From: Rhizobiaceae bacterium MnEN-MB40S
Lineage (GTDB): Bacteria > Pseudomonadota > Alphaproteobacteria > Rhizobiales > Rhizobiaceae
Assembly: GCA_024343425.1 (NCBI GenBank)
Contig: BRLC01000005.1
Location: forward strand, 1 to 64,000
DNA: 64,000 bases
Direction: 5' to 3'
The position numbers were made by a program, and so were the translations under genes. Each line of letters opens with the position of its first letter. Position 1 is the first letter of the stretch. The notes beneath the pieces are model-generated. The model worked only from the letters and a program-made list of their open reading frames with translations. It was not told where the DNA came from and ran no database searches. Positions 1 through 64,000 of this stretch are shown piece by piece.

Positions 1-395
1 TCATGGCTGTAAAGTACAATGCGGGGGGCGTCGTTCACAAAGGCCTACCTGTCACACCAATTGTCATTCTGGACCGGAAATCAATGTTGACGTCGCCACG
101 CCGACCAATGATCACACATGATGCCTCTGTTCAATCCCGCCCCTGTTGCTTGTTGATAAACCATTCCGCGGTTGTCGGCAAACGTGCAGGCAAGGAATCG
201 GATGATTGAAAAATGCCTGAGCTCGATGAAATCTGTATGTCCGGTGAAACTGCGAAATCCAAGCGAAAGAGCCAATGAATTCTCTGGTCAACAGGCTGAT
301 TTGACTTCATAGTATCGCCGGATGATTTCGATCACTTATAAATTTCCCTGCTAATCCAATGGCGCGCGGCTTTGGCGAATTCTGACACTGTTAAA
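1..395. other. Left-edge intergenic stretch, no gene recognised
   Basis: Short frames open here on both strands, but none has a recognisable motif, a good ribosome binding site or protein-like composition. The stretch probably holds the upstream region of the FkbM methyltransferase gene. Nothing else can be supported from the sequence. Confidence 0.5.
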
Positions 396-1244
396 ATGCG
401 ACAAGGCTTGGACACCGTTTCGGATTTCGGAGACCGGAAGCCGGGCTTGCTGCCGACCATGATATGGCGGATCGCCACCCACAAAATGATCGGGCAGCAA
501 CAGCGCAAGGTTATCCGCAAGCGGTTCGCACGTCGATTCCAGGGGCCTTTCGACGTCGAGGCGGAAGGCGTGCGCATGCGCGCCTATCCGTTCGAGAACT
601 ATTGCGACCGCACGGTTGTCGGCAGAAGAGTCCTTCCGGAAATTCCCGAGCGCCGCCTGATCGCGTCGATGATCACGCCGGGCATGGTCTTCGTCGATAT
701 CGGCGCGAATGTCGGCTCCTACAGCATGTTTGTCGCAAAGGCCTGCGGCGACCATGCGCGAATCCTTGCGTTCGAGCCGCACCCGCGCACCTTCTCCAAG
801 CTGGTGTTCAATCTCGAAGCGAACGGTTTTCGCTGTGTAGAAGCGATCAATCGCGGGACCGGTCCGAAATCGCAGAGGCTGAAGCTGTATTCAAGCGGCG
901 GAACCAACATCGGGACCGCGTCCCTGCACTCGGACGCGATCGTTGCGCGCGGCCATGTGGAGATCAAGATCACGCCGCTTTCCGAAGCACTCGTCCTTCG
1001 CAACATCGATCGGGTGGACCTGCTGAAAATCGACGTCGAGGGTTATGAGGATCAGGCGTTCCTGCCGCTGATGGTTCCCGAGCACAAATCCCTGTGGCCG
1101 AAAGCCATTCTGATCGAAACGGTGCTGCGCCGCCTCTGGAAAACCGACTGCGTCGAGCATCTTGAATCCCTCGGCTACAGGATCGCCGGCGCCACCTCGG
1201 AAAACACCCTGCTGACCTTGTCAGCCGATGACCGAGAAGCTTGA
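396..1244 (+). CDS. FkbM family SAM-dependent methyltransferase
   Basis: Predicted class I methyltransferase of the FkbM family, which O-methylates sugars, polyketides or other small molecules. The SAM-binding motif I (VDIGANVGSYS) lies near residue 100, followed by an acidic strand end (AFEPHP) and the family motif LLKIDVEGYE near residue 220. Length (about 282 aa) is normal. The frame stays open upstream to a TTG at 372; the ATG at 396 is preferred, although neither has a clear ribosome binding site, and a later ATG at 459 is possible. The 3' end overlaps the convergent oxidoreductase gene by about 24 bp. The acceptor substrate cannot be told from sequence; no glycosyltransferase or polysaccharide gene lies next to it inside the window. 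Confidence 0.8.
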   Translation: MRQGLDTVSDFGDRKPGLLPTMIWRIATHKMIGQQQRKVIRKRFARRFQGPFDVEAEGVRMRAYPFENYCDRTVVGRRVLPEIPERRLIASMITPGMVFVDIGANVGSYSMFVAKACGDHARILAFEPHPRTFSKLVFNLEANGFRCVEAINRGTGPKSQRLKLYSSGGTNIGTASLHSDAIVARGHVEIKITPLSEALVLRNIDRVDLLKIDVEGYEDQAFLPLMVPEHKSLWPKAILIETVLRRLWKTDCVEHLESLGYRIAGATSENTLLTLSADDREA

Positions 1245-2531
1245 ATCCTGATTGATTTCCCGGTTGCGCGAAAACGCGCCGATTGAAATGTCGGCGTCAA
1301 GATAATCAAGGTGGAACTGAACCGGATCGCTGTCGTGATCCTGGCCGCGTTCGCAGGCTTCGACGAGTTCGGCCATCATCTTGCCGGCGACCGGCGCGTT
1401 CTTGAACTGGTTTCCACTTGTGCCGATCGCCATGTAATAGCCTTTCAGATCGCTCTTGTCGTAGATCGGCATCCAGTCTTCGGTCACGTCGTAAAGGGCC
1501 ACAACGCCCTTGGCCGCGCCGGGCAACTTCAGTGACGGAATACGCTGCGCCAGGCGCATGACCATCACGTTCCACTGCTCCGAGAAGTTCGTGTTGTAGT
1601 CGTCCGGATCGTCAACCCATTCCTTCTCGTCGCAGGCCGGATCTTCTGATCCGATCAGGATGTTGTTGCCCGTCTCGGGACGGCAATAGGTCGCGATATC
1701 GCTGTCGGAATAGACGAAGCCGTCTTTCTCGAAATCAACCCCGTCGGGTGAGGGAACATGGGCGACCTCATGGCGCAACGCCCTCGTGCTCATCTTCATG
1801 CCCTCGGCCACTCCGGCCAGCGCATTGATCCTGGACGAGTGCGGTCCGGCGACGTTGATGACGACCGGCGCGGTAATGGTCGCCCCGTCTTTCAGGACCA
1901 CGCCGCCGACGCGGCCGTCTTTTGTGATGATCTCGCATACTTCGCGGTTGAACAGGAATTTCGCGCCCAGCGCTTCGGCCGCTCGCTGCGCATTGTGAGC
2001 GGCCAGTTTCGGGTCGTTGACGTAGCCGCCGCGCGGAAAGAACACCGCGCCGTTGACCGCTTCGCCGGTCGGCGCGCCGAACCCTTCGTCGTCCGGCCGT
2101 TTCGCCGGCTCGAAGCGATGCACGTCTGCGTCCGGCAGGCGCGACGGGATTTCCTGCGCGCTCAGGTCCTCGTACGGGCAGCCGATCCGATCCATCATCT
2201 CGCACACCCGCGCGAGATTATGGTTGTGATCGGTCTTTATGACGAGGCAGCCCGTGTCGTGATAGCGGATGAGGCCCTGTTCGTCGCTTGCGCCAACGTA
2301 ATCCGACCAGTTTTTCCAGTAGTGCCAGCCCTCATAGGCCAACGCACAGGATTCGAAGGTCGAATAGTAGGTGCGAATGATCGCGCAGGAGCCGGAGGTG
2401 GATCCGTATCCGGCCTCGGGCAACTTGTCTATCGACAGGGTGCGGCGACCTTTGCGCGCAAGCTCAAGCGCAACGCAGGAGCCGATAACGCCCGCGCCGA
2501 TAATGATGGCGTCATAGGATTCGCTGACCAT
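1221..2531 (-). CDS. FAD-dependent amine/amino acid oxidoreductase (DAO family)
   Basis: Flavoprotein of the DAO superfamily (sarcosine oxidase, glycine oxidase and D-amino acid dehydrogenase relatives). The N-terminal dinucleotide fold GAGVIG is at residues 12-17, followed by an SIDK strand end and a YGSTS flavin-binding stretch. The central NVAGPHS and the C-terminal MAIGTSGNQFKNAP segment are typical of the C-terminal FAD contacts in this family. It is 436 aa, cytoplasmic, without signal peptide. It is the last gene of a minus-strand group after a desaturase and a PhnD-like protein, 53 bp downstream of the latter. The substrate is probably a secondary amine or N-methyl amino acid, but this is inference from the family only. 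Confidence 0.8.
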   Translation of the reverse strand: MVSESYDAIIIGAGVIGSCVALELARKGRRTLSIDKLPEAGYGSTSGSCAIIRTYYSTFESCALAYEGWHYWKNWSDYVGASDEQGLIRYHDTGCLVIKTDHNHNLARVCEMMDRIGCPYEDLSAQEIPSRLPDADVHRFEPAKRPDDEGFGAPTGEAVNGAVFFPRGGYVNDPKLAAHNAQRAAEALGAKFLFNREVCEIITKDGRVGGVVLKDGATITAPVVINVAGPHSSRINALAGVAEGMKMSTRALRHEVAHVPSPDGVDFEKDGFVYSDSDIATYCRPETGNNILIGSEDPACDEKEWVDDPDDYNTNFSEQWNVMVMRLAQRIPSLKLPGAAKGVVALYDVTEDWMPIYDKSDLKGYYMAIGTSGNQFKNAPVAGKMMAELVEACERGQDHDSDPVQFHLDYLDADISIGAFSRNREINQDSSFSVIG

Positions 2532-2584
2532 GAAATCATCCTTTCAGTGACTGATTCGGTCCTACACGGCGACCGAAAACGGCG

Positions 2585-3385
2585 TCAAGCGGTCGTAAGC
2601 TGAGAAAGCGGCTGCGCCTTGTAGCGGCTCTCAATCACCGCATAATCCTTTGGCCGCATCGGCGAAAAGCCCGTCAGCAGAAGGTCGTTCCGGGTCTCCT
2701 CATCCAGTCCGGCCATGGCTTCCACCACGGCGCTGTGGATCCGGTCTGCTGACAAACGCCGGTCCCGTGCGCAAATATACGGCAGTCCGGGTGTGGGATC
2801 GGTTTTCTCTATGACCTTCACCATCCGCGCCGCAGGCTCGTGACGCTGCGCCAGACGCCAGCTTACGGCGTCGATGCTCGCGACATCGGCTTCGCCGTCC
2901 GCAACGCTTCGAATAGAGGCGCGATGCGAACCGGTGCAGATTTGATCTGCGACGGTTTCTGCGCCGCGTCCGTGTTTCCGCAATGTGTGTCCAAACGCCG
3001 AAAAGCCGGATTGCGAGACTGCGTTGTTGTACGCGAAGCGGAGATTTGCAAGGTCGTCGAACCCGGTCGCAGGGCAGTCCGCGTGAACGACGATCACGCT
3101 GTAATAGCTGCCGGCGCCGCAGGCGATATCGTAGGCTGGCGCGCCAAGCAATTGCACCTTGTCCTTCAGGCCAAGCACGTAGGGCAGTCCGCAGGTCTGA
3201 GCGAGCACGAGGCCAGGCGCGTTCCAGATTTCCGTTTCGCTCAGGGTTCTCTCAAGCCGTTCCGGCGCGGCAACGCCGTATTCCGCCAGATTGACCCGGA
3301 TGGCGCGCCAGAAACGATCGTTTGAACCTTGCAGTTCCGGCCAGTCATACATGGGCAGGGCGGCGATCGGCTCGCCGCCGCTCAT
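2585..3385 (-). CDS. PhnD-like periplasmic-binding-fold protein lacking a signal peptide
   Basis: The protein resembles PhnD-type substrate-binding components of phosphate/phosphite/phosphonate ABC transporters (266 aa). The start chosen is the ATG at 3385, which overlaps the desaturase stop as ATGA, indicating translational coupling; the frame is open further upstream but that part is shadow of the desaturase. No signal peptide or lipobox is visible, and no ABC permease or ATPase is adjacent, so classic transport is doubtful. It could act as a cytoplasmic ligand sensor or as an enzyme-like member of the fold. Its place between a desaturase and an FAD oxidase suggests a shared substrate pathway, but the ligand is unknown. 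Confidence 0.7.
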   Translation of the reverse strand: MSGGEPIAALPMYDWPELQGSNDRFWRAIRVNLAEYGVAAPERLERTLSETEIWNAPGLVLAQTCGLPYVLGLKDKVQLLGAPAYDIACGAGSYYSVIVVHADCPATGFDDLANLRFAYNNAVSQSGFSAFGHTLRKHGRGAETVADQICTGSHRASIRSVADGEADVASIDAVSWRLAQRHEPAARMVKVIEKTDPTPGLPYICARDRRLSADRIHSAVVEAMAGLDEETRNDLLLTGFSPMRPKDYAVIESRYKAQPLSQLTTA

Positions 3386-4308
3386 TGGTCGCTCCCGTCT
3401 GCCAGCGGATAGGGCACCGGCTCCTTTCGCCGAAACGCGAACGTCCGGATGATCTCCATGTAATTGCTGTAGCTGTAGCCGCGATTGAGTTTCAGGAACC
3501 GGTCGCGATGCCGCGCATAGAGCGACGGCAATTGATGCCAGGCAACGGACGGGTAGGCGTGATGCACGGCGTGCAGGTTGTTGTTCAGGAACAGCAGGCT
3601 CAGCGGACCGCGGTCTTCGATGATGACCGAGCGCCCGAGATGGCTCTCTTCGGCCTGGTGTTCGAGATAGGTCCGGATCATCAGGATGGACATGCCGAAA
3701 TAGGCGGAGACGAAATAGAGCCACAGCGGCATGCCGGAAATCACATTCACCGCGGCGAGCAGGAGCGCCACCAGCGGCAAATGCAGGACCCAGGCGAATA
3801 TGACATCGCGGTCGTTTTGAAAGATGGCCCGACCGTCCGATATTGCGAGGCGGATCAGTGATATCATCGGACCGATCAGCATACGGCCCGCAAGCGTGTT
3901 GTTGAATTCGAAAAACGTCTTCACGACGCGGGGCAGCTTGCTCCAGAAATCCTGCGCGAGATACCAGCTTTCCGGATCGTCATAGGGATCGCAGATATTG
4001 GCGTTCTGATGGTGGTCGAGATGAGAATCCTTGAAACGGAAATACGGGACATACAGTCCAATCGGCAGAACGACGACAGCGTCATTGGCTGCTGAATCAC
4101 GAAAAGGATGGCCGTGAATGCATTCGTGCTGCAGCGAGGAGTGCAGGGTGATGACCGGACAAAGCAACAGCGCCGCCACAATCCACGGCAGTCCGAAAGG
4201 GTTTATGAGAAGAAATAGCCATGCGGCGTAGCAAATCGTCAGAAGGCCGAGGGTGCGCCACTCGGATCGGTCTTTGAGAATCACCAGAATTTGTCCCCTT
4301 GTTTGCAT
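3382..4308 (-). CDS. Membrane fatty acid desaturase family protein
   Basis: Integral-membrane di-iron desaturase/hydroxylase. All three histidine clusters are present: HECIH at about residues 61-65, HLDHH at 96-100 and HAVHH at 246-250. Hydrophobic segments near residues 19-55 and 170-210 fit the usual four-helix topology. Length 308 aa is typical. The frame extends to a TTG at 4326; the ATG at 4308 is preferred, but neither has a strong ribosome binding site. The gene starts a coupled operon with the PhnD-like protein and the FAD oxidase, and faces an XRE regulator across an AT-rich spacer. Related enzymes act on fatty acyl chains, carotenoids or small alkyl amines; the substrate here is undetermined. 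Confidence 0.85.
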   Translation of the reverse strand: MQTRGQILVILKDRSEWRTLGLLTICYAAWLFLLINPFGLPWIVAALLLCPVITLHSSLQHECIHGHPFRDSAANDAVVVLPIGLYVPYFRFKDSHLDHHQNANICDPYDDPESWYLAQDFWSKLPRVVKTFFEFNNTLAGRMLIGPMISLIRLAISDGRAIFQNDRDVIFAWVLHLPLVALLLAAVNVISGMPLWLYFVSAYFGMSILMIRTYLEHQAEESHLGRSVIIEDRGPLSLLFLNNNLHAVHHAYPSVAWHQLPSLYARHRDRFLKLNRGYSYSNYMEIIRTFAFRRKEPVPYPLADGSDQ

Positions 4309-4398
4309 TGCACGATGCGCCTGCAAGCAAGGATGGACAATGTGAGAATAGGCGCATAATAATGTTTATATGTAGAGCAATGTAGTAGATATACATGA

Positions 4399-5286
4399 AT
4401 GATATCAAATGCTGTGAAAACGCAACAGGATGACGAAACCCATGGCGACAAACGCGATGTCGCGGAGATTTTCCGTGACCGCATGGCGCTTCTGCTGGCG
4501 CAAAAGGGTTTCAATCTCAGCCAGTTCGCCAAGTCCATCGGTATCGATCGCTCCGCGCTGAGCCAGTTTCTGGCGCCGGGCTCGACCCGTCTGCCCAGGG
4601 CCGAGACGCTGTGCGCGATAGCCCGCACCTGCGGCGTTTCGCTTGACTGGCTGATGGGGTTGATTGCACGGGATTCACTCGACAGCGAAAACGTCGAAAT
4701 GCTTGAAATCCAGCGCGTCAATCAGGAATCGGGGCGGCAAATCCTTTCCGTCTGGCACAAGGAGGCCATGGGCTACAAAATTCGATACGTCCCTAGCGAA
4801 CTGCCGGATCTGCTCAGAACCGAGGCTGTGCGCAAATTCGAATTCAACCTCAAGAATCCGGACGAGCGCGAATCGCGCGAGCAGCAGGCGAAGGACCAGT
4901 TGACCTATTCTCGTCTTCCGGAAACCGACATGGAAGTCTGCATGCCGGTTCAGCGGCTCGAGCAGTTTGCGAGCGGGCAGGGCATGTGGAACGGCCTGAG
5001 CGTGGAGGTCCGGCGCGAACAGCTCATGCACATGGTCACGCTCATCGACGAGCTCTATCCGACGTTTCGTCTGTTCCTCTATGACGGCCGGGAAGTCTAT
5101 TCGGCGCCTTACACGCTGTTCGGGCCGCTGCGCGCGGCGCTCTATGTCGGCGACATGTTTCTGGTCGTCAATTCAAAAGACCACATTCGCGCGCTCACCT
5201 CGCATTTCGACCACCTGATTCGCATGGCCCGCTTCGGCCCGGATCGCGTCGCCGGCAAGATTGTGGGACTGGCCAAGACGCTTTGA
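4399..5286 (+). CDS. XRE family transcriptional regulator
   Basis: DNA-binding regulator of 295 aa. A lambda-repressor-type helix-turn-helix spans about residues 24-75 (LSQFAKSIGIDRSALSQFL, then a second helix ending DWLMGL). The remaining 210 residues form an uncharacterised C-terminal domain without a recognisable cupin motif; it may bind a ligand. The gene is divergent from the desaturase operon with only about 90 bp of AT-rich spacer between the two starts, so control of that operon is likely but inferred. The start is the ATG at 4399; no strong ribosome binding site is seen, leaving a small uncertainty at the N-terminus. Confidence 0.8.
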   Translation: MISNAVKTQQDDETHGDKRDVAEIFRDRMALLLAQKGFNLSQFAKSIGIDRSALSQFLAPGSTRLPRAETLCAIARTCGVSLDWLMGLIARDSLDSENVEMLEIQRVNQESGRQILSVWHKEAMGYKIRYVPSELPDLLRTEAVRKFEFNLKNPDERESREQQAKDQLTYSRLPETDMEVCMPVQRLEQFASGQGMWNGLSVEVRREQLMHMVTLIDELYPTFRLFLYDGREVYSAPYTLFGPLRAALYVGDMFLVVNSKDHIRALTSHFDHLIRMARFGPDRVAGKIVGLAKTL

Positions 5287-5295
5287 CGCGACGGC

Positions 5296-5730
5296 CTAGT
5301 CGCGGAGGTGATGCTGCACTCTGCGAACATGCCGCAAGGTGTCCGTGATCATTGCCGTCATCAGTCCGAACATCAGGAAGCCGTTTGCGCCTGTCATGCC
5401 GCCCAGCAGCCGCAGGTCTTGAGGAACAACAATATCGCCAAGGCCAAGCGTTGTATAGGCGACCAGGGAATAATAGACCGCTTCTTCCAGCGTGCTGAAA
5501 ACCGACATCTGCTGGAAAATAATCGCCCATAACCAGACGCCGAATGTCGTCATGCCCATTGTTGAAATTGCGACCAGCGAGACAACAACGAATGATTTGA
5601 TGTGCTGGTTGGGACCACGAAGCCACGGCTCCATTCTCAGAAGCAATTCATTGAGAGCCGACCACATGAACGCGCCTCCCAGCAAAGACACCAGGGTGAT
5701 GACCGTTCCAAGCATCAATTGGCTCAACAC
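5296..5730 (-). CDS. Two-transmembrane potassium channel family protein
   Basis: Small ion channel subunit (about 144 aa) with the TM1-pore-TM2 layout of the Ion_trans_2 family. Hydrophobic segments lie near residues 5-25 and 45-68, and a last one follows the pore. The selectivity filter reads TTLGLGD instead of the canonical T-x-G-Y-G-D, so an aromatic residue is replaced by leucine; this variant occurs in proteobacterial channel-like proteins but selectivity is uncertain. There is no cytoplasmic RCK/TrkA domain. The start is a non-ATG codon: GTG at 5730 is chosen, and the frame continues to a TTG at 5757. It is divergent from the DoeA-like gene. Confidence 0.72.
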   Translation of the reverse strand: MLSQLMLGTVITLVSLLGGAFMWSALNELLLRMEPWLRGPNQHIKSFVVVSLVAISTMGMTTFGVWLWAIIFQQMSVFSTLEEAVYYSLVAYTTLGLGDIVVPQDLRLLGGMTGANGFLMFGLMTAMITDTLRHVRRVQHHLRD

Positions 5731-5968
5731 GTGGTAACCATCCTTTCGCTGATGCAACGCAACGCCGCAGAAGAAATTGTACCAATCAGCTCATTTCGAC
5801 ATCGAGTTTTGGACGAGACGAGCGAATGACTGCGGTTGCACTGATACTCCCAAATCCGGATTCTTAATTTTCTTTGCCATCTCCGTCAAAGGAGCGCGTC
5901 GCATATGGAATTGCGGTGGACTGAAAGTTGAGGCTAGATGGTGCCTTGATCAAAAGGATGGATGACCC
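5731..5968. promoter_or_regulatory. Divergent promoter region between channel and DoeA-like genes
   Basis: About 240 bp separates the start of the channel gene from the GTG start of the DoeA-like gene. Both promoters must lie here. No clear palindrome or consensus -35/-10 pair was identified by eye. Confidence 0.35.
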
Positions 5969-7159
5969 GTGACCGGAAACACCGACAAGCAACTGCCTTT
6001 CTCTCTAGATGAATACGCCGTGCGCCTTGGAAGGGTTCGCAAGGCGATGGAAGAGGCGGGCATAGAGCTTCTTGTCGTCACCGATCCCTCCAATATGGCG
6101 TGGCTGACGGCCTATGACGGCTGGTCCTTCTACGTCCATCAATGCGTGCTGGTCACCCTTGACGATGACCCGATCTGGTTTGGTCGTCTGCAGGATGGCA
6201 ATGGCGCAAAGCGCACCGTATACATGGACGACGCGCACATCCTGTCCTACCCCGATCATTATGTGCAGTCTCCGGTTCGTCACCCGATGGACGTGCTGTC
6301 GCAGATCGTCACCGACAGGGGATGGTCGAGCTTGGTGATCGGCGTCGAGATGGACAATTATTACTTTTCTGCCGCCGCCTTCGCCGCCCTGTTGAAAGGC
6401 CTGCCGAATGCGGATTTCAAGGATGCGACCGGCCTCGTCAACTGGCAGCGCGCCGTCAAGTCCGAACGCGAACTCGACTACATGCGCATCGCCGGCCGCA
6501 TCGTCGAAAAGATGCACCAGCGCATCTGGGACACGGTCAGGCCGGATATTCGCAAATGCGATCTGGTGGCGGAGATCTATGATGCTTCCATTCGCGGCGT
6601 CGGCGAATTCGGCGGCGATTATCCGGCCATCGTGCCGCTTCTGCCGTCGGGCGAGGACGCGGCCGCTCCGCATCTGACATGGGACGACAAGCCTATGCGG
6701 ACGGGAGAGGGCACCTTCTTCGAAATCGCCGGCTGCTACCGCCGCTATCACTGCCCGCTCTCCCGAACCGTGTTTCTGGGCAAGCCGACCCAGACCTTTC
6801 TCGACGCCGAGAAGGCCGTTCGGGAAGGGCTTGCAGCCGGTCTCGAAATGGCGAAACCCGGCAATCTCGCCGAAGATGTCGTCAACGCCTACTTCGCCAT
6901 CCTGAAGAAATACGGGATCGTGAAGGACAATCGCAGCGGCTATCCGATCGGTATTTCCTATCCGCCGGATTGGGGCGAGCGCACCTACAGCCTGCGGCCA
7001 GGCGACAAGACCGTGCTCCAGGAGAACATGACTTTCCATTTTATGACAGGTTTGTGGATGGACGATTGGGGTTTCGAGATCACTGAGAGCGTCGCAATCA
7101 CGGATGGCGATCCGGAATGTCTCGCCGATCTGCCGCGAGAGCTGGTCGTGAGAGACTAG
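5969..7159 (+). CDS. doeA: Ectoine hydrolase-like M24 family protein (DoeA/EutD)
   Basis: M24 (creatinase/aminopeptidase P fold) protein of 396 aa, the usual size of ectoine hydrolase, which opens the ectoine ring to N-acetyl-diaminobutyrate. The assignment rests on long stretches that match DoeA rather than prolidase: SNMAWLTAYDGWSFYVHQ near residue 37, EMDNYYFSA, APHLTWDD, GEGTFFEIAG and GYPIGISYPPDWGERT. The start is GTG at 5969, with AGGATGGA upstream. It is followed after 2 bp by an M20 deacetylase, so the two are one transcript. No doeB, doeC, doeD or ectoine transporter is in the window, so the substrate could be a related cyclic amidine; ectoine is the best guess. Confidence 0.82.
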   Translation: MTGNTDKQLPFSLDEYAVRLGRVRKAMEEAGIELLVVTDPSNMAWLTAYDGWSFYVHQCVLVTLDDDPIWFGRLQDGNGAKRTVYMDDAHILSYPDHYVQSPVRHPMDVLSQIVTDRGWSSLVIGVEMDNYYFSAAAFAALLKGLPNADFKDATGLVNWQRAVKSERELDYMRIAGRIVEKMHQRIWDTVRPDIRKCDLVAEIYDASIRGVGEFGGDYPAIVPLLPSGEDAAAPHLTWDDKPMRTGEGTFFEIAGCYRRYHCPLSRTVFLGKPTQTFLDAEKAVREGLAAGLEMAKPGNLAEDVVNAYFAILKKYGIVKDNRSGYPIGISYPPDWGERTYSLRPGDKTVLQENMTFHFMTGLWMDDWGFEITESVAITDGDPECLADLPRELVVRD

Positions 7160-7161
7160 AA

Positions 7162-8334
7162 ATGCAGGCTGCTGATCTCTCTCTGGACGTAGCCGAAGCA
7201 CTGCAGCGCGCGGTCGATATCCTCGACCAACTGGTGCGCTTTCCAACCCTGTCGGGCGAATCCAATCTCGATATGATTGCTTTCGTCACCCGGTATCTGG
7301 CCGATCATGGCGTCGTGTCGTCCATCTCGCATGACGAATCCGGACTGCGCGCCAATCTTTACGCCACGATCGGACCGGAGATCGACGGAGGCGTGCTCCT
7401 CAACGGCCACACCGACGTCGTGCCCGTCGAAGGTCAGGAATGGTCGAGCGACCCCTTTGAACTGCGTATCGTCGATGATCGTCTTTACGGGCGCGGCAGC
7501 GTCGACATGAAGGGGTTTCTCGCCTGCATGCTCGCCATGGCGCCCGAATTCAAGGCGATGCCGCTTGCAAGGCCTGTGCATCTTTCGATGTGCTACGACG
7601 AGGAAAATGGCGGTTTCGGCGCGCCGGTGCTCGCGGGCGATATCGTGTCCAAAACCTGGCGCCCCTCCGTCGCCATCGTTGGCGAACCCACGGAGATGCG
7701 CATGGTCGGGGCGCACAAGGGCGGGCTCGAACTCCGCACCGAGGTCACCGGGTTCGCCGCCCATGCCTGCGATCCCTCCAAGGGCGTGAACGCCATCATG
7801 ATCGCGGCCGACATGATCGCCCATCTGCGGAAACTGGCGCATGATCTTTCAGGGCGGATCGATTCCGAAAGTCCATGCGATCCGCCGCATGTCACCATCA
7901 ATGTCGGCACGGTTCATGGCGGCGCCGCCCGTAATGTTGTGGCCGGCGATTGCGCCTTCGATTGGGAAATTCGACCGACGCGCAGCGGCCAGGCGGAGAC
8001 TTTGCTGGAAGAGATCAACGACCATTTCACTACGAAACTGACGCCGGCCGGCGCTTCCTTCCAGACAACTGTTGAAGCTGTCGTGCCACCGCTGATGTAT
8101 GACTCTCAGTCGGCGGCAGCCCAACTGGTAGGAAAACTGACGGGCATGAATTCCGTCGGAGCAGTGTCTTTCGGAACCGACGCCGGGCACTTTCAGGCCA
8201 ATGGCATGTCGACAATCGTCTTCGGTCCGGGCTCCATCGATCAGGCGCACAAGCCGGACGAGTTCATCGAACTCGAACAGATCAGGCAATGTCTGCGGTT
8301 TCTGCACAAGCTGGGCGGTGAACTGTCCGCCTGA
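7162..8334 (+). CDS. M20 family deacetylase (ArgE/acetylornithine deacetylase-like)
   Basis: Zinc-dependent amidohydrolase of the M20 family, 390 aa, closest in motifs to acetylornithine deacetylase. Metal site residues are visible: H83 and D85 in GHTDVVP, D115 in GRGSVDMKG, the general-base and ligand glutamates 147-148 in YDEENGGFG, GEPTEM, and the terminal ligand histidine in GPGSIDQAHKPDEF. The ATG at 7162 is chosen, 2 bp after the DoeA-like stop, because upstream codons lie inside doeA. Acetylornithine and N-alpha-acetyl-diaminobutyrate are homologous substrates, so in this operon the enzyme may deacetylate the DoeA product in place of the unrelated DoeB. That is inference; ArgE function is the alternative. 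Confidence 0.82.
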   Translation: MQAADLSLDVAEALQRAVDILDQLVRFPTLSGESNLDMIAFVTRYLADHGVVSSISHDESGLRANLYATIGPEIDGGVLLNGHTDVVPVEGQEWSSDPFELRIVDDRLYGRGSVDMKGFLACMLAMAPEFKAMPLARPVHLSMCYDEENGGFGAPVLAGDIVSKTWRPSVAIVGEPTEMRMVGAHKGGLELRTEVTGFAAHACDPSKGVNAIMIAADMIAHLRKLAHDLSGRIDSESPCDPPHVTINVGTVHGGAARNVVAGDCAFDWEIRPTRSGQAETLLEEINDHFTTKLTPAGASFQTTVEAVVPPLMYDSQSAAAQLVGKLTGMNSVGAVSFGTDAGHFQANGMSTIVFGPGSIDQAHKPDEFIELEQIRQCLRFLHKLGGELSA

Positions 8335-8399
8335 GCGGCCATCATTCGACCAAATTGCTTTGAGACCTTGATCCCGTTGTCGAAAGACCGGAATGGGCA

Positions 8400-9134
8400 A
8401 TGGGCGGCTCGGTGTTATCCGGAATAATTGCGGAAAGACCTCTCAGGGGACCAGTCGACCAGACAGGCTCGCCTGCGACCGGGGTCGTGGCGTCCCTTTT
8501 CGTCCACGTCCTTTTTTTCCTTCTGCTCCTTATGTTGCTGCCGCTTCCCAAACCTTTGAGCCCTCTGATTCCCGACGCCGTGCGAGTGACGGTTGTCTCC
8601 AGGCTTCCCGCACTTCAGCTGCAACCGCCAAAAGAGGCGCCGCCAAGGGCTGCGCCTTCGCGTCCGTCAAAGCTGATTTCAATCAATCCCGAACGGCTTC
8701 GGCCGCGCCCGCCGGAGGCTCCGGCTCGAAAGGCGCCGGAGGAAAACAAAATGGTGCGCGCGACGCAGATTTTTGCCGGCGCGGTGCTCGCGACGCCGGA
8801 AGCCCGCCAGGCGCGGATGGCTTTGCCGACGCTTGTTGACGAAGACCGAAAGCTCCAGCTCTGCGGACTTGAAGCGATGGAGCAGATCCATGTCTGGGAC
8901 AACACGTTCCAGCCCGAGAGGCTCGTCGCCTACGCAATGGGGGACGCCAGGATCAGTGGAACCAGCGTGATCGCCGACGGCGCGGCCTTCCGCAGCCGCA
9001 GCCGCTGGTACAATCTGCAATTTCGCTGCGAGGTGACGCCGGACATGCGCGACGTCCTCGCGTTCGAGTTTGCGGTTGGCGAACCAATTCCCTACGAGGA
9101 CTGGCTGTCACACAATCTGGCGGCCATTCACTGA
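8400..9134 (+). CDS. DUF930 domain protein with TonB-like N-terminal anchor
   Basis: Protein of 244 aa with a single hydrophobic anchor at about residues 28-55 (VVASLFVHVLFFLLLLMLL), a proline/arginine-rich linker to about residue 120, and a C-terminal DUF930 domain. The domain carries the typical segments KLQLCGLEAMEQIHVW, GAAFRSRSRWYNLQF and FEFAVGEPIP. DUF930 proteins are found mainly in Hyphomicrobiales and have no proven function. The topology (short cytoplasmic N-terminus, anchor, Pro-rich linker, periplasmic domain) recalls TonB, but there is no TonB C-terminal domain. The two conserved cysteines could form a disulfide in the periplasm. It stands alone after the M20 deacetylase. Confidence 0.75.
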   Translation: MGGSVLSGIIAERPLRGPVDQTGSPATGVVASLFVHVLFFLLLLMLLPLPKPLSPLIPDAVRVTVVSRLPALQLQPPKEAPPRAAPSRPSKLISINPERLRPRPPEAPARKAPEENKMVRATQIFAGAVLATPEARQARMALPTLVDEDRKLQLCGLEAMEQIHVWDNTFQPERLVAYAMGDARISGTSVIADGAAFRSRSRWYNLQFRCEVTPDMRDVLAFEFAVGEPIPYEDWLSHNLAAIH

Positions 9135-9177
9135 TGTAAAGAATCAGGAATAGCCCAGCAAACCTGCAAATAAAGGA

Positions 9178-9609
9178 TCAACTTAGCGGCGGGATCCTGA
9201 GCACCTGGCCCGGATAGATCTTGTCCGGATCGGATAGCATCGGCTTGTTGGCCTCAAAAATCGCATTGTATTTCGTTCCGTCGCCATAGGCCTTCTTGGC
9301 CACCGCCCAGAGCGTATCGCCCTTTTCGACGGTGTGGAAGGTTGAACCATCAGCCGTTTCGTCCGTCTCGATATTTTCCTCGACCTTGGCGATGCCCTCG
9401 ATGTTTCCGGCGGCGAGGATGAGCTTTTCCTTCACTTCCTGCGACGGCGCCTTGCCGTTGATGACGACCTTGTCGCCCTCTACCTTCACGTCGAGATCGT
9501 CTTTCAGACCCAGCATTCCGGCTTCCTTAGCGATGGCCTCAGAGGCGTCGTCATCGTCCGAGCCCCAGAGCTGCTTGCCAGCGTCTTTCACGAAATCGAA
9601 TATTCCCAT
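9178..9609 (-). CDS. BON and LysM domain protein (YgaU/Kbp-like)
   Basis: Small protein of 143 aa with the layout of E. coli YgaU (Kbp): an N-terminal BON domain at about residues 30-85 (VKVEGDKVVINGKAP ... GIAKVEENI) and a C-terminal LysM domain at about residues 90-141 (HTVEKGDTLWAVAKKAYGDG ... PGQVLRIP). There is no signal peptide, as for YgaU, whose E. coli homologue binds potassium in the cytosol. A strong ribosome binding site (AGGAGAGG) precedes the ATG. It converges with the DUF930 gene. A role in K+ sensing or in envelope stress would fit the family, but only the domain call is firm. Confidence 0.85.
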   Translation of the reverse strand: MGIFDFVKDAGKQLWGSDDDDASEAIAKEAGMLGLKDDLDVKVEGDKVVINGKAPSQEVKEKLILAAGNIEGIAKVEENIETDETADGSTFHTVEKGDTLWAVAKKAYGDGTKYNAIFEANKPMLSDPDKIYPGQVLRIPPLS

Positions 9610-9805
9610 GATTTTTTCCTCTCCTGGAGCCGATTAATCTATTATGGGGATATTACTATCTGAAAACTATGGAATTTTGACAAGTAAATCAGTGTAAATG
9701 GCAAGCATTCCGTGTTCCATTGTTCGGTTTTAAAAGGCGGACAACATTCGAGTTGCGAGCTGCAATGATTTGGGAACCTGCGCGTTGCGAGACGGTTTAT
9801 GTTGA

Positions 9806-10435
9806 ATGCGCACAAACAGCATGAAGCCCGACATGGCCCGCAAGACGCACGACAACGCCGCGAGCGAAACTCCGGTGAGCGATCTTCTTGGCGCGTTGCG
9901 AGAAAGCAGCGGTTCGGGCGATCAGGTGTCGATCGCCGCCATAGTGGAATCGCTCGGAACCGCATCCCTGTCCGCGGTCATGCTGTTGCCGGCTCTTGTG
10001 GTCGTTACGCCGCTCAGCGGTATACCCGGCCTTTCATCGGTCTGTGGAGTCCTGATCGCTCTCGTCGCGGCCCAGCGAGTCATCGGCAAACGTCATCTCT
10101 GGTTGCCGGAATGGCTGTTGTCGCGTCGCATTGAACGGGAAAAGCTCGCCAATACGATCACGTGGCTTGATAAGCCGGCCTACTGGATCGACAGGCTGAC
10201 GCGGCGACGATTATCGCCACTGGTCCACAAACCGTTTTCGACACTGATGGCGCTGATTTGCGTGGCCTGTGGTCTTGCGATGCCCGTTCTCGAGCTTGTG
10301 CCTTTCAGTTCGTCGATACTTGGAAGCGCCGTCAGTCTGGCGGCGATAGCATTGGTGGCGAAAGACGGAGCGGTCGGTCTCCTGGCCTTGCTGATCATGG
10401 TTGGTCTCGCGGTCGTAACCGCCAATGTGCTGTAA
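9806..10435 (+). CDS. ExoD family exopolysaccharide synthesis protein
   Basis: Membrane protein of 209 aa of the ExoD family, named for a Sinorhizobium meliloti protein affecting exopolysaccharide production and alkaline tolerance. Hydrophobic segments are near residues 50-75 (ending in TPLSGIPGLSSVCG), 145-165 and 170-205; the loop RVIGKRHLWLPEWL is typical of the family. The N-terminal start is uncertain: ATG codons at 9806, 9821 and 9833 are all in frame. It stands alone and converges with the DUF1127-like gene across a strong hairpin. The biochemical role of ExoD proteins is not established. Confidence 0.82.
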   Translation: MRTNSMKPDMARKTHDNAASETPVSDLLGALRESSGSGDQVSIAAIVESLGTASLSAVMLLPALVVVTPLSGIPGLSSVCGVLIALVAAQRVIGKRHLWLPEWLLSRRIEREKLANTITWLDKPAYWIDRLTRRRLSPLVHKPFSTLMALICVACGLAMPVLELVPFSSSILGSAVSLAAIALVAKDGAVGLLALLIMVGLAVVTANVL

Positions 10436-10437
10436 GA

Positions 10438-10466
10438 CGGAAGCGGCCATCGGTCATCCGCTTCCG
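10438..10466 (+). terminator. Hairpin terminator after exoD-like gene
   Basis: A perfect 9-bp stem (CGGAAGCGG with CCGCTTCCG, 11-nt loop) starts just after the stop codon and is followed, after a short gap, by a TTTTT run at about 10479-10483. It lies between convergent genes and may stop transcription from both sides. Confidence 0.65.
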
Positions 10467-10481
10467 CCGGTCGAGGTGTTT

Positions 10482-10703
10482 TTACTCTGTCCAGACAAAG
10501 CGACGTCTGGCTGATACGCCGAACATGACATCGCCTTTCGCGATGGCGATGTCCCGGTAGACATGCGCCGGCATGTCTAGCAGCGCTTCATTTTCCAAAC
10601 GGCTGCGATTTGCCGCCCGCAGCCTTCCCGGCAGTCCAAAGATGCGATTCCACATCGAACCGCTCCGGCTTTTCTCCGTTCCACGATCGATGAAAGTAGT
10701 CAT
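10482..10703 (-). CDS. DUF1127-like small protein
   Basis: Protein of 73 aa with a C-terminal half matching the DUF1127 (YjiS-like) pattern: a basic helix RLRAANRSRLENEALLDMP followed by VYRDIAIAKGDV, where the usual motif is L-x-D-I-G-[IL]-x-R. Small DUF1127 proteins in alphaproteobacteria are linked to phosphate and carbon stress and RNA metabolism, but many copies have no known role. The unusual N-terminal 20 residues carry no domain. AAGGAAA precedes the ATG. The match is partial, so the family call is moderate. Confidence 0.62.
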   Translation of the reverse strand: MTTFIDRGTEKSRSGSMWNRIFGLPGRLRAANRSRLENEALLDMPAHVYRDIAIAKGDVMFGVSARRRFVWTE

Positions 10704-10807
10704 TTCCCTGTTTCCTTCCCGCTCAAATGTTGATCGGTAGCCTGCAATCTATGGGAGTTCTGCGCGAGTCTCTGTGAGAAATGATACAGTTCGGGAAATT
10801 GCCGTTA

Positions 10808-10823
10808 CGGTCAGGATTGACCG
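10808..10823. promoter_or_regulatory. Inverted repeat upstream of paaZ
   Basis: CGGTCA and TGACCG are perfect inverted arms with a 4-nt spacer, 50 bp upstream of the paaZ ATG. The half-site TTGACCG also occurs in the paaG promoter, so a shared regulator is possible but not shown. Confidence 0.4.
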
Positions 10824-10873
10824 AATGGTTGGTTAATTTATACTGGCTGAATGGTATCGAACGGGAGGAAACG

Positions 10874-12904
10874 ATGGGACTGATGCAGGTATCGAGCTTT
10901 GCGGCAGGGCAGTGGATAGCGCCTTCCGGAACGACATCCAAATTGTATTCGGCTGCAAACGGTCAGATCATTGGAGAGGCTGGCTGCGACAGTCTTGATT
11001 TCCAGCAAATGCTGGATTTTGCGCGGGACAGGGGCGGTCCGGCGCTCAGAAAGATGACCTTTCATGATCGCGCGCGCATGCTGAAGGCCCTGGCGCTTCA
11101 TCTCAACGAGCGCCGCGACGGGCTCTATGCGCTGTCTTACATGACAGGGGCGACTTTGCCGGACAGTCGCATCGACATCGACGGCGGTATCGGCACGCTG
11201 CTGGTCTATGCGTCCAAGGGCAGGCGTGAGATGCCCGACGATCAGGTCTATGTCGATGGCGAAACCGAAATGCTGTCGCGGGAGGGAACGTTTCTCGGGC
11301 GACATGTCTGCACCCCTTTGACCGGCGCCGCGATACACATAAACGCATTCAACTTTCCGGTCTGGGGCATGCTTGAAAAGCTCGCGCCCACATTGCTCGC
11401 CGGGGTGCCGGCCATTGTCAAACCTGCGACGGCCACCTGCTGGCTGACAGAGGCCTGTTTCAAGCTGATGGTCGAGAGCGGCGTGTTGCCGGAAGGATCG
11501 GTCCAGTTGATTTCCGGTCGGACGGGCGATCTGCTCGACCGGCTCGACAGCAGGGACATCGTCAGTTTTACGGGATCCGCGGCGACTGCGCTGTCGCTGC
11601 GCTCCAAGGACAATATCCTCGCAAACTCCGTGCGATTCACGGCCGAACAGGACAGTCTCAATGCCTCGGTGCTTGGAACGGACATCGAGCCCGGCTCGCC
11701 GGATTTTGATATTTTCATCAAGGAAGCTGCGAACGAGATCACCACCAAAGCCGGACAGAAATGCACTGCGATAAGGAGAATCATCGCGCCGGCGTCACGG
11801 GTGGAAGCTGTCGTCGAAGCCTTGTCGAAGCGCCTTGCGGCCGTGACCATCGGCGATCCCTCGCTCAAGGAATCCGGAATGGGAGCGCTCGCTTCTGCTG
11901 AGCAGAAACGCGACACGCTGGAAAACGCCGCGCGGATCGGCGCGGAGTGCGAGCGCGTCTTCGGCGACGAGGAGGCTCCGGAGCTGACAGGCGCCGGGGT
12001 CGAGTATGGCTACTACCTCAAGCCCATGCTCTTCGTCTGCAATGATCCGGACGCCGCCAAGGCGGTCCATGAGGTCGAAGCCTTTGGTCCCGTCTCGACC
12101 GTCATGGGATATCGCGACGCCGAACACGCCATCGAGTTGGCGAACCGCGGCGGCGGGTCTATTGTCGCCTCAGTGGTCACGCGCGATCCGCGTACGGCGC
12201 GGGAATTTGTCCTGGGGGCGGGGGGCTCACACGGGCGGATCTACTTCAACAATCGCGATTCCGCGAAAGAAGCGACAGGTCACGGTTCGCCCTTGCCGCA
12301 CATGGTTCATGGCGGTCCGGGCAGGGCCGGCGGCGGCGAGGAACTGGGCGGCGTGCGCGGGGTCATGCATTACATGCAGCGCACCGCGATCCAGGCAAGC
12401 CCGGATCTGATGACAGGGATCACCGGAAATTGGATCCGGGGCTCGAAGGAAATCGCCGCGCCGGCGCATCCCTTTACCCGGACTTTTGGTGATCTTCAGA
12501 TCGGCGAGACCATTCACACCCCGTCGCGGGAAGTCGCGCTGGAGGATATCGAGCATTTTGCGCGATTCACCGGCGATACGTTCTACGCGCACATGGACGA
12601 AGCGGCGGCGAAGGCGAACCCGTTCTTTCCCGGCCGCGTCGCGCACGGCTATCTGCTGCTAAGTTTCGCCGCCGGCCTTTTTGTGGAGCCGAGCCCCGGT
12701 CCGGTGTTGGCGAATACAGGGTTGAACAGCCTGAGTTTCCAAATGCCTGTCAGTCCGGGCGATGCGATATCGGTTCGTCTTACCGTCAAGCGAAAGACGC
12801 CGCGCAATGACGAGTATGGAGAAGTAGCCTGGGACGTCGTGCTGACCAATCAGGACGGCGAGCAGGTGGCCGAGTACGAACTGCTGACAATGGTTTCCCT
12901 CTGA
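10874..12904 (+). CDS. paaZ: Bifunctional oxepin-CoA hydrolase / semialdehyde dehydrogenase PaaZ
   Basis: PaaZ hydrolyses the oxepin-CoA ring and oxidises the resulting aldehyde to 3-oxo-5,6-dehydrosuberyl-CoA in phenylacetate degradation. The 676-aa protein has an N-terminal aldehyde dehydrogenase domain (to about residue 525) with catalytic Glu in FTAEQDSLNAS and Cys in AGQKCTAIRR, and a C-terminal MaoC-like hydratase domain with FTGDTFYAHMDE and RVAHGYLLLS. The ATG at 10874 is chosen because GGGAGGAA sits upstream and the size matches PaaZ (about 680 aa). It lies 24 kb from the other paa genes in this window and in its own transcription unit. Confidence 0.93.
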   Translation: MGLMQVSSFAAGQWIAPSGTTSKLYSAANGQIIGEAGCDSLDFQQMLDFARDRGGPALRKMTFHDRARMLKALALHLNERRDGLYALSYMTGATLPDSRIDIDGGIGTLLVYASKGRREMPDDQVYVDGETEMLSREGTFLGRHVCTPLTGAAIHINAFNFPVWGMLEKLAPTLLAGVPAIVKPATATCWLTEACFKLMVESGVLPEGSVQLISGRTGDLLDRLDSRDIVSFTGSAATALSLRSKDNILANSVRFTAEQDSLNASVLGTDIEPGSPDFDIFIKEAANEITTKAGQKCTAIRRIIAPASRVEAVVEALSKRLAAVTIGDPSLKESGMGALASAEQKRDTLENAARIGAECERVFGDEEAPELTGAGVEYGYYLKPMLFVCNDPDAAKAVHEVEAFGPVSTVMGYRDAEHAIELANRGGGSIVASVVTRDPRTAREFVLGAGGSHGRIYFNNRDSAKEATGHGSPLPHMVHGGPGRAGGGEELGGVRGVMHYMQRTAIQASPDLMTGITGNWIRGSKEIAAPAHPFTRTFGDLQIGETIHTPSREVALEDIEHFARFTGDTFYAHMDEAAAKANPFFPGRVAHGYLLLSFAAGLFVEPSPGPVLANTGLNSLSFQMPVSPGDAISVRLTVKRKTPRNDEYGEVAWDVVLTNQDGEQVAEYELLTMVSL

Positions 12905-12946
12905 ATTTGCGTTGTCAAAGCCGCCAGCGTCGCTGATACTGCCGCG

Positions 12947-13387
12947 ATGTGCGCACAGTCATCCGAGACGCATGAAGGCGGATGCTTCTGCGGGGCGATC
13001 CGTTACAGGACGGTCGGCAAGCCGGACCGCGTTTCCATGTGTTCCTGCGAATGGTGCACGAAGCGAACCGGCAGCGCCTTCGGGATTTCAGTCTATTTCC
13101 CGGAGGATCAGATCGCCTTTCTTGGAGAAGACTGGAAGACCTTCCGGTTGACGTCTGACGCAGGGCGTTGGCTTGAGACCCGGTTTTGCGGACGTTGCGG
13201 CACGACCGTCGGCTGGACTCTCGAATTTCTGCCCGGCCATTGCGGCGTTGCCGGAGGCACATTCGACAATCCAAAATTCTGGTATACGCCCCAACGATAC
13301 GGTTTCGCTCGCTCCAAGCCGGACTGGCTGGAGATTCCTGACGGTCTCCACGTTTTTCAGGCAATGCCCGGATCGCCGAATGAGTGA
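12947..13387 (+). CDS. GFA family (CENP-V/GFA-like) zinc-binding protein
   Basis: Protein of 146 aa of the GFA fold. Zinc-binding cysteines are visible as GGCFCGAIRYR near residue 12, CSCEWC near residue 32 and RFCGRCGTTVGW near residue 88. The founder of the family was reported to speed glutathione-formaldehyde adduct formation, but most members have no proven activity and a metallo-chaperone or thiol-related role is equally possible. It follows paaZ by 42 bp on the same strand and could be co-transcribed; no link to phenylacetate breakdown is known. Confidence 0.82.
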   Translation: MCAQSSETHEGGCFCGAIRYRTVGKPDRVSMCSCEWCTKRTGSAFGISVYFPEDQIAFLGEDWKTFRLTSDAGRWLETRFCGRCGTTVGWTLEFLPGHCGVAGGTFDNPKFWYTPQRYGFARSKPDWLEIPDGLHVFQAMPGSPNE

Positions 13388-13397
13388 TAAGGGCGGC

Positions 13398-14657
13398 TCA
13401 GCCGCCGAAGGGGCCGAGTAACATCAGTGATTGCGGCCCATGGACAGCCGCCCATTCATCCATGATTTCTCTGAGCAGAGGCAGGTTCCAGCCGGCTTCA
13501 GCCCAAAGCGGCGGGTTGAACTCGACATCGGTCTGCCATCTGCGCATTGCGGCGAGGGCGGCTTCGGGAGTGTCGATGTTGGACAGGTTCGCGATCAACA
13601 CGAGAGCGTTCGCCGAACCCTTCGCTGACGCCGGAGACCAGGCAAGGAGGAACGGGCCGCGTCCATTGATTTCAATTCCGGTCAGTTCGGCATCGTAAAT
13701 AGCCTGGTCGGCCATTGCCGCGCCATAGTTCAGCACGGCGGTTTCGCATTTTTGGACGTCATTCAGTCTGGAAAGGGCGTCCGTAGCCACAGACGCAGAG
13801 ACCGGCCAGACGGTCGCCATGCGGGGCGCCGACGCCGGCAGGCCCGGCACGGGCTCATGCTTTTCGCTCTCGACATAGGCCGCGCAGAATTGCGCCAGCC
13901 GCTCCGGGTGTTGTCTTGTCGTTTCCAGAGGAAACGCCACCATACCGTAAGCGGCAATGCGGTCATCCGGACTGGATCCGGGTTTCATATAGACACGCGC
14001 CGAGTGGGCCGGAACGATGATGGTTTCCCGACTGGAACGGACTTCTTCCTTTTCCTGCGTAGCGATTTTCTTTGTCACCCGGCCGGTTCGCTTGTCGACG
14101 ACTGTCGTTTTCACGACTGTGTCGGTGCGTTCCAGGATTTCTTCCGTTTCGCCGACAACGCCTGTGCCGGTGTCGGCGACGACTGTCTCGATGTCTTCAT
14201 CGGTCGTGGTCGTTTCCTCGACACGTTCGACAATTGCATCGGACGTTTCGACGATTTCAACGGTGGAGTCCGTCTTGCCCGGCGTTTTGGTCACACGCAC
14301 GGCTTCGACAATTTCATCGGAGGCAGGCTCCTCGGGCGCTTTGTCCTCCGCCACCTCGGTGGCGCCCGTTTCGGATGGCTTGGCGGGTTCTTCCACTGTG
14401 CCGGAGCCCGCGACGGTCGTTGCCGTTGACTGATCTTCGACCGCGGCTTCAGGTTCAGCGCCAGCCGCCAGCGCAGCCTTCGAGCCTTCATCCTGGGTTG
14501 CAGGCGTCTCCGCTGATGCGACTTGTGACGGCGCCGTCATTACGGGCGGCGCAGACTGTGCGGTCGTTGCGGTAGTGTGTGTGCTGCAGCCGTGAAAAAC
14601 GGCGCTTCCAGCCAGAAGCAATGCGGTCGTCAAAAGATATCTTGAACCATGCGCCAC
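13398..14657 (-). CDS. Putative lipoprotein with Thr/Glu/Val-rich low-complexity region
   Basis: No domain is recognised. With a GTG start at 14657, the N-terminus (HGSRYLLTTALLLAGSAVF then HGCS) looks like a lipoprotein signal, although the lipobox (F-H-G-C) is not canonical; the frame is open further upstream to 14897 but that part has unlikely composition. Residues about 30-200 are rich in Thr, Glu, Val and Ala, suggesting an extended, disordered periplasmic region. The C-terminal 200 residues look folded and contain TGIEINGRGPFLLAWSP and a tryptophan-rich end. Convergent with the GFA gene by 10 bp. Function unknown; an envelope role is inferred from the signal only. Confidence 0.55.
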   Translation of the reverse strand: MAHGSRYLLTTALLLAGSAVFHGCSTHTTATTAQSAPPVMTAPSQVASAETPATQDEGSKAALAAGAEPEAAVEDQSTATTVAGSGTVEEPAKPSETGATEVAEDKAPEEPASDEIVEAVRVTKTPGKTDSTVEIVETSDAIVERVEETTTTDEDIETVVADTGTGVVGETEEILERTDTVVKTTVVDKRTGRVTKKIATQEKEEVRSSRETIIVPAHSARVYMKPGSSPDDRIAAYGMVAFPLETTRQHPERLAQFCAAYVESEKHEPVPGLPASAPRMATVWPVSASVATDALSRLNDVQKCETAVLNYGAAMADQAIYDAELTGIEINGRGPFLLAWSPASAKGSANALVLIANLSNIDTPEAALAAMRRWQTDVEFNPPLWAEAGWNLPLLREIMDEWAAVHGPQSLMLLGPFGG

Positions 14658-14754
14658 TGGACCGTCCCCCGGTTGTATCCAGATGTTTGTGCATTCCGTC
14701 TCTGCTATAGTATGGCAAGTTTCGCGTTTCCGCAATCGAGGAGAAAACAGGACT

Positions 14755-15132
14755 ATGAACACCGCCACAATCCGTTCACTGGCATGCCTGACAATCGCGA
14801 CCGTATGGACAACGCTATTTGTGTCTGGCGCATCGCTTGCCGCGAGTTTCGACTGTTCCAAAGCGGCGGCGCCGGATGAAAAGGCCATCTGCGCCAACCC
14901 CGACCTTTCGGCGCTCGATTCCGAAATGGCTGGATTGTATTACGGCTACAAGGCCTTGCCGCTGCTTATGGGCGCCAGCGGCGTTCGGCAGGACGAGGCG
15001 GAGGCCTTCCTGAAACAACGGTCCGGCTGCGGTTCGGACGTCTCCTGCCTGCGTTCGGCCTACACCCAACGCATCAGCGCTCTGAAATCAGATATCACCG
15101 AAGGCGTGAAAAACTACTGCGTCGGAAACTGA
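14755..15132 (+). CDS. Secreted DUF1311/LprI-like small protein
   Basis: Protein of 125 aa with a signal peptide (hydrophobic core near residues 8-28, cleavage probably after SLAAS) and a mature part with the pattern FDCSKAAAPDEKAICANPDLSALDSEMA, typical of DUF1311/LprI-type lysozyme-inhibitor-like proteins. Six cysteines in the mature protein could form disulfides. The ATG at 14755 is preferred over an upstream codon because it begins a proper signal peptide. It lies between two minus-strand genes. The lysozyme-inhibitor role is known only for a few relatives. Confidence 0.72.
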   Translation: MNTATIRSLACLTIATVWTTLFVSGASLAASFDCSKAAAPDEKAICANPDLSALDSEMAGLYYGYKALPLLMGASGVRQDEAEAFLKQRSGCGSDVSCLRSAYTQRISALKSDITEGVKNYCVGN

Positions 15133-15139
15133 CCGGAAT

Positions 15140-17041
15140 TCAATTCTTGTCCTCAAGCAATAACTCGCCTGCGCGGAGATAGTCTGACTGCGCCTTTTCC
15201 GTCTCGCCGATTTTTTCATAGGCCGCGGCGCGGTTCAGAATGGTCTGGTAGTCGTCGGGCTCCAGTTCCAGGGCGCGATCGTAATCTTCAATCGCCAGGG
15301 CGAATTCCTGGCCATCGAAATAGGCGTTGCCGCGATGGGTGTAGGCAAGCTGGTAATCCGGCGCGAGGGCGATCGCCTGCGTGAGGTCGCTGATCGCCTT
15401 CTGGTCGGATTTCTCGATCCGGTGAGACCAGCCCCGCATGAAATAGACATGGGCGGTGTTTTCGCCCAGAGAGATGGCCTTGTCGAAGGTTTCGACCGCC
15501 TGCCGCACATTCTGAGTGTCGAACTCGACAAGGCCGAGAATGTAGTAGGCGCCGGAAACGGTCGGGTCGAGTTCCAGCACCTTCTCGACATCGCTCCGGG
15601 CGCGATCGTAGTCGCCCGTGTCGTGATAGGCGCTGGCGCGCTCCAGGTAGGACTCGGCGTAGTCGTCCCTGACGGCGATCGCGGAAGTATAGTATTCGAT
15701 GGCCTTTTCGTAACGGGCTTGCGCATGCAGAACATTGCCTTGCGCCACGAGATAGTCAGGATCATCCGGCTGCAATAGGGCGCCCTTGGCGAAATCCGCG
15801 AACGCCAGCGCATAGCGGCCGGCGCGATAGTGGATATATCCGCGGTTGAACATGGCGCTCGACAAGGCCGGTTCAAGCCTGATCGCCGTGTTGTAGTCGT
15901 CAAGGGCGGCTTCGTCGTCGCCGAGTTCGGCGTGAATGAAGGCGCGCCGGAAGTAGTACCGGGATTGTTTCCCATCGAGTGCGAGCGCCTTGTCCATGTC
16001 TGAAAGCGCGGCGCGCGCGTCTCCCGCGCTGTCGAGCAATTCTGCTCGGTAAAAAAACGCTTCGTGGTAGTTCTCGTCGTGCTGGACGGTCCGGCTGAAA
16101 TGCTCGATCGCATTTTCCCAATCGCCGGCGTCCTTGTACAGAAGGCCGCGATTGAAGTAGGCGGTTGCATAGTCCGGGTCGATCCGGATGGCCGCGTCGT
16201 AATCCGTGGCCGCCAAATCCTGCAGGCCGGTGCGTTCATAGGTGACGCCGCGATTGTTGTGGTAGGAAGCGACAGGCGCCAGGCCAATCGCCCGGTCATA
16301 GGCCGCAATAGCGAGGCGGTATTCTTCAACTTCGCCATAGGCGTCGCCGAGTTTCGCCAGGCAGGAATGGTTTTCCGGTTCCAGATCAACGGCTTGCTTG
16401 TATGATTTGGCAGCCTCGTCGAAGCGCTCCATCCCGAACATCAGATCGGCGAAACTTTCCCGGTAGTAGGAGACCTCCGGTTCGATCTCGGACGCCTTCT
16501 TGAGATCGATCATCGCCTGCATGTCGTCGCCGAGTTCGTGGTGCGCCCAGCCGCGGCTGTCATAGGCGGCGGCGAATTTCGGGTAGAGGCGAATGGCCTC
16601 GTTATAATCAGGAATGGCTTTGCGGTAATCTTCGGCGAAGAAACGGGCTTCGCCGCGCCGGAAATAAACATCTGCGTCATGCGGATCGATCGCGGCCGCG
16701 AGCGTAAAGTCGGCTATCGCTTTCGCATACAGTTCCAGGGAGTAATGCGCCAGGCCGCGATGGTAGAGCGCAAAGAAATAGCGTTCATTGTCCTCGAGCG
16801 CCTTGTTGAAGTCCTCGATCGCCTGACGGTAGTGACCGAGATCCAGTCGATATTTGCCGCGGCGGGCGAATTCATAAGGGTTTTTTGGCGCGATCAGAAA
16901 GGCTTCGTCGCCACGCTCGCGCTCCATGCGGTCGATCTCGCGGCTTGAGGGCGACTCCGCGAGCCAAAGCAGGTTTTCCGCGTCGCCGGGCGGGGCGGTG
17001 AAGAAAAACGCTGACAAAAAGCCGAGAACGAGAGGTGTCAT
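15140..17041 (-). CDS. Exported long TPR-repeat protein
   Basis: Protein of about 633 aa made almost wholly of tetratricopeptide repeats: about 16-17 units of 34 residues with the pattern G/A at 8, Y at 11, A at 20 and P at 32 (for example FARRGKYRLDLGHYRQAIED and AYTHRGNAYFDGQEFALAIE). The start is set at the ATG 17041, which gives a hydrophobic N-terminus (PLVLGFLSAFFFTAPPGDA) that looks like a signal peptide; a TTG at 17089 would extend it. No catalytic domain is present, so it is probably a protein-binding scaffold in the periplasm. It faces the MFS gene, with its 3' end close to the DUF1311-like gene. Confidence 0.8.
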   Translation of the reverse strand: MTPLVLGFLSAFFFTAPPGDAENLLWLAESPSSREIDRMERERGDEAFLIAPKNPYEFARRGKYRLDLGHYRQAIEDFNKALEDNERYFFALYHRGLAHYSLELYAKAIADFTLAAAIDPHDADVYFRRGEARFFAEDYRKAIPDYNEAIRLYPKFAAAYDSRGWAHHELGDDMQAMIDLKKASEIEPEVSYYRESFADLMFGMERFDEAAKSYKQAVDLEPENHSCLAKLGDAYGEVEEYRLAIAAYDRAIGLAPVASYHNNRGVTYERTGLQDLAATDYDAAIRIDPDYATAYFNRGLLYKDAGDWENAIEHFSRTVQHDENYHEAFFYRAELLDSAGDARAALSDMDKALALDGKQSRYYFRRAFIHAELGDDEAALDDYNTAIRLEPALSSAMFNRGYIHYRAGRYALAFADFAKGALLQPDDPDYLVAQGNVLHAQARYEKAIEYYTSAIAVRDDYAESYLERASAYHDTGDYDRARSDVEKVLELDPTVSGAYYILGLVEFDTQNVRQAVETFDKAISLGENTAHVYFMRGWSHRIEKSDQKAISDLTQAIALAPDYQLAYTHRGNAYFDGQEFALAIEDYDRALELEPDDYQTILNRAAAYEKIGETEKAQSDYLRAGELLLEDKN

Positions 17042-17228
17042 GCCGATGCAATTGCAATTGAAGTCTGTCCGCAATTGAACCGCAGTCAACGATCCGTTTC
17101 AACTGCAAATACGCGCGTCGCCGTTGCCGCTCGCCTGATGGGCGCCCACGCCGCATAATTTATGCCGGCCGCGGCGATTGCAGCGGCCTGACAATGCGGC
17201 TAGTGCAGTGAATCTGTTCGGGATTTGA

Positions 17229-18419
17229 ATGCACATGGATCTGAGACGCACGTTAACCGTCATCTTCATTCTGCTGGCGGGCTTTTACGCCGGCGGGCAG
17301 TTGGGCAAGATCGCGCCGGTGGTGCTGCTGCTGCGGGAGCAGCATGGCTATTCGCTGACCTATCTGGGATGGCTCACATCGCTGATCGGCCTGTTTGTGG
17401 CGGTCGCCGCGCTTCCGGTCGCCTTCGCCATTCGCCATTACGGCGTCCGTCTGTCTCTGAACGCCGGCGCGCTGCTGTTGTTTGTCGGCGCGTTGTTTCT
17501 GTGGCCAACCACGGACCAGTTCCTGGCGCTCTTCGCGCGCGGCATTGAGGCGGTCGGCTATGTGCTGGTGGTGATAGCCGCGCCGGCGGTTCTGAATGAC
17601 ATCGCGCCTGAACGGTTGAAGGCGCCGGCCCTGGCGATTTGGGGCGGCTTCGTTCCAATCGGGTATGCGCTGGCGAACTATCAGGCTGCGGCCGTGCTTC
17701 CCGGGTTTGGACTGTCCGGTTTCTATCTCAGCATGGCGCTTGGCTACGGTCTCTTCGGCGTGCTTTCCGGTGTTTTGTTGTCGACGCTGCCGCGCGCGCA
17801 GCCAATCGCGCCTGCCGCCGAAACGACGCAGGCCAGAGGCGGACTGCCTGCGCGAGCCTACTGGTTGGCCGGCGCATTCGGGTTTTACGTCATAGCGTCC
17901 TTGCCGCTGTTCACCTTCCTGCCGACCTATATCGGTTTGCTTGACGACAGGCTGGCGCTGTCGGCGGCGGCAATCGCGCTCTTCGTGCCCGTGGGCAATA
18001 TCGGGACAGGCTTTCTTGTTGTTGGCCGTCTGCGCAGCCATACGGCCAGTCTCACGATGTTCGCGCTTGTCGCGCTCGCCCTGGGAACGGCGGCGATATT
18101 TCTCCTCGATGCGCCTTCGGTGAAACTCGCCGGCGCAATTCTGTTTTCTCTTGCAAGCGGCGTCGTGGGCTCGGCGGTTTTCGCGACGTTGCCGGCGATC
18201 GTCCGCGACGGGCAGTCGGCCTCCATCGCAATGGGAGCGATCGCGCAGACCGGAGGCGTTGGCACGGTGATCGGCCCGCCGATCGCCGGTTTCGTCATCG
18301 AGGCCTTCGGCTGGCCGGGCCTGAGCATCTATGTTGTCATTGTCTGCCTGCTGGGCGTTGTTTGCGCCTGGAAGGCGGTCGAACGGCGGCATGAGCGACC
18401 CGTCGGAAGCAATTCCTGA
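17229..18419 (+). CDS. Major facilitator superfamily transporter
   Basis: Twelve-helix MFS carrier of 396 aa. Hydrophobic segments run through the whole length, with the loop 2-3 motif degenerate (FAIRHYGVRLS after helix 2). The N-terminal half contains the family-like stretch GQLGKIAPVVLLLREQHGYSLTYLGW split over helix 1 and the first loop. It resembles cyanate/aromatic-acid-type carriers, but the substrate cannot be assigned. Alternative ATG codons at 17229 and 17235 are both possible. It is a single gene between the TPR protein and the leader region of the first ABC operon. Confidence 0.8.
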   Translation: MHMDLRRTLTVIFILLAGFYAGGQLGKIAPVVLLLREQHGYSLTYLGWLTSLIGLFVAVAALPVAFAIRHYGVRLSLNAGALLLFVGALFLWPTTDQFLALFARGIEAVGYVLVVIAAPAVLNDIAPERLKAPALAIWGGFVPIGYALANYQAAAVLPGFGLSGFYLSMALGYGLFGVLSGVLLSTLPRAQPIAPAAETTQARGGLPARAYWLAGAFGFYVIASLPLFTFLPTYIGLLDDRLALSAAAIALFVPVGNIGTGFLVVGRLRSHTASLTMFALVALALGTAAIFLLDAPSVKLAGAILFSLASGVVGSAVFATLPAIVRDGQSASIAMGAIAQTGGVGTVIGPPIAGFVIEAFGWPGLSIYVVIVCLLGVVCAWKAVERRHERPVGSNS

Positions 18420-18559
18420 CGCGCGCTATGTCAGTCGCCGTAGTGCGGCTTCGACTGGTTTCGCTTAAAATTTGTGCAGCATGATGACGGCTGCGGCGTT
18501 TCTAGGCGCCGTCGCCGCCTTTCAACTCAAGAATTGCGATTTTCCGGCTTTATCGCGAA

Positions 18560-18578
18560 TTGGCATGGAACCTGCATT
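18560..18578 (+). promoter_or_regulatory. Sigma-54-type promoter-like element
   Basis: TTGGCATGGAACCTGCATT fits the -24/-12 pattern, with GG and GC separated by exactly 10 nt (consensus TGGCAC-N5-TTGC). It lies about 200 bp upstream of the ABC binding-protein gene, and transcription would begin near 18587. No enhancer-binding protein gene is adjacent. Confidence 0.45.
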
Positions 18579-18633
18579 CTTCAGGTCGAGTAGAAGCGGT
18601 CAGGATTAACGGCAGTCCGGGACATTGCTCGGC

Positions 18634-18684
18634 ATGAACATTGCAGAACAGGTGTCCAATGCCGTCTTCTATTTCACCAAGTAA
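18634..18684 (+). CDS. Possible 16-residue leader peptide
   Basis: ATG...TAA frame encoding MNIAEQVSNAVFYFTK, ending 90 bp before the ABC binding-protein gene and just before a strong hairpin. There is no clear ribosome binding site, so translation is unproven. Its position between a promoter-like element and a hairpin is that of a leader peptide, but it has no run of one amino acid as in classical attenuators. It could instead be the N-terminal remnant of a lost membrane protein. Confidence 0.35.
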   Translation: MNIAEQVSNAVFYFTK

Positions 18685-18700
18685 AACTCTCCCAAGACTG

Positions 18701-18729
18701 CCGGGCAGGCGCTTTCAGCGTCTGCCCGG
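18701..18729 (+). terminator. Strong hairpin in the leader of the first ABC operon
   Basis: CCGGGCAG, G, CGC pairs with GCG, T, CTGCCCGG around a TTTCA loop, giving a 12-bp stem with one G-T pair. No U-tract follows, so it is more likely an attenuation, processing or mRNA-stability structure than a simple terminator. Confidence 0.5.
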
Positions 18730-18774
18730 TGCTTTGGCGATTATGAAACGCCAGCAGTCACGAAAGGTAGTTCC

Positions 18775-19773
18775 ATGCTGAAACACTCAATGAAACTTTT
18801 AACCGGAGCAGCCTTGGCGGCAGTGCTGCAAGTCTCCTACGCCAGCGCGGCTGACAAGGTCGTTTACCAGCTCGACTGGTTGCCCGGCGGCGACAAGGCT
18901 CCGATCTATGTCTGCATCCAGAATGGCTTCTGTGAAGAAGAAGGCATCGAAGTCTCCATCGAACCCGGCAAGGGCTCGACCGAGGCCATCACCAAGATGG
19001 CGACCGGAACCTCCGACATCGGCACGGCTGGCATCAGCGCCCTGATGGCCGCCAAGGCCAATGAAGATGTGCCGGTGACGGCCGTCATGTCCTATTTCAA
19101 CAAGGGGCCGCACGCGTTCTTCGCCACGAAGGATTCCGGCATCGCAGAAGTAGCAGACGTCAAAGGCAGGGAAGTCGCGACGTCTCCCTTCACGTCGTCA
19201 AACGTGTTCCTGCCGCTGGTGCTGGACGATGTCGGTCTGACGGAAGGCGATATCACCCTCACCAAGGCCGATCCGGCAGCCCTCGGTCCGATGCTGATGA
19301 CCGGCAGCGCCGACGCTGTCATCGCCTGGCTCACCAACGTGACCGTCTTCACCAATCAGGCCAAGGAAGCGGGCAAGGAACTCGTCGTTCTGCCGTGGTC
19401 GGCCGCCGGTCTCGATCTCTACGAGGCAAGCGTCATTGCGTCCGACAAGTTTCTGACTGAACGTCCGGACGTCGCGAAGCGCTTCCTCAAGGCCTACAAG
19501 AAGTCCATCGAATTCACCCGCGACAATCCTGAAGAAGCGGCCAAAGCCGTAACCGCCATGATCCCGGAAATGTCGGCCGCGGATGTTGCGGGCGGCATCA
19601 ACGACGCATTCGTGCTGGTCTTCAATGATGTGACGGACACGGACGGATTTGGCGTGTTCGAGCCTGGCCGTCTTCAGGCGACCTGGGAACGCGTTTCGGC
19701 GTCGCAGGGTCTGGAGCCGGGCGCGCTCGATCCGGAATCCATTGTCGACCGCAGCTACATGCCGGAGAGCTGA
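18775..19773 (+). CDS. NMT1/THI5-like ABC transporter substrate-binding protein
   Basis: Periplasmic binding protein of 332 aa from the NMT1/SsuA group (thiamine precursor, nitrate, taurine and alkanesulfonate binders). A signal peptide spans about residues 1-25 (KLLTGAALAAVLQVSYASAA). The mature protein begins KVVYQLDWLPGGDKAPIYV, the standard NMT1 opening, and has the conserved TSDIGTAGISALMAAKA loop and AVIAWLTN. AAAGG precedes the ATG. It is the first gene of a complete importer with ATPase and permease, followed by a 2OG oxygenase. The ligand is probably a small aromatic or N-heterocyclic compound, which is inference from family and neighbours only. Confidence 0.87.
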   Translation: MLKHSMKLLTGAALAAVLQVSYASAADKVVYQLDWLPGGDKAPIYVCIQNGFCEEEGIEVSIEPGKGSTEAITKMATGTSDIGTAGISALMAAKANEDVPVTAVMSYFNKGPHAFFATKDSGIAEVADVKGREVATSPFTSSNVFLPLVLDDVGLTEGDITLTKADPAALGPMLMTGSADAVIAWLTNVTVFTNQAKEAGKELVVLPWSAAGLDLYEASVIASDKFLTERPDVAKRFLKAYKKSIEFTRDNPEEAAKAVTAMIPEMSAADVAGGINDAFVLVFNDVTDTDGFGVFEPGRLQATWERVSASQGLEPGALDPESIVDRSYMPES

Positions 19774-19775
19774 GA

Positions 19776-20555
19776 GTGACATTGCCTGAGATACATGCCC
19801 TCGAGTTCGACGATGTAGGGCAGGTATTCGACACGGCCTCGGGCCAGCTGGAAGCCCTCCGGGGCGTCAGCATGAAAGTGAGCCGCCACGAATTCGTGGC
19901 GGTTCTCGGCCCCTCCGGCTGTGGCAAGTCGACCCTGTTGCGCCTGACGTCGGGACTGATTGCGCCGACCTCGGGAACAGTCAGTGTCTTCGGCAAGGAG
20001 GTGGACGGGCCGCGCGATGACGTCGGGATCGTCTTCCAGAAGCCGACGCTGCTGCCCTGGGCCAATGTCGAGGACAATGTTGTCTTTCCGATCCGCCACA
20101 AGACGGGGCGCGTCAGGTCCGAACACCGGGAGACCGCGCGCGAACTGTTGCGCAAGGTTGGCCTCGAAGGTTTCGAAAAGCGTCTGCCTTCCGAGCTTTC
20201 CGGCGGCATGCAACAGCGCGTCGGCATTGCTCGCGCCATGCTGCTCAATCCCGATATTCTGCTCATGGATGAGCCATTCTCGGCGCTCGATGCGTTGACC
20301 CGTGAGGAAATGGGGTTCGAACTCCTCGATATCTGGCAGGCGCAACCCAAAACCGTGATGTTCATCACCCATTCGATTTCGGAAGCAGCTCTGCTCGCCG
20401 ACCGGGTTCTGGTGATGAGCGAGCGTCCCGGACATTTCATCGCGGATTTCGAAGTACCGCTTCCGCGACCACGTAGCGTCGAAACAAGCACGCGCAAGGA
20501 AATGCATGAATTCGCAGCCCAGCTCCGCGGCCTCCTCCTCAAGCGCGCAGCCTGA
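19776..20555 (+). CDS. ABC transporter ATP-binding protein (SsuB/TauB type)
   Basis: Nucleotide-binding subunit of 259 aa. Walker A GPSGCGKST lies at about residue 46, the Q-loop is FQKPTLLPW, the signature is LSGGMQQRVGIARA, Walker B is ILLMDEPFSALD, and the H-loop is FITHSISEA. The gene starts with GTG, 2 bp after the binding-protein stop. The CCATATC-like overlaps and spacing show a single operon with the permease gene, which begins inside its last 50 bp. It powers import of the ligand captured by the preceding binding protein. Confidence 0.9.
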   Translation: MTLPEIHALEFDDVGQVFDTASGQLEALRGVSMKVSRHEFVAVLGPSGCGKSTLLRLTSGLIAPTSGTVSVFGKEVDGPRDDVGIVFQKPTLLPWANVEDNVVFPIRHKTGRVRSEHRETARELLRKVGLEGFEKRLPSELSGGMQQRVGIARAMLLNPDILLMDEPFSALDALTREEMGFELLDIWQAQPKTVMFITHSISEAALLADRVLVMSERPGHFIADFEVPLPRPRSVETSTRKEMHEFAAQLRGLLLKRAA

Positions 20556-21348
20556 GAAGAAGAAGGCAGGAAACCCGTTGAGGGCGATCCTCGCACTGCC
20601 TATCCTGAGGCCGATCGCGACCTTCGCCGCCATCCTCGTCATATGGGAACTATCCACGATCGTATTCGATATTCCCTCGTTTCTGCTGCCTGCGCCGACG
20701 CGTATCGTCACAGGGTTCGACGCCGTCGAGTTTTCCCGCTGGATCGAACACATATGGGCGACCCTGCGGGTTGCGCTCTACGGCTATATCACGGCGATCG
20801 TCATCGCCCTGCCGCTGGCGATCGTGCTGTCGCGCTCCAAGGTCGTGTCGGACTGTCTTTATCCGCTACTTGTCGTGATCCAGTCGACGCCGGTCGTCGC
20901 CGTTGCGCCCATCATCATCGTGGTGCTTGGATCGGGCGATGCGCCGCGGATCGTGATCACCTTCCTGATCACCTTCTTTCCGCTTGTCGTTTCCATGACG
21001 ACAGGGTTGATGGCGACGCCCCCGGAGCTGATCGAACTGTCGCGCAGCCTTCGCGCGCCGGTGTCGCGTGAGCTCAGCCAGATCCGCATTCCCTACGCGA
21101 TCCCCTATATCTTCTCCGGCTTGAAGATCTCCATTACACTGTCGATCATCGGCGCCGTCGTGGCGGAGTTCGTCGCGGCGGAGAAGGGCATCGGGTACTT
21201 CATCCAGTTCTCGACATCCTATTTCAAGATACCGCAGGCATGGGCCGGACTGTTTCTTCTGGTGCTGATATCTTTGCTTCTGTTCCAGATCATCTCGGCG
21301 ATCCAGAAACAGTTTTTCCCCTGGAGCCTGCCGAAGGATAACAACTGA
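20506..21348 (+). CDS. ABC transporter permease (SsuC/TauC type)
   Basis: Membrane subunit of 280 aa with about six hydrophobic segments and the BPD_transp_1 domain at about residues 90-270. The EAA-like loop is seen near MTTGLMATPPELIELSRSLRAP. The start at 20506 overlaps the ATPase gene by 50 bp and has AAGGAAATGC upstream; the extended N-terminus (SSAASSSSAQPEKKK) is cytoplasmic and may be shorter if a later start is used. It completes the first ABC importer in the window. Confidence 0.88.
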   Translation: MNSQPSSAASSSSAQPEKKKAGNPLRAILALPILRPIATFAAILVIWELSTIVFDIPSFLLPAPTRIVTGFDAVEFSRWIEHIWATLRVALYGYITAIVIALPLAIVLSRSKVVSDCLYPLLVVIQSTPVVAVAPIIIVVLGSGDAPRIVITFLITFFPLVVSMTTGLMATPPELIELSRSLRAPVSRELSQIRIPYAIPYIFSGLKISITLSIIGAVVAEFVAAEKGIGYFIQFSTSYFKIPQAWAGLFLLVLISLLLFQIISAIQKQFFPWSLPKDNN

Positions 21349-21478
21349 CGAAAGGAGACCATAAAAGGCCAAACGGCCAGCAACGACTGTCAATGGCAAC
21401 GGAGTAGAAGCAGTCAACGTCACGCGACGTGGTCATTGCTCCATAGGAAACGCGGGACTACCCGTATTGGAGAATAAA

Positions 21479-22480
21479 ATGAACACAACTGTATCCGAAA
21501 AGAACTACGGCCTCGACGAGCTGAACAAGGAAACGACGTTCGGCGGCGCGGGCTCTGAAAAGATACGCGACATTCCCCGCATCGACCTGTCGGATTTTGA
21601 CGCCCGAAAGGCCGAAATCGCCGATGCGCTCTGGTCGGCTTCAACCGATATCGGCTTTTTTCAGCTCGTCAATCACGGCATTCCCCAGGACATGATCGAC
21701 GGCGCCTTCGAAGCTTCGGAAGCGTTTTTCACGCTTCCGGAAGAGGTAAAGGCGCGGTTTCCGCTTTTGTCCGGCACGAATGCCGGTTGGGAATACAAGG
21801 CGCAGGTGCGCCCGTCGACCGGCACGGCGGACCAGAAGGAGTCCTACCAGATCACGCTGCCGCGGATGACCGAGCTGTGGCCGAGCGAAGAGGATCTGGC
21901 CGGCTTCAAGACCACCATGCTCGCTTTTGAAAGAGCCAACTGGGAACTCGGCATGCGGGTTCTGTCCTGCTTCGCCTTGAAGCTTGGTTTTGTCGAGGAC
22001 TTCTTCACCGAGCGTCATGATCCGGAATCGCCCGAATATCAAAGCACGCTGCGTCTGCTGCACTATCTCGAACTGGTCAATGCCAAGCCGGAAGATTTCA
22101 CGTCATTCTGGCGCGCGGGCGCCCACACGGATTTCGACTGTCTGACCCTGCTGCATCAGCGGCCGGGGCAGGGCGGTCTGCAACTGTGCCCGGGCAAGGA
22201 ATCCAGCGAACTCGCCTGGACCGACGTCCCGCCGCTGCCTGGCGTCGTCACCTGCAATATCGGCGACATGCTGATGCGCTGGAGCGACGACAAGCTGCAA
22301 TCGACGCTGCACCGGGTGCGGATGCCGAAACCGGAAGAATCGCGCGGATCGCGCTATTCCATGGCCTTCTTCTGTCAGGCCAACAAGGACGCGATCATCG
22401 AAGGACCGGAAAAGCACTACGCGCCGATCACGGCCCACGACTATCTCCAGCAACGCATCGCCGCGAATTTCGCGAAGTAG
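21479..22480 (+). CDS. 2-oxoglutarate-Fe(II) oxygenase (isopenicillin N synthase-like)
   Basis: Non-heme iron enzyme of 333 aa. An N-terminal DIOX_N domain includes IPRIDLSDFD and GFFQLVNHGIP; the C-terminal jelly roll contains the iron ligands H and D in AGAHTDFDCLTLL, the distal His in STLHRVRMP and the 2-oxoglutarate-binding Arg in GSRYSMAFF. The ATG at 21479 has GGAG upstream; a TTG four codons earlier is in frame. The gene lies 130 bp after the ABC permease on the same strand and ends at a hairpin terminator, so it may hydroxylate the imported compound or cleave it. The substrate is unknown. Confidence 0.87.
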   Translation: MNTTVSEKNYGLDELNKETTFGGAGSEKIRDIPRIDLSDFDARKAEIADALWSASTDIGFFQLVNHGIPQDMIDGAFEASEAFFTLPEEVKARFPLLSGTNAGWEYKAQVRPSTGTADQKESYQITLPRMTELWPSEEDLAGFKTTMLAFERANWELGMRVLSCFALKLGFVEDFFTERHDPESPEYQSTLRLLHYLELVNAKPEDFTSFWRAGAHTDFDCLTLLHQRPGQGGLQLCPGKESSELAWTDVPPLPGVVTCNIGDMLMRWSDDKLQSTLHRVRMPKPEESRGSRYSMAFFCQANKDAIIEGPEKHYAPITAHDYLQQRIAANFAK

Positions 22481-22497
22481 CAAGCCAGATATGTTCA

Positions 22498-22524
22498 GCC
22501 CCGCCTTCTTTTCGCGGGCGGGGC
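22498..22524 (+). terminator. Hairpin terminator after 2OG oxygenase
   Basis: GCCCCGCC pairs with GGCGGGGC around an 11-nt loop and is followed by ATTTCTGTTTT. It lies between convergent genes and can serve both. Confidence 0.75.
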
Positions 22525-22533
22525 ATTTCTGTT

Positions 22534-23148
22534 TTACTCTGACGATTGTTTCACGAGCAGCACCCAGTTTTCGCCTTCGCAATCCCAGCCGTCTTCCTTG
22601 ACGATCGGCCGGCTGTCGGTTTCGACGTAGCCGGTCTTCTCGTAGAGGCGTCGCGCGTTGGTATTGCCATCGGAAACGATGATGCTCATCGCGCGTCCAC
22701 CGGCCATTCGTTCGGCTTCAGCCAGAAGACGCGTTCCGCAGCCCATCCCGCGAAACTCCGGATGGGTCGCCAGCACGTTGACATATTGCGTGCCCGGGGC
22801 AAGGTCTTCCAGTTCCTGCAGCGGGACGAACATCGCCGGCATCGTATCGTAGTCGATCGGCTCCGGCGCGTCCGTCAGCCGGTAGGTGACCAGGCATGCC
22901 GCGACATCTCCCTCAACCTCGACGATGACTGCATTCCTGTAGGTGAATGCGCCTTCGCTGCGCCGGGCCCGAATACGGCCGAACTCCCACGGGTCCACGC
23001 CGTCTTCGGCGTTCTTTTGCCACACATGATAGGGCATGCCTTCGCCGGCGTAGTTGATCAGGCGAGCCAGATGATCGGCGTCATCCGGCGTCGCCGGTCT
23101 TGTCACGAACGTCCGACGTTGCCGCGACTGATGCGCTGAATCAACCAT
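22534..23148 (-). CDS. GNAT family N-acetyltransferase
   Basis: Acetyl-CoA-dependent acetyltransferase of 204 aa. The acetyl-CoA-binding motif A is visible as VLATHPEFRGMGCGTRLLAE near residue 125, followed by IIVSDGNTNARRLYEKTGY in motif B. The start at 23148 overlaps the upstream homocysteine methyltransferase stop as TGATG, so the two are translationally coupled. The acceptor substrate is unknown; coupling suggests a sulfur amino acid or methylated amine context. Confidence 0.82.
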   Translation of the reverse strand: MVDSAHQSRQRRTFVTRPATPDDADHLARLINYAGEGMPYHVWQKNAEDGVDPWEFGRIRARRSEGAFTYRNAVIVEVEGDVAACLVTYRLTDAPEPIDYDTMPAMFVPLQELEDLAPGTQYVNVLATHPEFRGMGCGTRLLAEAERMAGGRAMSIIVSDGNTNARRLYEKTGYVETDSRPIVKEDGWDCEGENWVLLVKQSSE

Positions 23149-24110
23149 CACGCAGCCTTTCTGTGCCCGCAACAGGCGTCGTGGATTGCCGCGATATGGC
23201 GGATATCCGTGCCGCAACATCCGCCGAACACCATGAGATTTGGCAGCATGTGCATGAGGTCGTGGTACTCCTGGCCAAGCTCATGCGGGTCGCCTGCGTC
23301 GAGTTCCTCGGCGTTGTCCAGTTCGGCATGGCTCATTTTGGATGCGTTCGCTCTCAGGCCGCCAATGCGTGACAGCCAGCCGTCGCGATTGCCCAAGACA
23401 TCCCTGAAATGGGTCGGATGAGCGCAGTTGATCATGTAATAGACCGGGTAGTTTCCTGTATCCCTGTCGGTCTGTTCAATGGCGTCTCCGAGCGTCTGTC
23501 CGGTCGGCAATCTTCCGTCCGTCTCGACGGTAAAGGCGAGAATGACAGGCATGTCCGCCTTTTTGGCGGCATGCGCTATTCCGAGCGCTTCCTCGACATA
23601 GTTCATCGTCACGGCCGAGATGACATCGACGCCTGCGTCCGCGAACAGCCTGATCTGCCAGGAGTGGTAGTCACAGGCCTCTTCAACGGACATCATTGAG
23701 GTAGGGCTGTATCCGTCGCCGCGTGGCCCGAGATTGCCGCTGATGACGAATGGGGAATCGGCGGTCTCGTACGCGTCGCGAATTTCCCCAAGCAGCGCCA
23801 CGCTGGCAAGATTGGCCTGCTCCAGTTGCGCGGTGGAATATCCCAGAAGCGCGCCCCAGTCAGGGCTCGCCCGCCAGGTCGCGGATTCAAGAACGAAACC
23901 CGTCTTTTGCGCCCGCGCCAGTTCGGCGTAGGGGCGATAGTAGTTTTTCGTCGCTTCGCGTCCTTCTTCGGTCTTCAGCACATCGAAGGAGGCGAAATGA
24001 GGAAGATCCATTCCTTCAAGAAAGATAAGCGTTGTTTCCAGGCCGCCATCCGTCAGCATGGTCTTGCCCTTCATCTGGGGCAGGCTGTTCTTGTATTTTG
24101 CATTCAACAT
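23148..24110 (-). CDS. Homocysteine S-methyltransferase family protein
   Basis: Zinc-dependent methyltransferase of about 320 aa (TIM barrel, Hcy-binding domain). Zinc ligands are the Cys in YMINCAHPTHF and the GGCCGTD pair near the C-terminus; the N-terminal LTDGGLETTL loop is typical. Members use S-methylmethionine or betaines as methyl donor to make methionine from homocysteine, but related proteins act on other thiol/methyl compounds. The ATG at 24110 is preferred; upstream codons give an unlikely N-terminus. It is coupled to the GNAT gene by a TGATG overlap. Confidence 0.83.
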   Translation of the reverse strand: MLNAKYKNSLPQMKGKTMLTDGGLETTLIFLEGMDLPHFASFDVLKTEEGREATKNYYRPYAELARAQKTGFVLESATWRASPDWGALLGYSTAQLEQANLASVALLGEIRDAYETADSPFVISGNLGPRGDGYSPTSMMSVEEACDYHSWQIRLFADAGVDVISAVTMNYVEEALGIAHAAKKADMPVILAFTVETDGRLPTGQTLGDAIEQTDRDTGNYPVYYMINCAHPTHFRDVLGNRDGWLSRIGGLRANASKMSHAELDNAEELDAGDPHELGQEYHDLMHMLPNLMVFGGCCGTDIRHIAAIHDACCGHRKAA

Positions 24111-24360
24111 GATTGGGCTCCTTGTGGTGTGGCGGTGATATAGCGGCTGGCGATCCAGTATTGCAGTGAGATTGCGGTGCAGATTTTGCGGCCTGTATTT
24201 CCTTTTTGAAAACAATCATCTGTGAGAATTCGCACCGAACGCGGCTGATCCGCCCACAAAAAACTGCACCAGAGGTGCGGAAAATGGTTTGCGCAGCGCA
24301 GGCTTTGACTTACGCCGCTACTCGCTCCATCAAGACGGATGGTCAGAAAAGGCGGATTGC

Positions 24361-25503
24361 ATGCGTTCATCGGTGATCATTTCGGCGCTCGTCGCGGTGT
24401 TGGTGGGGTTTGGTAGCTCAGTCGCGATCATCATCGCGGCGGCGCACGCCGTCGGAGCGACGGAAGCGCAGACGGCCTCATGGATCAGCGGCGCCTGCGC
24501 CGCGACGATGTTTTCCACCGCCGTTCTCAGCATCCGTTTTCGAATTCCGATCGTCGCCGCCTGGTCGACGCCTGGGGCCGCGATGATTGCGACCACTACC
24601 GGCATCACGCTGCCGGAAGCCGCTGGCGCGTTTATCCTCGCCGCCGCGCTCATCCTGTTGACCGCGGCTTTCCGGCCAATCAACGCGCTGATCGCCAAAA
24701 TTCCGCAGGCAGTCGCGTCGGCGATGCTCGCCGGCGTTCTGTTTGGATTTGTGGTGGCAGTCTTCGTGCATTTGAACGCCATCCCGCAACTGGTGCTGCC
24801 GATGGTGCTCCTGTTCATCGTGGCGCGCATATTCTCGCCTTCCTGGGCGGTGCTTGCGGTGCTGGCGCTGGGCGTCGTGCTCGTTTATGCGCTCGGCATG
24901 GCCAAGCCTCTGGAGGAACTGCGCCTTTCGACATTCGAGATCATCGTTCCCGAATTCAACGTCTCGGTGCTGATCGGTCTCGGATTGCCGCTTTATCTTG
25001 TTACGATGGCGTCGCAGAACCTGCCCGGTTTCGCGGTTCTGCGCTCTGCGGGCTACGAAGCGCCGACGCGCGCGATCCTCGCGGTGACGGGATTTGGGTC
25101 GCTCGTGACCGCAGCTTTCGGCGCGCACACGACGAACCTGGCCGCAATCACCGCGTCGATCTGCACCGGCGAAGACGCGCATCCGGACAAGGACAAGAGA
25201 TGGCTGACCGGCCCTGTCTATGCCGTTGGCTATGCCGTACTGACCCTGATTGGCGCATCGGTGGTGGTCCTGTTCGCCAGCTTCCCGCCAGAACTCGTCG
25301 CGACGATCGCCGGCATCGCCTTGCTTGGGCCGCTGGTCGGTGCGCTTGGAAACAGTCTGGACAGCCACGGCGACCGTTTCGCGGCGGTCATCACCTTTGT
25401 GGTGACAGCGTCCGGGATGAGCCTTTTCGGCATTGGCGCGGCTTTCTGGGGGCTGCTTGCCGGCATAGCCGTCTACGGGCTTGATCGCCTGCTCAAGCGG
25501 TAG
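24361..25503 (+). CDS. BenE family benzoate/H+ symporter-like protein
   Basis: Membrane carrier of 380 aa with about 11-12 hydrophobic segments. BenE family landmarks include AAWSTPGAAMI, LPLYLVTMASQNLPGF, TAAFGAHTTNLAAI and LGPLVGALGN. Characterised relatives import benzoate with protons; the aromatic transport theme fits the phenylacetate genes elsewhere in the window, although these are not adjacent. AAAGGCGG lies upstream of the ATG at 24361; the frame also extends to 24289. It is a single gene, divergent from the methyltransferase gene. Confidence 0.85.
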   Translation: MRSSVIISALVAVLVGFGSSVAIIIAAAHAVGATEAQTASWISGACAATMFSTAVLSIRFRIPIVAAWSTPGAAMIATTTGITLPEAAGAFILAAALILLTAAFRPINALIAKIPQAVASAMLAGVLFGFVVAVFVHLNAIPQLVLPMVLLFIVARIFSPSWAVLAVLALGVVLVYALGMAKPLEELRLSTFEIIVPEFNVSVLIGLGLPLYLVTMASQNLPGFAVLRSAGYEAPTRAILAVTGFGSLVTAAFGAHTTNLAAITASICTGEDAHPDKDKRWLTGPVYAVGYAVLTLIGASVVVLFASFPPELVATIAGIALLGPLVGALGNSLDSHGDRFAAVITFVVTASGMSLFGIGAAFWGLLAGIAVYGLDRLLKR

Positions 25504-25506
25504 TCG

Positions 25507-25869
25507 TCATGTCAGCTCGACGCCAAGCGCCTTGCGCTGCGCTCTCGTGAGCTTGGCTGCGACAATCCTGTAGGCCGTCTCGATATAATTCGCGATCTCG
25601 TCATCGGTAAGGGCGTCCGGGTCGCGCACCTGCACCCACTTGGCGCGCGCGAGATAGGGGGCAGGGACGACGCCGTCCTGCTCGCACAGAAGCGTGTAGG
25701 AGAAATCGCTGCATTTGAAACTGACGCCGTCTTTTGTATCCGGGCCCCAGTTCGAGCATATGGCGAAGATCTTGCCGCCGATTTTCCAGACGGATGCGCC
25801 GCCCCATTGTTCGACGCGCGTCACTGCTGGAAGCGTGGCGCAGAGCCGGTCGAACTCGGCGCGGGTCAT
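25507..25869 (-). CDS. MmcQ/YjbR family protein
   Basis: Protein of 120 aa with the YjbR (CyaY-like) fold pattern: FDRLCATLPAVTRVEQWGGASVWKIGGKIFAI at the N-terminus and a C-terminal YIETAYRIVAAKLTRAQRKALG. YjbR proteins have a double-wing, possibly DNA-binding fold and no firm function. The start is the ATG at 25869, 7 bp downstream of the oxidoreductase stop, suggesting co-transcription; the upstream extension of the frame lies inside that gene. Converges with benE. Confidence 0.8.
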   Translation of the reverse strand: MTRAEFDRLCATLPAVTRVEQWGGASVWKIGGKIFAICSNWGPDTKDGVSFKCSDFSYTLLCEQDGVVPAPYLARAKWVQVRDPDALTDDEIANYIETAYRIVAAKLTRAQRKALGVELT

Positions 25870-25876
25870 GACGGGA

Positions 25877-27154
25877 TCACAGCAAGGCGCCGCGCTCGGC
25901 CAACGCCTTGTGAACGGCCTGCGCTGTCGCGGGTTTGGCCGAGGATGCGCTGAGAGCCGCAGCGGTGCCGGCGGCCTCGCCGGTGGCGAACGCCGTGCCC
26001 ATGACCCGGATCGAGCCATAGGCTCTGCCGTCGGCGCCGATGGTGCGTCCGGCGTACCAGAGATTGTCGAGGCCATCGGCCGTAATCGCGTCAAGCGGCA
26101 CGTGACAATAGCCGGCGCCGCCTACTGAATGATAGATCGGCTTGCCGGCTTCGCCGTGCAACTCGATGGGCCAGGCGGCGCGCGCGATCGGAAAGTCGCA
26201 TGTACGACCGCTGACGACGTCGTCAAACGTCATGCGATAACGCGCCTTCGGGTGACGGCTTTCGCGAATGCCGATCTGCGGCCCGGTCTGCGCCAGATAG
26301 GCGTCCTCGAAACCGGTGACGTGATTGCGAAGAGCCTTGACGAGCCCGTGCGCCATGACGCGGCCCTGTTGCTCGGCGCGTGTGAAGGAACTGGAGCTCA
26401 GATCCTCGATCGGAAGGTCGACGGTCAGCCACCAGAAATCATCGGAGCCGGGCACGCGGGTGTAGATGCCGCCGTCGCTGCGATTGATCTTCAGATCGCT
26501 CGTCTCGTTGTATTTTTCCGTCGTCGCAATGATGACCTGCCGGTCGATCCGTGTTCCGGGCGCAAGCCCGCCAATTCTCAGCGGCATGGTGACGGCCTGA
26601 AGGTGGCCGTTATCGTCGCCGGTCTGGCAATCGACGCCGGCGAGCAGCGCAAGATTGGCGTCGCCGCTCGCGTCCACGAACGCATTTGCGATAACGCGCC
26701 TGCGTCCGTCCATCCCGGCGAGCATGACCGATTCCAGGTGGTGGCCGGTGCGGGAAACCGAGGCGACGCGGGTGTGGAGCAGAACGTCGATGCCGTGCTC
26801 GGCGCAGATGCGGTCGAGCGACAGCTTCAGCACTTCCGGATCGAGAAGGATGATCCAGTTGCCGGTGGTCGGAGACCGGTAGGGTTTCGCGTCGAGCCCA
26901 TGGCGGCGCAATTCCTCAAGCACCAGTTCGCCAGCGCCTGCGACCGCCTGAACAGGTTCTGGGGCCTGCTGAAAGAAACCGCAATAGGCGAGCACTTGCG
27001 CATTGGTCGCGGCGCCTCCGAGGAAGCCGTATTTCTCCACGAGACACACCTTGGCGCCAGTAAGGGCCGCCCCGATAGCCGCGCCAACGCCAGCGGCTCC
27101 GCCGCCGGCGACAACCACGTCATAGTCGGGCTGCCAGCTTTCGTCGGAAGACAA
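25877..27154 (-). CDS. FAD-dependent oxidoreductase (FAD_oxidored family)
   Basis: Flavoprotein of 425 aa. The dinucleotide-binding motif GGGAAGVGAAIGAALTGAKV is at about residues 17-36, followed by LVEKYGFLGGAATNAQV, characteristic of the FAD_oxidored group (PF12831). The C-terminal DNLWYAGRTIGADGRAYGSIRVMG closes the FAD site. The start is a TTG at 27154, with TAGGAG upstream; no ATG fits the motif. It is encoded 12 bp downstream of an ABC permease on the same strand, so it probably acts on the imported ligand. The substrate is unknown; fumarate-reductase-like or tricarballylate-type chemistry is possible. Confidence 0.83.
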   Translation of the reverse strand: MSSDESWQPDYDVVVAGGGAAGVGAAIGAALTGAKVCLVEKYGFLGGAATNAQVLAYCGFFQQAPEPVQAVAGAGELVLEELRRHGLDAKPYRSPTTGNWIILLDPEVLKLSLDRICAEHGIDVLLHTRVASVSRTGHHLESVMLAGMDGRRRVIANAFVDASGDANLALLAGVDCQTGDDNGHLQAVTMPLRIGGLAPGTRIDRQVIIATTEKYNETSDLKINRSDGGIYTRVPGSDDFWWLTVDLPIEDLSSSSFTRAEQQGRVMAHGLVKALRNHVTGFEDAYLAQTGPQIGIRESRHPKARYRMTFDDVVSGRTCDFPIARAAWPIELHGEAGKPIYHSVGGAGYCHVPLDAITADGLDNLWYAGRTIGADGRAYGSIRVMGTAFATGEAAGTAAALSASSAKPATAQAVHKALAERGALL

Positions 27155-27166
27155 TCGATAATACTC

Positions 27167-28006
27167 CTATCTACGCCAGCGGAGGAAGTACTGTTCGGCG
27201 AGCGAAATCAGGTAGCTGACAATCAGCCCCAGGATCGAAAGCAGGATGACGCCGGCGATAAGCTGATCGGTGGACATCAGGTTGCCTGCAAGCAGAACAT
27301 AGGCGCCGATGCCGTATTCCGCGCCGATCATTTCGGCCGCCACCAGCAGAATGATCGAAATGGACGCCGAGATGCGCATGCCGTTGAGAATGGCGGGCAG
27401 GGCGCTCGGGAAGATGATCTTGCGAATGATCGACCAGCGCGACAGGTTGAAACTCTGTCCCATGTTGATCAGCGACCGGTCGACGGCGTCGATCCCGCCA
27501 TAGGTGGCGATGACCGTCGGGAAAAACGATCCGAACAGGATGGTTGCGATCTTCGATCCTTCGCCAATGCCGAACCAGATGATGAACAGCGGAAGCAGCG
27601 CGATTTTCGGTATCGGGAAGATCGCGGCCACCAGTGGCCGCAGAGCCGCGCGCGGGTAGGACCAGAGTCCGATCAGCGCGCCGGCGGCGAGACCCAGGAT
27701 GGTGCCGCAGGTAAAGCCGATGATGAGCCGGTAGAGTGAAGCGCTGAGATGTTTCCATAGCAGGCCGCTCTGGACGAGATCTTTCAGCGCTTGAAAAACT
27801 TCCGAAGGCGACGGCAATACGATCGGTGGAATCAAGCCGAAATGGCTTCCGATTTCCCAGATGACAACCAGGACGAGGAAAACGATCGGCGCCATGAACG
27901 CACGTGGTTTCGGCGAGAAACCGCCGCCGCGATAGCGGACTTTTCGGGTTTCGTCATCCTGGGAGGGCGTCACGACATCGTCGCGGCGCTGCGCAAGATC
28001 AGACAT
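27167..28006 (-). CDS. ABC transporter permease (SsuC type)
   Basis: Membrane subunit of 279 aa of a second NMT1/SsuA-type importer. Hydrophobic segments begin near residue 35 (APIVFLVLVVIWEIGSHFGL), and the BPD_transp_1 domain covers the rest, with an EAA-like loop GGIDAVDRSLINMGQSFNLS. A cytoplasmic N-terminus of about 30 charged residues precedes the first helix. It overlaps the ATPase gene by 8 bp and is followed by the FAD oxidoreductase. Confidence 0.88.
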   Translation of the reverse strand: MSDLAQRRDDVVTPSQDDETRKVRYRGGGFSPKPRAFMAPIVFLVLVVIWEIGSHFGLIPPIVLPSPSEVFQALKDLVQSGLLWKHLSASLYRLIIGFTCGTILGLAAGALIGLWSYPRAALRPLVAAIFPIPKIALLPLFIIWFGIGEGSKIATILFGSFFPTVIATYGGIDAVDRSLINMGQSFNLSRWSIIRKIIFPSALPAILNGMRISASISIILLVAAEMIGAEYGIGAYVLLAGNLMSTDQLIAGVILLSILGLIVSYLISLAEQYFLRWRR

Positions 28007-28766
28007 CCGCCAACTCCCTGTCCGCTGAAAGCGCTTCTTCGCGCATCATTTCCCACAACTGATCCTGGATCTCGATCAGTTCCGGACTGCCATGCTGTCT
28101 CTCGCCGATTGGAACCGGTATTTCGACGACATTCCTGACAACGCCGGGGCGACGCGACAGCACAATGATCTTGTGCCCGAGCGCGACAGCTTCGGCCAGA
28201 TTGTGCGTGACATAGCAGGCGGTGAAGGCTTCGCGCTGCCACAGCGCCACAAAATCGTCCATCAGCAATTCACGCGTCTGGCTGTCGAGCGCCGAAAGCG
28301 GTTCGTCCATCAGCAGAACCGCCGGGTTGACGGCCAGGGCGCGGGCGATGGCCACACGCTGCTTCATGCCGCCGGAAAGCTGACGCGGATAGGCGTTTGC
28401 GAACTCCGTCAAACGGGTGCGTTCAAGCACGTTTTCAATCCGCTCGCGGACCTGTTCCGCGCCGAGTTTGTGTTCTTCCAGGACCAGCGAGATGTTGCCC
28501 CACGCGGTGCGCCAGGGCAGCAGCGCGAAATCCTGGAAGATATAGGTCAGAGGGTTGAGACTGTCGGCCGGAGGATCACCAATCTGGTAGACGCCTCCGG
28601 AAGTCGGCTGTTCCAGGCCGCCGATCATTCTCAGAAGTGTGGACTTGCCGCACCCGGATGGGCCCACGATACAGACGATTTGGCCACTGCGAATCTCCAG
28701 ACTGATCGATTTCAGCACTTCGAGATCGTTGTATTTGTGGCTCAGATTCCTGATTTTGAGGTCCAC
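27999..28766 (-). CDS. ABC transporter ATP-binding protein (SsuB type)
   Basis: Nucleotide-binding subunit of 255 aa with Walker A GPSGCGKST, Q-loop FQDFALLPW, signature LSGGMKQRVAIARA, Walker B VLLMDEPLSALD and H-loop YVTHNLAEA. It starts with GTG at 28766, 27 bp after the binding protein stop. The C-terminal tail (about 30 residues past the H-loop region) is normal for the family. It energises the second importer. Confidence 0.9.
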   Translation of the reverse strand: MDLKIRNLSHKYNDLEVLKSISLEIRSGQIVCIVGPSGCGKSTLLRMIGGLEQPTSGGVYQIGDPPADSLNPLTYIFQDFALLPWRTAWGNISLVLEEHKLGAEQVRERIENVLERTRLTEFANAYPRQLSGGMKQRVAIARALAVNPAVLLMDEPLSALDSQTRELLMDDFVALWQREAFTACYVTHNLAEAVALGHKIIVLSRRPGVVRNVVEIPVPIGERQHGSPELIEIQDQLWEMMREEALSADRELADV

Positions 28767-28793
28767 GGGCCGGCAAGCTCCCTGTCAGGCTGG

Positions 28794-29828
28794 TCAGTAG
28801 GTTTCGACGAAGCTTGGATCGACCAACATCTCGATCGTCAGCGACGGCGAAACCAGACCGGCGTCCTGGAACCATTTCATCTGCTTTTGAGCGTCAGTCA
28901 GGTCCAGCGATGCATTGTCGTTCAGGTTCATGGCGCCATTCTGGATGGAGGGCGCAGCCTTTTCATAAGGGCGATCCTGGTAGACATATTTGTGAATCAT
29001 CTTCGTCATGTCTTCCAGTTCCTGCGGGTCGGCGTCTTCAGCCAGCATCACGCGATTGAAATCCGCAATGCCTCTTGCATATGCCTTGACGAACCGCTCG
29101 ACCATGTCGCGGCGTTCTTCGGTGTTTTTCGTTGACGTAAAGAGAGCCGAAATCTGGTATTCCGCATAGTCGTAGAGCCAGCCAAGCATCTTGGCGTCGC
29201 CGTTTTCAACCAGCGGCTTGGCGATGTGGGGCACCATGATCATGGAGTCGACCTGTCCGCTCTTCAGCGCGCCGATCATGGAGCCTACCTTCTGCAGGGG
29301 CACCAGTTTCAACTCATCGATCGAGTAGCCGGATTTTTCCGCGATGCGAGCGGCCATGTAGTGGAACGTCGAGCCGACCTGGGTCATCGCCACGGAATGG
29401 CCCTTCAGCTTGTCGACGGAATCCAGACCGTTGTCGTAGGCGTTGTTCGAAGCAAGAATCATCATGCCGTCAACGCCGATCTTTTCATGAAGCACGCCGG
29501 CGACGACCTTGACCGATCCCTTTTCGGCGAGGTTCATCAGACCGCCGGTCAGGCCGGCGATGCCAAAATCGGCGTCGCCCGCAGCCACCGCGACGGCGAT
29601 CGGCTGGGCTGCCTGGAAGAACTTGAACTCGACATCGAGCCCTTCGTCCTTGAAGTAGCCCTTCTCGTAGGCAATGAAGCCTGCCGAGTGGGACGTGAAG
29701 CGCAATGCGCCCACAACGACCTTGTCGTCCGCCTGCGCGTAAGCAGTGGAAACGATTGTGGCCGCAGCAACAGTCACTGCGAGAGTGGCGCGCCGCATGA
29801 GCGCGGGAATTTCAAGAAATCTTTTCAT
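28794..29828 (-). CDS. NMT1/SsuA-type ABC substrate-binding protein
   Basis: Periplasmic binding protein of 344 aa. The signal peptide (ALMRRATLAVTVAAATIVSTAYA) lies at residues 8-31. The mature protein opens VVVGALRFTSHSAGFIAYEKGYF and has GDADFGIAGLTGGLMNLAEKG, typical of the SsuA/NMT1 group. The start at 29828 follows GAGGAGG by 5 bases; an ATG one codon earlier and one at 29852 are alternatives. It begins the second importer operon. Its sequence is distinct from the first importer's binding protein, so a different ligand is likely. Confidence 0.86.
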   Translation of the reverse strand: MKRFLEIPALMRRATLAVTVAAATIVSTAYAQADDKVVVGALRFTSHSAGFIAYEKGYFKDEGLDVEFKFFQAAQPIAVAVAAGDADFGIAGLTGGLMNLAEKGSVKVVAGVLHEKIGVDGMMILASNNAYDNGLDSVDKLKGHSVAMTQVGSTFHYMAARIAEKSGYSIDELKLVPLQKVGSMIGALKSGQVDSMIMVPHIAKPLVENGDAKMLGWLYDYAEYQISALFTSTKNTEERRDMVERFVKAYARGIADFNRVMLAEDADPQELEDMTKMIHKYVYQDRPYEKAAPSIQNGAMNLNDNASLDLTDAQKQMKWFQDAGLVSPSLTIEMLVDPSFVETY

Positions 29829-29957
29829 CATATCCTCCTCAGGAAAGCCCATGGTCTGTGCCGCGAGCCGTGGCGGGACTTTGGTTGACGCCGTTGTTAT
29901 TTGGTAGGCAAGTCTGCTGTCAAAGCAATAGCCTCAAGCTATGGGTGGCTTAGACCA

Positions 29958-30752
29958 TTACAATTGCATGTCGAAGCCGGTCCGGGAAGCCAGAAGGACG
30001 AACTGACCCTGGGCCATATCCTCGCCGGTCATGATCGGATTGCCGCGCGCGCGGGCTGCGCGCAACCAGGCCGTCAGGCTGCCAGAGGAAACGATATCGG
30101 CGATTACGGCGCCGGGCGACGCCGTCTCGAGAGGGCATATCTGCGAGGAGTCGTGAAGTCCGACCGTCGTCGCGTTGACAATCAGATGATAGTCATCGAG
30201 CGCGTTCGGTTTGCCGCAGGAAACCGACGCCTTCGTGTTGTCTGCCAGGAGTGACGCCAGTCGCCGCATGCGATCGTCATCGGTGTCGTAAAGCTGCACC
30301 TGCATTGCCCCTGCGTTCGCCAGCGCGAGGGCGATCGCGGCTCCGGCGCCGCCGCAGCCGAAAATCAGCGCCGCGCCAGAGGCCGGGTCATGATCCTTCG
30401 ACCGCATTGCCCGGACGAACCCGTCTCCGTCGACATTGTCCCCGCTCAGGCGTCCGTCCTCGTTTCGCGTCACGACGTTGACGGCTTGCAGCAATGCGGC
30501 TCTCTGCGTGGCGCTGTCGACAAGTTCAAGGCAGGCTTGCTTGTGCGGCGCGGTCACCACGGCGCCGTTGCAGTTGCTCCAGCCGCGTAGAAACCGAAAG
30601 AATGCGCCGAGATCATCTGCGGGAATGTCCATCGGCGTCATGAGCGCGGCGATGTCGTGATCGGCAAACCAGCTGTTGAATATGGCCGGCGACTTTGCAT
30701 GTGCGATGGGCGAACCGATCATCGCCACAACCCGGGCCTTGCCCGTCAACAT
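29958..30752 (-). CDS. Shikimate dehydrogenase-like (AroE family) protein
   Basis: NAD(P)-dependent dehydrogenase of about 264 aa. The substrate-binding Ser pair is in GSPIAHAKSPAIF, the catalytic Lys in VVTAPHKQ and the Asp in NVDGDGF; the Rossmann motif is FGCGGAGAAIALALA. The departures VVTAPHK (usually VTVPFK) and NVDGDG (usually NTDG) suggest a paralog, such as a quinate-type or secondary-metabolism enzyme rather than the housekeeping AroE. It is divergent from a LysR regulator, and 130 bp downstream (same strand) is the second ABC operon. The ATG at 30752 is chosen on alignment of the first strand. Confidence 0.82.
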   Translation of the reverse strand: MLTGKARVVAMIGSPIAHAKSPAIFNSWFADHDIAALMTPMDIPADDLGAFFRFLRGWSNCNGAVVTAPHKQACLELVDSATQRAALLQAVNVVTRNEDGRLSGDNVDGDGFVRAMRSKDHDPASGAALIFGCGGAGAAIALALANAGAMQVQLYDTDDDRMRRLASLLADNTKASVSCGKPNALDDYHLIVNATTVGLHDSSQICPLETASPGAVIADIVSSGSLTAWLRAARARGNPIMTGEDMAQGQFVLLASRTGFDMQL

Positions 30753-30892
30753 GGCTGCGACGCTTCGGTCTTCCGTCTGATTTTCGTGATTAGTGTTCAA
30801 ACTGCGCCTCTGGACGGGAAGATCTATTAAATTGCTGACCCGGTACAAGCATGATAACTGTGCCGGCTTCCTGAATGCAGACATGTGTAGCC

Positions 30893-31798
30893 ATGCTTTC
30901 ATTTCGTCAACTGGAAGTATTCCGATCGGTAATGGTCAGCGGTTCCATCAGCGCCGCGTCGCAACAGCTCAATATCGCGCAGCCGACGGTGAGCAACACC
31001 ATCAAGCGGCTCGAGGACGTGCTTGGCGTCCGGCTCTTCCACCGCAACGCCGGTCGACTGACGCCGACGCGCACCGCCCGCCAGATCTTCGAGATCGTTC
31101 AGCCGTCCATGACCGGCCTCGAGCAATTGTCGAGCACTGTGTTCGAAATCGCCTCCGGTCAGTCCGTCACGCTCAGAATGGGCGTCTCGCCAAGCGTCTC
31201 GCAGGCCCTCGGTCCAAAGGCGCTAGCAAAGCTTGCGCGCCGCAATCCGGGCGCAAAGTTGCGCATGGACACGTTGTCGCTGACCCAGATCAAGGACTAT
31301 CTCTGGCTGGCGGAAGGCGATTGCGTTGTCACGATCTATCCGGTGAACGACGCCATGATCGTGTCCCAGAAAATCGCCGAGATCTCGATGGCCTGCATCG
31401 TTCCGCGCGACCATCCGATGGCCGACAATGAAAGCGTCTACATTGACCAGCTTGCCGACGAGCGTCTGATTTTCTTTCACCCCAACACGCCGCACGGGCG
31501 CTGGGTGAAGGACATGTTCGAGGAACGCGACATCAAGCCGAACATCACCATCGAGACCCGTTTTGCGGAGAGCGCCATCTCGTTGATGTACGAGGATTTC
31601 GGCATCGCGATTGTCGACGAATTGACTGCGACCGGCGTCAGGGACCCCGACATCAAGCCCATTCCGTTCGCTGATGGACCGCGGCTTCCGGTTCTCCTGC
31701 ATCATCACAAGGATCATGGCGCGCGGCGGGTCATCGAAACCATCCGGGAAAGCCTCACCGAGGCGGCGCGTGAAATCGGTCTGGAATTCGTAGCATAG
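30893..31798 (+). CDS. LysR family transcriptional regulator
   Basis: Regulator of about 301 aa. The N-terminal winged helix-turn-helix (LSFRQLEVFRSVMVSGSISAA then QPTVSNTIKRLEDVLG) is followed by a LysR substrate-binding domain from residue 90. It is divergent from the AroE-like gene, with 140 bp between the start codons, so it most likely controls that gene and possibly the second ABC importer downstream of it. The inducer is unknown. The start at 30893 is preferred to 30875 because homologues begin M-x-x-R-Q-L. Confidence 0.87.
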   Translation: MLSFRQLEVFRSVMVSGSISAASQQLNIAQPTVSNTIKRLEDVLGVRLFHRNAGRLTPTRTARQIFEIVQPSMTGLEQLSSTVFEIASGQSVTLRMGVSPSVSQALGPKALAKLARRNPGAKLRMDTLSLTQIKDYLWLAEGDCVVTIYPVNDAMIVSQKIAEISMACIVPRDHPMADNESVYIDQLADERLIFFHPNTPHGRWVKDMFEERDIKPNITIETRFAESAISLMYEDFGIAIVDELTATGVRDPDIKPIPFADGPRLPVLLHHHKDHGARRVIETIRESLTEAAREIGLEFVA

Positions 31799-31885
31799 CT
31801 TTACGCTATGCCGACTCGTTGATTTTGTGCTGGCGACTGTCCGGTCTTCAAGCAAGTTTCCCCCGGTCAAACGGAGATGATCGGA

Positions 31886-33052
31886 ATGAAAATACCGGGA
31901 GGAGCCAGGAGCCTGCTATCGGCTGCTGCGGACACCGACTTGCCTTTCGCCCTGTGGCGCAGGCCGGATGCGGTTCACTGGGAGGCGCTCGTCAGCTGCA
32001 ACGCTCTGACGAAACGGCCGGTGTTTACGGAAACGCATGAGCGGCCTTTCTTCGCGATCAATCGCGTCGATGTCGAAGACGCCAACCTTGCGGACGCCAT
32101 CGAGGGCGATGTGCGGCTGGACAAGGACGGCATTAAATTCTGGACCGGAGCCGCCTACGGCGACGACCCCGTTTCCGACCATCAAAGAAGACTGCTGGAG
32201 CTTGCCGATGACCGGATGGACGTTCCCGTCCAGTCGCGCGCCAAAGTTGACGGGCCGCTTGCGACCGATCGCCAGACCTATGAACTGCTGGTGGAGCGCT
32301 GCGTGCAGCAGATCAAGGCGGGCCGGATGCGCAAGCTCGTCACGTCGCGCGTGGAAAATCGCGCGCTCTCGCCGGAATATGATCTGCTTGATATGGCAGA
32401 ACGGCTCGCCGCCAAGCTGCCGTCCGCATTCGTTGCGCTCGTGCACCTGCCCGAAACCGGAAGCTGGTTGGTAGGAACGCCGGAAATTCTGCTTTCGTCC
32501 ACGCCGGATGGCGTCGACACCATGGCGCTTGCCGGCACGCAGTGGGTCGGGCCAGACCCGGATCTGAGAAACATTGGCTGGCCGGACGGGCTGATCGAGG
32601 AGCAGGCGCTCGTCAGCAATTATATTCGGCGCGCATTCCTGGAGCAGGGCATCGACGATTTCGAAGAGGTCGGACCGCGCACGGTTTCAGCCGCCAATCT
32701 GGTGCATCTCCGAACCATTTTCCGCAGAAGCGCGGACGGCCTTGACGCCGACCGGTTGGCGGGCCTCCTGCGTAGCCTGCATCCGACATCGGCCGTCTGC
32801 GGCATGCCGAAGCCGCCTGCAATCGAATTCCTGAAGCGGTTCGAAGGCTATGATCGCGGCTACTACACCGGATATCTCGGACCGGTCGACTGGGACGGTT
32901 CGACGAAGCTCTACGTGAACCTCCGCACCGCGCAGATCCTCGGGCAGGAAATCAGCCTCTATGTCGGGGGCGGAATTGTCGAGACATCAAACCCGGCCCG
33001 CGAATGGATCGAGACGGTCGAAAAGACCAAGACGGTCGGGTCGATTATCTGA
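31886..33052 (+). CDS. Isochorismate synthase-like chorismate-binding protein
   Basis: Member of the chorismate-binding (anthranilate synthase I/isochorismate synthase) family, about 388 aa. Landmarks include KLVTSRVENRAL, a catalytic-region HLPETGSWLVGTPEILL, MALAGTQW, LHPTSAVCGMPK, YDRGYYTGYLG and LYVGGGIVETSNPAREW. The CGMPK and YDRGYYTGYLGP segments match MenF/EntC-type isochorismate synthases rather than TrpE or PabB. GGAG lies 9 bases before the ATG at 31886; an ATG at 31877 is also in frame. No menaquinone, siderophore or salicylate gene is adjacent, so the product fate is unclear. A perfect hairpin terminator follows. Confidence 0.8.
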   Translation: MKIPGGARSLLSAAADTDLPFALWRRPDAVHWEALVSCNALTKRPVFTETHERPFFAINRVDVEDANLADAIEGDVRLDKDGIKFWTGAAYGDDPVSDHQRRLLELADDRMDVPVQSRAKVDGPLATDRQTYELLVERCVQQIKAGRMRKLVTSRVENRALSPEYDLLDMAERLAAKLPSAFVALVHLPETGSWLVGTPEILLSSTPDGVDTMALAGTQWVGPDPDLRNIGWPDGLIEEQALVSNYIRRAFLEQGIDDFEEVGPRTVSAANLVHLRTIFRRSADGLDADRLAGLLRSLHPTSAVCGMPKPPAIEFLKRFEGYDRGYYTGYLGPVDWDGSTKLYVNLRTAQILGQEISLYVGGGIVETSNPAREWIETVEKTKTVGSII

Positions 33053-33059
33053 AGACGGC

Positions 33060-33086
33060 GCGAGCAGGCGAACCTGCTCGCTTTTT
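33060..33086 (+). terminator. Rho-independent terminator
   Basis: GCGAGCAGG pairs with CCTGCTCGC around a CGAA tetraloop and is followed by TTTTT. It terminates the isochorismate-synthase-like gene, 7 bp after its stop, and lies next to the convergent lexA end. Confidence 0.88.
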
Positions 33087-33087
33087 C

Positions 33088-33801
33088 CTAGTTATAGGTG
33101 CGGATAAGCCCGACGAGCTTGCCCTGGATCTTGACCTGGTCCGGTCCGAAGATCCGCGTCTCGTAGGCGGGGTTGGCTGCTTCCAGCGCAATCGATGCGC
33201 CCTTGCGCCGAAAGCGCTTGAGTGTGGCTTCCTCGTCGTCGACGAGGGCGACGACGATTTCGCCGGGATTGGCCGTCGACGCATTCTTGATCACCACCGT
33301 GTCGCCGTCGAAGATGCCGGCCTCGATCATTGAGTCGCCCTTGACCTCGAGCGCATAGTGCTCGCCATTGCCGAGCATTTCCGGCGGAACGTTGATGTTG
33401 TGGGTGTTGTTCTGGATGGCGGATATCGGCACGCCGGCTGCGATGCGGCCCATGACAGGCACGCTGACGGACGAATTCGCCGCTTCCTTCGGCGCTTCCC
33501 GCACCGGTTTGGGCTGCGTCTTGCCAAGGCTGCCTTCGATAACGCTTGGGGAGAAGCCCTTGCGCGGGTGCAAACCCTGCGCCGCCATTTCCGGGAGCCG
33601 GATCACTTCCAGCGCTCTGGCGCGATTGGGCAGGCGGCGAATGAAGCCGCGTTCCTCGAGCGCCGTAATCAGACGGTGGATGCCCGATTTCGACGCGAGA
33701 TCCAGCGCGTCCTTCATTTCATCAAATGACGGCGGTATGCCGGATTCCTTCATCCGCTCGTGAATGAACAGAAGCAGTTCGTGCTGCTTGCGCGTTAACA
33801 T
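33088..33801 (-). CDS. lexA: LexA repressor, SOS regulator
   Basis: SOS repressor of 237 aa, the usual alphaproteobacterial length. The N-terminal winged helix ([20 protein letters not shown]) is followed by a linker and a C-terminal S24 protease domain with the Ala-Gly cleavage site in GRIAAGVPI, the catalytic Ser in [14 protein letters not shown] and the catalytic Lys in EEATLKRF. The start at 33801 gives the conserved MLTRKQ. A LexA box lies 48 bp upstream, so the gene is autoregulated. Related genomes carry moeA upstream and comEC nearby; here the neighbours differ. Confidence 0.95.
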
Positions 33802-33848
33802 GCCCAATCCTCCGAATCGGCGAAACAAATACAGAACATACACTATAT

Positions 33849-33863
33849 GTTCCATTTGTGTTC
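33849..33863. promoter_or_regulatory. LexA box (SOS operator) upstream of lexA
   Basis: GTTCCATTTGTGTTC is an exact GTTC-N7-GTTC direct repeat, the known alphaproteobacterial LexA site. On the lexA strand it lies between a TTGCAG and a TATAGT hexamer, the likely -35 and -10, 48 bp before the lexA ATG. Confidence 0.9.
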
Positions 33864-33988
33864 TGCAAGTGTATTGCGCAATTAGGTTAAGAATGGATTG
33901 AAAAGCGATCGCGCCGACGCACGGGGGTGCGTCAGCGCTCTTGAATTTGACGTTGATATGGTGTCCGGCGCAGCCTGACGCTGCGATC

Positions 33989-36361
33989 CTATTTCACCGG
34001 AAAGGGAATGCGCAGGTTGAGCGTTCCGCCAAAGGACGTTGAGTCGTCGTTGTAGGCTGCGGTGAACCGGCCCGTCAGGCTGGCCTTGCCGTCGAAGTCG
34101 ATGGCGAGTTCGGCGCCGCCGGTGAAGAACGTTCCATCGATATCGCCCGGTCCCGCAAAACTCGTCGATGAGCCGATCGCAGACACCGTGAAGGCGTCGT
34201 CGCTGAAGCCGGCGAAGGTCACGCCGGCGAAGGGCTTGAATCGGATCGTGTTGCCGCCTGACTGCATTTCGAAGGGCAGGCCGGCTTCCAGCATTCCGAA
34301 ATAGTAGGCTGAATCCCGTGCGCCGATCGTCGCGCCGTCGAAGCCTGACACCCGGTAGCTGTCGGCCCAGTTCCAGAGCGCGCCTGCCTGGCCGAGCAGT
34401 TCCAGGCCGACATAGCCGCCCATTTCGGACGCCGGGATTTCGTATGCGACACCGCCGGTCGCCGACAGGAACGCGCCGTCGCCCGAGCCGCTGCCGGTGC
34501 GATAGTCGGGGCTGGACAGGCTTGTTTGTGTCACCCCGCCCAAGACAGTGGCGTTCAGCGTGAACCGGTCAGTCGGGAAGTAGAAAGCGCGAACGCCGCC
34601 AAAACCGGAGGTCAGGTCTGTGTCGTGTTCGCCGTCGTCAATGCTTGCGGAATAGGATGCGCCGCCGCCGAACAGGCCGATGCTCCACATGGCGTTGACG
34701 GCGTGATCGTAGCCGCCGACGCCGCCTCCGCCGGATGTGTCGTAGCCGCTGTAAACGGTGGATGATCCGAAATCCGCCGCGCCGCCGAACCCGGTCAGCC
34801 AGAAACCGCTTTCTCCGGCTTCAGGGCGGTCGTGATAGAGCGTGTCGGTCATGTCGAAGAAGAACGAACGCATCAGCGCGTCGCCGCTCTGGAAGGGCGC
34901 GGGATCGATCGTCGCGATTTGCGTTGGCGTCACGATCGCCGCAAAGCCGTTCAGGTCGACGATTTCAGGCGCGGAGACGAAGTTGACAAGCGATGCAACC
35001 GGGCTGTCCACGCTGAAGCTGTCCGTGCCGTCCCCGAGGTCCACAAGACCGACGATCCGCGAACCGGTCCCGATCTGCAATGCGTCGTCGCCTTCGCCGA
35101 GATTGATGGCAACGCCGCCGAATCCCTCGAGATAACCGTAATTGTAGATGGTTTGCGACTGCGTGTTCAGCGGATCGGTGTTGACCGCATGGTAGCCGAT
35201 AATGCTGCCGGTGTTCGTGATGGAGGACGGCGCTGCGCCATCTTCATCGAAATCGACGCCGTCTTGCGAATCGGCGCCGCCATTCTCAACCTCAATCAGG
35301 CCGGTGTTCAGCACCACACCGTCGTCGAGGTCGATGCCGTCCTGCGGGTCGCCGGCGTTGTAGGGAATATAGATCGAGCCGTTGTTTTCGATCCAGGAAC
35401 CGGTTGCCGTGTGAATGCCGTCGTCAAGGGCGGTGATCGAACCGTTGTTGATAACGATGGCGCCATCCGCATCGAGGTTTATGCCTTCGTCCGTGGCGTA
35501 GATCGCGCCGTTGTTGATCGCCGTGCTGTACAGGTCCGCCTGGATGCCGTCGTCAGACGCGGTCAGCGTTCCGTCATTGACGATATAGGCGCCGTCGCCG
35601 GCCTTTATTCCGTCCCCGTCATAGGCGGTCACATCGCCCGAATTGTAGACTTCACCGTTTTCCTCGACCTGAATACCGTCGGAATACCCGATCGCCGCGC
35701 CCTCGTTCATGATATAGGCGTCGTTCTCGGCTTTCAGCGCGTCGCCGTCATAAGCGGTTACGGTTCCCGTGTTGACGATCTCGCCGTCATTTTCAACCTG
35801 TATTCCGTCATCGGAACCGGTGGCTGTTCCTTCATTGAGGATGTATGCGCCGTCTGCAGCCTTGAGCGCGTCTCCATCGTTCGCGGTTACGGTTCCCTCG
35901 TTGATGATCTCGCCGTCATCCTCGATCTGCACGCCGTCGTCCGCTCCGATGATTTCACCGGTTTCGCTGTTGAGGACGTAGGCGTCGTCGTCGACATTGA
36001 CGCCGTCTCCATCGCCATCGATGAGCCCGTTGTTGGTTATACTGGCTTCGTCGCCGCCCTGAACGCCATGTTCCCCGCCGCCGGACAATATGGTTCCGTC
36101 ATTGGTGAGCGTTCCATTGTCGCCGAACCGAAATCCGCGGTCGCCGCCGCCGTCCACGACAGCGCCATCCTCGATGATAACCGTCACGTCCTCGACATTT
36201 TCGTCAACGAAACCGGTGCTTGGACCGGTGCAGATCACTGTTTGTCCGTCGGTCGGCGAGGCGGGGTCGCAATCGGCCCGCGCGGCGGATACGGAAATGA
36301 CGGTCAAAGAGGCGCCACACAGAAGTTGCGCCGCAATTGACGCCAAGGATCTCGATCTCAT
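33989..36361 (-). CDS. Autotransporter with repeat passenger and C-terminal beta-barrel
   Basis: Type V secreted protein of about 790 aa. The signal peptide ([19 protein letters not shown] to ARA) is at residues 1-29; the ATG at 36361 with GGGGGA upstream is chosen. The passenger (about residues 30-500) is a string of acidic, glycine/asparagine-rich repeats of about 40 residues ([29 protein letters not shown]) predicted to stack as a beta-helix. The last 270 residues form the autotransporter barrel ([14 protein letters not shown] to LNLRIPFP). It ends in Lys rather than the usual Phe/Trp, which may affect Bam recognition. It is divergent from the paaG operon. Confidence 0.85.
34900..36140 (-). 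repeat. Intragenic tandem repeats in the autotransporter passenger
   Basis: Repeated units of about 117-120 bp encode the approximately 40-residue passenger repeat. The best-preserved copies lie between about 35500 and 36000, with near-identical stretches such as those encoding [12 protein letters not shown] and [12 protein letters not shown]. Copy number could vary by slippage or recombination. Confidence 0.6.
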
Positions 36362-36513
36362 GTATTCCCCCGAATGCATGTATGATGGAACTGCTGGAAC
36401 CAGCACAGCTTTTGTAGGGTGGGGACATGACAGTTTTGCGTCAGTTTTGTTATCGCGAACAGTCTTGCGCGGCGACCAATCCAGCGTTGCGTGAGCACAG
36501 GACAAAAGATTCA

Positions 36514-36541
36514 TTGACCGGTCGGTCGGTTTAAGTACTAT
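36514..36541 (+). promoter_or_regulatory. paaG promoter with embedded palindromic operator
   Basis: TTGACC (-35) and TACTAT (-10) are 16 bp apart. Between and overlapping them is ACCGGTCGGTCGGT at 36517-36530, which fits ACCGNNCGNNCGGT, the core of the palindrome reported for the TetR-type regulator PaaR of actinobacterial phenylacetate genes. A repressor bound here would block the promoter. No TetR gene is adjacent. Confidence 0.55.
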
Positions 36542-36570
36542 TGTCCGCGGAGCGTAGGGAGGAGACGCCA

Positions 36571-37356
36571 ATGAGCGATGATTCAGTCAGGGTCGAAAAG
36601 CAGGACGGTTATGTCGTGATCACACTCGACAGGCCGGACAAGCTGAACGCCTTCAATGAAGCCCAGCATGTCAGCCTGAAAGAGGCGCTCATCGAGGCGG
36701 AAGAGGATCCGGCGTGCCGCGCAATCCTGCTGACGGGCGCCGGTCGTGGCTTTTGCGCCGGGCAGGATCTTTCCGAGCGTAATCCCTCCCAGGAGGACAT
36801 CGATCTCGGCCTGACCATCGACACCTTGTACAATCCTCTCGTCCGCAGGATCCGGTCGATCGGAAAGCCGGTGATCTGCGCCGTGAACGGCGTCGCGGCC
36901 GGGGCAGGGGCGAACATTGCGCTTGCCTGCGATATCGTGCTTGCCGCACGCTCGGCGAAATTCATTCAGGCGTTTTCACGCATCGGTCTGGTGCCGGACA
37001 GCGGCGGAACATGGACCGTGCCGAACCTGATCGGCGAAGCGCGCGCCAAGGCGATCATGTTCACCGGCGAGCCGGTGACGGCCGATCAGGCGGCGGACTG
37101 GGGCATGATCTGGAAGGTCGTGGACGACGAAGACCTCATGGCTCAGGCCGCAGGTCTCGCAGCCAGTCTCGCAAAAGGCCCGACGCGTAGTCTCGGCCTG
37201 ATGAAGGGGCTGATCCAGAAGGCCGGCGACAATACACTCGACGCGCAGCTCGATCTCGAGCGCGATGCGCAGAGGGAAGTCGGACGAGGAACGGACTACG
37301 CCGAAGGCGTGCGCGCCTTCATCGAAAAGCGCCCGGCGAAGTTTACGGGGCGATAG
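36571..37356 (+). CDS. paaG: 2-(1,2-epoxy-1,2-dihydrophenyl)acetyl-CoA isomerase PaaG
   Basis: Crotonase-fold isomerase of 261 aa that converts ring-1,2-epoxyphenylacetyl-CoA to oxepin-CoA. Crotonase signatures are present: LLTGAGRGFCAGQDLSERN for CoA/oxyanion binding near residue 52 and GVAAGAGANIALACDIVLAA near residue 110, then FSRIGLVPDSGGTW. The catalytic Asp is in the PDSGG segment. The ATG at 36571 has GGGAGGAG upstream. It is the first gene of paaG-I-K-X, with paaI only 3 bp after it. Confidence 0.9.
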   Translation: MSDDSVRVEKQDGYVVITLDRPDKLNAFNEAQHVSLKEALIEAEEDPACRAILLTGAGRGFCAGQDLSERNPSQEDIDLGLTIDTLYNPLVRRIRSIGKPVICAVNGVAAGAGANIALACDIVLAARSAKFIQAFSRIGLVPDSGGTWTVPNLIGEARAKAIMFTGEPVTADQAADWGMIWKVVDDEDLMAQAAGLAASLAKGPTRSLGLMKGLIQKAGDNTLDAQLDLERDAQREVGRGTDYAEGVRAFIEKRPAKFTGR

Positions 37357-37359
37357 ACC

Positions 37360-37821
37360 ATGTCGATGGATAGCGCGCAGAAGCCGCTTTCGGCGGATGA
37401 CCTGGCGAAAGCCAGCGCCGAGGCGATGTGGCGCGAGGACCGCGCCTCGAAGCATATGGGCATGGAGATCATTGATATCGGTCCGGGTCGCGCGACGTTG
37501 CGCATGCCGGTGCAGGACCACATGGTCAACGGGCTGGATATCTGCCACGGCGGTTTCGTCTTTACTCTGGCGGACAGCACGTTCGCTTTCGCCTGCAACA
37601 GCTACAACCAGCATACCGTCGCCCAGCATTGCGCGGTTTCGTTCCTGCAGCCGGCGCGGCGCGGCGAGATGCTGACGGCGGTGGCGAGCGAGGTGCACAG
37701 GACCACGCGCAGCGGCATTTACGACATCCGGGTGACGCGGGATGACGGGACGGTTGTGGCCGAATTCCGCGGCCACAGCCGGACTATCAAGGGAACGCAC
37801 GTGCCGGAGGCGGCTGAGTAG
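37360..37821 (+). CDS. paaI: Hydroxyphenylacetyl-CoA thioesterase PaaI
   Basis: Hotdog-fold thioesterase of 153 aa that frees CoA from dead-end (hydroxy)phenylacetyl-CoA intermediates. The core motif HMVNGLDICHGGFVFTLADSTFAFACNSY contains the conserved N-G-x-x-H-G-G-x-x-F-x-L-A-D of the family (split here near residues 56-75). It starts 3 bp after paaG, and 23 bp precede paaK, fitting one operon. In E. coli the gene is also within the paa operon. Confidence 0.9.
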   Translation: MSMDSAQKPLSADDLAKASAEAMWREDRASKHMGMEIIDIGPGRATLRMPVQDHMVNGLDICHGGFVFTLADSTFAFACNSYNQHTVAQHCAVSFLQPARRGEMLTAVASEVHRTTRSGIYDIRVTRDDGTVVAEFRGHSRTIKGTHVPEAAE

Positions 37822-37844
37822 CAGACCGATCGGCGGAGGAGACA

Positions 37845-39158
37845 ATGCAGACACAAACGACAGGCGGATACAGCGCCGGCCTTGATGCGATCGAAACCGC
37901 GTCGAGAGACGAGATTTCAGCGCTTCAGCTGGCGCGCATGCGCGATACGTTGCGGCGCGCCTACGAGCATTCGCCATTTTACCGCAAAAGCTTTGACGCG
38001 CATGGCGTCCATCCGGACGATCTCAAGTCGCTCGAGGATCTGTCGAGGTTTCCCTTCACGGTGAAGCAGGACCTGAGGGACAACTATCCGTTCGGCATGT
38101 TCGCCGTGCCGCGGGAAAAGCTTGCGCGCCTGCACGCGTCATCGGGCACCACCGGCAAGCCGACCGTGGTCGGCTATACGCTGGGCGACATCGACATGTG
38201 GGCGCAGATGGTCGCCCGGTCGATCTACGCCAGCGGCGGGCGGCCCGGCGATCTCGTGCATGTCTCCTACGGATATGGCCTGTTTACCGGCGGGCTCGGC
38301 GCCCACTACGGCGCCGAGAAGCTCGGCTGCACGGTCGTGCCGATATCCGGCGGCATGACCGAGCGGCAGGTGATGCTGATCGACGATTTCAAGCCGCGCG
38401 TCATCATGGTTACGCCGTCCTACATGCTGTCCATCCTCGACGAGTTCCGCAATCAGGGTCTCGATCCGCGGGAGAGTTCGCTCAAGGTCGGCATATTCGG
38501 CGCCGAGCCCTGGACCAATTCCATGCGCGAGGAGATCGAAACGGCTTTCGACATGGACGCCGTCGATATTTACGGCCTGTCCGAAATCATCGGGCCGGGC
38601 GTCGCCAATGAATGCGTTGAAACCAAGGACGGCCTGCACATCTGGGAGGATCATTTCTATCCGGAGGTCATCAATCCGGAAACGGGCGAAGTGCTGCCGG
38701 ACGGCGAAATGGGGGAACTTGTGTTCACTTCGCTGACCAAGGAAGCTTTCCCGATCATCCGCTATCGCACCCGTGATCTCACGCGCCTGCTGCCGGGCAC
38801 GGCCCGCTCCATGCGCAGAATGGAGAAGGTCACCGGCCGCTCCGACGACATGATGATCATCCGCGGCGTCAATGTGTTCCCGACCCAGATCGAGGAGCAG
38901 ATTCTGAAATGCCGGATCCTGGCGCCGCACTACCAGATCGAGCTCACGCGCGACGGGCGCATGGATCGAATGGCCATCAAGGTCGAGGCGAGCGGTTCCG
39001 GCCTCGGCGATGAAGACCGCAAGCAAGGCGCCAATGAGCTGCGTCACCACGTCAAGAGCGTCGTCGGAGTAACGGTCGAGGTCGAAGTGCTTGATCCGGG
39101 CGGCGTCGAAAGATCCGCCGGCAAGGCGCGGCGGGTCGTGGATTTGCGCAACGCTTGA
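37845..39158 (+). CDS. paaK: Phenylacetate-CoA ligase PaaK
   Basis: AMP-forming ligase of 437 aa that activates phenylacetate to phenylacetyl-CoA, the committed step of the pathway. The ATP-binding P-loop is LHASSGTTGKPTVVGYT near residue 95; FGAEPWTNSMREEIE and DIYGLSEIIGPGVANEC near residues 225-265 are hallmark PaaK stretches, and IRYRTRDLTRLL and RGVNVFPTQIEEQIL complete the C-terminal lid. GGAGGAGAC precedes the ATG. It is followed on the same strand by paaX. Confidence 0.94.
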   Translation: MQTQTTGGYSAGLDAIETASRDEISALQLARMRDTLRRAYEHSPFYRKSFDAHGVHPDDLKSLEDLSRFPFTVKQDLRDNYPFGMFAVPREKLARLHASSGTTGKPTVVGYTLGDIDMWAQMVARSIYASGGRPGDLVHVSYGYGLFTGGLGAHYGAEKLGCTVVPISGGMTERQVMLIDDFKPRVIMVTPSYMLSILDEFRNQGLDPRESSLKVGIFGAEPWTNSMREEIETAFDMDAVDIYGLSEIIGPGVANECVETKDGLHIWEDHFYPEVINPETGEVLPDGEMGELVFTSLTKEAFPIIRYRTRDLTRLLPGTARSMRRMEKVTGRSDDMMIIRGVNVFPTQIEEQILKCRILAPHYQIELTRDGRMDRMAIKVEASGSGLGDEDRKQGANELRHHVKSVVGVTVEVEVLDPGGVERSAGKARRVVDLRNA

Positions 39159-39189
39159 TCGCGCAGCCCTTCGCGGCGATAAGTGCGGC

Positions 39190-40092
39190 ATGAACGAGTC
39201 CGCGCACAGCCATGTCGAACGATTGATAGACGCCTTTCACGGTCAGGAGCGCATCCGCGTCTGGTCGCTGGTCATCACGATCTTCGGCGACGCCGTCAAT
39301 CCGCGCGGCGGCGAGCTCTGGCTCGGCTCTCTGCAGGATTTGATGTCCCGTCTGCGCGTCGAACCGAGCGCGCTGCGCGCCGCCATGTCGCGCCTGACCT
39401 CCGACGGCTGGCTGCTTCGTATCCGCGAGGGACGCAACAGCTACTACCGCCTGGCCGAAGCCGGTCAGGCCGAATTCGCCGAGGCGACGACGCGGATCTA
39501 TGCGCCCGGTCCCGTGTCCTGGGACGGTCAGTGGACGATCATCCTGTCGAATGGCCCAAACGACCGGAAGCGCGAGGCGCGACGCTCGGCGTTGCAATCC
39601 GCCGGTTTCGGCGCCCTGTCGCGCGGTCTGTTCCTGCGTCCCTCGGACGGCGCGGAATCCATCGCGGCGCAACCGCACGAGTTCATCTTCTCGGCGCGCC
39701 TTCGTGAGGATTCCAATGTCGGCGCCTTGATCGAAAATGCCTGGTCGGAGGTCGACGCGCAGCGCTCCTATGCGTCCTTTGCGCAGGAATTTCGCCCGCT
39801 CGACGATGCGTTGCGCGTGAAGAACGATCTGGATCCCTTGTCATCCATGGCGGCCCGTACGCTGTTGATCCATGCATTCCGCCGCGCCGCCCTGCGCGAT
39901 CCCAACCTGCCGCCGGAACTGACGCCGGACGCCTGGAAGGCGGATGAAGCACGCCGGATCGCGTCGTCCATCTACAGCGCCATCGCCGGGGCAAGCGAAC
40001 GCTGGCTCGACGAGTGCAAACGATCCGGCGACAGGACGCTCGAACCGCCTGCAATTGATATCAGTCGCAGATTTCGCGCGCCGTCCACGTGA
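39190..40092 (+). CDS. paaX: PaaX family transcriptional repressor
   Basis: Regulator of about 300 aa homologous to E. coli PaaX, a repressor released by phenylacetyl-CoA. The N-terminal winged helix covers about residues 15-90 ([38 protein letters not shown]), the PaaX domain follows ([14 protein letters not shown]) and a C-terminal helical domain ends near residue 290. The start at 39190 is chosen; earlier codons overlap paaK. It directly precedes the paaA promoter, whose inverted repeat is a candidate PaaX site. The gene order G-I-K-X differs from E. coli. Confidence 0.87.
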
Positions 40093-40095
40093 TTC

Positions 40096-40139
40096 GTTAC
40101 GATAATACCATTGAATTATTCTATTTCGTAACATATAAT
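40096..40139 (+). promoter_or_regulatory. paaA promoter with inverted-repeat operator
   Basis: TTGAAT (40111-40116) and a perfect TATAAT (40134-40139) are 17 bp apart. GTTACGA at 40096-40102 and its exact inverse TCGTAAC at 40126-40132 flank and enter the promoter, 30 bp centre to centre. This suits a dimeric repressor such as PaaX. The start of transcription would be near 40146, which fixes the paaA start downstream. Confidence 0.7.
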
Positions 40140-40166
40140 GGGAGCGAGGATGAGGAGCACGCTTCC

Positions 40167-41162
40167 ATGTATTCGCAGGGATTGATTGGCGCCGACGGCC
40201 GTACCGACGAAGACGAAGCCTTTCTGGCGGCGTTTCAGGAGCGCATCGACGCCGAACTGAAGATCGAACCGAACGATCCGATGCCGGAAGGCTATCGCAA
40301 GACGCTGGTTCGACAGATTTCACAGCACGCGCATTCAGAAATCATCGGCATGCAGCCGGAAGGCAACTGGATCACGCGTGCGCCGACGCTGCGCCGCAAG
40401 GCGGCGCTGCTCGCCAAGGTGCAGGACGAGGGCGGTCACGGGCTCTATCTCTATTCGGCGGCCGAAACGCTCGGCGTCAGCCGCGAGGAGATGACGGATC
40501 AGCTTCTGTCGGGCGCCGCGAAATATTCCTCCATCTTCAACTACCCGACGTTGACCTGGGGTGATATCGGCGCAATCGGCTGGCTGGTCGACGGCGCAGC
40601 CATCATGAACCAGATTCCCCTGTGCCGGTGCTCGTACGGCCCCTATGCGCGGGCCATGATCCGCGTCTGCAAGGAGGAAAGCTTCCATCAGCGTCAGGGT
40701 TACGAGATCATGATGACGCTCGCCCGCGGCTCGGACGAGCAGAAGGCCATGGCCCAGGACGCGCTCGACCGCTACTGGTGGCCGTCGCTGATGATGTTCG
40801 GACCGTCCGAAGGAAGCTCCGTTCATTCCAGCCAATCCATGGCCTGGAAGATCAAGCGGTTCACCAATGACGAACTGCGCGACAAGTTCATCAACGCCAC
40901 CGTGCCGCAGGCTAAGTATCTCGGTCTCACCGTGCCGGATCCCGACCTCAAGTGGAACGAGGAACGGCAGAGCTATGATCACGGCGAGATCGACTGGGAC
41001 GAGTTCTGGCGGGTCGTGAAGGGCGATGGTCCCTGCAATCGCGAAAGGCTTCGCAATCGCAACCGCGTCCACGACGAAGGCGCATGGGTGCGCGAAGCCG
41101 CGCTTGCGCACGCCGAAAAGCGCCGGGAGCGGGCCGAAGCCGCAAAGATCGCCGCGGAATAG
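40167..41162 (+). CDS. paaA: 1,2-phenylacetyl-CoA epoxidase, catalytic subunit PaaA
   Basis: Di-iron monooxygenase catalytic subunit of 331 aa. Iron ligands are expected in [24 protein letters not shown] and [15 protein letters not shown], and the [12 protein letters not shown] segment is a PaaA hallmark. The ATG at 40167 follows GAGGAG and lies downstream of the promoter; the frame open to 40089 would include the promoter and is rejected. It starts the operon paaA-DUF3291-paaB-C-D-E. PaaA needs PaaC as partner and PaaE as reductase. Confidence 0.95.
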
Positions 41163-41172
41163 GAGTGCGATC

Positions 41173-41628
41173 ATGCATCTGGCTGAACTGAATATCGGCA
41201 GAACCCGATACGATCTCGACGATCCGCGTATGGCGGATTTCGTCAACAGACTTGATGTCGTCAATGCGCTAGCCGAACGCAGCAAGGGGTTCGTCTGGCG
41301 CCTGACCGACGAAGCGGGCGAAACCGTTGCGCTGGAAAACGATCCGCATGTGATCGTCAATCTTTCCGTCTGGGAAACGGCGGAGGACCTTGAGCACTTC
41401 GTCTGGAACACGGTGCATCGCAAGGTCTATGGCCGTCGCGGCGAGTGGTTCGAGACCATGGGCAAGGCCCACTTCGTGATGTGGCGTATCGAGGAAGGCT
41501 CTGTGCCGACGGTGACAGAGGCGATGGCCCGTCTTGAACATCTGCGGCGCCACGGCCCGAGCGATCACGCCTTCGGATGGGAAGGCCTGCCCAATCTCAA
41601 GACCTGGTTTGAAAAACGCTGCGCATAG
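41173..41628 (+). CDS. DUF3291 domain protein inside the paa operon
   Basis: Protein of 151 aa matching DUF3291, an uncharacterised dimeric alpha+beta-barrel family (LAELNIGRTRYDLDDPRMADF at the N-terminus; NLSVWETAEDLEHFVW, then HRKVYGRRGEWFE, and FVMWRIEEGSVPTVTEAMARL). No signal peptide or membrane segment. It sits 11 bp after paaA and 9 bp before paaB, so it is transcribed with the epoxidase. The fold recalls heme-degrading or monooxygenase-like ABM domains. The family has no proven function. Its position suggests a role in epoxidase assembly, substrate removal or protection, which is inference. Confidence 0.8.
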   Translation: MHLAELNIGRTRYDLDDPRMADFVNRLDVVNALAERSKGFVWRLTDEAGETVALENDPHVIVNLSVWETAEDLEHFVWNTVHRKVYGRRGEWFETMGKAHFVMWRIEEGSVPTVTEAMARLEHLRRHGPSDHAFGWEGLPNLKTWFEKRCA

Positions 41629-41637
41629 GAAATGACG

Positions 41638-41922
41638 ATGACCGAAACGACGCCACTTTGGGAAGTCTTCATCAGGGCGAGGAACGGCCTCAACCACAAA
41701 CACGCCGGTTCGCTGCACGCGGCCGATGCGGAACTGGCGCTGCAAGCCGCCCGCGACGTCTATACCCGTCGCGGCGAGGGCCAGAGCATCTGGGTTGTGC
41801 GCTCCAGCGACATCGTCGCTTCCGACCCTCAGGACAAGGACATGATGTTCGAGCCGACGGCGACGAAGATTTATCGGCATCCCACCTTCTATGAAATTCC
41901 CGACGAAGTGGGCAACATGTGA
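41638..41922 (+). CDS. paaB: 1,2-phenylacetyl-CoA epoxidase subunit PaaB
   Basis: Small subunit of 94 aa of the phenylacetyl-CoA epoxidase complex, with the typical core WEVFIRARNGLNHKHAGSLHA and AADAELALQAARDVYTRRGEG. The start at 41638 is preferred to 41632 because AGGA sits 7 bases upstream. Its last base overlaps the paaC ATG (TGATG), showing coupling. PaaB bridges PaaAC heterodimers in other species. The length matches E. coli PaaB (95 aa). Confidence 0.92.
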   Translation: MTETTPLWEVFIRARNGLNHKHAGSLHAADAELALQAARDVYTRRGEGQSIWVVRSSDIVASDPQDKDMMFEPTATKIYRHPTFYEIPDEVGNM

Positions 41923-42674
41923 TGTCTGACGACTTGTTCCGGTATGTGCTGAGACTTGCCGACGATCACCTGATCCTCGGCCAGCGGTTGGGCGAATGGT
42001 GCGGCAAGGCGCCAAGCCTTGAGGAGGATCTTGCGCTCGCCAATATCGGCCTTGACTGTCTCGGTCAGGCGAGGGCGCTTTATGCCTATGCCGGAAAGAT
42101 CGAAGGCAAGGGCCGTGACGAGGATGATCTGGCTTTCCTGCGTCCGGAGCGCGAATACTGCAACGCTCTTCTGGTGGAGCAACCCAACCGCGACTTTGCC
42201 TGGGCGATCGCTCGACAGTTCTATTTTTCCGCGTACATGCTGCCGTTCTGGCGCGCCATGGCGAAATCAACCGACGACGATTTGCGCGCAATCGCCGCCA
42301 AGGCCGAGAAGGAAGTCGCCTACCATCTGCGCCATTCCGCAGAGTGGGTCATTCGTCTGGGCGACGGCACGGAAGAGAGCCGGCGGCGCATGATTGAGGC
42401 GCTGGAAGAACTCTTCATCTACACTGGCGAACTCTTCGAGATGGACGCCGTCGCCCACGCGATGGTCTCCGAGGGCGTCGGCGTCGACGCATCGGCTCTG
42501 CGCGACGAATGGCGGCGCACGGTTGACGGCGTGCTTGCCGAAGCGCATCTCACAGCGCCCGAGGCGGCTTATGACCAGTCTGGCGGGCGGGAAGGGCGCC
42601 ATACCGAGCACCTCGGGCATCTCCTGAGCGAACTGCAATACATGCAGCGCGCCTATCCCGGGCTGGAATGGTGA
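41922..42674 (+). CDS. paaC: 1,2-phenylacetyl-CoA epoxidase, structural subunit PaaC
   Basis: Structural partner of PaaA, 250 aa, with a ferritin-like helical bundle (LRLADDHLILGQRLGEWCGKAP near the N-terminus; NIGLDCLGQARALYAYAG). PaaC lacks the full iron site and binds PaaA in the complex. The ATG at 41922 overlaps the paaB stop. The end is 7 bp before paaD. Typical E. coli PaaC is 248 aa. Confidence 0.93.
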   Translation: MSDDLFRYVLRLADDHLILGQRLGEWCGKAPSLEEDLALANIGLDCLGQARALYAYAGKIEGKGRDEDDLAFLRPEREYCNALLVEQPNRDFAWAIARQFYFSAYMLPFWRAMAKSTDDDLRAIAAKAEKEVAYHLRHSAEWVIRLGDGTEESRRRMIEALEELFIYTGELFEMDAVAHAMVSEGVGVDASALRDEWRRTVDGVLAEAHLTAPEAAYDQSGGREGRHTEHLGHLLSELQYMQRAYPGLEW

Positions 42675-42681
42675 GGATGCT

Positions 42682-43203
42682 ATGGGCGTTGTCGTCGCAG
42701 ATGCGCTGAACCCGTCGAATGTCCGCTCTCGTCGAGCATGGGACGTGGCGGCGGCTGTGCCTGATCCTGAAATTCCGGTCGTCACCCTGGCCGATCTCGG
42801 GATCCTGCGCAGCGTCGAATGTGACGACGACGGCGCCGTCACAGCCAGGGTCACGCCGACCTATTCCGGATGTCCAGCCACGCAGCTGATCGAGCAGATG
42901 GTTCTGGAGGCGCTGAAGAGGGACGGTTTCGACAACGTGCGGGTGGAAAGCGTGATGAGCCCCGCCTGGACGACAGATTGGATTTCTGCGGAAGGCCGCG
43001 AGAAGCTGCGCGACTTCGGCATCGCGCCGCCCGTGAAGGCGTCCAATTCCATACGCGCCCTGTTCGGCGAAACCGCGGTCAGTTGCCCCTTGTGCGGTTC
43101 GGAAGACACCGAGCGCATCAGCGAGTTCGGTTCGACGCCCTGCAAGGCGCTTTACCGGTGCCGAACGTGCCTTGAGCCGTTCGACTATTTCAAATGCCTT
43201 TGA
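42682..43203 (+). CDS. paaD: Phenylacetate epoxidase-associated protein PaaD (DUF59/FeS)
   Basis: Protein of 173 aa, required for epoxidase activity and related to FeS assembly proteins. The N-terminal MIP18/DUF59 domain has AAVPDPEIPVVTLADLGIL and YSGCPATQLIE; the C-terminal zinc-ribbon-like part carries CPLCGSEDT and YRCRTCLEPFDYFKC, six cysteines in all. It lies between paaC (7 bp) and paaE; its stop comes 10 bp before the paaE ATG. PaaD's exact role is not settled. Confidence 0.92.
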   Translation: MGVVVADALNPSNVRSRRAWDVAAAVPDPEIPVVTLADLGILRSVECDDDGAVTARVTPTYSGCPATQLIEQMVLEALKRDGFDNVRVESVMSPAWTTDWISAEGREKLRDFGIAPPVKASNSIRALFGETAVSCPLCGSEDTERISEFGSTPCKALYRCRTCLEPFDYFKCL

Positions 43204-43213
43204 GGATCAGGCG

Positions 43214-44299
43214 ATGGCGCAGTTTTACCCGTTGAAGATCAAGCATATCGTTCGCGAAACGCCCGACGCCGTCTCCGTCAGTTTTGACGTGCCGGAGGAG
43301 GCCAGGGAGCGTTTTGTGTTCGTGCCTGGCCAATATCTCACGCTCCGCGCCAAGATTGCGAATGAGGATCTGCGCAGAACCTATTCTATTTGCAGCGGAA
43401 TCGATGATGGTGATCTGCGCGTGGCCATCAAGCGCGTGGATGGCGGCGTGTTCTCCGGCTTCGCCAATGACAATCTCGAAGTGGGCATGGAGATCGATGT
43501 GATGCCCCCGCTGGGGCGCTTCACGAACGCGGCTGATCCGACCGCACGCAACGACTATGTGGCCTTCGCGGCGGGGTCCGGCGTCACGCCGGTGTTTTCG
43601 ATCGTCAAATCCGTGTTGTCCCGTGAACCCGCCAGCACCTTCACGCTGTTCTATGGAAATCGCGACCGCAATTCGGTGATTTTCCGCGAGGAACTCGAGG
43701 ACCTGAAAGACCGATTCATCGACCGCTTCACCCTTGTGCATGTTCTGAGCCGTGAGGCGCAGGACGTCGACATTCTGCACGGTCGCATCGATGCGGACCG
43801 GATTCGTAAATTCGCGGAGAACAAGCTGTTCGATCCGCGGTCAGCATCGAAAGTCTTTCTGTGCGGTCCTGGCGAGATGATCGACGACGCGCGTCGGGTG
43901 CTGGAAGATCTGGGCGTGGAGTCGGATCGCATCCGGTTCGAGTTGTTCACCCCGGCCGATGGAGGCGCCGCAGCGAAAAAGGGCGTCGTTCCTTCGCCAT
44001 CTGCAGCGCACGGCAAGGGCGTGTCGGTCGAAGCCGTAATGGACGGCGTGCGGTCAACGTTTTCGATGGAGGGCGCCGACGGCAATGTCATCGACGCCGC
44101 GCATCGTCAGGGCATAGAACTGCCCTATTCCTGCAAGGGCGGCATGTGCTGCACCTGCCGGTGCAAGCTGGTCGAAGGCAAGGTCGAGATGGCCGAAAAC
44201 TATTCCCTGGAGCCTTGGGAACTCGACGCCGGCTACATCCTGTCCTGTCAGGCCCGTCCGCTGACCGAGAAAGTCGTGCTCGATTTTGACGACGTGTGA
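43214..44299 (+). CDS. paaE: 1,2-phenylacetyl-CoA epoxidase reductase PaaE
   Basis: NADPH-dependent FAD/2Fe-2S reductase of about 361 aa that feeds electrons to PaaAC. The FAD-binding RRTYSICSG motif is near residue 55, the NAD-binding GSGVTPVFSIVK near residue 118, and the plant-type ferredoxin domain at the C-terminus carries Cys ligands in YSCKGGMCCTCRCKLVEG and ILSCQAR. The start at 43214 (MAQFYPL) is preferred; the frame also opens at 43172 inside paaD. It is the last gene of the operon. Confidence 0.94.
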   Translation: MAQFYPLKIKHIVRETPDAVSVSFDVPEEARERFVFVPGQYLTLRAKIANEDLRRTYSICSGIDDGDLRVAIKRVDGGVFSGFANDNLEVGMEIDVMPPLGRFTNAADPTARNDYVAFAAGSGVTPVFSIVKSVLSREPASTFTLFYGNRDRNSVIFREELEDLKDRFIDRFTLVHVLSREAQDVDILHGRIDADRIRKFAENKLFDPRSASKVFLCGPGEMIDDARRVLEDLGVESDRIRFELFTPADGGAAAKKGVVPSPSAAHGKGVSVEAVMDGVRSTFSMEGADGNVIDAAHRQGIELPYSCKGGMCCTCRCKLVEGKVEMAENYSLEPWELDAGYILSCQARPLTEKVVLDFDDV

Positions 44300-44343
44300 T
44301 CCGTGCGGCCTTTTGTGCAATCAATAGAGGAAAATATCTGTCA

Positions 44344-44360
44344 TTCAGCCTAAGGCTGAA
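44344..44360. terminator. Hairpin downstream of paaE
   Basis: TTCAGCC and GGCTGAA form a perfect 7-bp stem with a TAA loop, 45 bp after the paaE stop. There is no U-tract, so it may be a weak terminator or an operator for the next gene. Confidence 0.4.
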
Positions 44361-44404
44361 CTAGTCTCCGCGGTGGTCATAAACCCAGTGGAGTCCACGC
44401 AGAA

Positions 44405-44908
44405 ATGTTTTTCAAAAAATTCTTTGCCGCAACCGCAATACTTCTGATTTCTGTTCCGCTTGCCCGGGCGCAGGCGCCGCATTCGTGCGAGCCGTTTACC
44501 GTTATCGGTCACGCCAAGCGGACGATGACATTTATCGATCTCGGCGAACCCGGGACAGGTCCGGGCGATGAGCGCATTGGCAAACGCGTCATCTACGATG
44601 AAAATGATAGGGAGATTGGCGTCCTCACATGGGTCGTGAAAACCATCACAAACCCGACCGAGGACGAAGCCGGCGTCGGTCACTTCAGCGGACACTTCGA
44701 GTTTCCTGACGGCAGTATCAGTTACCTCGGCATCCTGCGCACCAACTACCATGCCCATGAGACACAAGCCGCTTCGTTCGACAAATCCCAGGAGAACGCA
44801 ATTCTCGGAGGAACCGGCATGTTTACCGGAGCAGAGGGAACGATCGAATCCAGGCCTGAAGCCGATCGCAAGCGAATGATTTACAGCATAGACATCCATT
44901 GCGATTGA
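44405..44908 (+). CDS. Secreted allene oxide cyclase-barrel-like protein
   Basis: Protein of 167 aa with a signal peptide (MFFKKFFAATAILLISVPL to AQA, residues 1-23). The mature part (FTVIGHAKRTMTFIDLGE, GTGPGDERIGKRVIYD, GGTGMFTGAEGTIES) resembles the AOC/dirigent-like eight-strand barrel found in plant and bacterial exported proteins, some of which bind hydrophobic ligands. Two cysteines could form a disulfide. It stands alone after the paa operon. The family match is by pattern only; the ligand and function are unknown. Confidence 0.6.
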   Translation: MFFKKFFAATAILLISVPLARAQAPHSCEPFTVIGHAKRTMTFIDLGEPGTGPGDERIGKRVIYDENDREIGVLTWVVKTITNPTEDEAGVGHFSGHFEFPDGSISYLGILRTNYHAHETQAASFDKSQENAILGGTGMFTGAEGTIESRPEADRKRMIYSIDIHCD

Positions 44909-45249
44909 CCGCCCTCTTTTGGTGAATACTTCCGAAAACGGTAGGCTGTTCCAACACTCATGCCGGGCGTCACGCATGGGTATGGAGATGTGTTCTACAG
45001 GGCTTGGCCCAGGTTCAGCCCTTTCTAAGGATGCAAAGCCTGGGTCGGTGAAGCTTTGCGTCGTTCGGGACTGTCATGCGAGCGCTGATGAGATGTTTGT
45101 TGGTCGGAATTCAGCTTCATGCATTTGACCTGGCGTAGAAACAATCAAATTTCGCCCATTTCTCAGGGGCGGGTGTAGCTAATTTTGGCGATGGCCGATT
45201 CGGCCGATTTCCAGACGTTCCCCCGACAGGCTGGTGAAAAAATCTGGTT
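44909..45249. other. Intergenic stretch with possible IS-end remnant
   Basis: No gene is supported. At 45225-45247 GACAGGCTGGTGAAAAAATC resembles the CAGGCTGCTGAAAAA ends of IS5-type elements and the similar motif at 49121. A direct repeat of GGCCGATT occurs at about 45193-45209. The rest shows no motif. Confidence 0.35.
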
Positions 45250-46587
45250 TTAGGCGAGCGAACTGGATTCTCTGTGGTTTCGAGCGGCAAAAAGTTCCTC
45301 GGCGACACCGTATCCGAGATCGCTGCGCCAGTGCTTGCCCTCGAACCGGATACGCGACAGCGCGCCGTAGACCTGGTTCTTTACGGTTTCGATTGATCGC
45401 GCACTGGCGACAGGCGCGGCGATCCGGCCTCCCGCAACAACCAGGCGGCCGTCTTTGTCGAGTCCGACGGCTTCGGTAACGGTGTTTCCCTCGGCGACGA
45501 CCTCTTCCAGCCCCTCGATGGGCTCGGCCGCGACATCTTCAGTTTCCGGATAGTCGGCGGCCATGGCGAATACGCATCCGGCGTATCGGTCGGCATGCCA
45601 GGTCACGGATATACGGTGCAGGGCGCCGCTGGCCGCATGTTCGATCATGTTCTGAAAATCGGACGCCAGCAGTTCGAGCAGCACCGCAAATTCCGGATTG
45701 CCGGGCCGGACGTTGATTTCGAGCAGCACCGGTCCTTCATCTGTCAGCATCACTCCGAAATAGAGAAAACCGCGATAACCGTAGCCGGATTTCTTGAGCT
45801 GATCGAGCGCCGGCTCGATGATCCGCCTGCGCAATGATTGTTCGAGTTCCGGGGGAAATCCGCCGCCGAAAGCCAGTGCGGCGGCGCCGTTGGTGTTCGG
45901 TCCCCGATCCTCGTCGAGCGCCTGCTTGTAGTCCCGGACAGGTGGGAAAAGCACGTAGGAAGAGCCGTCCCAGAGCACATGCACGGATGTCTCGAAACCA
46001 GACACGCGCCTTTCGATGATCAGTCCGCCGGCGGCATGCGCCTTGAGAAGCGCCTCGATCTCCTCGTCCACGTCCTGGAGACTTTCGCTCAGGCTGTCGG
46101 GAACCATGGATCGGTGTTTCCCGTCCCGAATCAGGCGGTCCGTCTTGATGACGAACTGCGCCTGGGGAGACCAGTGATCGCGGAGAAAGGTCTTGGCGTC
46201 TTCGGCCGACTTGACCAGCCAACTCTCCGGACTGGGGATGCCCGCATCCCTGACAAGGTCTTTCATCAACGCCTTGCTGCCTTCCACCTGGCTGGCGTGA
46301 AGTTCGGGCCCCAATACTGTCATGCCTTCGCTTTTGAAGCTGTCCACCGCCGCCGCCTGGAGCAATTCGGCGTCTGTAATGAGAATGATCCGCGCGCCTT
46401 CCTCACGGGCGCGTTTAGCGGCTTCAGTCGGATTGTCCTGCGGTACTGCCACAGCCCAGGACTGGCCTGACAGGATCGCATTCGTTCCACTGTTGAAGAA
46501 ACGGATGCCCCGACCGTCGCGCTCCTTCTCCAGTCTGAGCAGGCAGGCGTGATCCCGCGCGCTGCCAGGTCCGTAAAGCCCGAACAT
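45250..46587 (-). CDS. Divergent PurD-like ATP-grasp ligase
   Basis: ATP-grasp enzyme of 445 aa with the overall layout of phosphoribosylamine-glycine ligase (PurD), including VEGSKALMKDLVRDAGIPSP, a YRGFLYFGVML strand and the Mg2+ site LLEINVRPGNPE. It departs from PurD at key places: GSARDHA replaces the GGREHA loop, KTDRLIRDGKH replaces the Gly-rich KADGLAAGKG loop, and GPNTNGAAALAFGG replaces GPNTGGMGAYSP. An altered amine or carboxylate substrate is therefore likely. Its ATG overlaps the EamA stop as TGATG, so ligase and transporter are coupled. The housekeeping purD is expected elsewhere. The product is unknown. Confidence 0.78.
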   Translation of the reverse strand: MFGLYGPGSARDHACLLRLEKERDGRGIRFFNSGTNAILSGQSWAVAVPQDNPTEAAKRAREEGARIILITDAELLQAAAVDSFKSEGMTVLGPELHASQVEGSKALMKDLVRDAGIPSPESWLVKSAEDAKTFLRDHWSPQAQFVIKTDRLIRDGKHRSMVPDSLSESLQDVDEEIEALLKAHAAGGLIIERRVSGFETSVHVLWDGSSYVLFPPVRDYKQALDEDRGPNTNGAAALAFGGGFPPELEQSLRRRIIEPALDQLKKSGYGYRGFLYFGVMLTDEGPVLLEINVRPGNPEFAVLLELLASDFQNMIEHAASGALHRISVTWHADRYAGCVFAMAADYPETEDVAAEPIEGLEEVVAEGNTVTEAVGLDKDGRLVVAGGRIAAPVASARSIETVKNQVYGALSRIRFEGKHWRSDLGYGVAEELFAARNHRESSSLA

Positions 46588-47492
46588 CAGGAACTCCTCT
46601 CCTCCGCCGCCATGACCGGTTCGATATTGGCGCGATGTGACGCAAACCTCAACGTCAGGACACCCGAAATGATCACGAGCATCATCCCGACAGCTGATAA
46701 CAGGTTCGGAACCTTGTCCAGCACCAGCCAGTCGATAAGGGCCGAAAATACGACGGCCGAATATCCGAGCGGTGCAATCAGCCAGGCTGGCGCGTGTGCG
46801 GTGGCAAAGACGAGGAGGGTCGTCGAGATGATCAGAAACAGACCGGCGATGAAGAGTTGCGCGATCGTCGCGAAATCCGGTGTGACGTAGGTCTGTGCCG
46901 CGGGGACGAGCGTCCCGAGTATTCCGATCGCGAATATGTACAGCAGGATCCGGTCCTGCGGCTCGCCCAGTTTATTGAGACGTCTGGTCAGCAGCACCTG
47001 TATGGCGAACAGCAGCCCTGCCGCCAGTCCGTAAAAATAACCGGCGTTCAGCGTGGCGATATTCGGATGAAGGACCAGCGCCACTCCGACAAAACCGCAA
47101 AGGAGAACAGGCCAGATCCTGCGCGGCATCGCTTCACCAAGAAAGATACTGGAAAGCAGAGGTATCCAGAACGGCGCCGTTTCCCGAAACAGCATCGTTT
47201 CCAGCAGTGAAATCGAGGCCACGGCCTTGAACAACATCCCGATCTGCGCAACCGAGACGATGCCTCGCACAACCAGCAACGCGAGATTTGGTGATGCGAA
47301 GGATGATCCGCGACGGCGTATGAGGACGAACGGAATGATGAAAATCCCGCCGAACAGAAACCCTGAGAAAACCGTCGTCCAGCTGCTGACCTGCGTGCTG
47401 GCGAACTGAACGAACAAACCCGCAAAAGCAAAAACGGCGTTAGCCAGGACGAACATGCCGGCGCCGAGCAGGGGACGTTCCGTTTCAGACAT
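46587..47492 (-). CDS. EamA family (DMT) transporter
   Basis: Drug/metabolite transporter of 301 aa with ten hydrophobic segments in two EamA repeats (residues about 10-140 and 150-285). The first begins LLGAGMFVLANAVFAFAGLF; the second, YFYGLAAGLLFAIQVLL. EamA proteins commonly export amino acids or metabolites. The stop overlaps the start of the PurD-like gene by one base. It faces the berberine-bridge-type oxidase across about 170 bp. Exporting the ligase product is a plausible role, by context. Confidence 0.86.
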   Translation of the reverse strand: MSETERPLLGAGMFVLANAVFAFAGLFVQFASTQVSSWTTVFSGFLFGGIFIIPFVLIRRRGSSFASPNLALLVVRGIVSVAQIGMLFKAVASISLLETMLFRETAPFWIPLLSSIFLGEAMPRRIWPVLLCGFVGVALVLHPNIATLNAGYFYGLAAGLLFAIQVLLTRRLNKLGEPQDRILLYIFAIGILGTLVPAAQTYVTPDFATIAQLFIAGLFLIISTTLLVFATAHAPAWLIAPLGYSAVVFSALIDWLVLDKVPNLLSAVGMMLVIISGVLTLRFASHRANIEPVMAAEERSS

Positions 47493-47660
47493 GTCCTGTG
47501 AACCCTATCGTTCGCGGATACCTCGGGAAGCTTCTCCCGCTCTTCCGCCACGTGTCAGAAATGGGATGCAACTCATGCGGAGCGTTGCTAGTCTCTGTCG
47601 ATTTCGCGGTGCCGGTTCGATTTCGTAATGCGGTATCGTATTCGATTGCTGGAGGGAAGC

Positions 47661-49124
47661 ATGCCCGAAAGTCAGGATAGCAGCAATATGGCGCCGGATC
47701 TTTCCCGGCTCGAGTCCGAAATCGCCGGTGTGGTCGGTTTACCGGGGAGCCGGATCTTCCACGAGGCAACACAAGTCTTTTGCCCACCGGCTCGCCACCG
47801 CCGGCCTCAAGCCGTTATCAAACCGGCTGGCACGAACGATCTCGCCGCTATTCTCCGCAGGGCTGCTGCAGATGGTTATCGTGTGACGGTGCGATCGGGC
47901 GGGCATTCTTTCGATGGCTTTCCGATCAGGGAAGACGCTGTGCTTCTCGATCTTTCGGGTCTCAACGAGGCCAGGCTCGATTCGGACCGGCGCCTTCATG
48001 CCGGTCCAGGCGCACGCATTCTCGACTTGGCGAAGGATCTCGACGCCTCCGGTTGCGCGGTGCCCACCGGAGACTGCCCGACCGTGGGTCTGGGCGGGCT
48101 CGTTTCGGGCGGCGGGTTCGGATACGCCACCCGGAAGCTCGGCCTGACGGCGGACAATCTCATGGAGGCGGTGGTTGTCACCGGAACCGGAGAAATCCAT
48201 CGTGTCAGCCGAAATAGCAGTCCGGACCTCTTCTGGATGTGCCAGGGAGGCGCTGGAACGGCGGGAATTATGACGGAAATCGTTTTGCGAACCTTTCCAG
48301 TCGAACATGTGACAGCCGCCGAGATAACGATGAACTGGGAATATGCCCGCGAGGTGATCGTTCTCTACGACGCCGTAATGCGGTCCGCGCCGCTCGAACT
48401 CGACCTGAAGCTCAAGTTTCGCACGACGGGGCCCGACCGGTTCATGGATATGGCTTCCGAAGGCCCGCAGGATGTCGCGCCGGGCGAGCCACTGGTTCAC
48501 ATTGACGGACAGTATCTCGGCAACCGGAAACAGGCGGAGGCGCTTCTGAGCCCATTGCTTGATCATCCGGCCGTTGTCGGTCTGTCGCTCAGGGAAGAAA
48601 GCTATTTCGAGGCGATGACCGATTTGATTCCCCTTTCGGTTCTGGTCGATCCGGCGCCGGAAACGATCAGACCGACGCGCGTAGCCTGCGATTTCGTCGC
48701 CGCAGCGATTGGACCGGGAGAAGCCGATGCCCTGGTGCGCTTTGTAGAAGAGATTCAGTACGCGCCCGAACTGCATGGCGGAGGTTTGCTGATCGAGCCC
48801 TGCGATGGCGTGGTCGGTCAAATCGCGTCGGACCAGACGGCGTATCCGCATCGCGATCAGCGCATGGTGATCGAATGGGAGCTTTTCCATCCGTTGGTCT
48901 GTACGTCGGAGCAAATCTCGCTGATGGACGAATGCCTGTACAGCGCACGAAGACAGCTGAGCCATGCGATTTCCGGAGGCCGCTACGTCAACTATGCCGA
49001 TCGGCTTGACACACCGTCGAACTGGTGGCTCGGAAACAAAGACCGCCTTGATACCCTTGCCGGGCGCTTCGATCCGCAAGGCGTAATCGTCTCCCGGCTC
49101 CGACCGGGGCCGGACCTACGCTAG
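47661..49124 (+). CDS. Berberine-bridge-type FAD-linked oxidase
   Basis: Flavin oxidoreductase of 487 aa (FAD_binding_4 plus BBE domain). The FAD-anchoring His is in RSGGHSFDGFP and the candidate anchoring Cys in GDCPTVGLGGLVSGGGFG, so bicovalent 8-alpha-His/6-S-Cys flavin is expected. The C-terminal YADRLDTPSNWWLGNKDRL and FDPQGVI end is typical. The ATG at 47661 has GGAGGG upstream. Relatives oxidise sugars, alkaloids and peptide natural products. It is divergent from the PurD-like/EamA operon; its stop coincides with the edge of an IS-like remnant. No export signal is seen. Confidence 0.83.
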   Translation: MPESQDSSNMAPDLSRLESEIAGVVGLPGSRIFHEATQVFCPPARHRRPQAVIKPAGTNDLAAILRRAAADGYRVTVRSGGHSFDGFPIREDAVLLDLSGLNEARLDSDRRLHAGPGARILDLAKDLDASGCAVPTGDCPTVGLGGLVSGGGFGYATRKLGLTADNLMEAVVVTGTGEIHRVSRNSSPDLFWMCQGGAGTAGIMTEIVLRTFPVEHVTAAEITMNWEYAREVIVLYDAVMRSAPLELDLKLKFRTTGPDRFMDMASEGPQDVAPGEPLVHIDGQYLGNRKQAEALLSPLLDHPAVVGLSLREESYFEAMTDLIPLSVLVDPAPETIRPTRVACDFVAAAIGPGEADALVRFVEEIQYAPELHGGGLLIEPCDGVVGQIASDQTAYPHRDQRMVIEWELFHPLVCTSEQISLMDECLYSARRQLSHAISGGRYVNYADRLDTPSNWWLGNKDRLDTLAGRFDPQGVIVSRLRPGPDLR

Positions 49125-49570
49125 CAGGCGGCTGAAAAGGAAGACCAAAGCTGGGCTTTGAAAGCAGCTTCATCACCCGAGATAAAACAAACCTGGACAC
49201 TGATGGTTCCATGGGGACGTTTTTCTGCCCATCCATTGTCGCTTGCTCTGGCCACGTCGTCATTACGTTGGCCAGGCGTGAGCTTCGGCAATCAAAAAAG
49301 ATTGTTGTCCGCAACAGCAAAGACAAAAGATGCAGCGACACGGCCAACACCCCTGAACCTTGTTCTGGCTGGCCGGCGACCGTCTTGGCCCAGCCAAAAA
49401 CATCTTCAATGCGCTTGCGATGCCTCAGGGAGAGGTTGATGCCTTTGAAGAACCTGCTTCCAGTATTCTGAGCCGGCCTCACCAACCGGCTGATCGGCCT
49501 CGAAAGGCTCACATCGCACTCTGGCCAGCGTTATCCAGGCGGAACATATCATGAACTTTTTGATGCGCTA
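49121..49570 (-). mobile_element. Decayed IS5-type element, left end and transposase C-terminus
   Basis: CTAGCAGGCGGCTGAAAAGG at 49121-49140 resembles the terminal repeat of IS5-family elements. On the minus strand, positions 49482 to 49363 encode VRPAQNTGSRFF followed by LRHRKRIEDVFGWAKTVAG, the catalytic C-terminal core of IS5-type transposases. The N-terminal and remaining parts are missing or frameshifted and no full-length frame remains. The right end was not found. Confidence 0.65.
49363..49482 (-). pseudogene. Remnant of IS5-family transposase
   Basis: Forty codons match the conserved end of an IS5-type DDE transposase (AQNTGSR and HRKRIEDVFGWAKTVAG, with the catalytic Glu in RIEDVFGW). 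The frame around them runs on without further similarity, and the upstream DDE catalytic residues are absent, so this is a dead fragment. Confidence 0.65.
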
Positions 49571-49653
49571 GAGCGCAAATTATGCTATAGGCATGTTGCT
49601 CCGCTCTGCCGTTTTGCGGTCCGTCCGGCGTAGAGATAGTCGAATTTGGCGAA
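49571..49653. other. Short intergenic spacer
   Basis: Nothing recognised between the IS remnant and the repeat array. Confidence 0.3.
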
Positions 49654-49873
49654 TTCCCGAAACAAAGCCAAGCAGGTCGATAGGAGCAGAAATAGCAAGT
49701 TCCCGAAACGAAGCCAACGAGGCCGCAAAATCCGAAATTCACGATTTACCGAAACAAAGCCAAATCGCATTTCACCGATCAGCACGATCTGAAATCTCGC
49801 GAATCGTCAAATCCCGAAACAAAGCCAGAGAGGTCGCAGGATCCGTGTTTCGCAAATTCCCGAAACAAAGCTA
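49654..49873 (-). repeat. Degenerate repeat array with 46-bp period
   Basis: Five copies of a 17-bp motif (TTCCCGAAACAAAGCCA with few changes) start at 49654, 49700, 49746, 49811 and 49857. The spacing is 46, 46, 65 and 46 bp. The 29-bp spacers are themselves partly similar (AGAGGTCGCAGGATCCG-like), so this is a decayed tandem repeat rather than a CRISPR. It lies between the IS remnant and the moeA 3' end. The function is unknown. Confidence 0.7.
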
Positions 49874-49918
49874 GTTTTAAAAGTATAATAAAAACAATAG
49901 TATATGTATGTCTGAATC

Positions 49919-51130
49919 TTATCTCAAAAGGATAACTCGGCAGGGGGCGCCCTTCTTTGCCGGTTCGGCGAATGGCGCGCGGATCGTCAGGCAGTCGGAT
50001 TGCGCGAAGACACGCGTCATGGAGGAATCCTGCCGGTCGAAGGGCAGGGCGATCAGGTCTCCGTCAGGGCCGCGTTCGATTTTCGAGCGCAGGTAATCCT
50101 CACGGCGATCATTGGCAGGCAGATCCTTTCCAAGAACGGCGGTCCGTTCCAGATCCGGCGAAGCCTGTCCGCGAAGGCGCGCTATCAACGCGCGCAGGAA
50201 GAGATGCGAGCAGACGAGGCTTGAAACCGGGTTTCCGGGAAACCCCAGCACGTGCAGGTGTTCGAGGCGGCCATACATCAGCGGTTTGCCGGGACGCATG
50301 GCGATCTGCCAGAAGTCGAGTTCCATGCCGCGTGCGACGAGCGTTTCCTGAACGAGATCGTGATCGCCGACGGAGGCGCCGCCAAGCGTCACCAGAATAT
50401 CGGCGCCAGCTTGCAGGGTTCTGTCGATCGCGTCCTCGATGGATGCGCGTGTATCCACAGCGATGCCGAGATCGAGCGCAGTCGCGCCGTCGGCTTGCGC
50501 AATCGCCGCCACGCCAAAGCCGTTCGAGGCAATGATCTGGTCGTCCTTCGGATCCGATCCCGGCGGAACCAGTTCATCGCCCGTCGCCAAAATCGCGACA
50601 TGGGGCCGTCGTCTGACGGTCAGGCTCGGACAGTTCATCGAAGCTGCGACCGTCAGGCGTCCCGCGTCCAGCGTGTCGCCGCTTTGAAGCACCACATCGC
50701 CTGCGGCGAAGTCGAGGCCTTCCGGACGGACATAGACGCCCTTGCTTGCGCCCTGGTTTATCCGAACACGATCCGGTGCGAGTGTTTCCGTGTTTTCCTG
50801 AATGACAATCGTGTCAGCGCCATCCGGCAAAGGCGCGCCGGTAAAAATTCGGACCGTCTCTCCTGAACCAACAGAGCCTTCAAACCGGTGACCGGCAGGG
50901 GCCTGACCGATGATGGTCAATTCGACGGGTGTGGTTTCGACATCAGCGGCGCGCACGGCGTAGCCATCCATCGCCGAGGCCGAGAAGGGCGGTTGCGAGC
51001 GTCGCGCGACGAGATCTTCGGCCAATATCCGGCCGGCTGCGTCGGCGAGCCTGACGCTTTCGCGCTCCTCAATCGTCTCGGCATTGGCGAGAATGCGGTT
51101 TCGGGCGTCCTCGACGGAAACGAGCCTCAT
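49919..51130 (-). CDS. moeA: Molybdopterin molybdotransferase MoeA
   Basis: Cytosolic enzyme of 403 aa that inserts molybdate into adenylylated molybdopterin. Domain order is MoeA N-terminal ([15 protein letters not shown] near residue 49; GHRFEGSVG), MoCF-binding ([22 protein letters not shown] and [15 protein letters not shown]) and C-terminal domain IV. The start overlaps the moaC stop by 4 bp (ATGA). It is the last gene of the ppiD-trpD-trpC-moaC-moeA run; in related genomes lexA follows directly. Confidence 0.93.
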
Positions 51131-51615
51131 GGGTTACGCCGCCAGTCGCCGGATTTGCCGCCGCTTTTCGAGACAAGCCTGATGGAACCGATCTCCATTC
51201 CCCGGTCGACAGCTTTCGCCATGTCGTAAATCGTCAGGCACGCGACGGAAACAGCCGTCAGCGCCTCCATTTCGACGCCGGTCTTTCCCGTCAGTTTGAC
51301 AGTCGCCCTGACATGAAGACCGGGCAGGGAGTGGTCCTCGGTAATGTCGACGGTCACCTTGCTCAACATAAGCGGATGGCAAAGTGGAATAAGCGTCGAG
51401 GTCTGCTTGGCCGCCATGATCCCGGCCAGACGCGCCGTTCCGATAACATCGCCCTTCCTGGCGTCGCCATCGCGGATCAGAGCAAGCGTCTCTGGCGCCA
51501 TGACAACATGACCTTCGGCGACGGCTATGCGCTCGGTTTCCGCCTTGTCGCCGACATCCACCATATGCGCCTCGCCGGACGCGCCGATATGGGTGAGTTT
51601 ATCCGGCTTTGACAT
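51127..51615 (-). CDS. moaC: Cyclic pyranopterin monophosphate synthase MoaC
   Basis: Molybdenum cofactor enzyme of 162 aa that forms cyclic pyranopterin monophosphate together with MoaA. Conserved stretches include [32 protein letters not shown] (with the catalytic His), [20 protein letters not shown] and the basic C-terminus [11 protein letters not shown]. It starts 3 bp after trpC and overlaps moeA by 4 bp. Coupling of Mo-cofactor and tryptophan genes is usual in Hyphomicrobiales. Confidence 0.94.
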
Positions 51616-51618
51616 CGC

Positions 51619-52416
51619 TCAGACGGTTTCCGCGAGCAGTTCGCGCGTCGCCGCCGCGACGTCCGTCTTGCGCATCAGGCTTTCGCCGACCAGGAAGGAA
51701 CGGATGCCGACATAGGCGAGCCGCTGGCAGTCGTCATGGGTAAAGATGCCGCTTTCGCCCACGAGAAGCCTGTCGTCAGGCGCCATTGCGGCCAGCTTTT
51801 CACTCGTCTCCAGACTGGTTTCGAACGTCCGCAAATTCCTGTTGTTGATCCCGAGCAGCCGGGAGTTCAGGGAAAGTGCGCGCTCCATCTCGGCTTCGTC
51901 GTGGACTTCGATCAGACTGTCCATGCCAAGTTCGGCGGCCGTGTCTTCCAGGACACGCGCTTCGTCGTCGCTGACGGAGGCCATGATGATGAGGATCGCG
52001 TCGGCGCCCCAAGATCGGGCCTCGTAAACCTGGTAGGGTTCAAACATGAAATCCTTGCGCAGCGCGGGCAGGGAGGTGGCGTTTCTCGCCTGGGTCAGAA
52101 ATTCTGGCGCGCCCTGAAATGACGGCGTATCGGTCAGGACCGAAAGACAGGTCGCGCCGCCGGTCTCATAGGCGTGCGCCAAGGCAGGAGGATTAAAGTC
52201 TTCCCGGATAAGCCCTTTCGAGGGGCTTGCCTTCTTGATTTCCGCAATCAGTCCGAAGCCGCCGCGCTCCTGTTTTTCGGCGAGCGCATTGTGAAAGCCG
52301 CGCGGCGCGTCTTTATCGGCAAACATCGCTTTCAATTCCGCAAGCGGTCGCGTGGCCTTCGCCGCGGCGATTTCCCGGCGTTTGTATTCTTCGATCTTTT
52401 TGAGGATGTCCGCCAT
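51619..52416 (-). CDS. trpC: Indole-3-glycerol phosphate synthase TrpC
   Basis: TIM-barrel enzyme of 265 aa that closes the indole ring in tryptophan biosynthesis. Catalytic and substrate-binding stretches are [18 protein letters not shown] (Glu/Lys), [18 protein letters not shown] (Lys), [12 protein letters not shown] and [12 protein letters not shown] (Glu, Ser). It begins 3 bp after the trpD stop. No PRAI fusion is present. Confidence 0.95.
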
Positions 52417-52419
52417 GGA

Positions 52420-53448
52420 TTATTCCGCAGGCTTCACGTGGGATTTCGATGTTTTGATCAGCGTGTCCAGCACCGCGTTGGCCGCGCCGCTATCGATCGA
52501 GCGCGCCGCCTGTTCGAGCCCTTCGGAAAGATCTTCCGCCTTGTCTCCGATGACGAGCGCCGCGCCGGCGTTCAGCAAGGTGATGTCACGATAGGCGTTC
52601 TTGGCGCCGTTGAGAACTTCTTTCAAAGCGGCCGCGTTGTGTTCGGCGTCGCCGCCGCGCAGTTCGGCAAGGTCGACGCGGCGCAGACCGAGTTCTTCCG
52701 GCGTGACCTCGAAACGGGTGATGTCGCCATTGTGAAGCGCAGACACCGTCGTCACGCCAGCCGTCGTCATCTCATCCAGTCCGTCGCCATGGACGACCCA
52801 GACATGTTCCGAGCCGAGGTCGCGAAGAACTTCGGCCATTGGCTCGCACCAGTAGGGATCGTAAACGCCAAGGAGCTGGCGCTTGACGCCTGCGGGGTTG
52901 GACATCGGCCCGAGCAGGTTGAAGATCGTTCGGGTGCCGAGTTCGACGCGCGTCGGTCCGACATGGCGCATCGCTGAATGATGCGCCGGGGCGAACATGA
53001 AGCCAATTCCGGCCTCGCGTATGCAGGCGGCGATGCCTTCCGGCGACAGATCGAGTTGGACGCCAAGCGCGGCGAGCGTATCGGCTGCGCCGGATTTGGA
53101 CGTGAGCGCCCTGTTGCCGTGTTTGGCGACGGTCAGCCCGGCGCCGGCCGCCACGAAAGCGGCGCAGGTCGACACATTGTAGCTGCCCGACGCGTCGCCG
53201 CCGGTGCCGACGATGTCGATCGCATCTTCAGGGGCTTCCACGCGAAGCATCTTCCTGCGCATGGTGCTGACGGCGCCTGTTATTTCGGACACGCTTTCAC
53301 CGCGTACCCTCAGCGCCATGAGAAAGCCGCCAATCTGAGACGCTGTGGCTTCGCCCGACATCATGATGTCGAAGGCTTTGCCCGCTTCCTCCCGGGTCAG
53401 CGGGCGGCCACTGGCGGCGATGCCGATGTAGTCTTTCAGTTCGGACAT
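52420..53448 (-). CDS. trpD: Anthranilate phosphoribosyltransferase TrpD
   Basis: Enzyme of 342 aa that adds the phosphoribosyl group to anthranilate. The PRPP-binding loop [15 protein letters not shown] is near residue 82, followed by [16 protein letters not shown] and the Mg2+ site [11 protein letters not shown]. It starts 14 bp after the ppiD stop and ends 3 bp before trpC. The trpE/trpG partners are not in the window. Confidence 0.95.
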
Positions 53449-53462
53449 GTCCTGTTCAACGC

Positions 53463-55358
53463 CTAGTAGCTTTGCGAGAGGGTGAGGTCAGCGAGCCTAG
53501 CGTTTACCGTCACGCCGAATTCCTCCTGCATTATGCGAACGGCTTGCCCGAGAATATCATTCGAGATGCTGTCCGAAATCGCAGAGACGGCGGCCGGCGG
53601 CAATTGGTTGTCTTCTGCAGGAGAAGGCGTCGTGACGCTCTGAACCTTCAGCAGGATTCTCGCCGTATTGTCCGGATCGCTGGCCAACGCGACATGGCCT
53701 TTCGGACCTGAGAAGGCGGCGTTCAAAGCGTCGGCCCCGAAAAGCGCGTCCTGATCGTTACGGCCGATATCGTATTTCGTATCCGGAGTAAGGCCGTATT
53801 CAGCGCCGATCGCGCTCAGTTCTTCGCCGTCGGCGAGACGCTTGCGCAGTTCCTCGCCAAGTTTGGCCAACTCTACGTCCGTCTGCTGATTTTTCCAGTC
53901 TGCGACGACCTGGTCGCGAACCTCGTCCAGCGTCCGATCGCGGGAAGGCGTGATGTCGTTGACTTCGTACCACAGGAAACCATCCGAACCGATGCTGATC
54001 GGCGGAGAGTCGATGTTGATGTCGGCTTGGAAGGCTTCCTGGAGGAGCGTCGCTCTTTCCGGCAGGTCGCTGATCATTTGACCGTTCGGGTCCCGGCCGG
54101 TGCGGTCCACCGCGTCGATGGTCACAGGCGAGAGCTGTTGCTTGGTCGCCGCCTCCACAAGCGTGTCGCCTGCGGCGCGGGCGTCTTCGTAGGCGTCATG
54201 CACGTCCAGCAGAATATTACCGGCGTCGACGAGCGCCATTTCCTGACGAATCTCGGGCTCGACTTCCTCGAAACTCCTGGTGGCGCCGGGCGTAATCGAA
54301 GTCACGCGCAGGATGACCGGGCCAAAGGCGCCGTCGACCACGCCGGATGTTCCGCCCTGGCCGTCAATGGAGAAGGCGGCTTCAGCGATGAGTTGATCCG
54401 GCACCGAGGCCTTGGAGAATGTGCCGAGATTGACGTCGTCAGCCGTCTTGCCCTGTTCGCTCAGGACTTCGTCAAAGCTCTTGCCCTGGTCCAGTTCGCT
54501 GGCGGCGGCTTCGGCGTCTTCCCGTGACGCGAAGTTCAATTGCTCGATAGTTCTTTCTTCAGGCGTCGTGTAGCGGTCCTTGGTGCGTTCATATTCATCC
54601 CGCACAAGATTCTCCGCAACCGCAGCCGGGTCCGAAATATCCTCGGCCGTCAGCGTGACATAGCTGATCTTGCGATATTCCGGCGCACGGTATTTCGACT
54701 TGTTCTCTTCGAAATATTTTGACGCCTCCTCATCGGTGGGGTCTGCGACGTCCCCGATCAGCGTCCGGTCAAGAAACAGGTAGTCAACCGTCCTCTTTTC
54801 ATTCTGGAACTGGTTGAACGCTTCAAGCAGAGCCGCAGGAGCTTCATACCCGTCCGCGATTGCATCGACGATCTGCGTTCTGATGGCGGCGTTCTGCTGG
54901 CTTGTGATGAAGCTGTCCGGCGTGAAGCCTGAATTGCGCAGAACCGCGTCGAACGTGGCTTCGTCGAAGCGGCCGTTGATGCCCTGGAACGCCGGATCGT
55001 CGCGGATGATGCCGGCGAGGCGATCTTCCGAGAGTCCCAAATTCATCCGTCGCGACTGTTCGTCGAGAGCGGCAGACGTGGCGACGATGCTCAGAGTTTG
55101 CGCTTCGAGGCCCATGGTGCGCGCCTGTTCCCTCGAAATATAGCGCTGCAATTGTTGGGAAATAAGGGACACCTGCCTGTTGTAGGCGAGCAGAAATTCA
55201 TTCTGTGTCACGCGTGTGTCGCCGACCGTCACGACCGAATTGCCGGCGCCCTGGAACAGCGTGCCGCTGATGCCCCATACGCCGAATGAGAGCACGAGCA
55301 CGATGAGAAGCAGTTTGGCGAGCCAGGACTGCGCGGCGCGACGAAGGGTGTCTAGCAT
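53463..55358 (-). CDS. SurA/PpiD-type periplasmic peptidylprolyl isomerase
   Basis: Membrane-anchored folding factor of 631 aa. One transmembrane helix lies at residues 15-35 ([18 protein letters not shown]), followed by a SurA_N_3 chaperone region ([20 protein letters not shown]), a parvulin-like PPIase domain near residues 240-355, and a second SurA-like part with a coiled C-terminus. PpiD assists outer-membrane and periplasmic protein folding. The ATG at 55358 is chosen as the start of the helix; the upstream open frame has unlikely composition. It precedes trpD by 14 bp and faces tpiA. Confidence 0.9.
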
Positions 55359-55558
55359 ATGAATTCCATTCCAACCCGGGAGCCGGCGCGTTGAAACGCC
55401 GACAATATTTGCATTTGTTGATCGTCTTTTAAGCGGCGGGCAAGCCGCTAGCAAGACCCGCAAGGCGACAGCGGCAAATTCGAAATGCGGCTGCCGGACT
55501 TTGAAATCGTCCGCCGACCTGATAGGTCGTCTGCAACGTAGGTTTGAGGGGTACTGGA

Positions 55559-56320
55559 ATGACACCGGGAGTGAAGCCGCTGGTGGCGGGCAACTGGAAA
55601 ATGAATGGCGATCGCAACGCTCTGCATGAGATAACCGCCATTGCCAACGGCATTGACGGGTCGCTTGGCGAGAAAATTGACGCAATCATCTGCCCGCCGG
55701 CCACATTGCTGTATCTTGCAGCGGGTAGCGTGCTGGACACGCCGCTTACGATTGGAGCGCAGGACTGTCATCAGTCGGCCTCCGGAGCGCATACCGGCGA
55801 TATCGCAGCCACGATGATCAAGGACACAGGCGCCACGCATGTCATCGTCGGTCATTCCGAACGCCGGACGGACCACCATGAAGACGATGCGCTGGTGCGC
55901 GTGAAGGCGATTGCCGCGCACGAACAGGGACTGGTTTCGATTATTTGTATCGGTGAGACGAAGGAAGAAAGAGAAGCTGGCGAGACGCTGACGATTCTCG
56001 GCGCGCAACTCGCAGGTTCGCTTCCGGAGAATTGCACGGAATTCAACACTGTTGTGGCTTATGAACCCGTCTGGGCCATCGGCACGGGTCTGACGCCGAG
56101 CATCGAGGATGTCGCGGAAGCGCACGCCTTCATCCGAAGCCGGCTCGAAGACAGGTTCGGCGAGGCCGGCTGCAAGATGCGCCTTCTGTATGGCGGTTCG
56201 GTGAAACCCGGCAATGCGTCGGAACTGATGGCGGTCGTAAACGTCGATGGAGCGCTTGTCGGCGGCGCAAGCTTGAAATCGGCGGATTTCCTCGCCATTT
56301 GTGAAGCCTATAGAACTTGA
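55559..56320 (+). CDS. tpiA: Triosephosphate isomerase TpiA
   Basis: Glycolytic TIM barrel of 253 aa interconverting dihydroxyacetone phosphate and glyceraldehyde 3-phosphate. Catalytic residues are Lys in [11 protein letters not shown], His in [11 protein letters not shown] and Glu in [13 protein letters not shown], with phosphate-binding [11 protein letters not shown] and VGGASLK. The ATG at 55559 is chosen over a TTG at 55544. It is divergent from ppiD and followed by secG after about 118 bp. Confidence 0.96.
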
Positions 56321-56438
56321 CCCACGTCGGCGCACGCCGTCGTTTCAATCTCCCAGATTATGGGTTGGAATAATCAACGGCGTCGTGTAAAGAGCCGCCC
56401 AATCCCTACATTCGCCAGACTTCGGCAGGAAAAGGTTC

Positions 56439-56813
56439 ATGCAAACGGTTTTGATCGTTATTCATCTCATGGTGGTCGTCGCGCTCGTCGCCGTCGTTCT
56501 GCTGCAACGCTCCGAAGGCGGCGCTCTTGGCATCGGCGGTGGGGGCGGTTCCGGCTTCATGTCAGCCCGTGGCGCAGCGGATGCGCTCACCCGGACAACC
56601 GGTATCCTCGCGGCCGCCTTCTTCGCCACGTCCATCGCATTGGGCATCTGGGCGCGTTATGAATCGCGGCCAACGGATATCCTTGAGCGGATTCAGCAGA
56701 CTCAGCCGAGCGAAGGCACGAGCGTTCTGGATCAACTCGGCGGATCGTCGGAAACGGATAGCCAAACCGACAGCAACAGCAATTCCGACGGACAAATTCC
56801 GACGGGCCAATAA
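56439..56813 (+). CDS. secG: Protein-export membrane protein SecG
   Basis: SecYEG translocon subunit of 124 aa with two hydrophobic segments at about residues 1-20 (QTVLIVIHLMVVVALVAVVL) and 50-72 (TTGILAAAFFATSIALGIW), joined by the conserved loop LQRSEGGALGIGGGGGSGFMSARGA. The C-terminal Ser/Gln/Asn-rich tail is the usual alphaproteobacterial extension. It is placed between tpiA and pyrG as in related genomes. Confidence 0.94.
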   Translation: MQTVLIVIHLMVVVALVAVVLLQRSEGGALGIGGGGGSGFMSARGAADALTRTTGILAAAFFATSIALGIWARYESRPTDILERIQQTQPSEGTSVLDQLGGSSETDSQTDSNSNSDGQIPTGQ

Positions 56814-56834
56814 TAAGCGCCAGTGAACGATTGG

Positions 56835-56862
56835 TCGGCGGCTCAAACGGGTCGCCGATTTT
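56835..56862 (+). terminator. Weak hairpin after secG
   Basis: TCGGCG and CGCCGA form a 6-bp stem with a 12-nt loop followed by TTTT. It lies between secG and pyrG and may only attenuate read-through. Confidence 0.4.
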
Positions 56863-56950
56863 CATGTGAGGAATCGGCATGCCGGTTCCGAATGAAAAAT
56901 CTGCGGCTTCGTGGCGAATGGGGCTGGTGGAATCACTTTGAAAGCGGTAA

Positions 56951-58591
<1,641 letters not shown>

Positions 58592-58600
58592 CAATTTTCG

Positions 58601-59692
58601 TCAATCGAGTTGGGCGATCCATTCCTCGAGCATTTCGACGGCTTCTACATGGACCATGGAGCGGCCGAGCTCCGGCATCATGACGCCCGGATCTAGGCTT
58701 TTCATACGGAAAATCAGGATCGAGTCTTCCGGGGCGCCTGGAACAATATCGAACTTGTGATCCCCTGATCCACGCCCGGCGGCCACAGGGCGTTTCATCA
58801 GTCCCCATTTCACAGGGTCGGTTTCCGAACTTCGCAGGAAGAGGCCGGAATTGCTGGCGGCTCCTTCAAGGCGATGACAATGGGCGCAATTGACATCCAG
58901 ATAGGAGCGGGCTCTAGCGTCTATCGGCAACGCGTCGTCGTTCCAGTTTGCCGCACGCGGCGCTTCGTCAGCAGACGGCGCTCCACTCAGAATGCCGCGT
59001 TCTGACCAGGTTTCCAACTGATTTGATGCGCCCGTTGCGTAGCCATACTGATGATTGAGATTTCGCGCGCTGGGGCCGATCGGCGTGATCCGGTCGCCGT
59101 TGGCGTGGCATTCCTTGCACTGGTTTGCGTTCGGGACAGCGTAGTTGATGGAGATGGAGCCGCCTGAATTGTCGATGACATCAATGGGCAACCGTTTTCC
59201 AGCGATTTTCAGCGTCGCGTCTCCCGTTTCTTCGTCCCATACATAGGCGAACGCCTTCCAGCCATCGTCCTGGCGTATCAGAAGCCGGGTTTCGACAAGC
59301 CGTATGTCACGGGTCGGTTCACGCAGGTCAGCCGGGTATGAAAATGTTTTGACGAGCGTTGTTCCGACCGGAAACCGGAAGACGTCGTCATCGACATACT
59401 CCGCGGATTCGCCTTCGGGCACATAGATAAACCGGTTCTTGGATGCATAATCGGTAAAAAGCGGCGTGATGAGATCATAGGGCACGACGCCTTCCGACGG
59501 CGTTTGTTTCAAGCCGTCTGCAAACAGATTGTATTCGGACAAATGCCGAGCCGGCTTGCTGGCCAAGAGCGCTGCATCGTTGACCGAGCCGGCCCGAGCC
59601 TGTTCGGCGTTCGCCAACAAACCGCAGGAAACGAGCAGAAATGTAAATGCAACCAGAAAGCCGAGGGGAAGTTTTCGGCGCGACAGCTTCAT
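58601..59692 (-). CDS. Diheme c-type cytochrome lipoprotein (HNE_0200/SO2930-like)
   Basis: Secreted lipoprotein of about 363 aa. The N-terminus (RKLPLGFLVAFTFLLVSC) ends in a lipobox LVSC. Two heme c motifs are present, CKECH near residue 205 and CAHCH near residue 275, matching the family defined with HNE_0200 (TIGR03806-type), which is regularly found beside parallel beta-helix proteins of TIGR03805 type. The start at 59692 is 4 bp after the beta-helix gene stop, so they form one operon. The biochemical function of the family is unknown; a periplasmic electron transfer or dehydrogenase role is inferred. Confidence 0.82.
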   Translation of the reverse strand: MKLSRRKLPLGFLVAFTFLLVSCGLLANAEQARAGSVNDAALLASKPARHLSEYNLFADGLKQTPSEGVVPYDLITPLFTDYASKNRFIYVPEGESAEYVDDDVFRFPVGTTLVKTFSYPADLREPTRDIRLVETRLLIRQDDGWKAFAYVWDEETGDATLKIAGKRLPIDVIDNSGGSISINYAVPNANQCKECHANGDRITPIGPSARNLNHQYGYATGASNQLETWSERGILSGAPSADEAPRAANWNDDALPIDARARSYLDVNCAHCHRLEGAASNSGLFLRSSETDPVKWGLMKRPVAAGRGSGDHKFDIVPGAPEDSILIFRMKSLDPGVMMPELGRSMVHVEAVEMLEEWIAQLD

Positions 59693-59696
59693 GCCT

Positions 59697-60932
59697 TCAT
59701 TTTTCAAGTTGGGGGAGCGAGACCGGTTTCGGCTCCGGAAGCGATCCGGCGTAGTCCGTAACATCCCGGTCCGGAGACGTTGTCCATGGATACAGCGTGT
59801 TCTGGATCATGTGGAGGTTGGCGAATGTCGCGCCGCCTGGTTCGTCGATGTAGATTCGATCTTCGTTCGCGGTCCACGTCACCCATTCTGTCAGCGGCAC
59901 CACACCGTCCCAGACGATATCCGGAACCGGCTTTCCGGTCAGACCGGCAATCAACATTCCAACTTCGCCGTCCGGGTCTCCGCCGCCATTTTCATAGGTG
60001 TTGTCCCTTATGACCACCGCCCTCGGATGCGGGTAGTAGTTGTCGTCCTCATAGCTTTCTGGGAATGTTGCGATGAGGACCTGCACTGTTCCATTGTTTT
60101 TCAACGTGTTGTTGAAGATATGCACATCCCGGTTGGCCATGACCATGATGCCGGTGCCTTTTGCGACCATCCCGACCATGTTGCCTTCAGGCGCGAAATT
60201 CGGCGTATCATTGTCTGCAACCATGTTATCGAAAACACGCACCGACCGGCCGCCCATGACCGGAAGGTTCGGCAGGTCGAAAACCAGTATCCCGCCGGTA
60301 TTGTGGGTGGCTGTATTGCCGTAGACGTCGGCGTTCCTGCTGTTTTCGATCTCGATGCCGGCGACGCTATACTGAACGAGGGAATTTCGAACAATGATGT
60401 TCTTAGACTGTCCGACATAAATGCCGGCGTCCGATGCGCCGCTGACTTCGCAGTCTTCGATCAGGATATTCGTCGATTCCACCGGGTAAATCCCGTAGGC
60501 GCCATTACTTTCGTCCGGACCTCCGGTCCATGTGACCCTCACGCGTCGATAGGTGATGTTGTCGGCGGCCTTCGATTTGACGCCATCGCCCTTGCTGTCT
60601 TCGATGGCGAAGTCTTCCAGCGTTACGCCGGACGCGGTAACGAGCAGGCCTTCACCGCCACCGACCTGATTGGCGTAGGAAAGGATCGTCTGGCCCATGC
60701 CTGCGCCCTTGAGAGTGACGCCCTCAATATCGAGAGAAAGACCATCTGCGAGGTCATAGGATCCGGCTCTCATGACAATCGTTGAGCCGGGCTCGGCGAG
60801 GATGAGCGCCTCCTGAAGTTTCTCGGCTGCGTCCGGTCCCGGGTCAATATATGTCACCGGTTCGGCGCTGGCGGGTGAAATGGCCAGAAGAGCAAAGGAA
60901 ACGCAAACCGTTGCAAGCAATGAGTGAAACAT
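59697..60932 (-). CDS. Secreted parallel beta-helix repeat protein (TIGR03805-like)
   Basis: Exported protein of 411 aa with a signal peptide (residues 1-23, LLATVCVSFALLAISPASA) and a right-handed beta-helix of about 10 turns, recognisable as DGVKSKAADNITYRRVRV, NGAYGIYPVESTNILIEDC and DAGIYVGQSKNIIVRNSLV. Such proteins bind or cleave polysaccharides, but no pectate lyase catalytic motif is seen. It is the first gene of the pair with the diheme cytochrome. It faces a TetR regulator across a palindrome. Function unknown. Confidence 0.85.
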   Translation of the reverse strand: MFHSLLATVCVSFALLAISPASAEPVTYIDPGPDAAEKLQEALILAEPGSTIVMRAGSYDLADGLSLDIEGVTLKGAGMGQTILSYANQVGGGEGLLVTASGVTLEDFAIEDSKGDGVKSKAADNITYRRVRVTWTGGPDESNGAYGIYPVESTNILIEDCEVSGASDAGIYVGQSKNIIVRNSLVQYSVAGIEIENSRNADVYGNTATHNTGGILVFDLPNLPVMGGRSVRVFDNMVADNDTPNFAPEGNMVGMVAKGTGIMVMANRDVHIFNNTLKNNGTVQVLIATFPESYEDDNYYPHPRAVVIRDNTYENGGGDPDGEVGMLIAGLTGKPVPDIVWDGVVPLTEWVTWTANEDRIYIDEPGGATFANLHMIQNTLYPWTTSPDRDVTDYAGSLPEPKPVSLPQLEK

Positions 60933-60989
60933 GATCTCTATCCTTATGCCGGTTCAAGGTACCACGTGGGCGTGTGCTGTTCAACGAAC

Positions 60990-61004
60990 ATGAAGGCGCT
61001 TCAT
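60990..61004. promoter_or_regulatory. Palindrome between beta-helix gene and tetR, probable operator
   Basis: ATGAAGGCGCTTCAT is a perfect 15-bp palindrome (6-bp arms, 3-nt centre) between the divergent starts at 60932 and 61048. This is the usual place and shape of a TetR operator. Weaker AACGAAC and GTTCGTT half sites flank it. Confidence 0.6.
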
Positions 61005-61047
61005 ATTCCCGTTTGATTTGGTTGATTACAGCGTCCTATAGTTCGTT

Positions 61048-61725
61048 ATGGACATGAATCCGGTCAATGGTCGACGGCAACCGCGACAGAAACGTTCGCT
61101 AGAAAAAGTAGAGACCATCCTCGACGCGGTGGAAACACTTGTGGCGCGCGACGGGGTTGAGGCGCTGACGACCACCGCGGTCGCCAAACACTCCGGCATG
61201 GCCGTGGGCACGATCTACCAGTATTTTTCGAATCGGACGGAAATGGCGCTGGAAACCTATGAGCGCATGTTCGAGCGGCTGGCTGCTCAAATCGAGGAGG
61301 AAGCGGTACGCGGCGATCACGGAAAAGATGGCGACGATCCGATCAGGCGTCTGATTTTCCTGTATCTGAACAACGCCGAAAATCATCCCGGTTTCATACC
61401 GCTTCTCCAGTTTGCTCGAATAAACAGGCGACATGAGGAGGTAAAAAGCAGTGCCGAGGAAAAGATCGAGAAGCTCGTGAACCAGTACCTCAATTTGTAT
61501 TTGCCCGAGCTCGACGCGACGGATCTTTATGTCGTACGCCACATCGTGTTGAGATTGTTGAGAACGCTGGTGGATGCAGTTTTGTTGCAGTCCGATCCTG
61601 AGCTGCGGGCCCGGTTCAGTGAAGAGTTGGTGGAACATTGCAAGTTCGCTATCGAGCGCGCCAGATTGACTCTCGGCGACGTGTCGGAGGAACGTGGCGC
61701 GGCCATGGTTATACAAGGCGATTGA
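61048..61725 (+). CDS. TetR family transcriptional regulator
   Basis: Repressor-type regulator of 225 aa. The N-terminal helix-turn-helix is at about residues 15-60 (EKVETILDAVETLVARDGVEALTTTAVAK, then GMAVGTIYQYFSNR, the recognition helix). The C-terminal ligand domain has no recognised family. It is divergent from the beta-helix/cytochrome operon, so autoregulation and control of that pair are likely. The ligand is unknown. Confidence 0.85.
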   Translation: MDMNPVNGRRQPRQKRSLEKVETILDAVETLVARDGVEALTTTAVAKHSGMAVGTIYQYFSNRTEMALETYERMFERLAAQIEEEAVRGDHGKDGDDPIRRLIFLYLNNAENHPGFIPLLQFARINRRHEEVKSSAEEKIEKLVNQYLNLYLPELDATDLYVVRHIVLRLLRTLVDAVLLQSDPELRARFSEELVEHCKFAIERARLTLGDVSEERGAAMVIQGD

Positions 61726-61759
61726 AGCAACAGCTAACAAGCCCGTAATTGCAAATTAG

Positions 61760-63118
<1,359 letters not shown>

Positions 63119-63955
63119 TCAGGTTTCGCGTAGCCGCCGCCGGTATTGGCTTGGGCTGACGCCGATCAGGTTCTTGAAGGTGCTCGTCAGATGCGCGTGA
63201 CTGGAAAAGCCGGTCATCATGGCGATGTCTGTGATGTCGATAGCGGTGCAGGACAGCAGCGATTGCGCCTTTGATATTCGTCTTCCGATAACAAACCGAA
63301 TTGGCGTTTTGCCGGCCGTCTGCGTGAAATCGGACAGGAAGCGTTTGGATGTTTGACCGGTGATTTTTGCAAGCTGGTCAAGCGTAATCTTTTCACTGAG
63401 GTGTTCGTCGATGAAGCGTTCCACAGCGACATATTGGTCCGGCGTCAGCGGTCCGTAGCTTTTGTTTTTTGAAGAAGTTGTGGCGCTGGCCGTGTATTTT
63501 TTGCAGATGTAACGACACATCGTTTCCAAAAGGCTGGCTGCGAAAGCCATGTCGGTTTTATCCGGCTCTTCAGACACCTCGGCCAACTGCCTCAAGCCGA
63601 GATGAATCAATTCGTCTCTGAGCGCCAGTTTTGCTTCGAGGTGCAGGTCAGAAGGTGGATTTGTCGAAAATTCGTTCAACGCGCTTTGTTTTATCCGCAG
63701 TTCGGCGAACTGGAACTGAGCGCCTTGCAACTGCACCTTGAATGTCTTGCCAGCAGGCACAATCCATATGTCGCCATCAATCGGTAGACTGACGCGCCAA
63801 TGCCCGCCTTCTATCAATGCTTGAAATGTACGCAGACGTTTTCCAAGGTAAACATAAACGGTATGGTAGTCTGCGGTTACCTGCCATTCGCACTTTCCAA
63901 GAATATTCGCATGGTTATAGTGGAATTTGATTTTATTGGTAAGAAAAACACGCAT
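63119..63955 (-). CDS. AraC family transcriptional regulator
   Basis: Regulator of 278 aa. The C-terminal double helix-turn-helix begins near residue 175 (VAVERFIDEHLSEKITLDQLAKITGQTS) and ends with ITDIAMMTGFSSHAHLTSTF, the family signature, and FKNLIGVSPSQYRRR. The N-terminal half (residues 1-165) is an uncharacterised sensor region. It converges with eno without gap, so it is not in its operon. The right-hand neighbour is outside the window. Confidence 0.87.
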   Translation of the reverse strand: MRVFLTNKIKFHYNHANILGKCEWQVTADYHTVYVYLGKRLRTFQALIEGGHWRVSLPIDGDIWIVPAGKTFKVQLQGAQFQFAELRIKQSALNEFSTNPPSDLHLEAKLALRDELIHLGLRQLAEVSEEPDKTDMAFAASLLETMCRYICKKYTASATTSSKNKSYGPLTPDQYVAVERFIDEHLSEKITLDQLAKITGQTSKRFLSDFTQTAGKTPIRFVIGRRISKAQSLLSCTAIDITDIAMMTGFSSHAHLTSTFKNLIGVSPSQYRRRLRET

Positions 63956-64000
63956 ATCGCAATAAAGATTTTCGTCATATGTACGACTATCAATTTTATA

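Follow-up and report, generated by a model that had tools for sequence, protein, structure and literature searches.

Where ectoine, a protectant against salt stress, is opened by the hydrolase DoeA (EutD), the acetyl group left on the product is elsewhere taken off by DoeB (EutE), an enzyme of the M14 type, and the locus described here raises the question of what might do this job when DoeA is followed by an enzyme of another kind. The locus lies in the window, the whole 64,000-nucleotide stretch of Rhizobiaceae bacterium MnEN-MB40S that we analysed. The original prediction had placed three genes there, for a K+ channel, DoeA and an M20 enzyme, all of which are found at those places in the open reading frame map, and had proposed that the M20 enzyme is a non-orthologous replacement for DoeB. 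We consider it quite likely that the pair forms a module of two enzymes for opening ectoine, the second of which has been exchanged.

Gene layout and the two proteins of the pair

The features of the locus are:

5296..5757, minus strand: small K+ channel (Ion_trans_2; PF07885, E 2.6e-8), divergent from doeA
5758..5968, no strand: divergent intergenic region between the K+ channel gene and doeA (ORF map)
5969..7159, plus strand: doeA/eutD, ectoine hydrolase (M24, creatinase-like), 396 aa, GTG start (TIGR02993 and PDB match)
7162..8334, plus strand: M20-family ArgE-type deacetylase, proposed stand-in for DoeB (N-alpha-acetyl-L-2,4-diaminobutyrate deacetylase), 390 aa (profile matches and structural model)

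As had been predicted, an acetylornithine deacetylase homologue, here an ArgE-type M20 protein, directly follows DoeA. Its gene likely starts at the ATG at 7162, 2 nt past the doeA stop, and not at 7117 as first proposed, a start that would make the M20 reading frame overlap doeA. The region 5758..5968 presumably holds the promoters of both doeA and the K+ channel gene, although a consensus promoter scan of 5250-8500 lends this no support, since it returned 2 sites against a mean of 1.3 in shuffles; neither consensus promoters nor terminators gave a clear excess over shuffles. Both of the congeners examined show the same succession of HTH, K+ channel, DoeA, M20 and DUF930 genes, and the DoeA-M20 adjacency also recurs across the order, so the arrangement is not due to chance.

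The protein encoded at 5969-7159 scores 739.9 bits against the equivalog model TIGR02993, passing its cut-off of 613 by 127 bits, and matches the solved DoeA of Halomonas elongata (PDB 6twj/6twk) at E 3.7e-164. It retains 126 of the 131 columns that are invariant in 29 DoeB-partnered DoeAs; six distant DoeA-like proteins keep 86-89 of them. By family identity, this protein, predicted at the outset to be a DoeA-like ectoine hydrolase, would convert ectoine to N-alpha-acetyl-diaminobutyrate.

The second protein, composed of the Pfam domains M20 and M20_dimer, exceeds two ArgE-type cut-offs, PRK07522 (438 bits against 412) and TIGR01892 (362 against 297.7), and lies under that of PRK05111, another ArgE equivalog (251 against 460). 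TIGR02994, the DoeB family, is not among the best 25 of its 55 NCBIfam matches, and by domain content the protein thus falls outside this DoeB/EutE family of M14/aspartoacylase type. Its predicted structure (pLDDT 92.4) has its nearest fold in E. coli ArgE (8uw6, TMq 0.80), with 32% identity in the structure alignment. Seven residues that we take to be the metal-binding and catalytic sites of co-catalytic M20 peptidases (His83, Asp85, Asp115, Glu147, Glu148, Glu175 and His363) are invariant in a 34-row M20 alignment. Residue 190, numbered from the 7162 start, is Glu, where the aligned residue of E. coli ArgE is Ser.

To place this protein among its relatives, we used a quick tree of 114 M20 rows from loci retrieved for their similarity to M20 or DoeA, from which a length filter had removed L139 (paired), L152, L190 and L086. 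A 99% split kept all 41 DoeA-paired rows on the same side, and the 55 rows on the opposite side were all unpaired. Glu190 occurs in 41 of 42 paired rows, a count in which the window M20 was entered twice, in 17 of 18 unpaired rows on the same side, and in 0 of 55 rows on the other. The paired side, 59 rows in all, also holds eight M20s from SAR11 and a subgroup that adjoins, in other genomes, a distant DoeA-like protein (~42%). Against an exchange of DoeB for M20 it counts that 18 of these 59 rows are unpaired, that this subgroup is partnered by the distant DoeA-like protein, and that M20 deacetylases in general accept a range of substrates.

A protein that passes the ArgE equivalog cut-off of TIGR01892 and has a predicted fold like that of E. 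coli ArgE might also be an ordinary acetylornithine deacetylase of arginine synthesis, lying beside doeA by accident. ArgJ makes ArgE unnecessary, however, and all 15 of the DoeA-M20 genomes examined for it, the window's own included, have an ArgJ over its cut-off, so that the M20 enzyme is not needed for arginine synthesis. The one-sided distribution of DoeA-paired M20s in the tree also speaks against such an accident, as do the recurrence of the adjacency in at least ten family groups and the presence of M20 inside full ectoine operons (see below), and on the strength of the ArgJ result we reject this reading as highly improbable.

DoeB and M20 beside DoeA across the order

Our survey covered 397 genomes of the order, in which 107 DoeA genes scored at least 550 bits, the window's own pair included. 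Among the matches listed, DoeB adjoined at least 46 of these genes, M20 at least 37 and neither of them 24, and no DoeA gene of the 107 had both beside it. The M20 matches used for this count reached down to E 9.0e-93 among those listed, and few candidates were scored per genome, so some of the 24 may have missed partners. Every one of the 37 adjoining M20s lies downstream of DoeA on the same strand, directly behind it as is characteristic of DoeB/EutE, and their genomes are spread over at least ten family groups. Culturable species that carry the pair include Nitratireductor luteus, Pelagibacterium lentulum, Pseudooceanicola nanhaiensis and Thioclava dalianensis. Of the 37 M20-type genomes, 1 had a strong DoeB (E<=1e-100) among the matches listed; of the 67 remaining genomes with DoeA, 47 did (Fisher p 2.5e-12, with genomes treated as independent and kinship ignored). 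In G283 the two types coexist at distinct loci, a point against the exchange.

A more sensitive search for DoeB was run on 23 DoeA-M20 genomes, namely 20 of the 37 together with G001, G002 and G423. Thirteen gave no TIGR02994 match at E<=0.001; the other ten comprised six with matches below 80 bits only, three of the window genus with 287-294 bits, and one with a real DoeB. We also compared 21 of the 24 DoeA genes with neither partner (in 25 stretches, of which 22 are distinct and one of these 22 comes from a genome not among the 397) with an ectoine panel, DoeB and M20. G078 proved to have an M20 (41%) beside eutC on the opposite side of doeA, and G083 a doeB fragment behind doeA, and for the remaining 19 genes the stretch contained no relative of DoeB or M20 at E 1e-4. 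In five of the cases with neither partner, the neighbouring reading frames encode a VTT domain protein, a subtilase (twice), an imelysin and a protein without family.

Within the window genus, neither the own genome nor two near-complete congeners contain a DoeB over the TIGR02994 cut-off (402.7). The genome search for doeB suggested in the original prediction accordingly found only a sub-cut-off EutE relative, the single match in the own genome, which lies on another contig (C26:49848-50813, 294 bits). Such a relative is present in all three genomes of the genus; in the own genome it adjoins the gene of a Ser/Thr dehydratase with kinship to EutB (242 bits against the PRK07476 cut-off of 413), and it might be supposed that it is the real deacetylase for the DoeA product and that M20 does something else. 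It nevertheless falls about 108 bits below the cut-off, its neighbours in the own genome are an IclR regulator, a lactonase-like gene and a sugar-type ABC transporter, and the ectoine panel found no doeA in the 19 kb stretch around it. Since 19 of the 23 DoeA-M20 genomes are without an EutE relative of at least 80 bits, the M20 pairing is independent of it, and we regard this alternative as unlikely.

Ectoine operons, uptake and the substrate of the pair

In six genomes of one other family, M20 occupies the doeB slot of a full ectoine operon, eutA-eutB-eutC-doeA-M20-ssd-atf-asnC, in which ssd and atf, sought with the L098 proteins, were found in 6/6; enuR accompanies the genes in that family as well. 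Among 17 wider DoeA-M20 loci outside the window genus, 12 have eutA, eutB or eutC and 10 an atf relative; the five with none of the three eut genes count against the exchange. This operon position, together with the breadth of family groups, the mutual exclusion of DoeB and M20 beside the 107 DoeA genes (among the matches listed) and the lack of a DoeB over the cut-off in the window genus, supports the predicted non-orthologous replacement, as far as sequence comparison can carry it.

The window genus has its ectoine genes away from the pair. EhuB is over its cut-off in all three genomes, and the ectoine uptake genes looked for in line with the original prediction are present as ehuABCD, in that order; eutC, asnC and atf stand together in both near-complete congeners, with Atf over its cut-off there. 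Atf passes its cut-off in 12 of 15 DoeA-M20 genomes; none over the cut-off was found in the own genome (79% complete) or in the complete DoeA-M20 genomes G103 and G416. Near the pair itself, stretches of 15 kb in the two congeners contain no relative of eutABC, ehu, asnC or enuR, which counts against the exchange, as do the genomes with no Atf over the cut-off. The ehu and atf stretches of the genus hold no relative of the operon ssd.

Could the pairs act on something other than ectoine, such as another cyclic amidine or an N-acylated amino acid? The distant DoeA-like protein, with its 86-89 conserved columns, is paired with M20s of the same tree side in other genomes, and on a Mesorhizobium plasmid doeA-M20 lies near sarcosine oxidase genes in a stretch without eut or ehu relatives. 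Set against this are the margin by which the window DoeA passes its equivalog cut-off and the 126 columns it keeps, the company of eutABC, ssd, atf, asnC and enuR in one family, and the ehuABCD genes of the window genus together with eutC, asnC and atf in both congeners, which make a substrate other than ectoine very unlikely.

The K+ channel gene, whose product carries TTLGLGD, presumably a filter-like motif, had been tentatively linked to compatible-solute turnover and ion balance. Its position beside the pair is kept in 3/3 genomes of the genus, and no homologue was seen at the other loci examined, many of them short, so the case for the channel as a general part of the module is weak; a genus-specific link to ectoine turnover is speculative. 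As a parallel, a K+/H+ antiporter-like gene, below its model's cut-off, in one congener adjoins the ectoine-type aminotransferase gene. The HTH gene at 4399-5286 is a doubtful regulator of the pair, judging from its two plasmid relatives, neither of which has annotated ectoine genes in its stretch: the one from Phaeobacter (L233) has as its neighbour a gene related to the window's fatty acid desaturase, and the one from Mesorhizobium (L232) lies near efflux genes with no desaturase relative.

Proposed pathway and comparison with known systems

In the two-enzyme module that we favour, DoeA would open the ectoine ring to N-alpha-acetyl-L-2,4-diaminobutyrate, and M20, a di-zinc ArgE-type amidohydrolase probably co-translated with it, would deacetylate this product, releasing acetate and 2,4-diaminobutyrate. 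An aminotransferase of the Atf/DoeD type and an aldehyde dehydrogenase would then convert diaminobutyrate to aspartate. EhuABCD would import ectoine in the window genus, where the pathway genes are distributed over at least three loci; the pathway would presumably be regulated and allow growth on ectoine.

The survey suggests that DoeB has likewise given way to M20 in many related bacteria, so that their ectoine pathways probably went unnoticed or were annotated as genes for arginine. More tentatively, the M20 subfamily marked by Glu190 might be the other major ectoine deacetylase in Alphaproteobacteria, standing beside about one third of the order's sampled DoeA genes, having moved into the slot of DoeB repeatedly and perhaps reaching SAR11, with the side branch next to the DoeA-like protein (~42%) serving a parallel route for some ectoine-like solute yet to be named; we see this as possible, but short of probable. 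Two published surveys, in the passages available from them, selected for eutE, and if our reading is right, surveys that define ectoine consumers by the eutD-eutE pair miss a sizeable share among Alphaproteobacteria. An ectoine step would likewise be hidden under an arginine-synthesis name, as in a Mesorhizobium doeA-M20 record annotated argE.

Among known systems, abgB represents, as we take it, another M20 branch. Putative ectoine clusters with abgB are described for Bacillota, where, in the excerpted text of PMC13188858, eutE is reported absent and an amidohydrolase gene lies near eutD; they differ from the window pair in phylum and gene order, and the same text calls the role of abgB tentative and does not give it the EutE step. 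E. coli ArgE (PDB 7rsf/8uw6) shares its fold, domains and aligned M20 motifs with the window M20, which differs in having doeA as its genomic partner, Glu190 instead of Ser, and ArgJ to cover arginine. The known substrate of ArgE is one carbon longer than the one proposed here.

The closest likeness is to the DoeA-DoeB/EutD-EutE module of Halomonas elongata, Sinorhizobium meliloti and Ruegeria pomeroyi, from which the S. meliloti operon was used for comparison. The first enzyme and the operon position of the deacetylase are alike, and the companions eutABC, ssd, atf, asnC and enuR are the same in the six M20-type genomes of the other family; the window genus differs in having its pathway split over several loci. 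The second enzyme is of the M20 (ArgE) type here, whereas DoeB is placed in the M14 aspartoacylase group in a passage of PMC3187862, which agrees with the earlier statement that DoeB is unrelated to M20. The usual deacetylase is thought to act jointly with DoeA, as an EutD-EutE bimodule in the section seen of PMC8739950, and the proposed swap would offer a clean test of an unrelated metallo-deacetylase taking over the step of a DoeA-associated enzyme.

The doeA-M20 pair and its neighbourhood

An ORF map places the three genes of the original prediction where they had been described:

5296-5757, - strand, small ion channel gene (family match), divergent from doeA
5969-7159, + strand, doeA, ectoine hydrolase (DoeA, also EutD)
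7162-8334, + strand, gene for the ArgE-type M20 deacetylase (the M20)

The first member of the pair is a DoeA, as had been proposed, scoring 739.9 bits against TIGR02993 (cut-off 613), and its best solved-structure matches are to Halomonas elongata DoeA (H. elongata). Its partner likewise proved to be an ArgE homologue, since it exceeds the cut-offs of two acetylornithine deacetylase models, PRK07522 and TIGR01892, and falls under that of another, PRK05111; DoeA directly followed by an ArgE-type deacetylase is therefore confirmed. Judging from the sequence, the M20 gene likely starts at ATG 7162, two bases past the doeA stop.

The M20-family positions that we take to be metal-binding and catalytic are invariant across 34 aligned rows. 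The predicted structure of the M20 protein (mean pLDDT 92.4) has E. coli ArgE (8uw6) as its top Foldseek match, with a TM score of 0.80 and 32% identity. At Glu190 of the M20, E. coli ArgE aligns a serine, and this glutamate might bind the free amine of the substrate. Arginine synthesis was also considered as an explanation for the M20 and rejected, because ArgJ is over its cut-off in all 15 DoeA-M20 genomes tested.

The order HTH regulator, K+ channel, doeA, M20, DUF930 is retained in both congeners, so that the channel's position beside the pair, to which the original prediction drew attention, holds in all three window-genus genomes; the suggested link to the pair amounts to a genus-level curiosity. 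A fatty acid desaturase gene and the divergent HTH regulator gene lie at 3382-5286, and their relatives adjoin in Phaeobacter sp. G2 (stretch L233) and do not in a Mesorhizobium stretch (L232). Homologues of PaaZ and PaaE (phenylacetate breakdown) are found at 10781-12904 and 43172-44299, about 30 kb apart.

Ectoine genes elsewhere in the window genus

The genome search for doeB that had been suggested returned nothing over the cut-off of TIGR02994 (the DoeB/EutE model) in the window's own genome, which is 79% complete, or in the two congeners, both 99% complete. The single relative in the own genome reaches 294 bits against a cut-off of 402.7 (L016 8808-12676, contig C26). Its neighbours are genes for an IclR regulator, an EutB-related Ser/Thr dehydratase, a lactonase-like protein and a sugar-type ABC transporter. 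Comparable relatives in the congeners score 293 and 287 bits, a sub-cut-off EutE relative being common to all three genomes.

In both congeners, the 15 kb around the pair is free of relatives of the eut and ehu genes, asnC and enuR. The suggested search for ectoine uptake genes was productive: EhuB is above cut-off in all three genomes (306 vs 190.9) and is encoded in an ehuABCD cluster away from the pair. The Atf-type aminotransferase of the pathway (PRK07482, cut-off 687) is found in both congeners (827 and 830), where it adjoins eutC and an AsnC regulator gene; the best match in the 79% complete own genome, 563, is under the cut-off. Across the DoeA-M20 genomes searched, this aminotransferase is over cut-off in 12 of 15 (missing in G000, G103 and G416). 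In the one congener whose aminotransferase neighbours were typed (G001, L240 2670-12441), most neighbours being under model cut-offs, there are glucosyl-3-phosphoglycerate synthase-like, mannosyl-phosphoglycerate phosphatase-like, sucrose phosphorylase-like, diaminobutyrate decarboxylase-like and K+/H+ antiporter-like genes, a possible compatible-solute island with solute genes of the glucosylglycerate type. The ectoine synthesis marker ectB is not over cut-off in any of the three window-genus genomes, and is so in three other DoeA-M20 genomes (11 searched). The most economical reading is that the window genus is an ectoine consumer with a split pathway.

Distribution and descent of the pair

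The M20 protein, TIGR02993 and TIGR02994 were run against 397 genomes of the order, and matches were paired by position. Among the matches listed, DoeA genes scoring 550 bits or more number 107 and have a DoeB within 400 bases in 46 cases, an M20 in 37, neither in 24 and both in none; 94 of them exceed the curated cut-off of 613, and for these the numbers are 46, 25, 23 and 0. Also among the matches listed, the M20 lies downstream of DoeA on the same strand in 37 of 37 pairs, and the 37 genomes are spread over ten family groups. DoeB (E <=1e-100) occurs in 1 of these 37 versus 47 of 67 other DoeA genomes (Fisher p 2.5e-12, a value that ignores kinship), and the lone exception, G283, has another DoeA besides, accompanied by a DoeB of its own. 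A more sensitive TIGR02994 search took in 23 DoeA-M20 genomes, made up of 20 from the 37 together with G001, G002 and G423 (the last with doeA split over two frames). It gave no match at E 0.001 in 13; the other ten comprise six genomes with only weak matches below 80 bits, the three of the window genus at 287-294 bits, and G283 with its real DoeB.

In a named collection, the M20 gene of at least 15 of 80 loci is immediately preceded, within 480 bases and in the same orientation, by a gene for a DoeA relative (among the matches listed, 14 at 54-62% to Sinorhizobium meliloti DoeA (S. meliloti) and one of a 43% type), and no DoeB relative was listed beside DoeA in any of the 80. Species represented include Nitratireductor luteus, Falsiruegeria mediterranea, Pelagibacterium lentulum, Pseudooceanicola nanhaiensis and Thioclava dalianensis.

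On an 82-row DoeA tree, six changes of partner are required when only M20 and DoeB are counted; the genomes of the window genus group in a clade by themselves, separate both from the operon family (six genomes with full ectoine operons) and from a 24-row clade in which 23 are M20-type. The M20 tree (114 rows) has a 99% split with all 41 DoeA-paired rows and 18 unpaired ones on one side and 55 rows, all unpaired, on the other. Several of these 18 only look like exceptions: DoeA lies 477 bases away in L146, and L096 stops where its contig ends. Glu190 occurs in 41 of the 42 paired rows, 17 of the 18 unpaired rows on the same side, and none of the 55.

Eight of the 18 are from SAR11 (L161, L162, L170, L175, L179, L183, L188 and L196), with no DoeA relative in the stretches around these genes; on another SAR11 contig, L190, relatives of DoeA (48%) and EutA are encoded together with a further M20 in a 9 kb span. 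One M20 subgroup on the paired side is partnered by a DoeA-like protein about 42% identical (L116 8387-10750, L122 516-2887, L081 and L083). These proteins keep 86-89 of 131 columns invariant in DoeB-partnered DoeAs, versus 126 for the window DoeA, and the six further neighbours whose families were looked up in L116 and L122, two of which matched none, include no ectoine gene. This subgroup may serve another (cyclic) solute.

Ectoine operons and the known pathway

The six operon-family genomes, one with doeA split over two frames, share the arrangement eutA-eutB-eutC-doeA-M20-ssd-atf-asnC, beyond which lies enuR (complete in four stretches, cut by the stretch end in the other two). One operon, typed by family models, has a TRAP large permease gene upstream and, downstream, a succinate-semialdehyde dehydrogenase-type gene and a PRK07482 aminotransferase gene. 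Wider DoeA-M20 loci from outside the window genus number 17 (L098-L102, L104-L115), and relatives of eutA, eutB or eutC occur in 12 of them. In two of the 12 (L106 and L108) the pair adjoins ehu genes as well as eutB, eutC and asnC; none of the three eut genes was found in the remaining five loci, one of which (L111) has an atf relative. Separately, a Mesorhizobium plasmid (L119 1-17152) carries doeA and the M20 gene next to sarcosine oxidase genes and genes for an M20 aminoacylase and another M24 peptidase. An oxygenase ferredoxin gene lies upstream, and the whole may be an island for the catabolism of betaine or a creatine-like compound.

In the H. elongata work (PMC3187862), DoeB is of the M14 aspartoacylase type and its deletion leads to a build-up of N-alpha-acetyl-diaminobutyrate. 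That paper already notes that some genomes with a doeA homologue (30-45% identity) lack the other genes of ectoine degradation, and that doeA is separate from doeB in two genomes. A 2021 paper gives its 363-genome data set, from Mais 2020, as restricted to juxtaposed eutD and eutE (PMC8739950). A 2026 survey focuses on genomes with EutD, EutE and EutB; the eutD clusters lacking eutE that it reports from Thermodesulfobacteriota and, with abgB, from Bacillota are called tentative (PMC13188858). The accessible parts of the open literature, a scope outside which most subscription papers fall, gave no statement of DoeB replacement by an M20 in Proteobacteria, which is no proof of novelty.

The non-orthologous replacement put forward in the original prediction, in which the M20 would act in place of DoeB as the deacetylase of the ectoine pathway, is a hypothesis well supported by genome comparison, and its reach is larger than could be seen at first reading. 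Whereas in the S. meliloti operon doeB stands directly behind doeA, the order doeA-M20-ssd-atf of the operon family puts the M20 in that slot, and the DoeA-M20 arrangement is a variant of the already known ectoine breakdown pathway.
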